Of a stretch of 57,446 bases of DNA, positions 1 through 57,446 are shown piece by piece. Within the stretch, counting starts at the first letter, position 1; each line of letters opens with the position of its first letter. Position numbers and translations under genes: made by a program. A model generated the notes under the pieces. It did not search any database and was not told where the DNA came from. It saw only the letters and a list, made by a program, of their open reading frames with translations. This DNA is from Pseudomonadota bacterium (lineage in GTDB: Bacteria > Pseudomonadota > Alphaproteobacteria > Rhizobiales > Aestuariivirgaceae), in the NCBI GenBank assembly GCA_963205315.1, contig CAUJIO010000085.1, positions 1-57,446 on the forward strand. The letters run 5' to 3'.

Positions 1-1320
<1,320 letters not shown>

Positions 1321-2751
1321 TTATGCGTTGAGAAGTTTGCGATAGAGAGCGGCGTAGACAGAGGCGCTGCGGTCCCACGACACGTCGGACCCCATGCCGC
1401 GCAACTGCATCTTGCGCCACGAGGCCTTGTCCTCGAAGCAAGCCGCTGCGCGCGCCAGCGCATTTTCGAGCGATGGCTGGTCGACGGGCGAAAACTGGAA
1501 GCCGGTGGCGACGCCGGCATTGAGGGCGGCGTCATTGGCATCGATGACCGTATCGGCAAGTCCCCCGGTGCGGGCGACCACCGGCACGCAGCCATAGCGC
1601 AGGCCATAGAGCTGGGTGAGACCGCAAGGCTCGAAACGCGACGGCACGAGAATGGTGTCGCAACCTGCCTGCACCAGATGCGATTGTGCTTCGTCGTAAC
1701 CCAAAAGCACGCCGATGCGTCCCGGATGGCGGTCTGCCGCGGCCATGATTTCGCGCTCGATCGCTGCCTCTCCGGTGCCGATCAGGGCAAGCCGCGCGCC
1801 TGAGGCCACCAGCGCATCGAGGCTTGCGGCGAAGATATCCATGCCTTTCTGCCAGGTGAGCCGGCTCACCACGCCGTGCAGAATGCCGTCACCCGGTTCA
1901 AGCTTGAAACGGGCCTCGAGGGCGCGCTTGTTCGCGCTGCGCTTGTCGGCTGTCTTCGCCGAATAATGTGCGGCAATGCTGGAGTCGGTCGCTGGGTCCC
2001 ACACACCGGTGTCGATGCCATTGACGATGCCGCTGACCACATTGCGCCTTGCGCGCAACAACCCGTCGAGACCCATGCCATATTCGGGCGTGCAGATTTC
2101 CTGCGCATATGTCGGGCTTACCGTGGTGATGGCATCTGCGGTTGCCAGCCCGCCCTTGAGGAAGCAGACGCTGCCATAATACTCAACGCCATCGATCGAG
2201 AAGGCAGAGGCAGGCAATCCCAGTGATCCGAACAGCGAGGCCGGAAACTGGCCCTGGAAGGCGATATTGTGCACCGTCATCAAGCTCTTCGGCCCGCCGC
2301 GGAATCTCAGGTAAACGGGTGCGAGTGCTGCCTGCCAGTCATGCGCATGCAGGATGTCGGCGTGATATCCGGCAACTGAGCCCGAAGCAAGATCGGCAGC
2401 GGCAATCGACAGTGCGCCATAGCGCTGGCCATTGTCGCCCCAGTCCTTGCCGTCCGGTCCGAGATAGATGTTGCCGGACCGGTTGTAGAGATGCGGCGCG
2501 TCGACAGCGACAATGTCGATGCCTTTCGCTGTGCCGCGCAACAGCCGCACTTCGCCTCCGAAGAGATCGGCATAGCGGTGGATCTCGATACCGTTCTGCA
2601 GCGCCGCCATCACGGCGGGATAGCCGGGAACGATCGACAGCATGTCGATGCCATGCGGTTTCAGGGCTGCCGGCAGCGCACCCGTCACATCGGCGAGCCC
2701 ACCGGTCTTGACCAGCGGAAACAGCTCGGAAGATGCCGAAAGGACCTTCAT
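1321..2751 (-). CDS. glgA: Glycogen synthase (ADP-glucose, GT5)
   Basis: Transfers glucose from ADP-glucose to the non-reducing end of alpha-1,4-glucan. The 476-residue length is normal for bacterial GlgA. The N-terminal Rossmann domain carries the ADP-glucose binding motif KTGGLADV (from Lys15). The C-terminal GT-B domain has the [17 protein letters not shown] motif with the conserved Glu near residue 370-380. Its ATG overlaps the glgC stop by four bases (ATGA), implying translational coupling, and pgm follows after 9 bases. Confidence 0.97.
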
Positions 2752-4013
2752 CCGTTGAGCCGGTCGATCATCGGCTGGGTAATCAGGCAGACGCCATTCG
2801 CGGTGCGCCGGAAGCGCTTGGCATCGCTATCCGGATCTTCACCGACAACGAGGCCTTCCGGAATGAGGACGCCACTGTCGATCACCACTTTCTTGAGCGA
2901 GCAATTGCGGCTGACATTGACATGCGGCAGCAGCACCGCCTGCTCCAGATTGCTGTAGGAGTTCACCTTCACGCCGGTGAACAGCAGACTTTGAGACACC
3001 GACGCGCCTGACACCAGGCAGCCGCCTGACACCAGCGAGGCCACAGCCTGTCCCCGCCGCCCGTCGATGTCGTGCACGAACTTGGCCGGCGGCGTCACTT
3101 CGCCGTACGTCCAGATCGGCCAGTCGCGGTCATAGAGATCGAGAGCCGGAAGAGTCTGGGTGAGATCGATGTTGGCTTCCCAATAGGCATCGACGGTGCC
3201 CACATCGCGCCAATACGCTTCGGCCTCTTGCGCCGAGCGGACGCAGGAGTTGGTGAAGCGGTGCGCAACCGCCTTGCCGCCGTTGACGATGTTCGGAATG
3301 ATGTCCTTGCCGAAATCGCGGCTCGACTTCGGATCGGCGGCATCGCGGCGCAACTGGTCGGCAAGGAAATTGGTCTCGAAGACGTAAATGCCCATCGACG
3401 CCAGCGCCATGCTCTCGTTGCCGGGAATGCCGGGCGGATCCTTCGGCTTCTCGAGGAAGGCGGTGATGCGGTCCTGCGTGTCGACATGCATGACGCCGAA
3501 GCCGGTGGCTTCCATGCGCGGCACTTCAAGGCAGCCGATGGTGACATCAGCACCTGAATCGACATGCTGCTGCAGCATCAGCTCATAGTCCATCTTGTAG
3601 ATGTGATCGCCCGCCAGCACGACCATGTATTTGACGCCATGCGTCTCGATGATGTCGAGGTTCTGGTAGATGGCATCGGCCGTACCGGCATACCATTGGT
3701 CCTCTGAGACGCGCTGCGAGGCGGGAAGAATGTCGAAGCTCTCGTTGCGCTCCGGACGGAAGAAGTTCCAGCCGCGCTGCATATGGCGGATCAGGCTGTG
3801 CGCCTTGTATTGCGTGGCAACACCGATGCGGCGAATGCCTGAGTTGAGGGCATTCGACAGGGCAAAATCGATGATGCGGGATTTGCCGCCGAATGGGACT
3901 GCGGGCTTGGCGCGGCGGTCCGTCAATTCCATCAGGCGGCTGCCGCGCCCTCCCGCCAGCACATAAGCCATGGCGTCACGGGCCAGTGGTGCAACCTTCC
4001 GATATTCAGCCAT
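2748..4013 (-). CDS. glgC: Glucose-1-phosphate adenylyltransferase (ADP-glucose pyrophosphorylase)
   Basis: Makes ADP-glucose from glucose-1-phosphate and ATP, the committed and allosterically regulated step of bacterial glycogen synthesis. The 421-residue protein begins with a nucleotidyltransferase domain with [20 protein letters not shown] (about residues 20-39), including the pyrophosphorylase signature and a Lys near 37. The C-terminal part is a left-handed beta-helix. The gene overlaps glgA by four bases and follows glgB after a 29-base gap. The length and order match the Agrobacterium-type enzyme, but effector specificity cannot be read from the sequence. Confidence 0.97.
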
Positions 4014-4042
4014 ATTAATTCTCCCATGTGGCCGGCAGTTTC

Positions 4043-6238
<2,196 letters not shown>

Positions 6239-6251
6239 CTTGGGTCAACTC

Positions 6252-8696
6252 CTAGGCTGTGGGTACATTCCAGATATCGCGGGCATACTCACGGATCGTC
6301 CGGTCGGATGAGAACCAACCCATGTTCACCGTATTGAGGATTGCCTTGTCCGTCCAGTCCTGCGTCTTGCGCCAAATACTGGCGACATCGCGCTGGGCCT
6401 TGGCATAGGCGTCGAAATCGGCGGCCACCATGAACCAGTCGCCATGGTAGAGGGAATCGATGATCGGCCGGTAGCGGTTGGCGTCACCCGGCGAGAAGAC
6501 ACCGGAACCCAGCGCATCGAGAACCCCCTTGAGATCGGGCGAGCCCTCGATGACGGCGCCCGCGTCATGACCCTTGTGGCGCTTGTCCTCGACCTCTTCG
6601 GCGGTCATGCCGAAGATTACCATGTTCTCGCGTCCGACTTGCTCCATCATCTCGACATTGGCGCCGTCGAGCGTACCGATGGTGAGCGCCCCATTGAGTG
6701 CGAACTTCATGTTGCCGGTGCCGGAGGCTTCCATGCCGGCGGTCGAGATCTGTTCGGAGAGATCGGCCGCAGGAACGATCGCCTCGGCCAGCGAGACATT
6801 GTAGTTGGGAATGAAGACGACCTTCAGCAGGTCACGGATGTCGGGATCGTTGTTGACGACCTCGGCCACGTCATTGACCAGCTTGATGATGAGCTTTGCC
6901 TGCGCATAACTCGCCGCCGCCTTGCCGGCGAAGATCTTGACGCGCGGTGCCCACGGCCGGTCGGGGTGCGCCCGCATCGAATTATACAGCGCGATCGTCT
7001 CGAGGATATTGAGCAGCTGGCGCTTGTATTCGTGGATGCGCTTTACATGCACGTCGAACATCGCAGATGGATCGACCTTCAGCCCCTTGCGCGCTGATAT
7101 CAGGTTGGAGAGCTCGTCCTTGTTGTGCCGCTTGATGGCCATGAAACGCTGCCGGAAGCTCGCATCCTTTACGGCGTCGCGGGCCTTGGTCAGGGTTGAG
7201 GCATCGTCCATCACGTCTGTGCCGGTGGCCTCACGCAGCAGCTGCGTAAGATCCGGATTGACGCCGAGCAGCCAGCGTCTGGGTGTGATGCCGTTGGTCT
7301 TGTTGTTGATGCGGCCCGGATAGAGCGTGTTGAGATCGCGGAACACGCTCTGCTTCATCAATGTCGTGTGCAAAGCAGAGACGCCGTTGATGCTGTGCGA
7401 TCCCGCGAAGGCCAGTTGCCCCATGCGCACGCGCCTGCCGTTGTGCTCGTCGATGAGCGACACCGAGGCCAGGAAGTCGGGCGTCGATTTGGTGAGCTTC
7501 TGCGCTTCGGCGATGAGCTTGGCATTGATCGAGTAGACGATCTGCATATGGCGGGGCAATACATGCTCGAACAAATGCACCGGCCAGCTCTCGAGCGCCT
7601 CCGGCAACAGGGTGTGATTGGTATATCCAATGCAGCCCTTGGTGATCTCCCACGCCTCGTCCCATTCGAGATTGTGATTGTCGACCAGGATTCGCATCAA
7701 CTCGGCCACGGCCACGGCGGGATGCGTGTCGTTCAGCTGGATGGCCACCTTGTCGGCCAGCGAGCGGACCTCGTCATACTGCTGCATGTGACGGCGGATG
7801 ATGTCCTGCAGCGAGGCCGAGGTGAAGAAATATTCCTGGCGCAGACGCAGTTCCTGTCCTGCCGGAGTCGAGTCTGAGGGGTAGAGCACGCGCGTGATGA
7901 TCTCGGCCTTGTTGCTCTCGCCGAGAGCGCCTGCGTAGTCACCGCTGTTGAAGGCATCGAGGCGGATTGGATCGACGGCGCGCGCCGTCCACAAGCGCAG
8001 CGTGTTGACGCGCTTGCCCCGCCAGCCGACCATGGGAGTATCGAAGGCCGAGGCCAGAAGCTTCTCGGCCGGCTTCCAGCGGCGTTGCTGCTTGTTGCCG
8101 GTTTCGAGACCCGGCACCACCTGTCCGCCGAAGCCGATTTCATAGGCTGCCTCGCGCCGCGCGAATTCCCACGGGTTGCCGTGTTCGAGCCAGTTCTCAG
8201 GCAGTTCGACCTGCCAGCCATCGACGATCTTCTGTCGGAACAGGCCGTGATTGTAGCGAATGCCGTAGCCATAAGCGGGAATGTCGAGGCTCGCCATGCT
8301 CTCCATGAAGCACGCGGCGAGACGGCCGAGGCCGCCGTTGCCGAGCGCGGCATCGGGTTCCAGCGCTTCGACAAGATCGATGTCGACGTTCAATGCCTGC
8401 AGCGCCTTGGTGAAGGCGTCGTTCAGTTCGAGGTTGGTGAGGGCATCGCGCAGCAACCGGCCGATGAGGAATTCGAGCGACAGGTAATAAACCCGCTTCG
8501 CCTTGGTCTGGTAGGCGCGTTTCGTCGATTCCATCCAGCGGTCGATGATGCGGTCGCGCAGCGCCAGCACGGTGGCGTTGAGCCAGTCATGGCGCTTGGC
8601 AACGGCCGGATCCTTGCCGATCGAATAGGCGAGCTTTTCGAGAATCTCGGCGCGAATGGTTTCGGGATCGGTTCCGCGCGGTGCTGGCTTGTTCAT
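6252..8696 (-). CDS. glgP: Glycogen/maltodextrin phosphorylase (GT35)
   Basis: Phosphorolyses glycogen to glucose-1-phosphate using pyridoxal phosphate. The frame can be read from a TTG at 8762, but I place the start at ATG 8694-8696. The protein then begins MNKPAPRG and has 814 residues, close to the E. coli length, and the TTG lies inside a good promoter -35 box. The PLP region GTGNMKFALNGALTIGTLDG is intact, with the Schiff-base Lys in GNMKF. LEALEPDAALGNGGLGRLAA is the usual N-terminal phosphorylase block. It is the first gene of the glgPBCA-pgm operon, so breakdown and synthesis are co-transcribed. Confidence 0.95.
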   Translation of the reverse strand: MNKPAPRGTDPETIRAEILEKLAYSIGKDPAVAKRHDWLNATVLALRDRIIDRWMESTKRAYQTKAKRVYYLSLEFLIGRLLRDALTNLELNDAFTKALQALNVDIDLVEALEPDAALGNGGLGRLAACFMESMASLDIPAYGYGIRYNHGLFRQKIVDGWQVELPENWLEHGNPWEFARREAAYEIGFGGQVVPGLETGNKQQRRWKPAEKLLASAFDTPMVGWRGKRVNTLRLWTARAVDPIRLDAFNSGDYAGALGESNKAEIITRVLYPSDSTPAGQELRLRQEYFFTSASLQDIIRRHMQQYDEVRSLADKVAIQLNDTHPAVAVAELMRILVDNHNLEWDEAWEITKGCIGYTNHTLLPEALESWPVHLFEHVLPRHMQIVYSINAKLIAEAQKLTKSTPDFLASVSLIDEHNGRRVRMGQLAFAGSHSINGVSALHTTLMKQSVFRDLNTLYPGRINNKTNGITPRRWLLGVNPDLTQLLREATGTDVMDDASTLTKARDAVKDASFRQRFMAIKRHNKDELSNLISARKGLKVDPSAMFDVHVKRIHEYKRQLLNILETIALYNSMRAHPDRPWAPRVKIFAGKAAASYAQAKLIIKLVNDVAEVVNNDPDIRDLLKVVFIPNYNVSLAEAIVPAADLSEQISTAGMEASGTGNMKFALNGALTIGTLDGANVEMMEQVGRENMVIFGMTAEEVEDKRHKGHDAGAVIEGSPDLKGVLDALGSGVFSPGDANRYRPIIDSLYHGDWFMVAADFDAYAKAQRDVASIWRKTQDWTDKAILNTVNMGWFSSDRTIREYARDIWNVPTA

Positions 8697-8733
8697 CTGT
8701 CGACTGTTCCCATCCCAATTGCAAGGGGGCCGC

Positions 8734-8762
8734 TTATAGGTGAACAGCCCCGGCCGATGCAA
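8734..8762 (-). promoter_or_regulatory. Predicted sigma-70 promoter of the glg operon
   Basis: Read on the minus strand, TTGCAT (8757-8762), a 17-base spacer and CTATAA (8734-8739) fit the alphaproteobacterial consensus. Transcription would begin about 30 bases before the glgP ATG. This position also argues against translation starting at the upstream TTG. Confidence 0.55.
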
Positions 8763-8772
8763 CGCTGGGAAT

Positions 8773-8797
8773 AATAAATCAATCCACGTGATTTATT
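8773..8797. promoter_or_regulatory. AT-rich 9-bp inverted repeat upstream of glgP
   Basis: AATAAATCA and TGATTTATT form perfect arms around a 7-base centre, just upstream of the predicted glgP promoter. A second promoter-like pair on the minus strand, TTGAAT (8795-8800) and TATTAT (8771-8776), overlaps it. It could be an operator for glycogen control. It could also be a terminator for the converging DMT gene side, but it lacks a GC-rich stem, so I prefer an operator. Confidence 0.4.
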
Positions 8798-8824
8798 CAA
8801 GAAGATTCTGCAACTGCCTGAAAA

Positions 8825-9691
8825 TCAGGCCGGATTGAACGACATGCTGGCGACACCCCCAACGATCATCAGAATGCCCAGCCATTGTCCGGCAGTGACC
8901 TTCTCCTTCAGGAAAATCATCGCCAGGACGACGCTAATGGCACCGTAAGCTGAAATGCCGACGGCGGCGAATTCCTTGCCCGGAAGATGCCCCGATGCGT
9001 TGACGGCAATGACGCCAAGTACATCGAGGCCGCCCATCACCACGATCCCGAGCCAGTGCCTGACAGAGAGCGGCAGCACCTTCGCATCGCTCAACATGAA
9101 GGGCAGAATGGTCAGGAGCGCGGTTGGCCGCGACAGCCATGTCGCCTCGACCTCACCGACGGCAACCGCCGCACTCTGGCCAAGGACGATGGACGAGGAA
9201 TAGCCGAGAACCGAGATCAGGCAGAATAACAGTAGCACCGGCAATTTCCCCGGTTCGACGGCATTGATGCCGCTATTGGCATGGCCCGACCGGGCCACGA
9301 TTACCGCCCCCGCCAGTGCTGCCGCAACGGCGGACCATTGCAGGGCTGTGGGTTCCACGCCGTTGAAGACGCCCCACAGCACGGCCAGCACCGGATAGAT
9401 GGCGGTCACCGGTCCAACCAGCGAGATTGGCCCGAGGCTGAAGGCCTTGAACAACCCGCCGACGCCCAGGCCGTAGACGAGCCCGAGAAGCAGGCCGGAC
9501 TTGATGCCGGGCCAGGTGGCCTGCCAGATCGTGCCCGTCGCCATGACGTAGACGGACAGCAGCAAGCCGCCGGCAACAATCACCAGCGCTGCCATGCGGA
9601 ACGCGCCAACGCGTGCCGCAAGGCTTCGGGCGACAACATCGTGCAGCGACCAGCAGACGGCGGCGAAGACGCCGAATAGCACAGCAAGCAT
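8825..9691 (-). CDS. EamA/DMT-family transporter
   Basis: Inner-membrane protein of the drug/metabolite transporter superfamily. It is 288 residues from the chosen ATG at 9691, and about ten hydrophobic segments form two EamA halves. The family exports amino acids, nucleosides or other small metabolites. The substrate cannot be predicted. The frame extends upstream to 9796, but that extension is Arg-rich and soluble, whereas the protein from 9691 starts MLAVLFGVFAAVCWSLHD, a typical first DMT helix. It is transcribed divergently from sdaA, so a serine-related export role is possible but is inference only. Confidence 0.8.
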   Translation of the reverse strand: MLAVLFGVFAAVCWSLHDVVARSLAARVGAFRMAALVIVAGGLLLSVYVMATGTIWQATWPGIKSGLLLGLVYGLGVGGLFKAFSLGPISLVGPVTAIYPVLAVLWGVFNGVEPTALQWSAVAAALAGAVIVARSGHANSGINAVEPGKLPVLLLFCLISVLGYSSSIVLGQSAAVAVGEVEATWLSRPTALLTILPFMLSDAKVLPLSVRHWLGIVVMGGLDVLGVIAVNASGHLPGKEFAAVGISAYGAISVVLAMIFLKEKVTAGQWLGILMIVGGVASMSFNPA

Positions 9692-9870
9692 AGGTGAGCG
9701 GTTCCCATTTTGACGGGTGTATCCCGCCTTGACCGCCATAAGAGCATGGCGCAACCTGAGCCGGTATTGCAAAGACCGCAAGGCCTGCGGCGGCACGTCT
9801 GCCGTTTCCGGACGAAAATGTGGCAGTCCCGGCCATGCCCATCGTCATGTGCCATGCTGAGGTGTCGTCC

Positions 9871-11259
9871 ATGTTTCTATCAGTCTTCGAGATCTTCAAA
9901 ATCGGCATTGGACCCTCGAGTTCGCACACGGTGGGACCGATGGTGGCCGCGCGGCGCTTTCTCGAGAGCGCCTGTGCCGCCTCGTTGCCGCGCACCGGCC
10001 GCCTCACCGTTACGCTGCATGGGTCGCTAGCCTTCACCGGCAAGGGCCACGGCACCGACCGCGCCGTTATTCTGGGCCTCGCGGGCGAGCGGCCCGATAC
10101 GATGGACCCCGACCGCGTCGATGAAGTGCTGCAGCAGATGACTGCCAACGCCTCCATCACATTGGCAAACGGCCACGTGCTCGGCTTCAATCCGGTGCGC
10201 GACGTGATCTTCGACTTCGGCCCGGCGCTGAAGGGCCACGCCAACGGCATGGTGTTCCGCATTCTCGATGATGACAACAATACGCTGCTGGGCGAGACCT
10301 ACTTCTCGATCGGCGGCGGCTTTGTGCAGACAGAGTCTGAGCGCCAGGACTCGGTGACCAGCGGCAGGTCGGCAGTCGCCCCGCTCGTCGTGCCCTATCC
10401 CTTCCACACCGCGGCAGACATGCTGCGCATGGGGCGCGAGTCTGGCCTCACCATCGCCGCCATGAAACGCGCCAACGAAACCGTGGGTCAGAGCGACGAG
10501 CAACTCGATGCCAGCCTCGATCGCATCTGGCATGCGATGCGCGACTGCATGAACCGCGGTCTGTCGATCAGCGGCACCTTGCCTGGCGGCCTCAAGATCA
10601 AGCGCCGCGCCGCCGAGATTCACGCCAAGCTGAAAGACGAGCAGGGCAACAATGCCATCCAGCCGCACCGGCTGATGGATTGGCTCTCGGTCTATGCCAT
10701 GGCGGTGAATGAGGAAAACGCCGCTGGCGGCCGCGTCGTCACCGCTCCCACCAACGGCGCCGCTGGCGTCATCCCCGCGACGATCCGCTATTATCTCGAC
10801 CACTGCCTTGGCGCCGACATCAACGGCATCCGCACCTTCCTGCTGGCAGCAGCGGCGATCGGCGGCCTGATCAAGCACAATGCCTCGATCTCGGGTGCGG
10901 AAGTGGGCTGTCAAGGGGAAGTGGGCTCGGCTTCGGCCATGGCCGCTGCGGGACTTTGCGCGGCGTTGGGCGGCAGCAACGAGCAGGTGGAAAATGCCGC
11001 AGAGATCGCACTGGAGCATCATCTGGGAATGACATGCGACCCTGTCGGTGGACTGGTCCAGGTGCCCTGCATCGAGCGCAATGCCTTCGGCGCGGTGAAG
11101 GCCGTCACTGCGGCGTCCCTGGCACTGCGTGGTGACGGCACGCATTTCGTGCCCCTCGACACTTGCGTCGAGACCATGCGTCAGACTGGCCTTGACATGA
11201 GCGAGCGCTACAAGGAAACCTCGACCGGCGGCCTTGCGGTAAACGTTGTGGAGTGCTGA
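9871..11259 (+). CDS. sdaA: L-serine ammonia-lyase, iron-sulfur type
   Basis: Deaminates L-serine to pyruvate and ammonia with a [4Fe-4S] cluster. The single 462-residue chain fuses beta and alpha domains as in proteobacterial SdaA. The N-terminus reads [20 protein letters not shown], the serine-binding SSSHT block. Three candidate cluster cysteines are present: one in GCQGEVGS and two in [13 protein letters not shown] start at ATG 9871, which has GAGGTG eight bases upstream. An upstream in-frame start at 9820 would add residues not found in the family. The acyl-CoA dehydrogenase gene follows 9 bases later. Confidence 0.95.
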
Positions 11260-11268
11260 TAATGGCTC

Positions 11269-13038
11269 ATGCCCCACTATTCAGCTCCGCTTCGCGACCA
11301 TCTCTTCTGTCTGTATGAACTCTTCGACTTCGACGGCCACACTGCCCTTCCTGGTTTCGAAGCCTTCTCGCGCGATGTGATCGAGGCCGTGCTGGAGCAA
11401 TCCGGCCGCTTTGCCTCGGAAGTGCTGTTGCCGCTCAATCGCTCCGCCGACGAGGAAGGTGCCCGGTTCAGTCAGGGTACAGTGACGACTCCGAAGGGTT
11501 TCCGTGAGGCCTACCGGGCGCTGGTTGACGGCGGCTGGCCCTCGCTCTCCTGCAATCCTGAAGATGGCGGACAGGGTATGCCGCACATGATCAACTTCCT
11601 CTTCGAGGAAATGATGAATGCCGCGTGTCTCTCCTTCGGACTCTTTCCGGGGTTGAACCGCGGCGCCTATGTCGCCATGTCGCGCCATGGCAACGCCGCG
11701 CAGCGGGCCCTCTATGCGCCGCGCCTGGCAAGCGGTGAATGGGCCGGCGCCATGTGTCTCACCGAAGCGCATTGCGGAACGGATCTCGGGCTCATGCGCA
11801 CGCGCGCCGAACCGCAGGATGACGGCAGCTATGCCATCACCGGCACCAAGATATTCATTTCCGCCGGCGAGCATGATCTGACACCCAACATCGTCTATCT
11901 CGTGCTGGCTCGCCTGCCCGATGCGCCGAAGGGAACAAAGGGCATCAGCCTCTTCGTCGTGCCCAAGGTGCTGGTGGACCAGGATGGTGCACTGGGCGCG
12001 CGCAACGGCGTGTCCTGCGGTGCCATCGAACAGAAGATGGGGATGCACGCCAGCCCGACCTGCGTGATGAACTTCGATGCGGCCACCGGCTGGCTGATGG
12101 GCGAGCCGCATCAGGGTCTCAAGGCCATGTTCGCGATGATGAACACCGAGCGTATCGCTGTGGGTATTCAAGGCCTCGCCATTGCCGAGGCGTCCTATCA
12201 GAATGCAGTGAACTATGCCCGCCAGCGCCTGCAGGGCCGCGCGCCACGTGGAGCACAAAATCCCACCGCCCCTGCCGATCCCATCATCGTTCATCCTGAT
12301 GTGCGCCGCATGCTGTTGACGCAGAAGGCACTGATCGAGGGTGCGCGTATGCTGGCGCTGTGGGCAGCGCAGATGCTCGATGTCTCGGAGCATCATGCCG
12401 ATCCCGGGATGCGGAAATCTGCCGACGATTTCGTTCAGCTGATGACGCCGGTGGTGAAGGCCTTCCTCACCGACACGGGAAGCGATGTCGCCAACATCGG
12501 CATGCAGGTTCTGGGCGGCCACGGCTTTGTCCGCGCCAACGGGCAGGAACAATTCGTGCGTGATGTGCGCGTGACGCAAATCTATGAAGGTACCAATGGC
12601 ATCCAGTCTGCCGACCTTCTTGGCCGCAAGGTGCTGCACCTCGGCCTGTTCGATGTCTTTGCACGGCCTGTGGCAGCCTTCATCTCCGCCAATGAGGGTA
12701 ATGACGCACTGGCCGAGTTCGTCGCTCCGCTTGCCGCCGCTCACGATCTTCTGGAGGATGCGACGGCCACCATCCAGCAGCGCGCAGCGGCAAACGCCGA
12801 TGAAGTTGGCAGCGGCGCGGTCGATTACATGCGGCTCTTCGCCCTCACGGCGTTGAGTTACCTCTGGGCCCGCGCCGCCGAAGTGTCACTGCCGAAAAGC
12901 AACGACGGCTTCCACCGCGCCAAGCTGGCGACCGCCCGCTTCTTCATGCAGCGCATCCTGCCGCAAACCGCAGCGCTGCATGCCATCATCGTGGCCGGTG
13001 CAGATCCCGTGATGGAACTCGACGAGGCAATGTTCTAG
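11269..13038 (+). CDS. Acyl-CoA dehydrogenase with C-terminal extension (DmdC-like group)
   Basis: FAD-dependent acyl-CoA dehydrogenase of the long (about 590-residue) subgroup, with an extra C-terminal domain. Visible blocks are an N-terminal helical region from [29 protein letters not shown] (substrate/FAD region), and [20 protein letters not shown], which holds the catalytic-base region. This architecture covers FadE-like enzymes and DmdC (3-methylthiopropanoyl-CoA dehydrogenase), and sequence reading alone cannot choose. It follows sdaA closely on the same strand. Its stop overlaps the convergent pgi stop inside a CTAG. Confidence 0.9.
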
Positions 13039-14648
13039 CGCAACCGGCGCAGATGGTCGTTCAAGCCCGCCGTCGATGCGTCGAGTCCTTCGGTGCTCTT
13101 CTTGCCTTCGACGACCGGCTGCAGCCCGGTTGCCAGTTCCTTGCCGAGCTCCACGCCCCATTGGTCGAAGGCGTTGATGTTCCAGATGGCCGCTTCCACG
13201 AAGACGCGATGCTCATAAAGCGCGATGAGCCGGCCAAGTGTGAAGGGATCGAGCGTCCTGTAGGCCAGCGTGATCGACGGCCGGTTTCCGGCGAACACAC
13301 GGTGGGGGGCCAAGGTTTTTGCATCACCTTTGGATTTCCCCATCGCCAGCAGCTGTGCCTCGGCCTCCTTGAGTGTGCGTCCCTTCATCAGGGCCTGGCT
13401 CTGTGCCAGGCAATTGGCGACGAGCAACGCGTGATGCTCGTCCATGCCGGTTTCATGAGCTTGCGCGGCGATCTGGAATTCGACGGGAATAACGTCCGTA
13501 CCCTGATGAAGCAGCTGGAAGAAGGCATGCTGGCCATTGGTGCCGGGTTCGCCCCAGACGATGGGGCCGGTGGAGCCCCTGACTGCCGCGCCGGATTTCG
13601 TGACCCGCTTGCCGTTGGATTCCATGTCCAGCTGCTGCAGATAGGCGGCAAAGCGTGACAGCCGCTGGTCGTAAGGAATGATGGCGCGCGAGGGGTACCC
13701 GGCGACATTGCGATGCCACACGCCGATGAGACCCATCAGGATCGGCAGGTTCTCAAGCACCGGCGCATCGCGGAAATGCCGGTCCATCGCGTGGCCACCG
13801 TCGAGGAAGCGGCCGAAATTCTCAGGCCCGATGGCGATCATCAATGGCAGTCCGATGGCCGACCAGATCGAATAGCGTCCGCCCACCCAGTCCCAGAACC
13901 CGAAGATGCGGTTCTCGGCAATGCCGAAGGCCTTCACCTTGTCGATGGCGGTGGAGATCGCGGCGAAATGTTCGCCCACCTTGTCTTCGCCCAGCGCCGC
14001 GGCAATCCATTTGCGCGCCGTCCGGGCGTTGGTCATCGTCTCGATGGTGGTGAAGGTCTTGGACGCGATGAGGAACAGCGTCGTCTCAGGTTTCAGAACT
14101 TTCAGCGTGTCTGCGATATGCGCACCGTCGACGTTCGACACGTAGTGCAGGCGCGGTCCGTCATGATAGGGCGCCAGCGCCAGCGTCGTCATGGCGGGTC
14201 CCAGATCAGATCCACCAATGCCGATGTTGACGACGTCGGTGATCGCGCTGGTGCGGATCTCGCGCGCGAAAACGGCCATGGCGGCGAGTACCGCGTTGAT
14301 ATCCGGCATCACATCGCGGCCCGCCACCATCACCGGTGAATTGGACCGGTTGCGCAATGCCGTATGCAGCACGGCCCGGCCTTCGGTGGTGTTGATGATT
14401 TCGCCCGCGAACATGGAATCGCGTTTGGCTTCGACGTCGGCGGCCTTGGCGAGTGCCGTCAGCAGCTTCATCGTCCGCGTGTTGACGGCGCATTTGGAGA
14501 AATCCAGCAGCAGGTCATCGGCGCTGGCCGACAAGGCCGCAAAGCGCTGCGGGTCGCGCTCGAAGGCCTTTCGCATGTCCGTGGGCGCGCCCTTCTTGTG
14601 GTGCGCCTTGAGATCGGCCAATGCCTTGCGTGTATCGGGTTTTGCCAT
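13035..14648 (-). CDS. pgi: Glucose-6-phosphate isomerase
   Basis: Interconverts glucose-6-phosphate and fructose-6-phosphate in glycolysis and gluconeogenesis. The 537-residue protein carries [11 protein letters not shown] (phosphosugar binding), the Pgi signature around [15 protein letters not shown], and the C-terminal [12 protein letters not shown] block with the catalytic Lys. I start at ATG 14648 ([10 protein letters not shown]), five codons inside the longest frame. The gene is convergent with the acyl-CoA dehydrogenase gene, and both stop codons share the palindrome CTAG at 13035-13038. Confidence 0.96.
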
Positions 14649-14676
14649 GCTCGTTCCCCACAAACTCTGGTCGTGA

Positions 14677-14740
14677 CGGCGAAAGCTGGCATCCCGCTCT
14701 CAAGACGTCAACGAAAGAAGCGGGACCCCGGCTTTCGCCG
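14677..14740. repeat. Long imperfect inverted repeat between pheT and pgi
   Basis: Arms 14677-14698 and 14719-14740 match at 19 of 22 positions as inverted repeats around a 20-base centre. The right arm contains a smaller perfect hairpin of its own, CCCCGGC-TTTC-GCCGGGG (14726-14743). The sequence resembles the short extragenic palindromes of the type CCCGGCGAAAGCCGGG that are common in alphaproteobacterial genomes. It may also act as a terminator after pheT, although there is no T-tract. Confidence 0.6.
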
Positions 14741-14760
14741 GGGTTACCGCAAGCGTACGG

Positions 14761-17154
14761 CTAGCTCCGAAGCGTTCCGCCCGTGGCCTTGCCCACCGCC
14801 GCCACGATCTTCGCCGACACGGCGTCGATCTCGGCCTCGGTCAGGGTCTTCTCGCGCGGACTGAGGACCACCTCGATTGCCAGTGACGTCTTGCCGCCCT
14901 CGAGCTTGTAGAGATCGAAGACGCTGACATCGCTGATCAGCACCTTGTCGGCGCCCTTCGCCGCCTTCACCAGCTTCTCGGCTTCGACATTCGAGTCAAC
15001 GACGAAGGCGAAGTCGCGCGACAGCGGCATGAGATCGGAAATGTTCAGCGCCGCGCGGGTCGCGGACTTTGACTTCGAACCCGGCACGGCATTGAGGATC
15101 ACTTCAAAGGCGACTAACGGACCCTTCACGTCCATGGCCGCAAGAATCCGCGGATGGATCTCGCCGAAATAGGCGATTTTGTTCTGCGGTCCCATCTGGA
15201 TCGTGCCGGAGCGCCCCGGGTGATACCAAGCGGGCGCACCCGCCACGACTTGCACCGTGGCGACGGGCGCGCCGGCAGCTTCGAGCACGGCCAGTGCATC
15301 GGCCTTGGCGTCGAAGACATCCACGGCTCGCGCACCACCATGCACATTGCGGCCGGTGAAGGCGCCACGCCGGATGCCTGCGGCCCGCAAGGTTTCATCC
15401 TGCGGACGGTCGCCGGCATAGGCATGGCCCACTTCCGACAGCATCATGTCGGCAAAGCCGCGATCCAGATTGCGGCCTGCTGCGGCAATCAGATTGGGCA
15501 GCAGGGAAGGCCGCATGTCGGAGAGCTCCGACGAGATCGGATTGGCAAGCTTCAGTTCCGGCTGGCCGCCGCCGAACAGCCTGGCATGGGCTTCCGGCAG
15601 GAATGCCCAGGTGATGGCTTCATTGAAGCCACGCGCAGCCAGCGCACGGCGGCTGCTGAGCATGCGCTTCTGCAGTGGATTGAGCACCGGCCTTGCGACG
15701 GCGCTTGGCCGCTCCATCGGCTGCGCGGGAATGTTGTCCAGGCCAAAGATGCGGCAGACTTCCTCGACGAGATCAGCTTCGCCGTGAATGTCCGGCCGCC
15801 ACGAGGGAACCGCGCAGTCGATGGTTTCGGCCATCTCGTTGACGCCGTAGCCCAGCGCCGCGAGGATGGCCTTCTGCCGCGCCACCGGAATATCGATTCC
15901 AGCCAGCGAGGCGACGCGCGTCTTGCGCAGGCTGTAGATCCGCGCCGTATTGGGAACGGCACCCGCCGTCACCACATGCGAAGCCTCGCCGCCGCAGAGC
16001 TCGAGGATCATGCGCGTGGCGATCTCGGCGCCAACCGGCGTGAAAGCCGGATCGACGCCACGTTCGAAACGGTAGCGTGCGTCTGACGTGACGCCGAGCT
16101 TGCGCCCTGTCGCCGCCGTACGCAACGGATCGAACCATGCGGACTCGAGGAACACGTTCACCGTTTCGTTCGTGCAGCTCGATGGAATGCCGCCAATGAT
16201 TCCGGCAATGGCCTCGGGGCCATTGTCATCGGCAATCACCGTCATGCTGCTGTCGAGCGTGTAGGTCTTGTTGTCGAGCGCCTCCAGCGTCTCGCTATCC
16301 TGTGCAAGGCGCGCACGGATATTGCCCTTCACCTTGTCGGCATCGAACACATGCAACGGCCGGCCATAGGCGAAGGTGATGTAGTTGGTGATGTCGACCA
16401 GCGCCGAGATGGGGCGAAGACCGATGGCCTTCAGCCGCCGCTGCAGCCACTGCGGTGAGGGGCCATTCTTCACACCCTTGATATAGCGGCCGACGAACAG
16501 CTGGCAGGGCTTCGTATCGCCGTCCGCGAAATCGAGGGAGACGCCGATAGGCGAATCGAAACTGCCTTGAACCGGATCGGCCTTGACGGGCTTCAATGTG
16601 CCGAGGCCCTTCGCCGCCAGATCACGCGCGATGCCGTGAATGCCGAGCGCATCCGGGCGGTTGGGCGTTACCTTCACATAGATCATCGGGTCGTCGAGCC
16701 CGAGAGCCTTGGCGGCGGGCGTGCCGACCGGCCAGTCGCCCTCGACCTCGATGATGCCATTGTGCTCATCCGACATCATCAGCTCGCGCTCGGAGCAGAG
16801 CATCGCCTGGCTTTCGACGCCACGGATCGTGGCCGGCGCGAAGACGGCCCCGGTGGCGGGAATGGTCACGCCGGGCAGCGCGATGATCGCCTTGATGCCG
16901 GTCCGCGCGTTGGGCGCGCCACAGACCACCTGCTTCGTGCCATCCTTGGTCTCGACCACGCACTGCCGCAGCTTGTCGGCATTCGGGTGCTTCTCCGCGA
17001 GCGTCACATGCGCCACGCTGAAGTCCTTGAGCAGCCGGCCCGCGTCGGCCACCTCTTCCACTTCCAGTCCGACACCAATCAGCCCCTCGCAGATCTCGTC
17101 GAGAGAGGCCGACGTGTCGAGATGGTCTTTCAACCAGGAGAGCGTGAATTTCAT
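14761..17154 (-). CDS. pheT: Phenylalanyl-tRNA synthetase beta subunit
   Basis: Beta chain of the alpha2-beta2 PheRS, which charges tRNA-Phe. The 797 residues run from ATG 17154 ([14 protein letters not shown]). The longest frame adds a spurious Arg/His-rich leader that is only the shadow of pheS. Domains in order are a tRNA-binding OB fold (about 40-150, with [13 protein letters not shown]), the B3/B4 editing domain, B5, the catalytic-like core and a C-terminal FDX-ACB anticodon-binding domain ([15 protein letters not shown]). The ATG overlaps the pheS stop by four bases. Confidence 0.97.
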
Positions 17155-18221
17155 GACAGTCCTCCCGCAAGCGTCGGCACCTGCAGTGCCTTGAATCCAT
17201 AGTGCCGCAGCCAGCGCAGGTCGGCCTCGAAGAAGGCGCGGAGATCGGGGATGCCGTATTTCAGCATGGCGATGCGGTCGAGACCCATGCCGAAGGCCCA
17301 GCCCTGAACCGTGTCCGGGTCCATGCCGCCGGCGCGGATGACGTTCGGATGCACCATCCCCGAACCCAGGATCTCCAGCCACTTGTCGCCGGTGCCGATC
17401 TTCAGTTGGCCGCCTTCGCGCGAATACTGGATGTCGACTTCCATCGACGGCTCGGTGAACGGGAAATGCGAGGCGCGGAAGCGCATCTTGACGTCATCGA
17501 CCTCGAAGAACGCCTTGCAGAACTCGGTCAGGATCCACTTCAGGTTGGCGAGCGTCGTCGTCTCGTCGATGAGCAGGCCCTCGACCTGATTGAACATCGG
17601 CGTGTGCGTCATGTCCGAGTCGCAGCGGAAGGTGCGGCCGGGCGCGATGATGCGCACCGGCGGCTTCGAGGCCAGCATGGTGCGGATCTGCACCGGACTC
17701 GTATGGGTGCGCAACAGCATGCGCGAGCCATCCGTCTTCTCGTTGAAGAAGAACGTGTCGTGCTCCTGCCGCGCCGGGTGTTCGGGCGGAATGTTCAGCG
17801 CATCGAAATTGTGAAAGTCGTCTTCGATATGCGGACCCTCGGCTACCGCAAATCCGAGATCGCCGAAAATCTGCACCACCTCTTCCCACACCTGGCTGAC
17901 GGGATGAACGGTGCCCGAGGCCTGCGGCCGCACCGGCAGCGTGACGTCGATCTTCTCGGCGACGAGCCTGGCTTCGAGCGCTGCATCCTGCAGCGCGGTC
18001 TTCCGTACACTGAGGGCTTCGGCAACCTTGTCTTTGAGCACGTTCAGGGCGGCGCCTGCCTCGCGCCGCTCATCGGGCGAAAGTGCGCCCAGCCCCTTCA
18101 TGCGCTCGGAGATCGAGCCCTTTTTGCCGAGTGCGGAGACGCGCACCGCTTCGAGTGCGGCCTCATCGGCGGCGGCGCCAATCTCGGCAAGGATGTCCTG
18201 TTCGAGGTCTACGAGACTCAT
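17151..18221 (-). CDS. pheS: Phenylalanyl-tRNA synthetase alpha subunit
   Basis: Catalytic alpha chain of PheRS. It has 356 residues from ATG 18221 ([10 protein letters not shown]), with an upstream in-frame extension ignored. There is an N-terminal coiled-coil region. The class II core has motif 2 ([20 protein letters not shown]) and motif 3 ([18 protein letters not shown]). It overlaps pheT by four bases and lies downstream of rplT, separated by a 103-base gap that contains a strong hairpin. Confidence 0.97.
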
Positions 18222-18245
18222 GCTTCTGGTCCTCAGAAATGAAAT

Positions 18246-18282
18246 GACCGGGCCCGGTGTTTCAACACCCAAAGGCCCGGTC
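18246..18282 (-). terminator. Hairpin between rplT and pheS (terminator or attenuator)
   Basis: GACCGGGCC (18246-18254) and GGCCCGGTC (18274-18282) form a perfect 9-bp outer stem, with an inner stem GGTGTT/AACACC. In the direction of transcription it is followed by ATTTCATTT, a weak U-rich run. It could end rpmI-rplT transcripts partially, leaving pheST at lower expression. Confidence 0.55.
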
Positions 18283-18324
18283 AAGGTCATCGGAATTCGA
18301 CGTGCGTGTCAGCTTCGGCTTGAC

Positions 18325-18681
18325 TTAAGCCTGCGCAGCCTTTGCCTTCTCGACGAGAGCGGCGAAGGCGGCCTGATCATGCACGGCGAGATCGGCGAGA
18401 ACCTTGCGGTCCACTTCGATCCCGGCCTTGGCCAGGCCAAATATAAATCGGCCATAGGTCAGGCCGAGTTCGCGCGTCGCGGCGTTGATGCGCTGGATCC
18501 ACAAGGCGCGGAAATTGCGCTTCTTGGTGCGGCGGTCGCGATAGGCATATTGGTCCGCCTTCTCGACGGCCTGCACGGCGACGCGGAAGATGTTCTTGCG
18601 GCGGCTGAAATAGCCCTTCGCCTGCTTGATCACCTTCTTGTGTGACTTGCGGGCGACTGTGCCGCCCTTTGAACGTGGCAT
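18325..18681 (-). CDS. rplT: Large ribosomal subunit protein bL20
   Basis: 118-residue r-protein needed for 50S assembly, and in gammaproteobacteria and Firmicutes a translational repressor of its own operon. The sequence has the basic N-terminus ([20 protein letters not shown]) and the [19 protein letters not shown] block of all L20 proteins. It is encoded 16 bases downstream of rpmI, in the usual rpmI-rplT order. infC is not directly adjacent here but lies about 3 kb upstream. Confidence 0.98.
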
Positions 18682-18697
18682 GGGTCAGTTCTCCCGC

Positions 18698-18901
18698 TTA
18701 CTTGGCGATATATGGCATGTGGATCTTCACCAGGCGTTCGTCGCCCGGTGCCAGAACCATCGTGCCGCGCTGGTTGCGGATCTGCTTGTTGGTGCGCTTG
18801 ATCATGCCGTGGCGCTTTCCAGCGGCACCAGCCTTGATCTTGCCGGAAGCGGTGACCTTGAACCGCTTCTTGGCCGACGACTTGGTCTTCATCTTGGGCA
18901 T
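18698..18901 (-). CDS. rpmI: Large ribosomal subunit protein bL35
   Basis: 67-residue r-protein, [20 protein letters not shown] at the N-terminus, typical of L35 with the [12 protein letters not shown] signature. I chose the ATG at 18901 because AAAGGA lies a short distance upstream and matches the family start. A longer frame starting at 18943 runs through the leader hairpin. It is translated just before rplT. Confidence 0.97.
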
Positions 18902-18928
18902 TTTGCTAAGTCCTTTCAAAGCGTTACA

Positions 18929-18966
18929 AAGCCGCCATGGCATGCCCTTTACAGGCCAGGCGGCTT
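18929..18966 (-). promoter_or_regulatory. Leader hairpin upstream of rpmI-rplT
   Basis: Arms AAGCCGCC and GGCGGCTT (18929-18936 and 18959-18966) pair perfectly, with an inner TGGC/GCCA. It lies in the short 5' leader between the predicted promoter and the rpmI Shine-Dalgarno sequence. A role in L20-type autoregulation is possible but is not shown by the sequence. Confidence 0.4.
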
Positions 18967-18976
18967 GAGGACGGCA

Positions 18977-19005
18977 GATAAAGCAAATACCGCAGCGAAA
19001 TGCAA
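18977..19005 (-). promoter_or_regulatory. Predicted rpmI-rplT promoter
   Basis: On the minus strand TTGCAT (19000-19005), a 17-base spacer and TTTATC (18977-18982). It lies directly after the histidine kinase stop codon, so the ribosomal genes could be transcribed independently of the two-component operon. Confidence 0.4.
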
Positions 19006-19006
19006 G

Positions 19007-20317
19007 TCAGACGCGGATGCCGACCTTGAGACCGCCCAGTTCCGACCGGCCATAAGAGATGTTCAGGCCATAGATGTCGCCGATGTCCTCAACGATCGAA
19101 AGCCCCAGTCCTGAACCCTGCTTTGACTCGTCCAGCCGTCGCCCACGTTCGGAAATCGTCTGCAATGCGTCGTCCGGAACGCCCGGCCCGTCGTCCTCGA
19201 TCACCAGCAGGGGTGCTGCAAAACTGATCTTGACGCGGGAGGTGGCCCACTTGCGGGCGTTGTCGATGAGATTGCCGAGCAGCTCCGTGAGGTCGCCCTG
19301 CTCGATGGGCACTGTCATATCGTTGCGCACATGGATCTCGAATTCGAGATCCTCTGCTCCGGGATGCCGCGAGATGGCCGCAACCACACGGTCGACGGCG
19401 GGACGCAACGCCGTAGCGGCGTGGCCGCGTCCGGCTGAAAGCCTGGCGCGCGCCAAAGCCCGCTCGACATGCCGCAGCATCGCGTCGGACTGTTCGTCGA
19501 TGTCGTCGGCTTGCCGGTTGAAGCCGGACTTGCGCAGGTCGCGCGCGACGGAAGACAGCACGGTCAACGGGGTCTTCAGTCCATGCGCCAGATCGCCGGC
19601 CCGGCGGCGGGCCCGTTCGAGCGATGTGTCGCGCTGGTCCAGCACGTCATTCAATTCGCCAACCAGCGGCGCCACCTCGTCCGGAAAGCTTCCGTCGAGC
19701 CGGTTGGTGTCACCGGTGCGGATGGCGGTCAGCCGCCGCCGCAATTGCTTCAGCGGACTAAGTCCCACCGTCACCTGCAGCCAGGCGCCAATCACCAGAA
19801 TTGTTCCGATGAGCGTGAGCGACAGCACCAGCTGGTCGCGCAACTCGGTTAGCGGCCGTTGCACCTCTTCCTCATGCGCTGCGGCGAGAAGCGTAATTTT
19901 TTGGCTTTTGCTGTTGCGTTCGATTGACAGTTCGCGCCGCGCGATGACCAGCGCCTCGCCTTCCGGCCCGCGGGGATTGTTGGGATCAAATTCAAAATCC
20001 CAGAGTGACCGGGAGCGCAGCGGTTCAATGGCGGGTTGGCCTTCGACCGGCAGAAAATCGATCCGCCAGTAGCGGCCCCCATAGGGCTCCTGGTAGCGTG
20101 GATCTGCCAAAGCCTTGCCGACGCTGACGCTGCCATCGGCAGCGATGTTGATCGAGCCGGCAAGTTGCAGAAGATCATTCTCGAGGCCGGTGATGACGCG
20201 TTCGCGAACCTGATCCTCGAACATGCGCACCAGGGCAAGACCGGTGAGGAAGAGGGCGATGGCGATGGAAATGGCTGCGGCGAGGAACAGTCTGACCCGC
20301 AGCGAACCCGTCATCAT
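19007..20317 (-). CDS. Sensor histidine kinase, FeuQ/PhoQ-like
   Basis: Inner-membrane sensor kinase of 436 residues. TM1 is about 8-30, a periplasmic domain about 31-162, TM2 about 163-185, then HAMP about 187-238. The H-box LAHGLKTPL has the phospho-accepting His245. The N-box is LLGNLIDNARKWA, and the G boxes are DDGPGVPDD and GSGLGLSIV. The LAHGLKTPL form is typical of the PhoQ/FeuQ group, which senses divalent cations or envelope conditions. Its start overlaps the stop of the response regulator gene by four bases, so the two are a pair. The signal sensed here is inference. Confidence 0.88.
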   Translation of the reverse strand: MMTGSLRVRLFLAAAISIAIALFLTGLALVRMFEDQVRERVITGLENDLLQLAGSINIAADGSVSVGKALADPRYQEPYGGRYWRIDFLPVEGQPAIEPLRSRSLWDFEFDPNNPRGPEGEALVIARRELSIERNSKSQKITLLAAAHEEEVQRPLTELRDQLVLSLTLIGTILVIGAWLQVTVGLSPLKQLRRRLTAIRTGDTNRLDGSFPDEVAPLVGELNDVLDQRDTSLERARRRAGDLAHGLKTPLTVLSSVARDLRKSGFNRQADDIDEQSDAMLRHVERALARARLSAGRGHAATALRPAVDRVVAAISRHPGAEDLEFEIHVRNDMTVPIEQGDLTELLGNLIDNARKWATSRVKISFAAPLLVIEDDGPGVPDDALQTISERGRRLDESKQGSGLGLSIVEDIGDIYGLNISYGRSELGGLKVGIRV

Positions 20318-20979
20318 GATGCGGCGGCGGGAACGATATAGCCGAAGCCGCGGCGGGTTTCGATGATGTCCGTCTTGAGCTTCTTGCGCAATCGCCCGAC
20401 CAGCGCTTCGATGGCGTTCGAGTCACGCTCGCTGTCATGCGAATAAAGGTTCTCGCTGAGCTCTGCCTGCGACACCACGCGGCCACGATGATGGAAAAGA
20501 TAATTGAGCAGCCGGAATTCCAAGGGTGTGAGCGTGACGGGAATGCCGGCCACCGAAACTTGCCGGTTGCGAGGATCGAGGATGATCGTGCCAATCGAGA
20601 TCGAGGGCTCCGCCCGCCCGGTTGAACGCCTGAGCAGGGCACGGATGCGGGCCATCACCTCTTCCATCCGGAACGGTTTTGGCAGGTAGTCGTCCGCTCC
20701 GGCATCGATGCCATCGACGCGGTCGGTCCACGTTCCGCGCGCCGTCAGGACCAGCACGGGAGTATTCACACCCTCCTGGCGCCATCGTTTCAGGATTGTC
20801 AGGCCATCGATCTTGGGCAGGCCGAGGTCGAGAATGATGGCGGAATAGTTTTCCGTGCCGCCCCGGAACCACGCGTCCTCTCCGTCCGAGGCAATTTCGG
20901 CCACGTATCCGCCGCTGTTCACTGCATCGGCCAGATCATTGGCGATCCGCACTTCGTCTTCGACAATCAGAATACGCAT
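20314..20979 (-). CDS. OmpR-family response regulator, FeuP/PhoP-like
   Basis: 221-residue DNA-binding response regulator. The receiver domain has the acidic pocket in VEDE, the phospho-acceptor Asp51 in LDLGLPKIDG, the Thr near 79 and Lys101 in LPKPF. A winged-helix output domain occupies about 125-220 (TPLEFRLLNYLFHHRG). It is encoded between the PepSY-like gene (1-base overlap) and the cognate kinase (4-base overlap). The closest familiar pairs are FeuP/FeuQ of rhizobia and PhoP/PhoQ. The regulon cannot be deduced here. Confidence 0.92.
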   Translation of the reverse strand: MRILIVEDEVRIANDLADAVNSGGYVAEIASDGEDAWFRGGTENYSAIILDLGLPKIDGLTILKRWRQEGVNTPVLVLTARGTWTDRVDGIDAGADDYLPKPFRMEEVMARIRALLRRSTGRAEPSISIGTIILDPRNRQVSVAGIPVTLTPLEFRLLNYLFHHRGRVVSQAELSENLYSHDSERDSNAIEALVGRLRKKLKTDIIETRRGFGYIVPAAAS

Positions 20980-21491
20980 CAGAGATTGGAAATTCCCATG
21001 ATCCTGCCGCTTTGCGCATCGACGCGGACTTCAAACAACTGATTGGCACTGTCGATCACCCGGATCCGATAGGTGCGGCGGCGGCCTACGCCGGTCAGGC
21101 GGATGCGAACAACCTTGCCAGGGTATTTGCGGCGAACGACAGGCAGGATATTGCGCAACGATTCTGCTTCGCCGCGTTTGACGGCATCGCGGATCCTGTC
21201 GTCATCCTCGTCATCGTTCTTGTCGTCGTCACGGTCATCGTCCCCGCGGTCGCCGTCGCGGCCATCATCATCGCCGCCCTTGTCGTCACCGCCACCATGT
21301 CCGCTGTTGCCGCCGCCGTCATCTCCGCCGCCGCCGCCACCATCGTCTCCGCCACCACCACCGTCTCCGCCGCCGCCGTCTCCGCCCTTGCCGCCATCGC
21401 CGTCCTTGGCATAGGCAGGCGTGGTTGCGGCCAGAACGCCAGTGCCGGCGAGGCTCGTCATCAGCAGCAGGAATGTGCGGCGGTTCAACAT
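20979..21491 (-). CDS. Secreted PepSY-like protein with Asp/Gly-rich linker
   Basis: 170 residues from ATG 21491, which gives a clean signal peptide (MLNRRTFLLLMTSLAG followed by an AYA-K cleavage site). A start at 21524 is also open. Residues about 29-97 are almost only Gly and Asp with a few Lys and Arg. The last 70 residues resemble a PepSY domain (RNILPVVRRKYPGKVVRIRL, then a strand-rich end with VRVDAQSGRIMG). The protein should be periplasmic. Its stop overlaps the response regulator start (TGATG), so it is co-transcribed with a PhoPQ-like system. The acidic tract could bind Ca or Mg, which is inference. Confidence 0.8.
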   Translation of the reverse strand: MLNRRTFLLLMTSLAGTGVLAATTPAYAKDGDGGKGGDGGGGDGGGGGDDGGGGGGDDGGGNSGHGGGDDKGGDDDGRDGDRGDDDRDDDKNDDEDDDRIRDAVKRGEAESLRNILPVVRRKYPGKVVRIRLTGVGRRRTYRIRVIDSANQLFEVRVDAQSGRIMGISNL

Positions 21492-21629
21492 TGAGGCAAC
21501 CCAATAACTCTCAAACATTAACATGCGGAATCCGTTTGGTCATTCCGCATTCTTGAGATCGTTATAATTGAGTGCATCTGACAGGTCCGTGAATGGGCCT
21601 GTCAGCGTTTTGTCAGCGAGACCGCGGGT

Positions 21630-22187
21630 TCAGCGCGGCGCCAGGACCATGACGATCTGCCGGCCTTCGAAGCGCGGCTCCGACTCGACCTTGGCGATCT
21701 CGACGGTATCTTTCTTGACGCGGTCGAGCAGCTGCTGGCCGAGTTCCTGGTGGGCCATTTCGCGGCCCCTGAAGCGCAGGGTGATCTTGACCTTGTCGCC
21801 CTCTTCGAAGAACCGCTTGATCGCCCTCATCTTCACGTCATAGTCGTGATCGTCGATCATCGGGCGCATCTTGATCTCCTTGATCTCGATGACCTTTTGC
21901 TTTTTGCGGGCTTCTGCGGCCTTCTTCTGCTCCTGGAACTTGAACTTTCCGTAATCGAGGATCTTGCACACAGGCGGCTTGGCGTCGGGCGAAATCTCGA
22001 CCAGATCGAGATTGGCCTCCTCGGCCATCATGATGGCCTGGCGGATGGGCACCACGCCGACATTTGCCCCATCGGCTCCGATCAGGCGCACTTCCCGCGC
22101 GTCGATACGATGGTTGATCCTGTGTCCTTCTTCCTTTTGCGGGGGGGCGGCTCCGCGGCTTACTGGCCTCCGGGGTGGAATGCTCAA
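21630..22187 (-). CDS. infC: Translation initiation factor IF-3 (non-AUG start)
   Basis: Binds the 30S subunit and checks start-codon and initiator-tRNA pairing. The 185-residue protein has the N domain ([15 protein letters not shown], then [20 protein letters not shown]) and the C domain ([20 protein letters not shown]). No ATG or GTG opens the frame. The possible starts are TTG 22187, with GGAG 11 bases upstream, ATT two codons later, or an ATC further in. Rare start codons are known for infC and allow IF-3 to repress its own synthesis. The gene lies alone about 140 bases upstream of the PepSY/two-component operon. Confidence 0.94.
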
Positions 22188-22248
22188 GTGGGCATAAGCT
22201 CCGTGTATGGTCGCAGGCGTAGGCCTGGTCCGGGTTTGGTTGCGAACG

Positions 22249-22279
22249 CTATAGACATTGAATGGGGCATGCCCGTCAA
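22249..22279 (-). promoter_or_regulatory. Predicted infC promoter
   Basis: On the minus strand TTGACG (22274-22279) and CTATAG (22249-22254), with a 19-base spacer (18 if TCTATA is used). It would give a 5' leader of about 55 bases. The spacer is longer than ideal. Confidence 0.4.
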
Positions 22280-22319
22280 GCGCTGATACGCGATGCCTGC
22301 CTGACCTTCGGCGCCATCT

Positions 22320-23813
22320 TCAGCTCCGGGCGGCCGTTCTTTGCCGCTCGCCGCGCCGCCCGGCACGCAGTTCGGCGACACTGTCCGGCACCGCCACATG
22401 AAAAGCCGTGCCGTCGGGGCCGCTGGAATGAAGCCGGATTTCGCCGCCATGGGCGCGCACCAGTTCGGAGCAGATCGCCAGCCCAAGCCCGACGCCGCCT
22501 GATTTGGCGGCACTCTGGAACGCCTCGAACAGCCGTGGCCGCACCCGCTCGGGAATGCCTGGCCCATTGTCCCGGATCTCGATCATCACGACGCTTCCCT
22601 CGCGCCACGAACGGATGGTGACCTGTCCTTCGGCTGCGGCGGTGTCTTCGTCCTGCTGGCTCTCGACGGCCTGGATGGCGTTGCGCAGCAGGTTCGTCAG
22701 CACCCGGTTCATCTGCTCCCGGTCGGCATCCACATGGATGTTGTCCGGAACATTGTTGAACAACACCACCCGTCGCGACGCCTGCACCACGGCGGCGTCA
22801 ATGACGTCGTCGGCAAGATCGCGCAGCCTGAGAGTTTCGCGCATGGGTGGGGCCTCTTCGGCCCTGCCGAATTTCAGCGTCTCGGTGAGAAACGAGATGG
22901 CGCGGTCAAGGCTGGCGATGAGCTTGGGGGCGAAGCGCTGCACGGTGGGGTCTTCAACCATCGTGAGCCGGTCGGAAATCAGGTGTGCCGAGGACAGCAT
23001 GTTGCGGAGATCATGGCTGACCTTGGCGGCGGCAAGGCCCAGCGCCGCCAACCTGCTCTTCTGCTGCAGCATTGAAGCCAACTCCGACTGCATGTCATGG
23101 AGTTGCCGCTCCGCCAGGCCGATCTCGTCTCGCCTTTTCGACGGCACCATGACGCGTGAGGCATCCTCGGGGTTCTGGCGAAAGCTCAGCATATTGCGGG
23201 TGATGCGTTGCATCGGCCGCACCAGCACCACGTTGAGCGCCGCGAATACCAGCCCCGCAACGATCAGCGACAGGACGATGGACAGGACGAGAATATTGAA
23301 TCCGTAGCCCCACATGGCGTCACGAAGGGGTTCTTCGAGCAACGCGATCTCGATGAGGTCGCCCGACATGTTGGGCGGCTTGTCGACGACGCCGATGACG
23401 CGGTCCTCGCGCTGCGCCATCGTTGTGAAGGCGTCCAGGATGGCCTGCACCCACATGGTGTGCCGCAGGTCATAGGAGGCATCGATCATGTGATCGCCCT
23501 CGCTCCGGAGGATCAACTGCCGGCGTTCGCCGCGGGTGAGCGACACGACAAGTACGCCGGCGCCTTTCAGGATTTCGCTGCGCAGGTCGCTCGACAGGAT
23601 CTGGTCGGGGGCGGCTTCGGCGGCCAATGCGGCAATTTCAGCCTGGGCCACGCGGCCCTTGAGCCACTGGATGCGGAAATTGGCGATCGACGGCAGGAAG
23701 ATCAGAACCTCGCCCAGCATCACGAAGACGATGGTCAACGCCAGTACCTTGCCGGAAAGCCCCCTCAGGAGGCCCGGTCCAACCGATCTGTTCGTGCCGT
23801 CTGCGTCCGTCAT
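22320..23813 (-). CDS. Sensor histidine kinase (HAMP, HATPase), function unknown
   Basis: 497 residues from ATG 23813. The longer frame to 24212 is only the shadow of the flavoprotein gene. TM1 is about 22-44, an extracytoplasmic region about 45-171, TM2 about 172-196, then HAMP. The H-box has KVSHDLRNMLSSAH (His267), with an Asn-rather-than-Pro form like the NtrB/NtrY-type kinases. The ATPase boxes are DNGPGIPERVR and GGVGLGLAI. There is no response regulator in the operon. The ATGA overlap with the flavoprotein stop suggests it reports on, or controls, that redox operon. Confidence 0.85.
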   Translation of the reverse strand: MTDADGTNRSVGPGLLRGLSGKVLALTIVFVMLGEVLIFLPSIANFRIQWLKGRVAQAEIAALAAEAAPDQILSSDLRSEILKGAGVLVVSLTRGERRQLILRSEGDHMIDASYDLRHTMWVQAILDAFTTMAQREDRVIGVVDKPPNMSGDLIEIALLEEPLRDAMWGYGFNILVLSIVLSLIVAGLVFAALNVVLVRPMQRITRNMLSFRQNPEDASRVMVPSKRRDEIGLAERQLHDMQSELASMLQQKSRLAALGLAAAKVSHDLRNMLSSAHLISDRLTMVEDPTVQRFAPKLIASLDRAISFLTETLKFGRAEEAPPMRETLRLRDLADDVIDAAVVQASRRVVLFNNVPDNIHVDADREQMNRVLTNLLRNAIQAVESQQDEDTAAAEGQVTIRSWREGSVVMIEIRDNGPGIPERVRPRLFEAFQSAAKSGGVGLGLAICSELVRAHGGEIRLHSSGPDGTAFHVAVPDSVAELRAGRRGERQRTAARS

Positions 23814-25225
23814 GGCCGAATGGTTTGCACAAGTCCTATAACGCGTCTTACCCAGGGATTGGTTGCATAGTCGGCAAAATAGGTAATCGCAGCCCGGCGA
23901 TTTGCCTCGCCCCGGGTCGGATAGGGCAGTACCTGCCCGACCATGGCACTGATCTTCAGCCCGCGCGAAAGTGCGAGAACCCAGGGCTGGATCAGTTCGC
24001 CCGCCTGCTTGCCCACGATCGAGCAGCCGAGGATCTTGCCTTTTGCACTGGTCACGACTTTTACCAATCCGCCGGTTTGACCTTCCGCCTGCGCCCTGTC
24101 GTTGTCGTGGAACGGCCAGCGCAGCACCTTGATACTCTCGCCGTGCACCTTGCGCGCCATCGCTTCGGTGAGCCCGGCATGAGCCAGTTCCGGGTCGGTA
24201 TAGGTGACCCACGGGATCACCGCATCGGCCTTCACCGGCAAGCCGAACAGCGCGTTACGGATCACCAGGCCAGCGTGATAGCCCGCGACATGGGTGAACT
24301 GCAGTCCGCCTGCCACATCGCCCACCGCATAGATGCGGGAATTGCTGGTCCTGAGACCCCGACCGACAGTGATGCCACGGTTGCTGAACGCCACGCCTGC
24401 TGCTTCAAGGTTGAGGCCTTCGATATTTGGCTGGCGGCCCGCGGCCACCAGTAGGTGCGAGCCGGCGATGACACCGTGTTCCCGCGTCTCGGCCGTGATG
24501 CCGTCCCGCGTCTTTCGCACCGCTGAAATCGCAGTTCTTGGCAAAATGGCAATGCCCTCGGCCTTGAGAGAGTCGAGCACGACGGCCGTCAGTTCCGGAT
24601 CATCCTTGGCCAGCGGATCGAAGGCTTCGATGACGGTCACGCGTGACCCGAGCCGGCGATGCGCTTGCGCCATTTCCATGCCGATGGGACCGCCACCAAT
24701 GATGATCAGGTGTTCGGGCAGAACCTGATTGTCGAAAAGCGTTTCATTGGTGAAATGCGGCACCTCCGTCAGACCGGGAATGGGCGGCAGGGCGGCGCGC
24801 GATCCCGTGGCGATGACGCTTCGCCGCGCGGTGTAGTTTTGACCGCCGGCCTCAAGCGTTGACGCATCAAGGAAGCGCGCCGCCGCACGCACGACCTTGA
24901 CGCCGAGTTTTTCGAAACGCTCCTGGCTATCATTCGGCTCAATCGCGGCGATCACGCGTTTCACATGCGCCATGACTCTGGTGAAATCGACCTGGGGCTC
25001 CACCGCCGCGATGCCGAGGGTTTCGCCGGAGCGCATGGCGTGAGCTTGCTTTGCCGCCGCAAGCAAGGCCTTCGACGGCACGCATCCGGTATTGAGGCAA
25101 TCGCCCCCCATGTCACCCTTCTCGAACAGCACGACACGCTGGCCAAACTGGGCGGCCGCCGCAGCAACCGTCAATCCTCCGGAGCCTGCGCCGATGACAG
25201 CGATATCGAATTGAGAGGCCGTCAT
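23810..25225 (-). CDS. Pyridine nucleotide-disulfide oxidoreductase, mercuric-reductase-like
   Basis: FAD and NAD(P)H flavoprotein of the dihydrolipoamide dehydrogenase/MerA superfamily, 471 residues from ATG 25225 (MTASQFDIAV). It has the FAD-binding GAGSGGL, the redox-active disulfide GGDCLNTGCVPSKAL (Cys43 and Cys48), a second Rossmann fold (IIGGGPIGMEMA) and a C-terminal dimerisation domain. It lacks an N-terminal heavy-metal-associated domain and a C-terminal Cys pair typical of true MerA, so mercury reduction is not supported. It overlaps the TVP38 gene and the kinase gene by four bases each. Confidence 0.85.
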   Translation of the reverse strand: MTASQFDIAVIGAGSGGLTVAAAAAQFGQRVVLFEKGDMGGDCLNTGCVPSKALLAAAKQAHAMRSGETLGIAAVEPQVDFTRVMAHVKRVIAAIEPNDSQERFEKLGVKVVRAAARFLDASTLEAGGQNYTARRSVIATGSRAALPPIPGLTEVPHFTNETLFDNQVLPEHLIIIGGGPIGMEMAQAHRRLGSRVTVIEAFDPLAKDDPELTAVVLDSLKAEGIAILPRTAISAVRKTRDGITAETREHGVIAGSHLLVAAGRQPNIEGLNLEAAGVAFSNRGITVGRGLRTSNSRIYAVGDVAGGLQFTHVAGYHAGLVIRNALFGLPVKADAVIPWVTYTDPELAHAGLTEAMARKVHGESIKVLRWPFHDNDRAQAEGQTGGLVKVVTSAKGKILGCSIVGKQAGELIQPWVLALSRGLKISAMVGQVLPYPTRGEANRRAAITYFADYATNPWVRRVIGLVQTIRP

Positions 25226-25995
25226 AGGGTGCGTCCCTTGAAGTATTTGAAGGCGACCGGCAGCAGCGCAACCAGTCCAAGGCCTGCGAAGCCAATCAGC
25301 AATTCGCGTGTAATGAGTGCGGAGGGTTCGAGGCTGAAGCTGCAATTCGCAGCACCATTCGCGGCCACACAGGTGTCAAAAACAGCCCGTTGCGCGTCGA
25401 TCACCTTGTCGAGGCCTGCTCCCAGCAGCGCAAAGGCCAATGAGCCGGGAACGATGCCGATGGCGGTGGCGGCGATGAAGGTGCGCATTGGCACACGGCA
25501 AAGGCCTGCCACGGCATTCACCATGAAAAATGGAAAGACCGGCGCCAGCCGCAGGAACAGCAGGAAACTGAAGGCATTGTCGGCAAAGCCCTTCGACAGT
25601 TTCTGCACCAGGGGGCCGGCCTTTTCGGCGAGTGCGGAACCGAGCGATGTCTTGACGATCTGGAAGACGATGGTAGCTCCGGTCAGTGCCGCCACGATGC
25701 TGACGGGAACGCTGATGAGCCAGCCGAAAAGGAATCCGCCGGCGATACTCATCACCGCCGCACCCGGGATCGACAGGGCCACGACAGCGACATACGCCGC
25801 GAGGAACAGCGCCACGGCGAGAACCAGATTGGCGTCGACGAACTCCCGCAGCAGTTCGCGGTTCTGGGCCAGCGCCTGGAGCGAGACGCGTTGGTAAAGC
25901 CCCGTGCCATAGGCGGCGGCGATCAGCGCGACCAGAACGCCAACTGGCAGCCATTGCCGCAGGGAACCGGAAAACCCTGGCCGAGCGTTTGTCAT
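25222..25995 (-). CDS. TVP38/TMEM64-family membrane protein
   Basis: 257-residue polytopic inner-membrane protein of the TVP38/TMEM64 (DedA-like, VTT domain) family. The central block IPGAAVMSIAGGFLFG and the later FLRLAPVFPFFMVNAVAGL are characteristic. An N-terminal helix precedes the domain, and a further helix lies near the C-terminus. Family members are linked to lipid or small-molecule handling in membranes, but no firm biochemical role is known. Start chosen at ATG 25995. ATG 26013 is possible. It commonly neighbours MerA-like flavoproteins, as here, and is the first gene of this operon. Confidence 0.82.
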   Translation of the reverse strand: MTNARPGFSGSLRQWLPVGVLVALIAAAYGTGLYQRVSLQALAQNRELLREFVDANLVLAVALFLAAYVAVVALSIPGAAVMSIAGGFLFGWLISVPVSIVAALTGATIVFQIVKTSLGSALAEKAGPLVQKLSKGFADNAFSFLLFLRLAPVFPFFMVNAVAGLCRVPMRTFIAATAIGIVPGSLAFALLGAGLDKVIDAQRAVFDTCVAANGAANCSFSLEPSALITRELLIGFAGLGLVALLPVAFKYFKGRTL

Positions 25996-26164
25996 GAGGG
26001 GCGAATGTACCATTGAATGCGGTTGATGCGTTGTATTTGAACGTGAAGATGGCGGAACGGCCGCAGATGCGATAGGGGCTGTCACCGCCTCGTGAGAACT
26101 GTTCAGACGGCGTGCATCACCTGTGATCTGCAAGCGGGGTTTAGGGCCCCGTGCAGCCACCACG

Positions 26165-26193
26165 TTGACTTTCCGGGGCTTTTCCACCTATAA
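26165..26193 (+). promoter_or_regulatory. Predicted rpmH-rnpA promoter
   Basis: TTGACT (26165-26170), 17 bases, CTATAA (26188-26193). This is one of the best matches to the alphaproteobacterial consensus in the window. It implies a roughly 100-base leader before rpmH. The rest of the 25996-26301 gap shows no coding frame I would accept. Confidence 0.65.
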
Positions 26194-26228
26194 GCCGCGC
26201 TGAATTCCTGAAGCGATAGAGAGATCCT

Positions 26229-26280
26229 CTCAGGGCATACCCTGTTTTTCAGGTATGTTATTGAAAACATTGGCCCTGAG
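26229..26280 (+). promoter_or_regulatory. Structured leader of rpmH (possible three-way junction)
   Basis: CTCAGGGC (26229-26236) pairs perfectly with GCCCTGAG (26273-26280). Inside are two hairpins: ATAC(C)CTG-TTTTT-CAGGTAT (26237-26256), with one bulged base, and a weaker TGTT/AACA stem (26256-26269). It ends about 10 bases before the GGAG ribosome-binding site. It may regulate L34 synthesis or shape the transcript. Confidence 0.45.
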
Positions 26281-26301
26281 CCACAGAACGGAGCGACGAA
26301 C

Positions 26302-26436
26302 GTGAAGCGTACCTATCAGCCGTCCAAGATTGTCCGCAAGCGCCGCCATGGCTTCCGTGCCCGTATGGCGACGGTGGGTGGCCGCAATGTTCTGGCTCGC
26401 CGCCGCGCCAAGGGCCGCAAGCGTCTTTCGGCCTGA
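26302..26436 (+). CDS. rpmH: Large ribosomal subunit protein bL34 (GTG start)
   Basis: 44-residue, very basic r-protein starting GTG at 26302, [20 protein letters not shown] and ending [12 protein letters not shown], the full L34 signature. GGAG lies 8 bases upstream. The stop at 26434-26436 is 19 bases before rnpA, in the universal rpmH-rnpA-yidC order. Confidence 0.97.
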
Positions 26437-26455
26437 GCGCCGGACCAGCAGTCCC

Positions 26456-26812
26456 ATGGAGCGCCTGAAGCGTCGGCCGGATTTCGTTGCCGCCGCCAAG
26501 GCAGCCTATGCCGCCACGCCGGGTATGGTGGTGCAAGCTCGTGACCGCAAGGACGCGGGCCGGCCGCGTGTTGGCTTCACCGCGACCAAGAAGCTCGGCA
26601 ATGCTGTCATCCGCAACCGCATCAAGCGCCGCTTGCGTGAAATTGCCCGGTTGAAGTTCGAAGATCTGGCGAGGCCGGGTTACGATTATGTGCTGATCGG
26701 CCGCGGTCCCTCGCTTGACCGGTCTTTCGCCGAGCTTGAGAACGATCTGAATTCCGCCTTGAAACGGCTGCACCGCACATCACATGCCGGTGCGGACAAG
26801 GGAACGCCATGA
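26456..26812 (+). CDS. rnpA: Ribonuclease P protein component
   Basis: 118-residue basic protein that assists RNase P RNA in maturing tRNA 5' ends. It contains VGFTATKKLGNAVIRNRIKR, the conserved RNR-type RNA-binding segment, and starts MERLKRRPDFVAA. The frame is open further upstream through rpmH, but that stretch is its shadow. It overlaps yidC by four bases (ATGA). Confidence 0.94.
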   Translation: MERLKRRPDFVAAAKAAYAATPGMVVQARDRKDAGRPRVGFTATKKLGNAVIRNRIKRRLREIARLKFEDLARPGYDYVLIGRGPSLDRSFAELENDLNSALKRLHRTSHAGADKGTP

Positions 26813-28584
26813 ACTACGATTCCAAGAATTTCATTCTCGCCATTGTTCTGTCGATGGCCATCATTTTTGGCTGGCAGTATTTCTACGCCAAGCCGTTGCA
26901 GGACAAGCTGACAGGCACGGGCACCGAAACCACCAGCCCGACGACTCCGACGACGACCACAGGCGGCACCGTTCCCGATACCACCACCGCGCCCAAGCCC
27001 CTCACCCGCGATGATGCGCTGGCGGCGTCGGCGCGCGTCAAGATCGAGACGTCATCCGTTTCAGGCTCGATCAACCTGCAGGGCGCGCGCATCGACGACC
27101 TGCATCTGTTGAAGTACCGCGAGTCGATCGACCCCAAGAGCCCGACGATCACCTTCCTGTCGCCCAATGGCGCGCCGGGCGCCTTGTTTGCCGAACAAGG
27201 CCTTGTTGGCGCCGTGGGAACCACGGCCAGGATTCCGGACGCGACGACGCTGTGGACCGCACCCGAAGGCGCCGTTCTCTCGGAAGACAAGCCCGTCATC
27301 CTGACATGGGACAACGGGGCCGGCCTGGTGTTCTCGCGCAAGATCGAGATCAGCGACGAATATGTCTTCACCGTCACCCAGACCGTGGAGAACAAGTCTG
27401 CTGCTGCCGTGGCGCTCATTCCCTATGCCCGCATCCAGCGTCAGGATACGCCCGCCGTCTCCGGCTATTGGGTCTTCTTCGAAGGCATGCTTGGCTGGCT
27501 GAACGGGGGACTGCACGAGGTCCACTACAAGGACGTGGCCGAGCAGAAGGAGGCGACGAAGACCGACTCCACCGGCGGCTGGATCGGCTTTACCGACAAG
27601 TACTGGGCCGCGGTGATCATTCCCGACCAGACCAAGCCCGTCACCACCAGCATCCTGCACAACAAGGCCGGCGATCGCGATCATTACCAGACCGATTACC
27701 TTGCCAAGGATGCGCTCGTCGTCCAGCCCGGTGCCTCGGCTTCCTACCGCGACCAGTTCTTCGCAGGCGCCAAGGTGGTGAAGACCATCAACGCGGTGCA
27801 GACCAAGTATGGCATCCAGGGCTTCGACTATATGGTCGACTGGGGCTGGTTCTATTTCCTGACCAAGCCGATGTTCTATCTCCTCGACTTCCTCAATGGA
27901 CTCGTCGGCAATTTCGGCATCGCCATTCTGATTGCGACCTTGCTGGTCAAGGCCGTGGTGTTCCCGCTGGCCAACAAGTCCTATGCCTCGATGAGCAAGA
28001 TGAAGAAGCTGCAGCCGGAAATGGCGAAGCTGAAGGAAGACTTCCCCGATGACCGGGTGAAGCAGCAGCAGGCGATGATGGAACTCTACAAGCGCGAGAA
28101 GGTCTCGCCACTGTCGGGTTGCTTGCCGGTCGTTGTACAGATTCCGGTGTTCTTCTCGCTTTACAAGGTGATCCTCACCTCGATCGAATTGCGCCACGCT
28201 CCGTTCTTCGGTTGGGTACACGATCTTTCGGCGCCAGATCCGACCAGCCTGTTCACGCTCTTCGGCCTCATCCCGTGGTCGCCGCCGCACATGCTGATGA
28301 TTGGCATCTGGCCGATCGTCATGGGCATCACGATGTGGCTGCAGATGCGCCTCAACCCGACGCCACCCGATCCGGTGCAGGCCAGCCTGTTCAACTGGAT
28401 GCCCATCATGTTCACCTTCATGCTTGGCACATTCCCGGTCGGCCTCGTCATCTACTGGGCCTGGAGCAACACGCTCTCGATCCTGCAGCAGTCGCTGATC
28501 ATGAAGCGGCATGGTGTCGAGATCGACTTTTTCGGTAACATCGCCGAGAGCCTGCCCTTCCTCAAGAAGAAGTCGGCCAGTTGA
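26809..28584 (+). CDS. yidC: Membrane protein insertase YidC
   Basis: Inserts and folds inner-membrane proteins alone or with SecYEG. The 591-residue length matches Gram-negative YidC. TM1 is at about 5-22, a large periplasmic beta-domain extends to about 340, and the five-helix core follows. The cytoplasmic hairpin includes [21 protein letters not shown], then [19 protein letters not shown]. It overlaps rnpA by four bases, and its stop overlaps the TTG start of engB. Confidence 0.97.
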
Positions 28585-29213
28585 CGGCGGAATTCACCAC
28601 CGGCCAGATCGATGCGGGCCGCCGTTTGTTCGGCGGCCCGTCGCGTTTCATCATGGGCGTCGCTGCTCTGCCGCAGCTGCCGCCGTCGGAAGGCGTCGAG
28701 ATTGCCTTTGCCGGACGCTCCAACGTCGGCAAGTCCTCGCTCATCAACGCATTGACCGGCATGCGCGACCTGGCCCGTGCTTCGAACACGCCGGGCCGCA
28801 CCCGCGAGCTGAACTTCTTCAACGTCAACGAACAGATGACCCTGGTCGACATGCCGGGCTATGGCTATGCCAAGGCCTCGAAAGCCGATGTCGCGAAATG
28901 GCAGGCGGTGCTGAAGGGCTATCTGCGCGGCCGCCCCGGCCTGACGCGCGCCTTCGTGCTGATCGATTCGCGCCATGGCATCCTCAAGGCCGATGAGGAA
29001 ATGTTCGAGCTTCTCGACGAATCCGCCGTCACCTATCAGCTGGTGCTCACCAAGATCGACAAGATCAAGCCGGCCGAACTTGAGAAGATGTTGGAGAAGG
29101 TCGAAGCGGCGATCAAGAAGCACCCGGCCGCCTTCCCCGTCGTCCATGCGACGTCGAGTGAGAAGGCCACCGGAATTCCGGAACTCCGGGCCGAGATCGC
29201 CGGGCTTTTGTAG
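28581..29213 (+). CDS. engB: Ribosome biogenesis GTPase EngB/YsxC (TTG start)
   Basis: 210-residue GTPase needed for 50S maturation and cell division. G1 is [17 protein letters not shown]3 [12 protein letters not shown]4 TKIDK. The start is TTG 28581, overlapping the yidC stop in TTGA. No ATG is available before the conserved core, so the weak start is probably real and coupled to yidC translation. Confidence 0.93.
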
Positions 29214-29217
29214 CCTC

Positions 29218-29244
29218 TTTGCAAGCGTCGCAAATGTCCTATAA
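29218..29244 (+). promoter_or_regulatory. Possible argB promoter with inverted repeat
   Basis: TTTGC (29218-29222) and GCAAA (29230-29234) are perfect arms 7 bases apart, followed by CTATAA, a -10-like box. There is no clear -35. A local promoter for argB inside the yidC-dapD gene run is plausible only. Confidence 0.25.
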
Positions 29245-29276
29245 GGCGGCGCAGCAACCTCGCGGGAACTGACCCC

Positions 29277-30167
29277 ATGGACGACATCAATACGACCGCC
29301 CGGATTCTCTCTGAAGCGCTGCCTTTCCTGCAGCGTTATGACGATCAGATCATCGTGGTGAAATATGGCGGCCACGCCATGGTCGACCCGGCACTCGCCC
29401 ATCGCTTTGCCCGCGACATGGTGATGCTGAAGGTCTGCGGCCTCAACCCCATTGTCGTCCACGGTGGCGGTCCGCAGATCAACAGGATGCTCGACAAGCT
29501 CGAGGTGAAGCCCGAGTTCCGCGAGGGCCTGCGTGTCACCGATGCCGAAACCATGTCGGTCGTCGAGATGGTGCTGTCGGGTTCGATCAACAAATCCATC
29601 GTCGCCTCGATCCAGCAGGCCGGCGGCCGCGCGGTTGGCATTTCCGGGAAGGATGGTAACCTGCTGATCGCCGAGAAATTCACCAAGAAGAAGACCGACC
29701 CCGAAACCGGCAGGGTGACGGAAATCGACTTCGGCTTCGTCGGCGAACCGGTGCGCGTCAACACCGAGATCCTCGAGACCATCATGAAGAGCGATGCCAT
29801 TCCGGTGATCGCTCCCGTGGGCGTGGGCTGGGAAGGCGAAACCTACAATGTCAACGCCGATACGGCAGCGGGCGCGATTGCCACGGCAACCCAGGCCAAA
29901 CGCTTGCTGCTGCTGACCGACGTTGCTGGCGTTCTCGACAAGGACAAGAACCTCATCAGCGAATTGAGGGTGGGCGATCTCGATGCACTCGTCGCCAACG
30001 GCACCATTACCGGCGGCATGATCCCCAAGGTCGAGAGTGCGGCTGCAGTGGTGAACTCCGGCGTCGAGGGCGTCATCATTCTCGATGGCCGCGTGCCGCA
30101 TTCGGTGCTGCTGGAACTGCTGACGCCGCACGGTGTCGGCACCCGCATTTCCCGGACCGGCGTATGA
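29277..30167 (+). CDS. argB: Acetylglutamate kinase
   Basis: Phosphorylates N-acetylglutamate, the second step of arginine synthesis. The 296 residues form one amino-acid-kinase domain: [43 protein letters not shown] and [10 protein letters not shown]. The N-terminal helix (about 1-25) is of the type seen in arginine-inhibited hexameric enzymes. It overlaps the HAD gene by four bases. Confidence 0.97.
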
Positions 30168-30856
30168 GAGGGTTCGCTCACGTCGATACCTGGGTCTTCG
30201 ATCTCGACAACACGCTCTATCCGGCGTCGTGCCGCCTCTTCGACCAGATCGACGTCAAGATGGGCAACTTCGTCTCGAAGCTGCTGAATGTCGAATATGC
30301 CGAAGCCAAGCGCCGTCAAAAGGAGATGTTCTACAAATACGGAACAACGCTCCGTGGACTGATGACCGAGCATGGCGTGACGCCCGATGACTTCCTCGAC
30401 TACGTCCACGACATCGACCATTCGCCGATCCCGCCGAACCAGAAGCTCGACGAAGCCCTGCACGCGCTGCCCGGCCGCAAGCTGATCTTCACCAACGGCA
30501 CCGTTGCCCATGCCGAGAAGGTACTGGCGCGTATCGGCATCACCCATCATTTCGGCGACATCTTCGACATCGTGCATTCGGATTTCATTCCGAAGCCGGA
30601 GATGGAGCCTTATCGCAAGTTCGTCACCCAGACCGGCATCGCGCCCGCAACATCCGCCATGTTCGAGGATATCGCCCGCAATCTCGAGGCGCCGCATGCG
30701 CTGGGCATGACAACGGTGCTGGTCGTGAGCCCAGAGAATCGCGACGCCGAGCACCTGAACCGCACCACCGGCGGCACGGCGCAGGAGCACATTCATCATA
30801 TCACCGACGATCTCGCCGGATTCCTGGGCGGGATTGTCGCAAAGCGCGTTGACTGA
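30164..30856 (+). CDS. Pyrimidine 5'-nucleotidase, HAD superfamily
   Basis: 230-residue HAD hydrolase of the Sdt1/Phm8-like pyrimidine nucleotidase group. Motif I is [10 protein letters not shown] with the nucleophile Asp, motif II FTNGT, and motif [10 protein letters not shown]. The cap region is alpha-helical. Members dephosphorylate UMP/CMP or lysophosphatidate. The exact substrate is not visible. It is translationally coupled to argB, as in other Hyphomicrobiales. Confidence 0.85.
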
Positions 30857-30885
30857 CAATGGCCGCTGGCTAGTCTGCCGGCCAT
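30849..30885 (+). promoter_or_regulatory. Possible dapD promoter and leader hairpin
   Basis: TTGACT (30849-30854), 16 bases, TAGTCT. The spacer and downstream part form an inverted repeat ATGGCCG (30859-30865) / CGGCCAT (30879-30885). The hairpin could equally be a weak terminator for the preceding operon. Confidence 0.3.
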
Positions 30886-30901
30886 ACGAGAGGGACAATC
30901 C

Positions 30902-31738
30902 ATGACCGAACTTCAGAGCACCATCGAACAGGCCTGGGAGGCCCGCGACAAGGTCAACCTCGAGACCAGGGGACAGGTGCGGGATGCCGTCAATACGGCC
31001 CTTGACCTGCTTGACTCTGGCAAAGCCCGCGTCGCCGAGAAGCGTGACGGTGAGTGGCATGTCAACCAGTGGCTGAAGAAGGCCGTGCTACTGTCCTTCC
31101 GCCTCAACGACATGAGCATGATTTCCAACGGTCCGGGCGGCTCCAGCTGGTGGGACAAGGTGCCCTCCAAGTTCGATGGCTGGACCGAGAAGGACTTCCG
31201 CGCAGGCGGGTTCCGCGCCGTGCCGAACTGCGTTGTCCGCAAGTCCGCCTATATCGCTCCCGGCGCCATTCTCATGCCGAGCTTCGTCAATCTCGGTGCC
31301 TATGTCGACACCGGCACCATGGTCGATACCTGGGTGACGGTCGGCTCATGCGCCCAGATCGGCAAGAACGTGCATCTGTCGGGCGGCGTCGGCATTGGCG
31401 GCGTTCTGGAACCGATGCAGGCCGGCCCCACGATCATCGAGGACAATTGCTTCATTGGCGCCCGCTCGGAAGTGGTCGAAGGCGTCATCGTCGGCGAAGG
31501 CTCGGTCATCTCGATGGGCGTGTTCATTGGCCAGTCGACCAAGATCATCGAGCGCGACACCGGCAAGGTCCACATGGGCCGCGTCCCGCCCTATTCGGTC
31601 GTGGTCTCGGGCTCATTGCCGCAGAAGCCCTATGCCGATGGCTCGCCCTCGCCGTCGCTCTACTGCGCCGTCATCGTCAAGCGCGTCGACGAGAAGACCC
31701 GCTCCAAGACCTCGATCAACGAGCTGCTGCGCGACTGA
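30902..31738 (+). CDS. dapD: Tetrahydrodipicolinate N-succinyltransferase
   Basis: Succinyl-CoA-dependent step of lysine and diaminopimelate synthesis. 278 residues with an N-terminal helical domain, then a left-handed beta-helix of hexapeptide repeats ([20 protein letters not shown] onwards). [11 protein letters not shown] and [16 protein letters not shown] are typical. dapE follows about 1 kb downstream on the same strand, separated by two DUF805 genes. Confidence 0.97.
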
Positions 31739-31745
31739 TTGAGGC

Positions 31746-31819
31746 CCCTTCCCGAAACATCGTGACTCAGCGATACTCCGCCCGGGGCCGAAAAGGGGCG
31801 CTGATGGCGCCGGGAAGGG
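31746..31819 (+). promoter_or_regulatory. Leader pairing that could mask the DUF805 ribosome-binding site
   Basis: CCCTTCCCG (31746-31754) is perfectly complementary to CGGGAAGGG (31811-31819), and the latter contains most of the Shine-Dalgarno sequence of the next gene. A smaller stem ATCG/CGAT lies inside. If formed, the ribosome-binding site would be hidden. Confidence 0.3.
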
Positions 31820-31825
31820 AGAACG

Positions 31826-32179
31826 ATGGACTGGAAATATCTCTTTACGAGCTTTGAGGGCCGCATCGGCAGGCAGCAGATGTGGATGGGGATCATTGTT
31901 CTGATCGCCATCAGCATTGTCGTGGCGGTGCTGGACATGATCCTGGGAACCAGGACCGAGAGCGGGATGGGTATCCTCGGCCTGATCTACAGCATCGCGG
32001 CGATCTATCCGTCGATCGCGCTTTACGCCAAGCGCTGGCACGACCGCGGCAAATCCGGCTGGTGGTCGTTGATCATCCTGGTTCCGATCATCGGTGGATT
32101 GTGGCTGCTGATCGAACTTGGCTTCCTGAAAGGTACGGACGGGCCCAACCAGTATGGTCCGGATCCACTTGCGGCGTAA
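31826..32179 (+). CDS. DUF805 inner-membrane protein, copy 1
   Basis: 117 residues, beginning MDWKYLFTSFEGRIGRQQMW, with about three hydrophobic segments and the family motif YAKRWHDRGKSGWWSL, ending GTDGPNQYGPDP. DUF805 (YhaH-like) proteins are small membrane proteins of unknown function. It is followed by a second, clearly related copy, so the pair arose by tandem duplication. Confidence 0.88.
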   Translation: MDWKYLFTSFEGRIGRQQMWMGIIVLIAISIVVAVLDMILGTRTESGMGILGLIYSIAAIYPSIALYAKRWHDRGKSGWWSLIILVPIIGGLWLLIELGFLKGTDGPNQYGPDPLAA

Positions 32180-32268
32180 CAGCGGCAGCTTCGCAACACC
32201 TGGCCGTCGTGGCCGGGCAATTTTGCACGTACAATGAAAGCGGCGCAAACGCGCCAGGGGAGAAGGCA

Positions 32269-32670
32269 ATGGACTGGAAATTCCTGTTTACGAGCTTTGG
32301 CGGGCGCATCGGGCGCCAGCAATGGTGGCTGGGATACATCGTGCTGATGGTGGTCGTTGCCATCCTCATAACCATCCTGACCATGGTCTTTGGCACGCCT
32401 GTGCCGCCGGAGCAGATGGCGGAAGCAGGCGGCATGGAATATAATCTGGGACCGGTCGGCGGAACCCTGATGGTCGTCATCATGATCGCCGCCATGTGGT
32501 TCTTCCTCGCTCTTACCGCCAAGCGCTGGCACGACCGCAACAAGTCTGCGTGGTGGATCCTGATCGGCCTCGTGCCCATCATCGGCGGCATCTGGGCGCT
32601 TGTCGAAAACGGCTTCCTCAAGGGCACGGACGGCCCCAACAGCTACGGGCCCGATCCGCTCGGCAATTGA
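32269..32670 (+). CDS. DUF805 inner-membrane protein, copy 2
   Basis: 133 residues from ATG 32269, with GGGGAGAAGG just upstream. It starts MDWKFLFTSFGGRIGRQQWW and repeats the copy 1 pattern, with TAKRWHDRNKSAWWIL and GTDGPNSYGPDPLGN. It has about 16 additional residues, including a loop rich in Met, Glu and Pro between helices. The frame is open from 31882, but upstream it is only the shadow of copy 1. Function unknown. Confidence 0.88.
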   Translation: MDWKFLFTSFGGRIGRQQWWLGYIVLMVVVAILITILTMVFGTPVPPEQMAEAGGMEYNLGPVGGTLMVVIMIAAMWFFLALTAKRWHDRNKSAWWILIGLVPIIGGIWALVENGFLKGTDGPNSYGPDPLGN

Positions 32671-32683
32671 CCGCTCGCAAGAC

Positions 32684-32712
32684 GTCATCCCCGGCCAAGC
32701 GCTGGGGATGAC
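32684..32712. repeat. Extragenic palindrome between DUF805 and dapE
   Basis: GTCATCCCC (32684-32692) and GGGGATGAC (32704-32712) form a perfect 9-bp stem over an 11-base GC-rich loop. It resembles dispersed GTCATCCCC-type palindromes of alphaproteobacteria. It might terminate transcription, though no T-tract follows. Confidence 0.55.
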
Positions 32713-32742
32713 AAATCATCGGGCGCGGTTCAAAATGCACGC

Positions 32743-33915
32743 ATGAAGAACACACCCACCGATCCCGTTCCGCTGCTGCAGGACCTCATCCGCTGCAAGT
32801 CCGTGACGCCTGCCGAAGGCGGAGCGCTGACCTGTCTCGAAACCATGCTCGCGGGCCATGGCTTCACCTGCCATCGCCTCACCTTCGCTGAAGAAGGCAC
32901 ACCGGATGTGGACAATCTCTTCGCCCGCATCGGCACCGGCGCCCCGCACATCTGCTTTGCCGGCCACACGGATGTGGTTCCCGAGGGCCACACCGAAAGC
33001 TGGTCGCATGCGCCCTTCGCGGCCGACATTGCCGATGGCTTCATTTACGGCCGCGGCGCCACCGATATGAAGGGCTCGGTCGCCGCCTTCGCCGGTGCAG
33101 CCATCGATTTCCTGAAGTCCGCGGGCAAGTTCCGCGGTTCGATCTCGTTCCTGATCACCGGCGACGAGGAAGGTCCCGCCATCAACGGCACGCTGAAGGT
33201 GCTGCAGTGGATGCGCGACAATGGCCATGTGCCGGATCATTGCCTCGTTGGCGAACCGAGTTGCGTCGACAAGCTCGGCGACACGATCAAGATCGGCCGG
33301 CGCGGCTCGCTCAGCTTTGCCATCACCGTCGAGGGCAGGCAGGGCCATGCCGCCTATCCGCACAAGGCGGACAATCCGGTGCCAAAGCTGTCACGCTTCA
33401 TCGATCGTATCTCGTCGGCGAAGCTCGACGACGGCAATGAGCACTTCGATCCTTCGACCTTGGCGGTGACGACATTCGATGTCGGCAACCCGGCGGGCAA
33501 TGTTATCCCCTCGCGCGCCACGGCGAAGTTCAACATCCGCTTCTCGCCGGTGCATGATTTTGGGTCATTGCGCGCCTGGGTGGATGATCACATCGAGAGC
33601 GTGAAGGCCGAGCTTGGCGGCACGTGGTCCTATACCACGATCGAAGGCGCCGATGCGTTCCTGACGGCACCCGGTCCCTTCGTCGGTCTGGTGCAGGACG
33701 CGGTTGAAAGTGAAACCGGCATCCTGCCCAAACTGTCAACCAGCGGCGGCACGTCGGATGCGCGCTTTGTAAAGGACTTCTGCCCGGTGCTGGAATTCGG
33801 TCCCACCAATGCGACGATCCACCAGACCGATGAACGCATTTCGATTGACGAGCTGCGCGCAACACAGAGAATCTACACGCGCATCCTCGCCGACTACTTC
33901 AGTAGCCAACCTTGA
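32743..33915 (+). CDS. dapE: Succinyl-diaminopimelate desuccinylase
   Basis: Zinc-dependent M20 peptidase-family enzyme that releases succinate from N-succinyl-LL-diaminopimelate. 390 residues. Metal-binding motifs are [26 protein letters not shown] and [12 protein letters not shown], with a lid domain between. Together with dapD it supplies meso-diaminopimelate for peptidoglycan and lysine. Its last 17 bases overlap the convergent truA. Confidence 0.97.
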
Positions 33916-34636
33916 GAAGATAAAGGCCCTCAGGCGGCGCCACCGGGCCGCAGGCGGAACGGTCGGCGGAATCGAGCGCCCGCTTCAGATCTTGCGCCCG
34001 CCACTTGCCTTCGCCGACCAGCCGCAGCGAGCCCGCCATCGAGCGCACCTGATTGTGCAGGAAGGAGCGTGCATCGGCGCGGATCTCGATCAGTTCGCCG
34101 TAACGCGCCACATCCAGGCGGTCGAGCGTCTTGACCGGTGAAGCGGCCTGGCATTGCGCCGCGCGGAAGGTGGTGAAATCATGCTTGCCGACGAGATGCT
34201 GGGCCGCTTCATGCATGGCGTCGGCATCGAGGTCGACCGGCAACCACCACACCTTGCCACGGTCCAGTGCCGGAGGGCTGCGGCGGTTGAGAATGCGGTA
34301 GAGATAGAAGCGCCGGTTGGCCGAGAAACGGGCATGAAAATCATCCGCCACCTCTTCGGCCTCGAGGACGCTCACCGGATGCGGCCGCAGATTTCCATTC
34401 AGTGCATTGCGAAGCTTGAACGGGTCCCATGATTTGACCAGATCGACATGCGCCACCTGACCCAGCGCATGCACGCCTGCATCGGTGCGTCCCGCGCCGT
34501 AGACCATCGACGGTGCGCCATTGATGATGGAGACGGCCTTTTCCAGGACATCCTGAATGGACGTGCCTCCGGCCTGCGATTGCCAACCGGTGAAAGGTTC
34601 GCCGTCGTATTCGATGGTAAGTCTGTAGCGCGGCAT
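33899..34636 (-). CDS. truA: tRNA pseudouridine(38-40) synthase
   Basis: Makes pseudouridine in the tRNA anticodon stem-loop. 245 residues from ATG 34636 ([19 protein letters not shown]). The longer frame is a shadow of fmt. The catalytic block is [19 protein letters not shown] with the nucleophilic Asp. The C-terminal [14 protein letters not shown] is typical. Its ATG overlaps the fmt stop by one base (TGATG). It is convergent with dapE, with a 17-base overlap. Confidence 0.96.
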
Positions 34637-35541
34637 CAGCTTGCCATCGTTCCGCGTGCAACCGGAAACCCGCGCAGGAACGCCTCCGCTTCCATCACGC
34701 CCTTGCCCTCGCGCTGCAGCTTGAGCAGGCGCACCGCGCCTGTTCCGCAAGCCACGGTGAGGCGGTCATCGAGGAACGTTCCCGCCGGCCCCGCCGCGTC
34801 GGCGGCTTCGCACAGCAGCACCTTCACGCGCGTGCCGCTGGTCTGAAACCAGGCGCCGGGAAAGGGCGACAATCCGTGGATGTGATTGCGCACGTCATGT
34901 GCGGACCGGGTGAAGTCGATCTTCGCTTCGGCCTTGTCGATCTTCTTCGCGTAAGTGACACCATCGGCAGGCTGCGGCTCGCAAGCGATGCTCTCCTGCG
35001 CCAGAACCTCGGCCATCAACCCGGCCCCGAGTACAGCCAATGCGTCGTGCAGCGATTGCGCCGTGCTGGTGGGTATGATGGTGATGCGCCCGACCTTGCA
35101 CATGGCGCCGGTATCGAGGCCCTCGTCCATGCGCATGATGGTCACACCGGTCTCTGCATCGCCCGCCATGATGGCGCGCTGGATGGGGGCGGCCCCACGC
35201 CAGCGCGGCAGCAGCGAGGCATGGACGTTGAAACAGCCGAGGCGCGGCGCATCAAGAATGGCTTTCGGCAAAAGCAGGCCGTAGGCGACAACGATGGCGG
35301 CATCGGCATTGAGAGCCGCGAAGCGCTGCTGCTCGTCCGGCGATTTCAGCGTGACTGGCGTCCTGACCTCGATCCCGTGTGCGGTTGCGAAGGCGTGAAC
35401 CGGTGATGGCCGCTCCGCCATGCCGCGCCCGGCGGGGCGGGGGGGTTGCGAGTAGACACAGGCGATGTGATGCCCGGCGCCGATCAGGGACTTCAGCGTT
35501 TCGACCGCAAAATCCGGCGTGCCCATGAACACAAGGCGCAT
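34636..35541 (-). CDS. fmt: Methionyl-tRNA formyltransferase
   Basis: Formylates initiator Met-tRNA using 10-formyl-tetrahydrofolate. 301 residues, starting [19 protein letters not shown]. The active-site block [20 protein letters not shown] contains the catalytic His. A C-terminal OB-fold binds tRNA. It lies between def (4-base gap) and truA, the usual def-fmt-truA order of alphaproteobacteria. Confidence 0.97.
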
Positions 35542-35545
35542 GCGC

Positions 35546-36064
35546 TCAGAGCTTCCCGAGCTTTTGTGCCTTGGTAAATTTCTTCAGCACGCGCTCACGC
35601 TTCAGCCGCGAGATATGATCGATAAAGAGAACGCCGTTCAGGTGATCGATCTCGTGTTGCAGGCAGGTGGCCATGAGCCCGCTCGCCTGCAGTTCCGTGG
35701 CGTTACCCTGGCGGTCGAGATAGCGCACTTTCACCTCCGAGGGCCGCGTTACCATCTCGTAGTAATCCGGGATCGACAGGCAGCCTTCCTCGTAGTCGCT
35801 CTGGGTCTCGCTCGACCAGACGATTTCAGGATTGGCGAGGAACATCGGCTTCTTCTCCTCGCCGTCTTTTGTCAGGTCGAGGACAACAAGCCGCCGCGGC
35901 ACACCGATCTGGATCGCCGCAAGCCCGATGCCCGGCGCGCGGTACATGGTCTCCAGCATGTCGTCCCACAGGTTGCGAACCGAGGGATCGACAGCCGTCA
36001 CCGGCTTCGAAACCTCCCGGAGTGTCTTTTCGTCGGGCAGCGTGATGATGGGGCGGAGCGTCAT
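35546..36064 (-). CDS. def: Peptide deformylase
   Basis: Metalloenzyme removing the N-formyl group from nascent proteins. 172 residues with motif 1 [11 protein letters not shown] (Ile where many have Pro), motif 2 [11 protein letters not shown] with the metal-binding Cys, and motif 3 [17 protein letters not shown] with the two His ligands and the catalytic Glu. It is the first gene of def-fmt-truA. Confidence 0.97.
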
Positions 36065-36120
36065 GTCGGCTCAGATAATGGAGCAGGCCGTCAGGGTCAA
36101 TTGAGCCGCGTCAATTCACA

Positions 36121-36501
36121 TCAATAGGGACTGCGGCAACGGTAGCGGTGATAGCCCTTGCCGACGAACGTGTCGGAATGCGGATCATAGGTCCGATAGC
36201 GGTCGAGGCACCAGGCGACGTGGCGTGACGTGCTGTAGTGGTGATGACGATGGTGGTGGCGGTGGTGATAGGCCCTCTGGTACCAGTAGCTGCCGGGGCC
36301 AGCGAGGCCCGCATGCTGGCCCGGTGCGTAATCCATCCGCACGTCGCAATGGCTGTAATTCTCATCGACGCAGGTCTTTTCGATCACATAGGGCTTCCAG
36401 TGATGGTAGCCATGGTGACGGACATGGGCGAGCCCCGGGCTCGCGATCATCAGGCAGGCACCAAGGGCAAATGCGGTCCGGAACAGCGATTTGAGCATCA
36501 A
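36121..36501 (-). CDS. Secreted His-rich BA14K-family protein
   Basis: 126 residues with a signal peptide (MMLKSLFRTAFALGACLMIA, cleavage after GLA). The middle has a His-rich run (AYHHRHHHRHHHYS), and the C-terminus WCLDRYRTYDPHSDTFVGKG...RYRCRSPY matches the BA14K family, lectin-like immunoreactive proteins first described in Brucella. Four Cys in the mature part may form disulfides. The His cluster could bind Zn, Cu or Ni, which is inference. It lies 56 bases upstream of def, probably with its own transcript. Confidence 0.8.
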   Translation of the reverse strand: MMLKSLFRTAFALGACLMIASPGLAHVRHHGYHHWKPYVIEKTCVDENYSHCDVRMDYAPGQHAGLAGPGSYWYQRAYHHRHHHRHHHYSTSRHVAWCLDRYRTYDPHSDTFVGKGYHRYRCRSPY

Positions 36502-36589
36502 TCACTCCTGTTGGTTTGGCGGGCCATACGGCAGAATCGGTTAAGTTTGCAGACTGGCCTTCACCGGCCGGTTTGGCAAGCGCGACCCG

Positions 36590-36620
36590 CTTGCCTTTTT
36601 GACGTTGAACGCCCATATAG
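36590..36620 (+). promoter_or_regulatory. Possible ffs promoter
   Basis: TTGCCT (36591-36596) and CATATA (36614-36619), spacer 17, lie just before the SRP RNA. A TTGACG at 36599-36604 is too close to that -10 to be its partner. Confidence 0.35.
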
Positions 36621-36621
36621 C

Positions 36622-36725
36622 CCGTCGGGAGGTTGGCGGCGGACGTGCCGCTCGCCAACCGGGTCAGGTCCGGAAGGAAGCAGCCCCAACGAGACCGGAA
36701 CGGGTTGCCCGTCCAGCCTCCCACC
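36622..36725 (+). ncRNA. ffs: Small SRP RNA (4.5S RNA)
   Basis: RNA of the signal recognition particle, which binds Ffh for co-translational targeting. The conserved domain IV is explicit: GGTCAGGTCCGGAAGGAAGC (36662-36681), then AGCC. The flanks close the rod: GGGAGG near 36627-36632 pairs with CCTCCC near 36717-36722. The ends are accurate only to a few bases. It sits immediately before dnaX, as in many alphaproteobacteria. Confidence 0.93.
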
Positions 36726-36751
36726 TCTATTGTTCGTCGCGGAAGCCCGCC

Positions 36752-38512
36752 ATGGTTGAGATTTCAAGTGGTGCTGACGCGAACGGCTACCGCGTTCTGG
36801 CCCGTAAATACCGGCCTCAGACCTTCGCCGACCTGATCGGTCAGGAGGCGATGGTTCGTACCCTCACCCATGCATTTGCCTCTGGCCGCATCGCGCAAGG
36901 CTTCATGCTGACCGGTGTGCGCGGCGTCGGCAAGACCACCACCGCCCGCCTCATTGCCCGTGCCTTGAATTACGGCGACAAGCCGGCAATCGACATGCCC
37001 ACATTTGGCCCGCATTGCGAGGCGATCCTCGAATCCCGCCACATGGACGTGATCGAGATGGACGCCGCCTCCAACACCGGCGTCGACAACATGCGCGAGA
37101 TCATCGACAGCGTGCGCTATGCGCCGGTCCAGGCGCGTTACAAGGTCTATATCATCGACGAAGTCCACATGCTGTCGAAGAGCGCCTTCAACGCGCTGCT
37201 GAAGACGCTGGAAGAGCCGCCGCCGCATGTGAAGTTCATCTTCGCCACCACCGAGATCAACAAGGTTCCGGTCACTATCCTGTCGCGCTGCCAGCGCTTC
37301 GATCTGAAGCGGCTCGACGCGGCCTTGCTGGCCACCCACTACGGCGGCATTGCGGTGAAGGAAGGTGTGGAAGCCGAGCCTGATGCCCTGGCGATGATCG
37401 CCCGCGCTGCCGAAGGCTCGGCGCGCGATGGACTGTCGCTGCTCGATCAAGCCATTGCTTATGGCGAGGGCAAGGTCAGGGCTGCCGACGTCGGCCGCAT
37501 GCTGGGCCTGATGGATCGCACCCGCATCATCGGCTTGTTCCGGGCGGTGATGTCCGGCGATGCCGCCGCCGCCCTGCATGAAATCCAACACCAATATGCC
37601 GACGGCGGCGATCCTGCGACCATCCTCGGCGATCTTGCCGACTACGTGCACTGGGTGACAAGGCTCAAGGTGGTCAAGGCGTCGGCCCTCGCCGATACCT
37701 CGCGCACCGAAGCCGAAAAGACCGGCGGCATGGCGGATGCGGGCCGGATCAGCATGGCTCATTTGACGCGTGCCTGGTCCATGCTGCTCAAGGGCATCCG
37801 CGAGACCGAGTTGCATGCCGATCCGCTGATGGCCGCCGAAATGGTATTGATCCGGCTGGCGCATGCCGCCGATCTGCCCGGCGGCGAGGAATTGGCGAGA
37901 CTGGTGAAACAGGCGCCACAGCCCGAGCGCATCGTGCCGATGCCGGCCCGCGAATTGCTGCGCGGTGGCGATGGATCGGCAGCTTCCCAGTCCGCACTCG
38001 CTGTGCAGCCGCAACCCGCGCCGGCGCCTGAACCGAGCCAGCCTCAGGCGTTTTCCAGCTTCCGCGAAATTATCGCGCTGGCACACGACAAGCGTGACCT
38101 GAAACTGAAGTCCGACCTTGAAAGCCTGGTGCGGCCAATTCGCGTCAGTACCGGCCAGTTCGAACTGGCGCTGGAGCCCGGTGCACATCCGGGATTGCCC
38201 GGCGAAATTTCCCGCAAGCTCGAAGCCTGGACCGGCATCCGCTGGATGGTGATGGTGGCGAAAGACGGCGGCGACAAGCCGCTGTTGCGCCAGCGCCAGG
38301 AAAACCGCGACAGCCTGTTCATCATGGCACGCGAGCATCCGGATGTGCAGGCCGTACTGAAACGGTTCCCCGGCGCCGAGATCATCGACGTCAAGGAACC
38401 AGCCGCCAACATGATTTCAAACATGAGTGAGAGCGATGAAGAATCTCGGAGAGATGATGAAGCAGGTTCAGGCCATGCAGAGCCGCATGGCCGAGATGCA
38501 GACGAAACTTGA
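36752..38512 (+). CDS. dnaX: DNA polymerase III subunit gamma/tau
   Basis: Clamp-loader ATPase. 586 residues from ATG 36752 (MVEISSGADANGYRVLARKY). The longer frame runs through the SRP RNA. Walker A is GVRGVGKTTTARL (Lys61), Walker B YIIDEVHM, SRC-type sensor region ILSRCQRFDL. The zinc-binding cysteines of many DnaX proteins are reduced to one (GPHCEAI, Cys89), as in other alphaproteobacteria. The C-terminal third is Pro/Gln-rich and then a tau-like domain. ybaB starts inside its 3' end. No slippery AAAAAA is evident. Confidence 0.95.
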   Translation: MVEISSGADANGYRVLARKYRPQTFADLIGQEAMVRTLTHAFASGRIAQGFMLTGVRGVGKTTTARLIARALNYGDKPAIDMPTFGPHCEAILESRHMDVIEMDAASNTGVDNMREIIDSVRYAPVQARYKVYIIDEVHMLSKSAFNALLKTLEEPPPHVKFIFATTEINKVPVTILSRCQRFDLKRLDAALLATHYGGIAVKEGVEAEPDALAMIARAAEGSARDGLSLLDQAIAYGEGKVRAADVGRMLGLMDRTRIIGLFRAVMSGDAAAALHEIQHQYADGGDPATILGDLADYVHWVTRLKVVKASALADTSRTEAEKTGGMADAGRISMAHLTRAWSMLLKGIRETELHADPLMAAEMVLIRLAHAADLPGGEELARLVKQAPQPERIVPMPARELLRGGDGSAASQSALAVQPQPAPAPEPSQPQAFSSFREIIALAHDKRDLKLKSDLESLVRPIRVSTGQFELALEPGAHPGLPGEISRKLEAWTGIRWMVMVAKDGGDKPLLRQRQENRDSLFIMAREHPDVQAVLKRFPGAEIIDVKEPAANMISNMSESDEESRRDDEAGSGHAEPHGRDADET

Positions 38513-38759
38513 ACAGGCAACCGTTACCGGCCAATCGGGTGGAGGCCTCGTCAAGGTGACGATGAACGGCAAGGGCAGCATGACCGGCATCGCTATCGAT
38601 GCCTCGCTGCTGAAACCGGATGAGAAGGAAATCGTCGAGGATCTGGTGATGGCCGCCCACGCCGACGCCAAGGCCAGGTCGGAAGCGATGATGGCGGAGG
38701 AGATGAAGTCCGTCACCGGTGGCCTGCCGCTGCCGCCCGGAATGAAGCTGCCGTTCTGA
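38436..38759 (+). CDS. ybaB: YbaB/EbfC-family nucleoid-associated protein
   Basis: 107-residue small DNA-binding protein that forms dimers. [20 protein letters not shown] begins a long helix, followed by [21 protein letters not shown] start at ATG 38436. An in-frame GTG at 38427 would add three residues. It overlaps dnaX by 77 bases and precedes recR, the conserved dnaX-ybaB-recR cluster. Confidence 0.93.
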
Positions 38760-38775
38760 GCCCGACGTATCGCTG

Positions 38776-39381
38776 ATGTCGAAACGTACCACGGGCCCTG
38801 AGATCGAGCGGCTGATCCAGTTGCTCAGCAAGCTGCCGGGGCTCGGCCCCCGTTCGGCCCGCCGCGCCGCCCTGCACTTGCTGAAGAACCGTGAACGCCT
38901 GTTGCAACCCTTGGCCTCGGCCATGGCGGAGGCGCGCGACAAGGTGAGCGTGTGCAGTTCCTGCGGCAACGTCGATACCGTCGACCCCTGTACGCTGTGC
39001 ACCGATCCGCGCCGCGACCGCAGCATGATCTGCGTTGTGGAGGAGGTGGGCGATCTCTGGGCGCTGGAGCGCGCTGGCGCGTGGAACGCGCTCTATCATG
39101 TATTGGGCGGAACGCTGTCCGCGATCGAAGGCATCAGGCCCGAGGATCTTGCCATCGGCCAGCTGGTCGAGCGGGCGCGCGAGGGCCACGTGAAGGAAGT
39201 CGTGCTGGCGCTCAATGCCACTGTCGAGGGACAGACCACAGCGCATTACATTACCGAGCAATTGAAGGGTCTGGACATTCCGGCCTCGCGCCTTGCCCAC
39301 GGCGTGCCGGTGGGCGGCGAGCTTGACTACCTCGACGAAGGGACATTGACGCAAGCGATCAGGGCCCGGCGCCCCCTCTGA
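38776..39381 (+). CDS. recR: Recombination protein RecR
   Basis: Acts with RecF and RecO to load RecA at gaps. 201 residues: helix-hairpin-helix ([20 protein letters not shown]), four-Cys zinc module ([16 protein letters not shown]), Toprim domain ([17 protein letters not shown]) and the Walker-like C-terminal [20 protein letters not shown]. Last gene of the ffs-dnaX-ybaB-recR run. Confidence 0.97.
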
Positions 39382-39423
39382 GAAGCCAACCGGACCCTGT
39401 CGTTGGAACGAGTAACGTTTCAA

Positions 39424-39873
39424 TCAGCCGTGGTTGGGGCCGTCGTCCTTGCCACCGCCCTTGCCGCCACGGTCGTCACCGGCCGGATCGTCAGCGCCGT
39501 GACGCGCCATCTGCAGCATCGGTGAGGACTTGATGATCATCGTGTGGTTCGGGCCGTCGTCCTTGCCGCGGCCCTTGCCGCCGCGGTCATCGCCTGCCGG
39601 ATCGTCAGCCCCGTGACGAGCCATTTCGAGCATGAGGTTCTGCTCGAAAATCATTGTGTGGTTCGGGCCATCATCCTGCCCGCCGCGCCCCTTGCCACCG
39701 CGTCCACGGCCACCGCCACGGTCATCGCCAGCCGGATCGTCCGCGCCATGGCCACCGCGGATATGCCCGGCCGGATCGTCCGCGCCGTGCTTGGCGAATG
39801 CCACTGTGCTGGTGAGGGCGGCTGCGCCGATCGCTGTCAGGGCGAGTGAGAAAACAAGTGATGTGAGCTTCAT
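39424..39873 (-). CDS. Secreted protein with HGADDPAG repeats, function unknown
   Basis: 149 residues. A clear signal peptide (MKLTSLVFSLALTAIGAAAL, cleavage after FAK or AFA) is followed by a repetitive mature region. HGADDPAG occurs four times, DDRGG-type Gly/Arg/Lys stretches three times, and DDGPNHTMI or its start three times. The two longest units also contain a hydrophobic spacer ending ML-x-MAR. I do not recognise the family. Asp-rich turns suggest cation binding. Convergent with recR, 42 bases apart. Confidence 0.75.
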   Translation of the reverse strand: MKLTSLVFSLALTAIGAAALTSTVAFAKHGADDPAGHIRGGHGADDPAGDDRGGGRGRGGKGRGGQDDGPNHTMIFEQNLMLEMARHGADDPAGDDRGGKGRGKDDGPNHTMIIKSSPMLQMARHGADDPAGDDRGGKGGGKDDGPNHG

Positions 39874-40184
39874 GAACGTTCTCCTGTGGTTGCTGGCCTC
39901 GCGACCATGAGGTGAAAGCTAACCGCGTGCCGCTGGCAAAATGCTGATCAGGCCTGTCAGCAAAAAATCAGAAATATCATATTAATCAACTGCTTACGCG
40001 GAAAATGAAAAAATATTCCCGTGGCGGAAATTAATTTTTTGGCAGGGAATAGGCCGGACGCGTTTACCAATTCGAAACCATGTTCACGCGGCGGGGGCCA
40101 AATTTCTCCCGTCCGGACCGCAGTTTGCTCCGTGTCTCCCGACATCACCCGGTCTGCTCCGGATTGAAACAGGGTTACAAGCAT
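39874..40184. other. Intergenic region, AT-rich core, no accepted gene
   Basis: Between two divergently transcribed genes. The part 39958-40037 is distinctly AT-rich (several A and T runs) and should hold the promoters. A minus-strand frame of 75 codons at 39957-40184 lacks a ribosome-binding site and any recognisable composition, and I do not call it. Confidence 0.5.
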
Positions 40185-41450
40185 ATGTTCAGGTTTCGCG
40201 CTCTCGCCTCCACCGCCCGCCGCTATTTGACGGCACAGTCAGGCACCACCGCCATCACCTTCGCGCTGAGCATCGTACCGGTTCTGCTCGCGACGGGTGC
40301 CGCTGTCGACTACATGCGCTACAGCGATGCGGAGACGCGGTTGCAGGGCGCGCTCGATGCGGCGTCCCTCTCCGTCGCCGCCGCCTCGACCCTATCGAAG
40401 ACGCAGCGTCTCAAGGCTGGCGCCGATGCACTTGCCGCCAACCTCAAGGCGTCGGACATCGACCCTTCGGCAGTCGAGACCAGTTTTAAGATCAATGACA
40501 ATTCCATTTCGGCCAATGCCCGCTATGACCTGCCAACCGGCCTGATGCAGATTGCCGGCCTGACGCACATGACAATCGATGTCGGCACCGACATCAACCT
40601 GCCGGAAGCCAAGAAGGCCGAAATCGCCCTCGTTCTCGACTATTCCGGCTCGATGCAGGAAGTCGCCGGCGGCCAGGTGAAATATGTGGCGATGAAAAAT
40701 GCCGCCAAGAAACTCGTCACTGACCTCGAAGCGGCCAATCCCAAGCGCCTGAAGGTCGGCCTGGTGCCCTTCTCACATCACGTCTATGCGACAATGCCGG
40801 AAAAATTCATCGCCGGAAAGACTGGCACCGGCATGTGGACGGGCTGCACCCAGGACCGCCGCTATCCCTATAATCTCACCGATGCCTCCCCCGTGTCGTC
40901 GGATGACAATACCAAATGGGGTCAGCCGCAGGCCAAGGTGCATTTGTCCGATGGCTGCGGAGCCTACGTGCCGAACGGCCTCAAGGTTGCTCCGTTGACG
41001 GACAATTTCGACGCGATCCGCAACCAGCTCGACGCCATGCGCCCCTATGCCTGGACTCACATCGCGCTGGGCGCCGAGTTCGGTTATCACCTCCTGTCGC
41101 CCGGTGCTCCCTTCACTGAAGGCGCTGCGTACGGTACCAAGAACGTCGACAAGGTCATGGTGCTGCTGACGGACGGCCGACAGACCGAACCGGGTTTCGG
41201 CAATGGTGCAAGGACTGTCGGTCAGGGCGAAAGCAATCTTGAAAAGATCTGTCAGAACGCCAAGGCCTCCGGCATCACCATCGTCACCATTGCCTTCGAT
41301 CTCCAGGATGAGGATACGCGCAAGCGCCTGAGCGATTGCTCGTCCGATCCTGACAAGGATTTCTATGTGGCCGAGGACAACAAGGACGTTGCGGCTGCAT
41401 TTGAAGACATCAAGCGGCAGATCACGGCGCAGGTCTTCATCAGCCGCTGA
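40185..41450 (+). CDS. TadG-like pilus-assembly protein with von Willebrand factor A domain
   Basis: 421 residues from ATG 40185. The N-terminus (about 1-45) has the TadE/TadG form: basic segment, then SGTTAITFALSIVPVLLATG as a single membrane helix. The rest is outside the cytoplasm and contains a VWA domain with the metal-binding site DYSGSM (Asp152) and a later LLTDG. In Flp pilus loci TadG is a minor, adhesion-related component. No other tad genes are in the window, so this is an orphan copy. Four Cys near 225-270 and at the C-terminus may form disulfides. Confidence 0.82.
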   Translation: MFRFRALASTARRYLTAQSGTTAITFALSIVPVLLATGAAVDYMRYSDAETRLQGALDAASLSVAAASTLSKTQRLKAGADALAANLKASDIDPSAVETSFKINDNSISANARYDLPTGLMQIAGLTHMTIDVGTDINLPEAKKAEIALVLDYSGSMQEVAGGQVKYVAMKNAAKKLVTDLEAANPKRLKVGLVPFSHHVYATMPEKFIAGKTGTGMWTGCTQDRRYPYNLTDASPVSSDDNTKWGQPQAKVHLSDGCGAYVPNGLKVAPLTDNFDAIRNQLDAMRPYAWTHIALGAEFGYHLLSPGAPFTEGAAYGTKNVDKVMVLLTDGRQTEPGFGNGARTVGQGESNLEKICQNAKASGITIVTIAFDLQDEDTRKRLSDCSSDPDKDFYVAEDNKDVAAAFEDIKRQITAQVFISR

Positions 41451-41465
41451 CTTGAACGACCGAGT

Positions 41466-42623
41466 TCAGCTGCGCTCCACCAGCTTGGGGCGCGGCATGT
41501 CTTCGGGCAGCAATGGTTCGCTGAGATCAAGGCTTTCAATGCGAAGCCCGCGGCGGTTGATCTTGTCGGCCGAAACACCCAGCTTTTCGAGATCGGCCGA
41601 CGCCAGCCCAAAGTGCTTCTGGAGATCGCCGACGCGCTCCTTCAGCCGGCCGACATCCTCCAGCAACCGCGTGACTTCGAGTTTGATGAGGCCGGCCTGC
41701 TCGCGCATCCGCGCATCCTTGAAGATGGCCTGGAGCGTTTGCACCAGCAACATCAGCACATTTGGCGAAGCGATGATGACCCGCAGCCGGTGTGATTTCT
41801 GGATCACGTCCTCGAACTTCTCGTGCAGGTCGGCATAGACCGACTCCGATGGCACGAACATGATGGCTGTCTCGTGCGTCTCGCCGGCGATCAGATATTT
41901 CTCCGCGATGTCGCGCACGTGTTTCAGGACGTCACCCTTGAGCCGCGCTTCGGCGGTCTTGAAGTCGGCCTCGCCTTGCGCCGCTTTCAATGCGTTGAAG
42001 GCCTCGAGCGGAAACTTCGAATCGATCACCAACTTGAGATTGGAATCAGGCAGCATCACCAGGCAGTCCGGCCTGCTACCGTTGCTCAACAAGCCCTGGA
42101 ACACGAAGGAACTGGCGTGCAGTCCGTCGCGAATGATGGCTTCCATGCGGCCCTGGCCATATGCTCCGCGCGCCTGCTTGTTGGAGAGGATGTCCTTGAG
42201 TGTGATCATCTCGGAGGATAGCGCCGAGAGATTCCTCTGCGCCGCGTCGATCACGGCGAGCCGCTCGCCGAGTTGGCTGAGCGATTGCCCGGTCCGCTCC
42301 GTCTGGCTGGCAAGGCTGGATCCCAACCGCTCGGTCACCTGATCGAGTCGCTCGTCAAGCGTCGCGGTAAGCATGACATGCGCACCTTGCGACTGCTCCG
42401 CGAGGCTGCGAAGCGCGCCAGACAGTTCGGCAATGCGGTATTCGAGATCGGCGGTGCGCCGTGCCGCTGCCTGCGTTTCATCCTGCCGTTGGCGCTGGCC
42501 CCGCCACGCGAAGATCAACGTTGCGATCATGACCAACAATGCGAAGGCCGCCGCCGTGACCAATAGGTCGGCGAAGCTGAAGGCGGTTTGTCCGATGCGC
42601 AGCAGGGTTTGGTCGAGGCTCAT
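41466..42623 (-). CDS. rmuC: DNA recombination protein RmuC
   Basis: 385 residues: an N-terminal membrane helix (about 20-38), a coiled coil (about 40-130), then the conserved RmuC nuclease-like domain with LPDSNLKLVIDSKFPLEAF and MFVPSESVYADLHE. RmuC limits inversions at short inverted repeats and has been linked to anti-phage nuclease activity in some contexts. The biochemical role is unsettled. Convergent with the TadG-like gene, 15 bases apart. Confidence 0.92.
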   Translation of the reverse strand: MSLDQTLLRIGQTAFSFADLLVTAAAFALLVMIATLIFAWRGQRQRQDETQAAARRTADLEYRIAELSGALRSLAEQSQGAHVMLTATLDERLDQVTERLGSSLASQTERTGQSLSQLGERLAVIDAAQRNLSALSSEMITLKDILSNKQARGAYGQGRMEAIIRDGLHASSFVFQGLLSNGSRPDCLVMLPDSNLKLVIDSKFPLEAFNALKAAQGEADFKTAEARLKGDVLKHVRDIAEKYLIAGETHETAIMFVPSESVYADLHEKFEDVIQKSHRLRVIIASPNVLMLLVQTLQAIFKDARMREQAGLIKLEVTRLLEDVGRLKERVGDLQKHFGLASADLEKLGVSADKINRRGLRIESLDLSEPLLPEDMPRPKLVERS

Positions 42624-42663
42624 ATGGCCAGCCTAAACCGATTCGGCGCTTCTGAAATCAAGT

Positions 42664-42696
42664 GGCCCGTCCGCACCGGCAGGGTGCGGACGGGCC
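42664..42696 (-). terminator. 14-bp stem hairpin after the small ORF at 42704
   Basis: GGCCCGTCCGCACC and GGTGCGGACGGGCC pair perfectly around GGCAG. It begins 8 bases after the stop of the small minus-strand ORF and lies before rmuC. The following sequence on the minus strand, ACTTGATTTC, is only weakly T-rich. Confidence 0.65.
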
Positions 42697-42703
42697 CATG
42701 ACC

Positions 42704-42889
42704 TCAATGACTCGGGACGGCGACAGGAGCCATCAAGGCCAATTCGAATTGGCTCTGCAGGTGGAACAAACGCTCAAGCGTCACTGAAAGTTCCCCGGTC
42801 TGTTGCAGTTCGTTGACTGCCTGATCCCTGCTGATCGAGGTGAAGCATGATCCCCGAAAATGGCGGAAAGCCGGGGGGAGTTTGACCAT
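42704..42889 (-). CDS. Small ORF, 61 residues, uncertain
   Basis: Starts ATG 42889 and would encode MVKLPPAFRHFRGSCFTSIS... ending ALMAPVAVPSH, with a likely amphipathic helix in the second half. The arguments for a gene are the strong hairpin placed right after its stop and a 16-bp palindrome 15 bases upstream. Against it, there is no visible Shine-Dalgarno sequence and no family I recognise. The transcript may instead be non-coding. Confidence 0.3.
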   Translation of the reverse strand: MVKLPPAFRHFRGSCFTSISRDQAVNELQQTGELSVTLERLFHLQSQFELALMAPVAVPSH

Positions 42890-42903
42890 TTCAAGACAGC
42901 AAA

Positions 42904-42919
42904 TTGACCTATAGGTCAA
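42904..42919. promoter_or_regulatory. Perfect 16-bp palindrome TTGACCTATAGGTCAA
   Basis: Fully symmetric and isolated between the terminator of one small gene and the start of the next small ORF. It looks like a dimeric repressor operator, and CTATAG at its centre also resembles a -10 box. The cognate regulator is unknown. Confidence 0.5.
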
Positions 42920-42926
42920 AAGAAAA

Positions 42927-42953
42927 GCCACCAGAGGCTTGGCCTCTGGTGGC
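42927..42953 (-). terminator. Rho-independent terminator of the 42-residue gene
   Basis: GCCACCAGAGGC and GCCTCTGGTGGC form a perfect 12-bp stem with a 3-base loop. On the minus strand it is followed by TTTTCTTTT. It lies 22 bases after the stop at 42975. Confidence 0.85.
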
Positions 42954-42974
42954 CTCGGAATGGACTATGGCCAG

Positions 42975-43103
42975 TTACTTGCGCTTGCCGTTGATCGGCA
43001 TTGGCAGGGTACGGATGGTGTGATCGTTGCGCTCCGTGAAGAACAGGGAGAAGCCGCGGCTCAGGCCATCGGCAAAATCGCGGACTGCGGACAGGATGAT
43101 CAT
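42975..43103 (-). CDS. Small protein, 42 residues, unknown
   Basis: ATG 43103 with GAGG six bases upstream, then MIILSAVRDFADGLSRGFSL, then FFTERNDHTIRTLPMP and the basic tail INGKRK. A strong intrinsic terminator follows. These three signals make a real small gene likely, although its frame can be extended upstream to 43199 without a better start. I do not recognise a family. It has a short hydrophobic/amphipathic N-terminal part and no cysteine. It lies downstream of the pip gene on the same strand, 102 bases away. Confidence 0.6.
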   Translation of the reverse strand: MIILSAVRDFADGLSRGFSLFFTERNDHTIRTLPMPINGKRK

Positions 43104-43205
43104 GGTTGCCTCAAAAGGTTGGTCGTCTGGTTTCGTCTTTGAAGTCAATATGGTCCCTGATTGTGAAATCTTTGCTGCACGTGCGCCGCGCTGCGGCATT
43201 GTCAG

Positions 43206-44171
43206 TCATGCGTTCGCCACATGCCGGAATCGGTCGGTGGCCGCGATGAGGGCGTCCCGGATCCCTGGCTCGGTGGCGGTGTGGCCAGCGTCCGGGATAA
43301 CGATAAAGTCTGCCTCCGGCCAGGCGCGATGCAGATCCCATGCTGTTTGCATGGGCGTGACGACATCATAGCGGCCCTGAATGATTACACCCGGAATGCC
43401 GCGCAACCGGTGTGCGTTGTCCAGCAACTGACCATCACGCTCAAAGAAACCCCGATTGTGAAAATAGTGACATTCGATGCGGGCGAAGGCGATGGCGAAG
43501 CGATCGCCACCGAATTCCTCCACGCGCTTCGGGTCGGACAGAAGCGAGAGTGTTGAACCTTCCCACTGGCTCCAGGCGCGGGCGCAGGCAAGTTGCTGGG
43601 CTAGGTCCGAACCCGTCAGCCGGCGGTGATAGGCACCGACGAGGTCATGCCGCTCGCTTTCCGGAATGGGGGCGACGTAGGCCTCCCACATATCGGGAAA
43701 CAGCGCATCGGCGCCTTTCTGGTAAAACCAGTCGATCTCGGATTTGCGCACCGTGAAGATGCCCCGCACGATCAGTTCGGTCACACGATGAGGATGTGTT
43801 TCGGCATAGGCCAGCGCCAGTGTCGATCCCCATGATCCGCCAACCACCTGCCAGCGATCAATGCCCAGATGCTCCCGCAGGCGCTCCATGTCGGCGACGA
43901 GATGCCAGGTGGTGTTGTCCCGCAGTTCGGCATGCGGGGTCGATTGCCCGCAGCCGCGCTGATCGAAGACGACGATCCGGTAGTCCTGCGGATCATGTAA
44001 TTGGCGCAGGAACGGCGATATGCCGCCGCCGGGTCCACCATGCAGCACCACAGCGGGTTTACCATGGGGGTTCCCGCATTCCTCGAAGTAGATTTCATGC
44101 AAGTCCGACACCTTGAGCCGTCCCCGGCGATAGGGCGGCAGATCAGGGTAGAACGTACGTCGGTCGGTCAT
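43206..44171 (-). CDS. pip: Prolyl iminopeptidase
   Basis: Serine peptidase (alpha/beta hydrolase, family S33) that removes N-terminal proline. 321 residues from ATG 44171, which has GAGG six bases upstream. An ATG four codons earlier is also open. Motifs are LHGGPGGGISPFL (oxyanion region), DQRGCGQSTPHA, the nucleophile elbow GGSWGSTLALAYA, a late Asp in QGRYDVVTP and the His in DAGHTATEP. Cytoplasmic. Confidence 0.93.
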   Translation of the reverse strand: MTDRRTFYPDLPPYRRGRLKVSDLHEIYFEECGNPHGKPAVVLHGGPGGGISPFLRQLHDPQDYRIVVFDQRGCGQSTPHAELRDNTTWHLVADMERLREHLGIDRWQVVGGSWGSTLALAYAETHPHRVTELIVRGIFTVRKSEIDWFYQKGADALFPDMWEAYVAPIPESERHDLVGAYHRRLTGSDLAQQLACARAWSQWEGSTLSLLSDPKRVEEFGGDRFAIAFARIECHYFHNRGFFERDGQLLDNAHRLRGIPGVIIQGRYDVVTPMQTAWDLHRAWPEADFIVIPDAGHTATEPGIRDALIAATDRFRHVANA

Positions 44172-44242
44172 TGCGGGCCTCATGTTACGGGAACGTCAAA
44201 GCCTTTTGCCATATGCCTAACATTCGGTTAAAGAACTTCTCG

Positions 44243-44270
44243 CAGTCTCAACCTCAACGTGCCGAGACTG
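44243..44270 (+). promoter_or_regulatory. Leader inverted repeat upstream of mscL
   Basis: CAGTCTC (44243-44249) and GAGACTG (44264-44270), perfect arms 14 bases apart, shortly before the AAGGGGG ribosome-binding site of mscL. Could be a leader hairpin or operator. Confidence 0.3.
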
Positions 44271-44292
44271 GGCCAAATAAGGGGGTTAAATT

Positions 44293-44703
44293 ATGTGGCA
44301 GGAATTCAAAGCTTTTGCATTCAAGGGCAACGCCTTTGATCTGGCTGTTGGTGTGATCATCGGCGGCGCCTTCGGCAAGATCGTCGACGGGATCGTCAAT
44401 CTGATTATCATGCCGATCATCGGCGCCATCACCGGCGGCCTTGATTTCAGCAACTACTTTCTGGGGCTTAATTCGGCGGTGACCGCCACCAACCTTGCAG
44501 AGGCCCAGAAGCAGGGTGCTGTCCTCGGCTATGGTGCCTTCATCACTATCCTGATCAACTTCCTGATCATCGCCTTCATCCTGTTCCAACTGGTCAAGGT
44601 GTCAAACCGCATGAAGAAGGCTGAACCGCCGCCGCCGCCGGCCCCGCCGCCGGCGAGCGAAGTGCTGCTCGCCGAAATTCGCGACCTTCTCAAGAAGAAG
44701 TAA
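44293..44703 (+). CDS. mscL: Large-conductance mechanosensitive channel
   Basis: 136-residue homopentameric channel opened by membrane tension, a safety valve on osmotic downshock. N-terminal helix [22 protein letters not shown]1, a periplasmic loop, TM2 ([17 protein letters not shown]) and a cytoplasmic helix after a Pro-rich linker ([14 protein letters not shown]). AAGGGGG lies upstream. A textbook terminator follows. Confidence 0.97.
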
Positions 44704-44725
44704 GCGCCGCATGCACGGCAGACAC

Positions 44726-44759
44726 GAAACCCGGGTGCTGGACACCCGGGTTTCTTTTT
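44726..44759 (+). terminator. Rho-independent terminator of mscL
   Basis: GAAACCCGGGTG (44726-44737) pairs with CACCCGGGTTTC (44743-44754) and is followed by TTTTT. It ends just before the ribosome-binding site of the aminotransferase gene. Confidence 0.93.
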
Positions 44760-44775
44760 GGCTTAAGGAGTTCCC

Positions 44776-45969
44776 ATGAACACCGAACAGCTGCTTTCCG
44801 CCATCACCACACAGGCCCGCAACGAACCCGACAGCGGCATCGTCAAGGCTGCAATGTATGGCATGGCCATTCCGGGCGTCATCCCCATGTGGTCGGGCGA
44901 GGGCAATGTGCCAACGCCGGAAATCTTCACCCGTCCCGCCATCGACAGCCTGCTGGCGGGCGAGACGTTCTATACCTGGCAGCGCGGCATTCCGGAGTTG
45001 CGCGAGGCGCTGGCGCGCTATCACGCCCGCAACTTCGACCGTGCCTTCAGCCACGAGAACTTCTTCGTCACCTCAGGTGGCATGCAGGCCATCCAGTCGA
45101 TCGTGCAGATGGTGGCGGGCGAGGGCGACGAAATTATCATCCCGACGCCGGCCTGGCCAAACTACGGGGGCGCGCTGCGTATCCTCGGCTCGCGTCCCGT
45201 CGAAGTGCCGATGGACTTCCGCAATGGCCGCTGGATGCTCGATCTCGACCGGCTGTTCGATGCCATCACGCCGCGCACCCGGGCGATATCTCTGAACTCG
45301 CCCTCAAACCCTGTTGGCTGGACTGCGACCAGGGACGAACTGATTGCCGTGCGTGACGAATGCCGCAAGCGCGGCATCTGGATTCTGGGCGACGAGGTCT
45401 ATTCGCGATTTTTCTATGGTGAGCGTGGCGAGACCCGCGCGCCATCGTTCCTTGATATCTGCGACGACGAAGAACAGTTGCTGCTCGCCAATACGTTCTC
45501 CAAGAACTGGGCGATGACCGGCTGGCGCGTCGGCTGGCTGCAGGCGCCGCGTGCTCTGGGGCCTGCCATCGAGCGCATCATTCAGGTGAATTCCAGCGGC
45601 ACGCCGGCGTTCCTGCAGAAGGGCTGCGTTGCGGCGCTGGATCATGGCGACGAGTTCCTCGCCCAGCAGGTGGCCAAGGCCCGGTCCAACCGCGACCTCG
45701 TGGTCGCCAAACTGCGCGAAATGCCCGGCATCCGCTTCGAGGTGCCGCAAGGGGCCTTCTACCTGTTCTTCGCCATCGATGGCATGAAGGATTCGGCCGC
45801 CACCACCATGCGGATCATCGATGAGGCAAAGGTCGGCTTTGCGCCTGGCTCGACATTCGGACCGGGCGGTGAAGGCCATCTCCGCATGTGCTACTTGCGC
45901 GATCCGGCAAAACTCACTGAAGCGCTCGACCGGTTTGGCAACTGGCTGAAAATCAAGCGCCCATCGTGA
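44776..45969 (+). CDS. Class I/II pyridoxal-phosphate aminotransferase
   Basis: 397-residue fold-type I enzyme. Key blocks are VTSGGMQAIQSIVQMVAG, PSNPVGW, ILGDEVYSRFFYG and the PLP Lys in NTFSKNWAMTGWRVGWLQ, with the substrate-carboxylate Arg near the end (HLRMCYL). It groups by eye with aspartate/branched aminotransferases of broad specificity. The amino donor cannot be assigned. AAGGAG precedes the ATG. It is a single gene between two terminators. Confidence 0.88.
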   Translation: MNTEQLLSAITTQARNEPDSGIVKAAMYGMAIPGVIPMWSGEGNVPTPEIFTRPAIDSLLAGETFYTWQRGIPELREALARYHARNFDRAFSHENFFVTSGGMQAIQSIVQMVAGEGDEIIIPTPAWPNYGGALRILGSRPVEVPMDFRNGRWMLDLDRLFDAITPRTRAISLNSPSNPVGWTATRDELIAVRDECRKRGIWILGDEVYSRFFYGERGETRAPSFLDICDDEEQLLLANTFSKNWAMTGWRVGWLQAPRALGPAIERIIQVNSSGTPAFLQKGCVAALDHGDEFLAQQVAKARSNRDLVVAKLREMPGIRFEVPQGAFYLFFAIDGMKDSAATTMRIIDEAKVGFAPGSTFGPGGEGHLRMCYLRDPAKLTEALDRFGNWLKIKRPS

Positions 45970-46062
45970 GGTGATGCCTTTTTGTGCGCTGCATCGCACA
46001 ATGGAATGGCAATTGCGAACGGTGCAGCCACGGAATGAATCTGACACTATAAAAATAATTCA

Positions 46063-46091
46063 TTTCATATCAGATACTTAAGAAATAATAC
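46063..46091 (+). promoter_or_regulatory. Predicted promoter of the small RNA candidate
   Basis: TTTCAT (46063-46068), 17 bases, TAATAC (46086-46091), inside the most AT-rich part of the 45970-46434 gap. An inverted repeat AATGAAT/ATTCATT (46034-46040 and 46059-46065) overlaps its upstream end. Confidence 0.4.
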
Positions 46092-46097
46092 CAACAG

Positions 46098-46266
46098 TTT
46101 TCAGAATTGGCATCGGCATTGCAATGCATGTTGCATCGCAATCGTCTGTCTTGGGTCCTCCCATTCTCAAGTTAGAGTACTCGTTGCGTCTTGGTCGTCC
46201 GGCTTGTCCGGAATGCCATGTCGGGGGTGAACGGTTTCTGGTTGCTACCGTTCACCCCTCTTTTTT
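46098..46266 (+). ncRNA. Candidate small regulatory RNA
   Basis: About 170 bases with no convincing reading frame, bounded by a promoter-like pair upstream and a very strong intrinsic terminator downstream. It contains a hairpin CTTGG...TCAAG (46150-46154 and 46167-46171) whose 12-base loop exposes CCTCCC (46157-46162), an anti-Shine-Dalgarno sequence. Such loops occur in alphaproteobacterial trans-acting RNAs. The 5' end is uncertain. The alternative is a long 3' untranslated region of the aminotransferase gene. Confidence 0.45.
46224..46266 (+). terminator. Strong Rho-independent terminator without an adjacent gene
   Basis: GGGGTGAACGG (46224-46234) pairs perfectly with CCGTTCACCCC (46248-46258), then TCTTTTTT. 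It lies 255 bases after the nearest upstream stop codon. Confidence 0.92.
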
Positions 46267-46434
46267 ACGTCTCGGTATGACAAAGATTTAACCCGCAAAC
46301 ACTTGCAAGCCCGCACAGCGTCCCCACATCACCCGCACTGGGTCCGGGCCCCTCTGGCAGGTATCACCTGCGATGTCGGACTCTTCCACCTTGAAGGCGC
46401 TGTCCGCGCCGCAATCTGGGAGACTCGTTCGACC

Positions 46435-46806
46435 ATGCTGAACGCTGGTACCATTCCTCTCGACTTCACACGGCAAGCAACGCTGGACCGCCTGGAATTC
46501 CTGGCGTGGTTCACAGACTCGGCCATCCGCATTCCTGGCACCTCGCGCACCATCGGCGCCGACGGTTTGCTCAGCCTTATTCCTGGCATCGGCAGCGTGA
46601 TGGGCACGGGCCTGTCACTTTACGTGATCGCTGAGGCGGTGCGGCTCGGCGTGCCAGCCCATCTCTTGGCGCGCATGGCCACCAACATCGCCGCCGATAC
46701 GCTCATCGGCGCGGTTCCGGTGCTGGGCTTTGTGTTCGACTTCGCGTTCAAGGCCAACCAGCGCAACCTTTCGCTTTTGCGGCAACATCTGAAGGAAACC
46801 GCCTGA
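46435..46806 (+). CDS. DUF4112 membrane-associated protein
   Basis: 123 residues from ATG 46435. The DUF4112 pattern is clear: DRLEFLAWFTDSAIRIPGTS, then GADGLLSLIPGIGSVMGTGL, then ADTLIGAVPVLGFVFDFAFK. Two or three hydrophobic segments suggest membrane association. Function unknown. The frame is open upstream to 46303, but that part lacks family similarity. Overlaps the next gene by one base (TGATG). Confidence 0.82.
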   Translation: MLNAGTIPLDFTRQATLDRLEFLAWFTDSAIRIPGTSRTIGADGLLSLIPGIGSVMGTGLSLYVIAEAVRLGVPAHLLARMATNIAADTLIGAVPVLGFVFDFAFKANQRNLSLLRQHLKETA

Positions 46807-47102
46807 TGCGCAGATTGACCTGGATTGTAACCTTGGCGGCCGTGGCTGTGTGGTCTGGCCTGTGCTGGATCGCCCACGGGTTGATCGGCATTGGTGGCAA
46901 CCTCGTTGCCGGCAACGCCGACATTCTTCCGGCCGATCCCCTGCTGATCGAATGGGCCTCTTGGCTGGCCAATGCCGGAACCGGCGTGGGCGAATGGCTG
47001 ATTGTCGCGTTGTGGGCCGTCGTTTCTGCCGCCCTGCTGGCGCTCGGTTTCGTGGTCTCGCGGCTGCTGCCGCAGCTGAAACTCAGGCTGCAGAACCAAT
47101 AG
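46806..47102 (+). CDS. Small two-helix membrane protein, unknown
   Basis: 98 residues with two hydrophobic helices (about 4-28 and 64-88), joined by a short loop with NADILPADPLLIEW. The C-terminus is basic (KLRLQNQ). No family recognised. It is coupled to the DUF4112 gene by a TGATG overlap, and the zeta-like gene starts 9 bases later, with GGAAGAA before its ATG, so the three form an operon. Confidence 0.7.
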   Translation: MRRLTWIVTLAAVAVWSGLCWIAHGLIGIGGNLVAGNADILPADPLLIEWASWLANAGTGVGEWLIVALWAVVSAALLALGFVVSRLLPQLKLRLQNQ

Positions 47103-47111
47103 GAAGAAAGC

Positions 47112-47402
47112 ATGACACTGGAAGACATCGAAGCGCAGGCCGAGGGCCAGGTCGTCGCTTTGCGCAACTTGCGGTTCGGCCTCTGGGCCGGCATGCGGCT
47201 GGGACTTCGTGGCGAACGGTTGGCAGGTTACGCCCGCGACGTGATGGCAGAGGACTACCGCCTGCCCGGCCCGGATGACGTTGTCGGCAAGATCGCGGCG
47301 GACTTCGAGCAGCATGGCGTGGATTTTTCCCCCAGCCTCATTGCGCAAGAGATGCAGCGCATCGAACGCCAGGTTCGGATCGAATTACTCGCTACGGACT
47401 AG
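47112..47402 (+). CDS. DUF1476 / ATPase zeta-inhibitor homologue with shortened N-terminus
   Basis: 96 residues. The core RFGLWAGMRLGLRGERLAGYA, then DYRLPGPDDVVGKIAADFEQ, follows the DUF1476 pattern of the F1-ATPase inhibitor zeta of alphaproteobacteria (GLWAAEKLGLSG...DVFRKIRADFD). Family members normally begin FDDRERAFEAKFA, the segment that inserts into F1. Here that segment is absent and only about 21 residues precede the GLW motif. It may therefore be a regulator rather than an inhibitor. Overlaps the convergent MarC gene by 11 bases. Confidence 0.78.
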   Translation: MTLEDIEAQAEGQVVALRNLRFGLWAGMRLGLRGERLAGYARDVMAEDYRLPGPDDVVGKIAADFEQHGVDFSPSLIAQEMQRIERQVRIELLATD

Positions 47403-48033
47403 CACCCGGGATCCCGAGTACCATCACGCCATCGATAACGAATTGCACCGCGAGTGCCGCGAGAATGATACCGAGCAATCGTGTCATCACGGCGCGGCCG
47501 GTGATTCCCATCAGCTTGGAAATCCGCTCGGCCATCAGGAAGCACACGAAACAGGCCGCCATGACGAGAGCCGCCACCACATAGAGTGACACCAGATGAT
47601 CGATACGGCCATCGGCCCGGCCGGCCAGCAAGATCATGGCGGTGATTGCACCCGGTCCCGCCATCAGCGGAATGGCCAGCGGAAATGCCGCGATATTTTT
47701 CACGTGATCGACGCTGATGGCCTGTTCGGCCGTCGCCTGCAGCCTTTGGCTCCGCCGGTCGAATACCATCTCGGCGGCCGACGACAGCAGCAGCAAGCCA
47801 CCGGCGATGCGGAAGGCCGAAAGCGAGATGCCGAGCAGGTCCAGCAGTTTGGCGCCGCCAAGTCCTGCCGCCAACAGGATGCAGAACGCGATGATCGAGG
47901 CGCGGAGCGCCACTTCGCGCCGCTGTTGCTGGCCCATCCCGTGGGTGATGCCGAGAAACAGCGCGCTGAGAAACACCGGATCGGCGACAACCAGCAACGT
48001 TGCGATGGCGGACGTGATGAAGTCGGACAGCAT
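47392..48033 (-). CDS. MarC-family integral membrane protein
   Basis: 213 residues with six predicted membrane helices. The N-terminal VVADPVFLSALFLGITHGM and later IPLMAGPGAITAMI (Pro-Gly motif) place it in the MarC/UPF0056 family. The old link to multiple antibiotic resistance has been withdrawn, and the function is unknown. Its final residues overlap the zeta-like gene on the other strand. Confidence 0.88.
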   Translation of the reverse strand: MLSDFITSAIATLLVVADPVFLSALFLGITHGMGQQQRREVALRASIIAFCILLAAGLGGAKLLDLLGISLSAFRIAGGLLLLSSAAEMVFDRRSQRLQATAEQAISVDHVKNIAAFPLAIPLMAGPGAITAMILLAGRADGRIDHLVSLYVVAALVMAACFVCFLMAERISKLMGITGRAVMTRLLGIILAALAVQFVIDGVMVLGIPGASP

Positions 48034-48084
48034 GCCTCTGACGCTATCACAGCCGCGATGCTTGGCAATCGCCCAGATGAAGTT

Positions 48085-48522
48085 TCAGTGGCCTGAGGAA
48101 TCGATCATGAATTCGATGTCGACGGCGCCACGCCGTTCAAACAGCAGCTGCCCGGGGACGGCACCCATATCGGCCTCCAGATGCATGGTAATGCCGCTCA
48201 TGAACAGGCACCACTGGTGACGCGAGAGATCGAGCGTAGCACCGGGCGGAATGGCAACGCGCATCGGAGTCCTCAGCCCATCGCCGGTCGTTGAAATCTC
48301 GATCAGGTGTGTGCGGCTCGCGGCGGCGATGCTGGCGCCGAGAAAGTATTCAGTCGTGGTGCCATGATTGGTGATCCTTACATGCGCGCAGCTGCAATCC
48401 GACTTCTCCGATGGAACCATGACTGCCGGATGCGTGATTTCGAGATCGCCAACACGATAGCCATGCGCCAGCGCGGCATTGCCGGTTGCCATCAGCATCA
48501 GGATTGCAAGGCCGCATCGCAT
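48085..48522 (-). CDS. Periplasmic PCu(A)C-like copper chaperone, divergent
   Basis: 145 residues from ATG 48522, preceded by AGAGAGGT. The signal peptide ends in NAALA. The mature chain has the PCuAC cupredoxin-like pattern: LEITHPAVMV, VRITNHGTT, RTHLIEIS, IPPGATLDL, then HQWCLFMSG. The canonical ligand set H(M)x10M...HxM is incomplete: the first His and Met remain, while the HxM is altered to HQWCLFM. A CSC pair (DCSCAHV) is added. Copper binding is plausible but unproven. Confidence 0.72.
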   Translation of the reverse strand: MRCGLAILMLMATGNAALAHGYRVGDLEITHPAVMVPSEKSDCSCAHVRITNHGTTTEYFLGASIAAASRTHLIEISTTGDGLRTPMRVAIPPGATLDLSRHQWCLFMSGITMHLEADMGAVPGQLLFERRGAVDIEFMIDSSGH

Positions 48523-48548
48523 GCCGGACCTCTCTGTCGAACCGCCCA

Positions 48549-48684
48549 GAGCAACCGGCGCTCGGTCGAGCGCCGGCAAGTTGCTCGGTCATATTGATGC
48601 TGGCGCATCTTTCGCGTCACAAGTGATTCCACTTGCTCGCCCAATGCGCTGGCACCGAGGGCGGAGCCTTTGGCTCCACCCTCG
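48549..48684 (-). terminator. Two strong hairpins between the small periplasmic genes
   Basis: First hairpin (48656-48684): CGAGGG-C-GGAGCC, TTT loop, GGCTCC-A-CCCTCG. Second (48549-48586): GAGCAACCGGCGCTC, GGTC loop, GAGCGCCGG, CAAG bulge, TTGCTC. They probably end the transcript of the 48716-49261 gene. Neither has a clear T-tract. Confidence 0.5.
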
Positions 48685-48715
48685 CCGTGCGATCTGAATG
48701 CCAGTCCGCTGGCAC

Positions 48716-49261
48716 TTACTTGATTGGCACCATGAGGTGGGCATAGGGCGTGCCGGGCCACATGACGTAGGGCTTGCTCGTGTCCGGATTTGCATCCGTT
48801 GGGTAGCCAGCCATCATGTCTGTTGCGTTCATGACCATCACGTGCGGCCCGGTCTTGATCCAGTTGTTGCCTTCCGTTGGAGCCGTTGCATAGGGATCGG
48901 TATTGCTGGCATCGGTCCCGCCTTCCAGCATGTACATGAAGCCGACCTTGCCCTTGGGTGGCTCTGTCTTGCCGATCCAGGCCATCGCCCATTCCATCGC
49001 ATTTGCATCGCCGCACATCGGGTCGGGTCCCGGTGTCGTAGGACTGTCCGGCATGCACCACCAGCCGTTCTTGCCCTCACGCAGGGTCTTCATGTTGCCC
49101 TTGTCGTCGATGCCATAGATTGCCGCTCCCGATGCGATGGCGGCGGGGGCCGCCGACTCGGCACTCTTGATCAGGTCGGCATCGCCATCGGCGCGCGCCG
49201 GGATGCTGGTCATTGTCATCGTCACGGCACTGATCGAAACGAATAACGCAAGCGTCTTCAT
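48716..49261 (-). CDS. Secreted protein of unknown function
   Basis: 181 residues with a signal peptide (MKTLALFVSISAVTMTM, cleavage after ARA). GGGAGAA lies six bases before the ATG. Two Cys (GWWCMPDS and DPMCGDAN) may form a disulfide. The second half contains GKVGFMYMLEGGTDASNTDP and ends YVMWPGTPYAHLMVPIK, a conserved-looking tail that I have no name for. It is followed by a PCuAC-like gene on the same strand. Confidence 0.75.
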   Translation of the reverse strand: MKTLALFVSISAVTMTMTSIPARADGDADLIKSAESAAPAAIASGAAIYGIDDKGNMKTLREGKNGWWCMPDSPTTPGPDPMCGDANAMEWAMAWIGKTEPPKGKVGFMYMLEGGTDASNTDPYATAPTEGNNWIKTGPHVMVMNATDMMAGYPTDANPDTSKPYVMWPGTPYAHLMVPIK

Positions 49262-49303
49262 CGGTCGTTCTCCCTGTTGAAATCCGATTTCTTGCTGCCG
49301 GTG

Positions 49304-49660
49304 TCAGTTGTCCCAGGCTTGCACGGTCGTCTGCCGGACAATGCCCTTGGGACCGAGCTCCGCCGTGCTGGAGGCGATGACCCGCGTACCATCGCCATAC
49401 TTGCAGCCCTGAACGAAGGCCAGGCTGTTGCCCTCGATCAGTCCCATCTCGACAGTGTGGGTCATGTCGCGGCTGTAGACATCGTCAAGAAAGTCGCCAA
49501 TTTCCTTGGCGCCCTTGATCGTACGCGGTTTGCTCGGGGGATTGTCGTTGTCGATGATGGTGAGGACCGCATCATCGGCATAGTAGGACTTGAGGCTTGC
49601 GGCATTGCGGGTTTCCACCGCCTTGCGCAGCCCATTGATCGTCAGTTTGGTGTTGGTCAT
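49304..49660 (-). CDS. NTF2-like (SnoaL/DUF4440-type) protein
   Basis: 118 residues from ATG 49660. The pattern is that of an NTF2-like cone fold: a helix (LRKAVETRNAASLKSYYADD), DAVLTIID, IKGAKEIGDFLDDVY, then alternating strands to a C-terminal RQTTVQAWDN. Members are small ligand-binding proteins or isomerases. The catalytic function is not predictable. Its promoter shares an operator with the divergent TetR gene, so it is a likely TetR target. Confidence 0.75.
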   Translation of the reverse strand: MTNTKLTINGLRKAVETRNAASLKSYYADDAVLTIIDNDNPPSKPRTIKGAKEIGDFLDDVYSRDMTHTVEMGLIEGNSLAFVQGCKYGDGTRVIASSTAELGPKGIVRQTTVQAWDN

Positions 49661-49715
49661 GAGGCTCTCCGTCAAGCGGCCAGAAGGCGGGTTGCGGCAC
49701 AGCACGTCAAAATGC

Positions 49716-49733
49716 CTGAACATTCACGTTCAG
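49716..49733. promoter_or_regulatory. Inverted repeat CTGAAC-N6-GTTCAG
   Basis: Perfect 6-bp arms in the TetR/NTF2 intergenic region, just downstream of the NTF2-gene start of transcription. A second possible regulator site. Confidence 0.35.
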
Positions 49734-49736
49734 CGC

Positions 49737-49770
49737 TTGTGTTTTTACCTAGTAGTAAGTAAAATGTCAA
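49737..49770. promoter_or_regulatory. Overlapping divergent promoters with central operator
   Basis: Plus strand: TTGTGT (49737-49742), 17 bases, TAAAAT (49760-49765), towards tetR. Minus strand: TTGACA (49765-49770), 17 bases, TAAAAA (49742-49747), towards the NTF2 gene. A 22-bp near-palindrome, TTTTAC...GTAAAA (49743-49764, 9 of 11 base pairs), fills the shared spacer, so one bound repressor would close both promoters. Confidence 0.55.
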
Positions 49771-49837
49771 TCAACAAACTTGACTAGACACCTAAGTGTG
49801 ATGGCACCGAGCAAGGGTTGAGTGGAGCGCGCAGAAC

Positions 49838-50425
49838 GTGCAGATGGATCGACACCACGGCTCCGGCGAAACCTCCGAGCGCATACTCGACATTGCCCAG
49901 CAGCTTGTGCAGACGCGGGGCTACAACGCCTTCAGCTACGCCGACATCGCTGCGGCGCTGCAAGTCACCAAGGCAAGCCTGCATTATCATTTCCCGTCCA
50001 AGGCCTCGCTGGGGCTTTCGCTCATCTCGCGCTACGAGCACCGCTTTCGCCACCTGCTGGAGATCATCGCCGGCAAGGACGAGCCGGCAGCCGAACAGCT
50101 CAGAAGCTACATGTCGGTCTATGCGGGCGTTCTGGCTGATCATCGCATGTGCTTGTGCGGCATGCTGGCCGCCGAGTTCGAGACGCTGCCCAAGCCCATG
50201 CAGTCCGCGCTCGATCACTTCTTCGGCATGAACGAGACGTGGCTGGAAACCGTGCTTCGGAATGGGCTGCAAGATCAGTCGTTGCGTTTTGACGAAGAAC
50301 CGCGCGCCCTGGCGCAGTTCATCGTCGCCGCGCTCGAAGGTGCAATGATGTTGGCCCGTTCGCATGCCGATGACGGCCGGTTTCAAGCATCCGTCCGCCG
50401 GCTGCTGGCGGGCCTCGGCATATAG
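49838..50425 (+). CDS. TetR/AcrR-family transcriptional regulator
   Basis: 195 residues if GTG 49838 is used (GGAG ten bases upstream); ATG 49844 is two codons later. The N-terminal helix-turn-helix is complete: ERILDIAQQLVQTRGYNAFS, YADIAAALQVTKASLHYHF. The ligand domain contains RMCLCGMLAAEF, with two Cys in a CLC arrangement that could sense thiol-reactive compounds, as in NemR-like regulators (inference). Probably autoregulated and controlling the divergent NTF2-like gene through the shared operator. Confidence 0.88.
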   Translation: MQMDRHHGSGETSERILDIAQQLVQTRGYNAFSYADIAAALQVTKASLHYHFPSKASLGLSLISRYEHRFRHLLEIIAGKDEPAAEQLRSYMSVYAGVLADHRMCLCGMLAAEFETLPKPMQSALDHFFGMNETWLETVLRNGLQDQSLRFDEEPRALAQFIVAALEGAMMLARSHADDGRFQASVRRLLAGLGI

Positions 50426-50480
50426 ACGCCAGCGGCGAAGGCCGGTATCCTGGCAAGCGTTCCGGGGAGGAGTACCGATA

Positions 50481-50771
50481 CTGCTTATCATCTATGTGGC
50501 CGCGGTGTCTGGCTTCTGCTTCCTGGCTTTTGCCTGGGACAAATACTGCGCCATGCGGGGACTGTGGCGGATTCCTGAAAAGACACTGCTCATGCTGGCA
50601 GCGATCGGCGGCACACCAGGAGCATTTGCCGGTCAGCGCGTCCTGCGCCACAAGACACAGAAGCAGCCCTTTGGTACTTACCTGCTGCTGATCGCCATCG
50701 CGCAAGCCATCGGCATTTTGGCGCTGATCGTCCTGAGCGGCGGTTCCGCCGCCGCCCTGCTGCTGATTTGA
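50481..50771 (+). CDS. DUF1294 membrane protein (probable CTG start)
   Basis: 96 residues if read from CTG 50481, which lies 8 bases after GGGGAGGAG. No ATG, GTG or TTG fits that site; GTG 50496 would cut into the first helix. The DUF1294 motif is FAWDKYCAMRGLWRIPEKTL, then GGTPGAFAGQRVLRHKTQK and a second hydrophobic helix. Function unknown. Its 3' end lies 4 bases from the convergent GrdB-like gene. Confidence 0.7.
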   Translation: MLIIYVAAVSGFCFLAFAWDKYCAMRGLWRIPEKTLLMLAAIGGTPGAFAGQRVLRHKTQKQPFGTYLLLIAIAQAIGILALIVLSGGSAAALLLI

Positions 50772-50775
50772 TCCG

Positions 50776-51675
50776 TCAACGGAGCGTTTCGCGAATTTCG
50801 CGCGCCGTCTCCTTGCCACGGTTGAATTCAACGCGCCGCCGCGCGATCTCGTCCGGCGAAAGCCGCTCGACATTGCAGTAGTCGAGCTTCCAGCCGTGAT
50901 CGGTGCTCCACGCGAGCGGTGATTGCACTGTCGTGCGCGGTGCCTGCGCATGTTCCAGCAAATCGAGTGCACGCTTGAGTGTCAGGTCCTGAGAGGCGGC
51001 ATCGCCGGGCTTGCCTGCCGCATTGCCCAGAGGAAAGTCGCTGAACAGCAATCGTGGCACGCCCACATGTTCGACAATGTCCCTAGCACATCCCATGATG
51101 ACAGTGGATATGCCTTCGTCTTCCAGCGCCCGCGCCGCGAGGCTGACACTCTGATGGCAGACCGGGCAATTGGGTACGAGGATCGCGGCATCCGCGTGTA
51201 CGGCCTTCACGCGGGCCACGAGGTCCGGACAGTCGATGTCGATGGTCGTCCGCCGGCTGCGATTGGTCGGCAGGCCGAAGAAGAATGGAGCAACAGCACC
51301 GGCGCGCCCCGAGGCAACAGCGCGCCGCAACGCCGGGAGCGGGAAATATGTATTCTGGTCTTCTGCCGTCGTGTGCTGGCGGTCGATGGCCACATGCGAA
51401 ATGCGCAAGTCAGGATCCTTGTCCGTATTGCCCGCGTAGACCTGATAGAATTTCGCTGCCGCATTGTAGGGCGCGCCCGGGCCCTGATCGCCCTTGCCCG
51501 GTTGATAGGGCGCGGCCGTCGTCACCATGGCGATCCGGCACGCGCTCAAAGGCTTCAGCAAAGGCTGGAACGGCACACCGTCAAACTGCGCCCAGACGTA
51601 GGGCGCATCAAAGCCCAGCGCCGCGTAGTAGCTGCGGATGCGCGGCAAGTAGGCGATGGGGTCGCTAGCTGACAC
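50776..51675 (-). CDS. GrdB/PrdB-like reductase component (glycine/sarcosine/betaine reductase family)
   Basis: 299 residues. Matches by eye the selenoprotein B family of glycine/sarcosine/betaine and D-proline reductases: RIAMVTTAAPYQPG, DLRISHVAID, a Pro-rich PLPALRRAVASGRAGAVAP, then LVPNCPVCHQSVSLAARALE and FPLGNAAGKPGD. A CPVC pair (Cys170 and Cys173) sits where a redox Cys or Sec would be expected, and no in-frame TGA interrupts the gene. There is no signal peptide. It overlaps the MttB-like gene by 11 bases. The partner proteins GrdA and GrdC are not seen, so a complete classical reductase is unlikely. Confidence 0.75.
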   Translation of the reverse strand: MSASDPIAYLPRIRSYYAALGFDAPYVWAQFDGVPFQPLLKPLSACRIAMVTTAAPYQPGKGDQGPGAPYNAAAKFYQVYAGNTDKDPDLRISHVAIDRQHTTAEDQNTYFPLPALRRAVASGRAGAVAPFFFGLPTNRSRRTTIDIDCPDLVARVKAVHADAAILVPNCPVCHQSVSLAARALEDEGISTVIMGCARDIVEHVGVPRLLFSDFPLGNAAGKPGDAASQDLTLKRALDLLEHAQAPRTTVQSPLAWSTDHGWKLDYCNVERLSPDEIARRRVEFNRGKETAREIRETLR

Positions 51676-53221
51676 TGTTGGGCAGTTGCTCCTCGCGCCG
51701 CGCGATGAAATCTCTCAGCCCTTCGGCAATGCCTTCGTCAAGCTTAGGCTCTTCGTAATTCGCCAACATGATGCGTGCCTTGTCCCGGCCGCGCGTGTCG
51801 TGGTCCTTGGAACCTTCCGCCGACCATTGCTCGAAGGAATTGAAATCCATGATCGAGGGAATGAAGAAGGCCTTCTCGAAATGCTCGAGCGTATGCTGGG
51901 TGCCGAGGAAATGCCCGGCGGGGCCAACTTCGCGCACCGCCGCCATCGCCTCCTTGAAGTCGTCGAACTTGAGGCCACCGGCATACTTATACCAGCCGAC
52001 AAGCTGCTCGGCATCAGTCACGAATTTCGAGTAACCGCAGGCAAGCCCCGCCTCGAGCCAGCCCGCCACATGCCAGATGTAATTGGCGCCGGACAGGATC
52101 GCCGCATGCATCAGCATGTTGGCCTCGTAACCGGCCTGCGCGTCGTTCAGCTTCGAGCCAACGTGGAAACCGGACGTGCGCCATGGCAGCTTGTACTTCC
52201 GGGCGAGGGCGCCCATCAGATACATCATCTGGGCTGCTTCCGGAGTGCCGCCCATTGGGGCGCCGGTCTTCATGTCGACGGTCACCATAAACTGGCCGTA
52301 GATGGCCGGCGCGCCCGCACGGATCAGCTGCGTGTAGGCCACACCCGCCAAGGCCTCGGCATTCACCTGCGCGACCGCACCGACAGCCGAAGCGGACGTC
52401 GAAGCGCCGCACAGTGCGAAGGGGGCTGCGATGATGGGCTGGTTGCTGCGGGTATAGACCCGCATCGCATCGAGCATGGTCGAGTCCCACACCAGCGGCG
52501 AGTTGCAGTTGGTGATCGAGACAAGAACTGTATTGTCCTTCACATAATCGTCGCCGAAGACGATGCCGGCCATCTTCATCACGTCCTCGGCCCGCTCCTT
52601 CGAGGTGACGATGCCCATGAACGGCTTGTCGGAATACTTAAGCGCCGAGTGAATGATATGCAGATGGCGCTTCGGCACCGGAATCTCCATCGGCTCGCAG
52701 CAGATCGAGCTTGAGGAATGCAGTGCCGGTGACATGTAGGCAAGCTTGTGAAAGTTGTTGAGATCGGCAAGCGAGCCATAGCGGCGGTTGTTATCCAGAT
52801 CGCGCACGTAAGGCGCGCCATACATCGGCACAAACACGGTGTTCTTGCCGCCGACTTTGACCGTGCGTTCCGGGTTGCGGGCATTCAGCGTGAATTCCGA
52901 TGGCACCTTGGCGACGAGATCGAGCAACAGCCCGCGGTCGATCCTGACGCGCGTGCCCGAAACATCGGCGCCCGCCGCCTTCCACATTGAAATCGCCTCG
53001 TCGTCACGGAACTCGCAGCCGACCTCTTCAAGGATTTTCAGCGACTCGTCGTGGATCAGTTCAACTGCCTCGTCCGGAACCATCTGGTAGACGGGAATTT
53101 CACGCACCAGTGTCGGAAAGGATGCCATCGGCGCGGCACGCAAGGCCCGCCGGCCTTCGCGCCCACCGGCCCGGCGCGCCGTGGGTATAGTGTGGGCCAG
53201 GGAGGGCGTCGAGTCGGTCAT
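51665..53221 (-). CDS. Trimethylamine methyltransferase family protein (MttB superfamily, non-pyrrolysine)
   Basis: 518 residues of the COG5598 MttB superfamily. A TIM barrel with PDEAVELIHDESLKILEEVG near the N-terminus, then PMYGAPYVRD, NCNSPLVWDS, GGTPEAAQMMYL and FHVGSKLNDAQAGYEANML. Archaeal MttB uses pyrrolysine encoded by an in-frame TAG. Here there is none, as in MtgB-type glycine-betaine and related demethylases. No corrinoid protein is nearby. It lies 90 bases downstream of lysR and is translationally coupled to the GrdB-like gene. Likely substrate: a quaternary or methylated amine, by inference. Confidence 0.85.
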   Translation of the reverse strand: MTDSTPSLAHTIPTARRAGGREGRRALRAAPMASFPTLVREIPVYQMVPDEAVELIHDESLKILEEVGCEFRDDEAISMWKAAGADVSGTRVRIDRGLLLDLVAKVPSEFTLNARNPERTVKVGGKNTVFVPMYGAPYVRDLDNNRRYGSLADLNNFHKLAYMSPALHSSSSICCEPMEIPVPKRHLHIIHSALKYSDKPFMGIVTSKERAEDVMKMAGIVFGDDYVKDNTVLVSITNCNSPLVWDSTMLDAMRVYTRSNQPIIAAPFALCGASTSASAVGAVAQVNAEALAGVAYTQLIRAGAPAIYGQFMVTVDMKTGAPMGGTPEAAQMMYLMGALARKYKLPWRTSGFHVGSKLNDAQAGYEANMLMHAAILSGANYIWHVAGWLEAGLACGYSKFVTDAEQLVGWYKYAGGLKFDDFKEAMAAVREVGPAGHFLGTQHTLEHFEKAFFIPSIMDFNSFEQWSAEGSKDHDTRGRDKARIMLANYEEPKLDEGIAEGLRDFIARREEQLPNSVS

Positions 53222-53278
53222 GGCTGCTTCTCCATCAGTCTGGCTGTCATTTCAGCGCCTCTGCACGGATTGTTTCAA

Positions 53279-53291
53279 GCGAAGACTTCGC
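53279..53291. promoter_or_regulatory. Palindrome GCGAAGACTTCGC upstream of the MttB-like gene
   Basis: Two perfect 6-bp arms around one central base, about 60 bases upstream of the methyltransferase ATG and just after the lysR stop. Could be an operator or a short hairpin. Confidence 0.35.
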
Positions 53292-53311
53292 ATGCATCGA
53301 ATGAACTAAAC

Positions 53312-54208
53312 TCAATCGATGGAGGACAGAAGCCAGTTGCGCAGGACTTCGGCTTCCTGCTTCAGGGGCCGCTTGGCGGACCACGTGAGAAAGAAGGATT
53401 GCGGAGCGGCGATTTCAGCCGGAGAGATTTGCGCCAGCACGCCACGTTCAATCAGTGGTTTTACCAGGCTGAGCCAGCCCAGCGCCACGCCCTGGCCCGA
53501 CTGTGCCGCCTGCAAGGCGATGACGTAACTGTTGAACCGCCGCACGGTGAGCTTGCGGTGTGGCGCACCGGCTTCCCGCAGGAACTCGGCCCAGGTTGTC
53601 CACGACCAGTCGACACCCTCCACTGACAGCAGCGGCAGGACGGACAGGTCATTGACCGTCCTTGCCTTGTTGTCTGCAATGAAGGCAGGTGAAGCGACCG
53701 CCACGATGCGGTCACCGAACAGCAGGGTCGACTCTTCTTCCGGCCAGTTGCCGTCGCCGTATCGAACGCGCAGATCCACATCGTTTCGATGCAGATCCTG
53801 AGTCCGGTCGGATATGATGTGATCGATCACAATGTCCTGATGCGCGGCCCAGAAATCGCCCAGCCGCGGCATCAGCCAAAGCTGGGCAAAGGCCATGGTT
53901 GTGCCAATCGACACACTGCGCAGGCTGCCCATCTGCCCGACCTCCCGCAAGGTCGCGGCCACCCGTTCAAATGCTTCGCCGAGGCTGCGCGCCACGGCCT
54001 CGCCTTCCGGCGTCAGAGCCAGCGCACGATGCAGGCGGAGGAAGAGCGGCTTGCCGATCTCGTCTTCGAGAGTCTTGACTTGCTTTGACACCGCACCGGG
54101 CGTGACGTTCAACTCCTGCGCGGCTCGGGTCAGGCTCAAATGCCGCGCCGCTACCTCGAAGGCGGCAAGCGCATTGAGAGAAGGCAGGCTGTAGTGGCGG
54201 CGGATCAT
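53312..54208 (-). CDS. LysR-type transcriptional regulator, GcvA-like
   Basis: 298 residues. Winged helix-turn-helix in the first 65 residues (LNALAAFEVAARHLSLTRAA, VTPGAVSKQVKTLE), then the periplasmic-binding-protein-like effector domain (SIGTTMAFAQLWLMPRL, DVDLRVRYGDGNW). The form is that of the GcvA subgroup, whose members often control amino acid or amine metabolism. It is transcribed divergently from the TRAP genes and upstream of the MttB/GrdB-like pair on the same strand, so it probably controls both. Confidence 0.88.
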   Translation of the reverse strand: MIRRHYSLPSLNALAAFEVAARHLSLTRAAQELNVTPGAVSKQVKTLEDEIGKPLFLRLHRALALTPEGEAVARSLGEAFERVAATLREVGQMGSLRSVSIGTTMAFAQLWLMPRLGDFWAAHQDIVIDHIISDRTQDLHRNDVDLRVRYGDGNWPEEESTLLFGDRIVAVASPAFIADNKARTVNDLSVLPLLSVEGVDWSWTTWAEFLREAGAPHRKLTVRRFNSYVIALQAAQSGQGVALGWLSLVKPLIERGVLAQISPAEIAAPQSFFLTWSAKRPLKQEAEVLRNWLLSSID

Positions 54209-54297
54209 GGCAGCAATCTAGCGCCATTTTTCAGTTGAAGAAAGCTCATTCGAATCTGTCAGTCATCCGCCAATTCGGTTTATTGCGTTACAGAGAG

Positions 54298-54326
54298 TTG
54301 ACCGATTGTAAAAGTCGTTACACTAT
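54298..54326 (+). promoter_or_regulatory. Predicted promoter of the TRAP operon
   Basis: TTGACC (54298-54303), 17 bases, CACTAT (54321-54326). It lies in the 194-base lysR-dctQ gap, where LysR-type sites would be expected upstream, for example around 54250-54290. Confidence 0.5.
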
Positions 54327-54402
54327 GTCCAAAATCTGAAATGCATGAGGCAAACCGGCGCCAGACCGGAAGCCGGAAAAAAGAGCGGGGACGTCAAGGA
54401 GC

Positions 54403-54909
54403 ATGCCGAACTGGATCAAGACATATGTCCGGTGGGTCGAGGCGATAAACCGCCGGGTCGGCCGCGTCACCATGTACCTGCTGTTCGTGATCATGGGCAT
54501 CATGCTGTGGTCTTCCGCTTCGAAGGTGGCTCACCTTCCGGCAAACTGGACGCTTGAGACCGCCCAGTTCCTCTTTGTCGCCTATTATCTCCTGGGCGCC
54601 CCCTATTCGATGCAGCTCGATAGCAATGTGCGCATGGACCTCCTCTACGGCCGTCTCAATCCGCGCACCCAGGTGGCCTGGGACATCATCACAATCTTCT
54701 TCCTCATCTTCTACATCGGCGTGATGCTCTATGGCGCGGTGGAGAGTACGGCCTATGCCTTCGAGGTGGGCGAGCGCAACCCGACGGCCTGGCGCCCGCC
54801 GCTCTGGCCCATCAAGCTCGTGACCTGCATCGCCTTCTTCCTCCTGCTTCTTCAGGCCACAGCGCATTTCATCCGTGACTTGGCCACGCTGCGCAAGGTT
54901 AGCATCTGA
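54403..54909 (+). CDS. dctQ: TRAP transporter small membrane subunit (DctQ)
   Basis: 168 residues, four membrane helices. N-terminal IKTYVRWVEAINRRVGRVTM, then WTLETAQFLFVAYYLLGAPY and MDLLYGRLNPRTQVAWDII, the DctQ pattern. AAGGAG is very close to the ATG. The stop and the dctM start overlap by one base (TGATG). It joins DctM in the inner membrane to drive Na-coupled uptake of the ligand delivered by DctP. Confidence 0.9.
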   Translation: MPNWIKTYVRWVEAINRRVGRVTMYLLFVIMGIMLWSSASKVAHLPANWTLETAQFLFVAYYLLGAPYSMQLDSNVRMDLLYGRLNPRTQVAWDIITIFFLIFYIGVMLYGAVESTAYAFEVGERNPTAWRPPLWPIKLVTCIAFFLLLLQATAHFIRDLATLRKVSI

Positions 54910-56237
54910 TGTCCTACGAACTCATTGCGGGACTGATGTTCTCGACCCTCATGCTGATGATGCTGACGGGTCAGCGGGTCTTCGGCGCCATCGGCTTCGT
55001 GGCGGTTGTCGCCGCCCTCTGGCTGTGGGGCACCGGCGGCTCCGACATGGGCTACTCCGCCGTCATGAAGCTCATGAAGTGGAACGCGCTGCTGACACTG
55101 CCGATGTTCATCTTCATGGGCTACGTCATGTCGGAGACGAAGCTCGCCGCCGACCTTTACCGCATGTTCCATGTGTGGTTCGGCCCGATACCGGGCGGGC
55201 TGGCGATCGGCACCATTCTGCTGATGGTGATGATCTCGGCGATGAACGGCTTGTCCGTCGCGGGCATGGCGATCGGCGCCACCATTGCGCTGCCGCAGCT
55301 GGCCCAGAACGGCTATCGCAAGGAGATGATCTCCGGCGTCATCCAGGCCGGCTCGTCGCTCGGAATCCTCATTCCGCCTTCCGTCGTGCTCGTTCTTTAT
55401 GCCATGATCGCAAGGCAACCCGTGGGCCAGTTGTGGCTCGCCGGCGTCGTTCCGGGCCTCCTGATGGCGGGCATCTTCATCATCTACATCGCCATCCGCA
55501 CATGGTTGAACCCGGAAATCGGACCGCCGCTCAGCAAGGAAGCGCGCGCCGAAATCACCATGGCCGAGAAGATCAGACTGCTGCGCGCCGGGCTGCTGCC
55601 CATCTTCATCTTCTCCGTCATCATCATTCCTTTCGTCATGGGCTGGGCCAGCCTCAATGAAGCCTCGGTTATCGGTGCGCTTGCAACTGTGCTCGTTGCG
55701 GTCGCCAAGCGCCGCTTTACCTGGGCGGTGTTCGAGGAATCGACGCGGCAGACCCTCGCCATCACCTGCATGTTCATGCTCATCATCCTTGCGGCCCTGT
55801 CCTTCGGCGCCGTCTTCGACGGGCTGGGCGCCGGCAAGGTGATCGAGAATGTCTTCGTCGGTGAACTGCATCTCGAGCCCTGGCAGATCCTGGTGCTGAT
55901 GCAGCTCTCCTTCCTCATCATGGGCATGTTCCTTGACGACACGGCGATGCTGGTGATCGTGGCGCCGCTCTATGTGTCACTGGCCGACCATCTGGGCTAC
56001 AGCCTCATCTGGTACGGCGTGCTCTACACCATCACCTGCCAGATCGCCTATCTGACGCCGCCTTTCGGCTACAACCTGTTCCTCATGCGCGCCATGGCGC
56101 CCAAGGACTACACGCTGCCGATGATCTACCGGTCGGTCGTGCCGTGGGTGCTGCTCATGTTGCTGACACTCATCATCATCATGGTCTTCCCGCAGATCGC
56201 ACTCTGGCTGCCGGAACAGGTTTACGGGCCAAGCTAA
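54909..56237 (+). CDS. dctM: TRAP transporter large membrane subunit (DctM)
   Basis: 442 residues with about 11-12 membrane helices. GSSLGILIPPSVVLVLYAMI, MFLDDTAMLVIVAPLYVSLA and YLTPPFGYNLFLMRAM are diagnostic of the translocating subunit. Coupled to dctQ by a 1-base overlap and followed 48 bases later by dctP. The length is slightly greater than the common 425-430. Confidence 0.93.
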   Translation: MSYELIAGLMFSTLMLMMLTGQRVFGAIGFVAVVAALWLWGTGGSDMGYSAVMKLMKWNALLTLPMFIFMGYVMSETKLAADLYRMFHVWFGPIPGGLAIGTILLMVMISAMNGLSVAGMAIGATIALPQLAQNGYRKEMISGVIQAGSSLGILIPPSVVLVLYAMIARQPVGQLWLAGVVPGLLMAGIFIIYIAIRTWLNPEIGPPLSKEARAEITMAEKIRLLRAGLLPIFIFSVIIIPFVMGWASLNEASVIGALATVLVAVAKRRFTWAVFEESTRQTLAITCMFMLIILAALSFGAVFDGLGAGKVIENVFVGELHLEPWQILVLMQLSFLIMGMFLDDTAMLVIVAPLYVSLADHLGYSLIWYGVLYTITCQIAYLTPPFGYNLFLMRAMAPKDYTLPMIYRSVVPWVLLMLLTLIIIMVFPQIALWLPEQVYGPS

Positions 56238-56285
56238 ATTCCTGGACGCCGGGATGTACGAATTGAAAAGAGAAGGAGAAAGAGG

Positions 56286-57323
56286 ATGACGTCTAGACGC
56301 AATCTACTGTCGACCGGTCTCGCAGCCGGCGCGGCAACCCTCGCGGCACCCGCCGTGCTGGCTCAGGGCGCGCCCATCAAGTGGCGGCTCCAGACCTATG
56401 CCGGCGCCGCACTCGGTGCGGAAGTGGTGAAGCCCGCGATCGATCTCTTCAACCAGATCGCCAACGGCCAGATGGAAATCGAGCTGTTCTTTGCCGACCA
56501 GCTCGTACCGACGGCCGAGCTCTTCCGCGCCATGCAGAAGGGCACGATCGACGCCGTGCAGTCGGACGACGACTCGATGGCGAGCCCGACCGAGGTGACG
56601 GTGTTCGGCGGTTACTTCCCGCTGGCGCTGCGCTACTCGCTCGACGTTCCGGTGCTCTTCAACCACTGGGGCCTCGACCAGATCTGGAAAGAGGAATACG
56701 GCAAGGTCGGCATTCAGCACATCTCGGCCGGCTCGTGGGATCCGTGCAACTTCTCGACCAAGAAGCCGGTCAATAAGCTCGAGGATCTGCAGGGCCTGCG
56801 CATCTTCACCTTCCCGACGGCAGGCCGCTTCCTGTCGCGCTTCGGCGTCGTGCCGGTGACCGTGCCGTGGGAAGACGTGCAGGTGGGCCTGCAGACCGGC
56901 GAGCTCGATGGCATCGCCTGGAACGGCGTCACCGAGGACTACACCTCGGGCTGGGCGGATGTGACCGGCAACTTCCTCACCAACAACATCTCGGGCGCCT
57001 GGATCGGTCACTTCTTCGCCAACCAGGAGAGCTGGAACAAGGTGCCGCCCCACCTGCAGCAGATGCTCAAGGCTTGCTTCGACAGCTCGCACTACTATCG
57101 CCAGCACTGGTACTGGAATGGCGAGGCGCGCCTGCGCGTCGAGAAGGACAAGCTCAAGTATACCACGATCCCGGCTACCGAATGGGCCAAGGTCGAAGAG
57201 GAAGCCAAGAAGTTCTGGGACGAGATCGCGGCTGAAAGCGAAGTCAAGGCCAAGATCGTCAGCATCATCAAGCAGTACAATGAAGTGATGGTGAAGGCTG
57301 GTCCTCCCTACCGTTACAGCTGA
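56286..57323 (+). CDS. dctP: TRAP transporter substrate-binding protein (DctP), Tat-type signal
   Basis: 345 residues. The N-terminus TSRRNLLSTGLAAGAATLAA, then PAVLAQ, is a twin-arginine-like signal. The mature protein follows the DctP fold: IKWRLQTYAGAALG, GTIDAVQSDDDSM, PVNKLEDLQGLRIFTFPTAG with the usual carboxylate-binding Arg region, then VQVGLQTGELDGIAWNGVTE. The ligand is unknown; neighbours suggest a methylated amine or betaine, although most TRAP ligands carry a carboxylate, which betaines do. GAAAAGAGAAGGAGAAAG precedes the ATG. Confidence 0.92.
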   Translation: MTSRRNLLSTGLAAGAATLAAPAVLAQGAPIKWRLQTYAGAALGAEVVKPAIDLFNQIANGQMEIELFFADQLVPTAELFRAMQKGTIDAVQSDDDSMASPTEVTVFGGYFPLALRYSLDVPVLFNHWGLDQIWKEEYGKVGIQHISAGSWDPCNFSTKKPVNKLEDLQGLRIFTFPTAGRFLSRFGVVPVTVPWEDVQVGLQTGELDGIAWNGVTEDYTSGWADVTGNFLTNNISGAWIGHFFANQESWNKVPPHLQQMLKACFDSSHYYRQHWYWNGEARLRVEKDKLKYTTIPATEWAKVEEEAKKFWDEIAAESEVKAKIVSIIKQYNEVMVKAGPPYRYS

Positions 57324-57346
57324 TCCGCGCCCCACGATCTGAATGG

Positions 57347-57375
57347 AAAGGGCGGCCCTCGGGGCCGCCCTTTTT
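57347..57375 (+). terminator. Rho-independent terminator of the TRAP operon
   Basis: AAAGGGCGGCCC (57347-57358), TCG loop, GGGCCGCCCTTT (57362-57373), then TT. A perfect stem directly after dctP. Confidence 0.92.
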
Positions 57376-57402
57376 GTTGCCGGGACTGCCGCAAAGCCAG
57401 TA

Positions 57403-57446
57403 TCAGGCGGCCTGTTGCTGCGGCACTTCGCGGCGGCCGGAGCCAG
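57403..57446 (-). CDS. Possible 3' end of a minus-strand gene (fragment)
   Basis: Reading leftward from the window edge, the minus strand encodes GSGRREVPQQQAA and a TGA at 57403-57405. It is convergent with dctP. This is too short to identify or be sure of. Confidence 0.25.
   Translation of the reverse strand, partial: GSGRREVPQQQAA

Follow-up and report, generated by a model that had tools for sequence, protein, structure and literature searches.

A switchable cluster of a soil-type bacterium for the apparent import of an ethanolamine-like compound and the apparent demethylation of a related amine through a vitamin-B12 enzyme system

The window analysed here (57,446 nucleotides) is the whole of contig CAUJIO010000085.1, from an Aestuariivirgaceae assembly (GCA_963205315.1), and its sequence stops shortly 3' of dctP. 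The six genes of interest are intact open frames, in the order and at the positions given in an earlier note:

50776..51675, minus strand: GrdB/PrdB-like gene, 299 amino acids, Cys form (TIGR04483, 82 bits)
51157..51168, minus strand: codons of the CPVC motif of the GrdB-like gene (C170 codon at 51166-51168)
51665..51675, minus strand: 11-bp overlap of the mttB end and the GrdB-like start, with a GTG start inside the mttB end
51665..53221, minus strand: MttB superfamily gene (mttB), PF06253, non-pyrrolysine, 518 amino acids
53312..54208, minus strand: lysR, LysR-type regulator; the top NCBIfam score is with the GcvA model, under its cut-off
54307..54322, plus strand: palindrome TGTAA-AAGTCG-TTACA between lysR and dctQ, proposed LysR operator
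54403..54909, plus strand: dctQ, TRAP small permease, EtoV-like
54909..56237, plus strand: dctM, TRAP large permease, EtoW-like
56286..57323, plus strand: dctP, EtoX-type (ethanolamine) solute-binding protein (4uab, 549 bits), nested among ETAGA-linked EtoX
57350..57378, plus strand: intrinsic terminator with a 9-bp core stem and a T-run, read from sequence and fold

Pfam scores are far from chance (72 bits for DctQ, 220 for DctM, 88 for DctP and 99/72 for LysR). Frames and family matches thus confirm the lysR, the mttB, its 11-bp overlap with a GrdB/PrdB-like gene and the divergent dctQMP of the earlier description. The terminator behind dctQMP was also borne out: folding gives a strong hairpin (core 57350-57370), followed by TTTTTGTT. 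It is missing from the list of a promoter/terminator pattern scan, whose signal in the window was at background level. A comparison with PHROGs gave no lead for this locus.

The lysR, mttB and importer genes are probably a single regulated unit, to judge from the conservation of their arrangement. The divergent lysR-mttB/dctQMP layout recurs in genome G640, which keeps it without the GrdB-like gene and whose DctP and MttB are each 93% identical to those of the window. The exact palindrome TGTAA-N6-TTACA has one site in the window and none in 100 shuffles. In four genomes (that of the window, G640, G135 and G068) it stands between lysR and the gene of the importer, which is a TRAP system in two of them and an APC permease in the other two, and it is absent from all five other scanned loci having lysR (414-434 bits). 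Importers beside orthologous mttB genes are of at least five types, exchanged among relatives. In G228, the permease and the ATPase of the importer score above the cut-offs of the NCBIfam models TIGR03416 (choline transport) and TIGR01186 (betaine/proline/choline transport). An APC permease among the alternatives scores under the cut-off of TIGR00907, a model whose TC group includes a yeast choline permease. Because these neighbours differ so widely in predicted ligand, the neighbourhood fixes neither the substrate of MttB nor its link to ethanolamine. One predicted B12-dependent demethylase gene has had its importer repeatedly exchanged, with the regulator and palindrome constant in the closest relatives, and this is a caution that the substrate of such a demethylase is not readable from the adjacent transporter. 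A testable expectation is that the various importers share a single class of amine as ligand.

The earlier note had the TRAP system import a betaine-like substrate, for which the solute-binding protein gives no backing. DctP is by homology a member of the EtoX family, and its nearest solved relative is the ethanolamine-binding Csal_0678 (4uab, E 4e-164 against the PDB sequences; next best 67 bits). Csal_0678 is reported with bound ethanolamine, and the Phaeobacter EtoX with an ethanolamine Kd of 7.9 uM and no binding of phosphocholine; the ligands named in the accessible parts of these sources are ethanolamine-like, not betaines. We rejected DctP as a betaine binder on this homology only (549 bits). 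Two glutamates, E206 and E217, are invariant across 35 EtoX relatives and the window DctP and are candidates for the platform glutamate (Glu220 of Csal_0678). The ligand may nonetheless have shifted, because the DctP of the window and that of G640 sit together on a long stem branch (0.52) and have seven substitutions in common at positions conserved in the other relatives, four of which fall within 201-221, around E217.

This DctP is the sole EtoX found in the genome, which also encodes an ETAGA (ethanolamine) operon on contig C6; no transporter gene was found with that operon in the 20 kb read. In a class sample, ETAGA genes lie near 11 of 40 EtoX loci, so such adjacency is not universal. An mttB is absent from all 40 of the EtoX loci fetched in that sample (8-17 kb each), which counts against the explanation that we favour below. 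A second EtoX-mttB neighbourhood, with another mttB, was found in G637. The locus thus resembles the EtoVWX TRAP system (Csal_0678 / MED193_10041) in its three-gene set, its DctP and the presence of an ETAGA operon in the genome. It differs in being divergent from lysR-mttB rather than beside ETAGA genes, and in the diverged stem and substitutions of its DctP.

MttB matches PF06253 with 676 bits (residues 17-514, profile 1-500 of 500), and it is of the non-pyrrolysine kind because its frame, 51665-53221, has no in-frame stop and therefore no amber codon. Described relatives of this kind act on quaternary amines, according to the accessible portions of the literature. The pocket residues modelled for MtgB (Y94, N199, R309 and H345 in the available part of PMC6855144) are all four kept in MttB, as Y134, N238, R348 and H384, when mapped by hand with an assumed offset of one. 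There are eight MttB paralogues in the genome; of the pocket residues, the N, R and H recur in 5-6 of seven own paralogues and the Y in one of seven, and F353 corresponds to G392 in MttB.

Having seen no corrinoid protein, activase, GrdA or GrdC, the earlier note expected chemistry different from both textbook systems. For the first two this was misleading, since they are encoded elsewhere in the genome, on contigs other than that of the window. A corrinoid protein (PF02607) is found on contig C103, beside DUF1638 and homocysteine methyltransferase-like proteins, and a pterin-binding methyltransferase (Pterin_bind) lies on contig C110, 1.7 kb from a RACo-type activase. We rejected the idea of an MttB with no corrinoid partner on finding these families, and we infer that the three proteins are its cognate partners. 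There is an aerobic precedent in the glycine-betaine demethylation by MtgBCD of Ruegeria pomeroyi (PMC12478193), a paper that notes up to seven MttB paralogues. The two systems have in common a PF06253 methyltransferase without pyrrolysine, several MttB paralogues, and a corrinoid protein, a pterin-binding methyltransferase, a RACo/RamA-type activase and a DUF1638 protein in the genome. Unlike that of Ruegeria, the MttB of the window is linked to a lysR and a TRAP importer, and the genes for its presumed corrinoid protein and activase lie on different contigs.

Two Aminobacter plasmids (NZ_CP062119 and NZ_CP015007) offer another context for the gene. Their mttB orthologue, 86% identical, stands behind a lysR in the order lysR-mttB-SBP-corrinoid-racemase-flavoprotein-P5CR. 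The SBP is Opp-type, and the corrinoid gene, two genes downstream of mttB, is 84% identical to the window genome's own. The racemase is mandelate-racemase-type, with best PDB relatives 4e8g, 2pmq and 4h2h ('mandelate racemase/muconate lactonizing enzyme'), which we take to be the hydroxyproline-betaine epimerase group. The flavin oxidoreductase has OYE and trimethylamine dehydrogenase among its relatives; the pyrroline-5-carboxylate reductase-like protein scores under its cut-off. In contrast to the window, this operon includes a corrinoid protein gene as well as betaine-type enzymes, and neither a TRAP set nor a GrdB-like gene in the stretch shown. It raises the possibility, which we hold tentatively, that MttB demethylates a cyclic amino-acid betaine (proline or hydroxyproline betaine), the TRAP importer being only co-regulated or unrelated. 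The racemase and flavoprotein also follow mttB and SBP in two of the seven chromosomal f23 loci (L249 and L250), but the racemase is missing from the other five and the ligands are named by family only. A corrinoid gene adjoins the mttB orthologue in none of these seven same-order loci, in contrast to the two plasmids, and no Aminobacter-type companions were found near mttB in the loci retrieved from the genus of the window (phmmer, E <= 1e-15). The palindrome common to the importer in four genomes also argues against this reading.

A single substrate line is doubtful. Here, an N-methylated ethanolamine (choline, dimethyl- or monomethylethanolamine) would enter through the TRAP system and be demethylated by MttB, and the resulting ethanolamine would pass to the ETAGA operon on C6. 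The conserved divergent layout and palindrome are consistent with it, as are the importer of G228, the APC permease below its cut-off, the G637 neighbourhood, the ETAGA genes and the cobalamin-dependent demethylation of choline by Eubacterium limosum (accessible part of PMC12155760). However, the published EtoX ligand is, in the portions available, a primary amine and phosphocholine is not bound, while the described non-pyrrolysine relatives of MttB use quaternary amines. The lack of mttB in the 40 other EtoX loci speaks against it too, and the Aminobacter context suggests another substrate.

The earlier note further proposed that MttB and its GrdB-like neighbour make up a single unusual, corrinoid-free enzyme that cleaves the imported betaine, and it had named rare co-occurrence in a neighbourhood survey as refutation. 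Co-occurrence is largely rare among the loci sampled, and we give this reading next to no weight. An mttB lies within 3 kb in 6 of the 97 distinct GrdB-like loci, a sample that includes the best 80 among 544 confirmed relatives; the other 91 have none within 3 kb of the available sequence, and neither do 67 of the 72 loci for which both flanks reach 3 kb or more. The sample derives from 108 loci, from which we removed the window itself (L009), L021 and L024 (no wider context retrieved) and L030-L032, L035 and L036 (distant or fragmentary), leaving 100, and then three duplicates (L010 is the same as L092). In the genus, the GrdB-like gene is found in 3 of 37 genomes, including that of the window, and each time directly behind mttB; the 11-bp overlap is kept in the other two, with an ATG start in L037 and a GTG start in L040. 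Yet among eight other congeners of an order sample, seven have the mttB orthologue and none the GrdB-like gene. Over the 297 genomes of that sample, 24 have a GrdB-like gene, 34 an MttB (E <= 1e-160) and five both, against 2.7 expected under independence, which is not a strong signal. The overlap in three genomes speaks for the pair, and so does the spread of the six linked loci over up to three lineages, one of which (L066) lies 75 bp behind a different mttB. On the other side, an opposite-strand gene separates the two in L010, L052 and L083, L070 has the same downstream neighbours with no mttB in the 2 kb of sequence available upstream, and the corrinoid partners exist in the genome. We rejected an obligate pair: the GrdB-like gene is optional in the genus, mostly unlinked among sampled loci, and probably an add-on rather than half of a new two-part enzyme.

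With moderate confidence, we favour a LysR-controlled amine-scavenging locus with an EtoVWX-type importer, a corrinoid-dependent MttB and an optional, self-standing GrdB-like gene. Besides the EtoX loci without mttB, points against it are the varied importers beside mttB, the possible shift of the DctP ligand, the palindrome missing from five scanned loci and the seven f23 loci with no corrinoid gene adjoining mttB. The dctQMP set would import ethanolamine or an amino alcohol close to it. As a conventional quaternary-amine:corrinoid methyltransferase, MttB would hand the methyl group on to the C103 corrinoid protein, from which the C110 methyltransferase would transfer it to tetrahydrofolate, and the RACo-type protein would re-reduce the corrinoid. 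LysR would drive the importer, and probably also lysR-mttB, via the palindrome, a role presumably retained while the importer type changed. The GrdB-like gene, overlapping mttB in a few congeners, would most likely encode a thiol reductase or reductive lyase with C170/C173 in place of the Sec/Cys of PrdB. The locus would thus combine known kinds of genes in a new arrangement with one redox family that is uncharacterised as far as the searches show.

The GrdB-like protein is, by its alignments, a Cys form of a PrdB-related family. It matches the PrdB model TIGR04483 over residues 36-253 (82.4 bits, E 3e-23, cut-off 300) and the GrdB model TIGR01918 with 30 bits (cut-off 65), and it has no Pfam match at E <= 0.001. 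Its C170-P-V-C173 aligns with the U-G-T-C of Terrisporobacter PrdB, with C170 at the selenocysteine position (C169/C172 in alignment A1, which begins at residue 2). Apart from Cys instead of Sec, it differs from this D-proline reductase subunit in being 58 residues longer and in having adjacent genes that are neither PrdA nor PrdC. A structural model (30-sequence alignment, pLDDT 82.7, pTM 0.86) matched no PDB fold at E <= 0.001 (best E 0.016, TM about 0.2), and phmmer gave one match among PDB sequences (E 0.46).

It is unlikely that the protein performs a second step, namely a Cys-based reductive C-N cleavage of a partly demethylated amine or the reduction of an oxygen-exposed corrinoid, without a pyruvoyl partner. 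Its overlap with mttB, its homology to PrdB, the selenocysteine position being retained in the form of Cys or TGA, and a Haematobacter plasmid copy beside cobalamin genes would agree with such a role, but most sampled members are away from mttB and the searches gave no similar solved structure. The PF09338 (PrdA/GrdE) profile has no match in the genome and is equally silent in control genomes, so the absence of a partner is not established by it. Very unlikely is a more specific version, in which a few Aestuariivirga-like bacteria, otherwise ordinary alphaproteobacteria, would couple a Cys-form PrdB translationally to MttB, demethylate an imported amino-alcohol betaine and then cleave its C-N bond by dithiol reduction without a pyruvoyl subunit.

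Leaving these alternatives for the self-standing protein that we favour, its sampled relatives are found mostly in Pseudomonadota. The GrdB tree has 101 rows including the window, without L009, L030, L031, L032, L036 and three duplicates. Of 544 confirmed relatives, the motif scan kept the best 80, with PNCPVCHQ among its six patterns, so that motif conservation within these 80 is partly selected; the 28 loci from the order genome search are free of this selection. In nine sampled relatives, TGA takes the place of the first Cys codon, the selenocysteine position of PrdB, and these TGA forms are probably Sec. The case for the hairpin behind the TGA rests on pair conservation, since it covaries among the TGA-bearing relatives while its folding z-scores are modest (0.0 to -3.5; the mean of 60 Cys forms is -0.18). 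A widespread PrdB-related family with seemingly interchangeable Cys and TGA forms in Pseudomonadota is a lead for thiol/selenol chemistry beyond the known anaerobes.

The six-gene layout that the earlier note drew at the end of the window stands at every position, with family matches far above chance. The window is an entire contig of 57,446 bases, which ends just past the dctP terminator, from a genome of 4.67 Mb in 112 contigs (99.86% complete). The relevant features are:

49304-50771: TetR and SnoaL-like genes, the latter named by eye
50776-51675, minus strand: GrdB-like gene
51665-53221, minus strand: mttB, its frame overlapping that of the GrdB-like gene by 11 bp
53312-54208, minus strand: lysR
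54307-54322: palindrome TGTAA-N6-TTACA, in the lysR-dctQ gap
54403-57323, plus strand: dctQMP (TRAP transporter)

We conclude that the components of the locus are ordinary and that it is instructive for the way they are combined: one LysR probably governs both a corrinoid methyltransferase and an ethanolamine-type importer, and a gene resembling prdB (the D-proline reductase selenoprotein subunit) rides along as a dispensable passenger.

The earlier note had proposed that MttB and the GrdB-like protein form one unusual enzyme. The neighbourhood survey speaks against this: mttB lies within 3 kb of the GrdB-like gene at only 6 of 97 distinct loci (5 of the 72 whose sequence extends 3 kb or more to each side), the window not counted, and 7 of 8 other congeners in the order sample have an mttB orthologue whereas none has the GrdB-like gene. 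The latter occurs in 24 of the 297 genomes of that sample and is single-copy in the window's own genome. Within the genus it was found in 3 of 37 genomes, including our own, each time behind mttB with the identical 11-bp overlap. The congener G640 carries lysR-mttB-dctQMP, and we found no credible trace of a GrdB-like gene in the 20 kb read there or in its genome. EtoX, the ethanolamine-binding TRAP solute-binding protein, is present in 7 of the 37 genus genomes (E ≤ 1e-40), and together with the GrdB-like gene only in that of the window. In one group (L010, L052, L083), an opposite-strand gene separates mttB from the GrdB-like gene. The mttB-adjacent GrdB-like members clustered on a tree that is weakly resolved near the window and whose bootstrap had not converged. 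TetR and SnoaL-like genes come behind the GrdB-like gene in the window and likewise in genome G641 (L280 7685-8819), all between mttB and a MarC-like gene; a DUF1294 gene was seen only in the window and not in L280. From this gene order, the GrdB-like gene looks to have come in with a shared inserted block.

MttB spans the full PF06253 model and is one of eight such proteins in its genome. The earlier note saw no corrinoid protein and no activase, an absence that was only apparent because a single stretch had been examined: one PF02607 corrinoid protein is encoded on contig C103, beside a DUF1638 protein and a homocysteine methyltransferase-like protein, and one RACo protein on contig C110, with a Pterin_bind protein 1.7 kb from its gene. 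This methyl-transfer gene set resembles the one that Ruegeria pomeroyi is reported to use for demethylating glycine betaine aerobically; the same study notes as many as seven PF06253 genes in one genome (PMC12478193). The candidate substrates of MttB are N-methylated amino alcohols and cyclic betaines. On two Aminobacter plasmids, the mttB orthologue stands in the order lysR, mttB, solute-binding protein, corrinoid protein, racemase, flavoprotein, P5C-reductase-like:

L295 2227-11398: Aminobacter plasmid operon
L297 9143-18101: Aminobacter plasmid operon

The mttB of the first plasmid is 86% identical to that of the window, and the corrinoid protein of that same plasmid 84% identical to that of our genome. 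The gene content of the operon suggests a corrinoid-dependent pathway for a betaine of the proline type. In seven chromosomal loci (f23) of the same order, no corrinoid gene was found near mttB; the racemase and the flavoprotein occur in two of them.

The importer beside mttB is exchanged from locus to locus. We compared the window with 21 fetched loci carrying a window-type mttB (827-1087 bits); G126 was fetched too, but the gene caller picked no mttB there. Among these 22 loci, mttB adjoins a TRAP/EtoX importer in two (the window and G640), an APC permease in six, a ProXVW/choline-type ABC system in one, an SBP_bac_8-type (PotD-like) ABC system in three and an Opp/Dpp-type solute-binding protein in seven, two of which also have an amino-acid-type ABC receptor. 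No importer was recognised in the remaining three, one of which is truncated where its contig stops. In congeners, an APC permease, a GlpA-like oxidase, a small FAD protein and an FGGY kinase run divergently from lysR-mttB (L251 10965-16231; L281 1200-6817), a predicted glycerol-type cassette tied to the demethylase. Another EtoX-type dctQMP, convergent with a different mttB (516 bits), lies in the congener G637 (L275 6831-11468).

The exact palindrome occurs once in the window and in 0 of 100 shuffles. It recurs in 3 of 16 other scanned loci (G640, G135, G068), always in the gap between lysR and the importer, be this TRAP (G640) or an APC permease (G135, G068). These are the three scanned loci, the window aside, whose lysR scores at least 497 bits against that of the window. 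The exact site is missing from the five scanned loci where lysR scores 414-434 bits and from the eight where none exceeds 300 bits; two of these eight have a one-mismatch version (L252 and L083, the latter inside the GrdB-like gene). The shared palindrome is the best evidence suggesting that importer and mttB may form one regulon. It is no proof of a common substrate, because mttB was absent from every one of the 40 EtoX loci (8-17 kb each) fetched from the class sample, where EtoX was found in 43 of 337 genomes, although G637 does pair EtoX with a different mttB.

Among solved structures, DctP matches 4uab/4xf5 best (549 bits; the second-best reaches only 67 bits). 4uab is reported to be Csal_0678 with bound ethanolamine, which a platform Glu keeps in place (PMC12410723), and to lack the carboxylate-binding Arg usual for TRAP receptors (PMC4646407). 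Phaeobacter EtoX is reported to bind ethanolamine at 7.9 uM, and neither phosphocholine nor phosphorylethanolamine (PMC10132767). In a tree of 46 proteins, the window DctP and its G640 orthologue (93% identity) fall within a 19-row set (support 97/80), six members of which are linked to ETAGA, the ethanolamine gamma-glutamylation operon. The two share a long stem branch (0.52), and seven sites at least 90% conserved in 35 relatives are altered in both; four of these sites fall within 201-221, around the invariant Glu217. Given the Csal_0678/EtoX homology and the tree position, our best guess for the ligand is ethanolamine or a near relative; the long stem and the changed conserved sites leave room for a shift. 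The window DctP is the only EtoX found in its genome, the single other match at E ≤ 1e-5 having 26% identity. An ETAGA homologue (65% identity) is encoded on contig C6, where 20 kb were read and no transporter was recognised:

L292 5650-11609: GMC oxidoreductase, RpiR-like, amidohydrolase, ETAGA, ADH-like

The GrdB-like protein scores 82 bits against the PrdB model. In an alignment to PrdB of an annotated Terrisporobacter plasmid, its C170 takes the position of the selenocysteine and C173 that of the +3 Cys; the UxxC motif is given for GrdB as well as PrdB (PMC13188914). Either the Cys or the TGA form of the motif is present in 107 of 108 relatives of a partly motif-selected sample, the exception (L032) being a fragment without the region. 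Nine relatives have TGA exactly at the first Cys codon of CPVC:

TGA-form GrdB-like genes: L016, L030, L031, L033, L035, L036, L047, L063, L085

Genome G257 has four GrdB-like paralogues (L016, L033, L035, L036), each of which carries this TGA. The TGA codon is followed by a hairpin whose loop reads CGTG(A/T) and whose six stem pairs are complete in 8 of 9 TGA forms versus 3 of 97 Cys-form loci. All six remain intact in L030 and L036, where five and four pairs, respectively, depart from the common type; taken by themselves, the folding z-scores are modest. Given the TGA codon and the covarying hairpin behind it, the TGA forms are likely selenocysteine forms in Pseudomonadota, and this good but indirect evidence suggests a nucleophilic or redox role for C170. 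A fold search of the PDB with the GrdB-like model gave no match at E ≤ 0.001. The family appears in public records as 'glycine/sarcosine/betaine reductase selenoprotein B family protein'; among the papers listed by the literature searches none deals with it, two matches being on rumen Synergistota. Two further plasmids carry GrdB-like genes:

L296 5968-12501: Haematobacter plasmid, GrdB-like gene beside cobalamin genes
L294 5968-8353: Roseomonas plasmid, GrdB-like gene beside SelO
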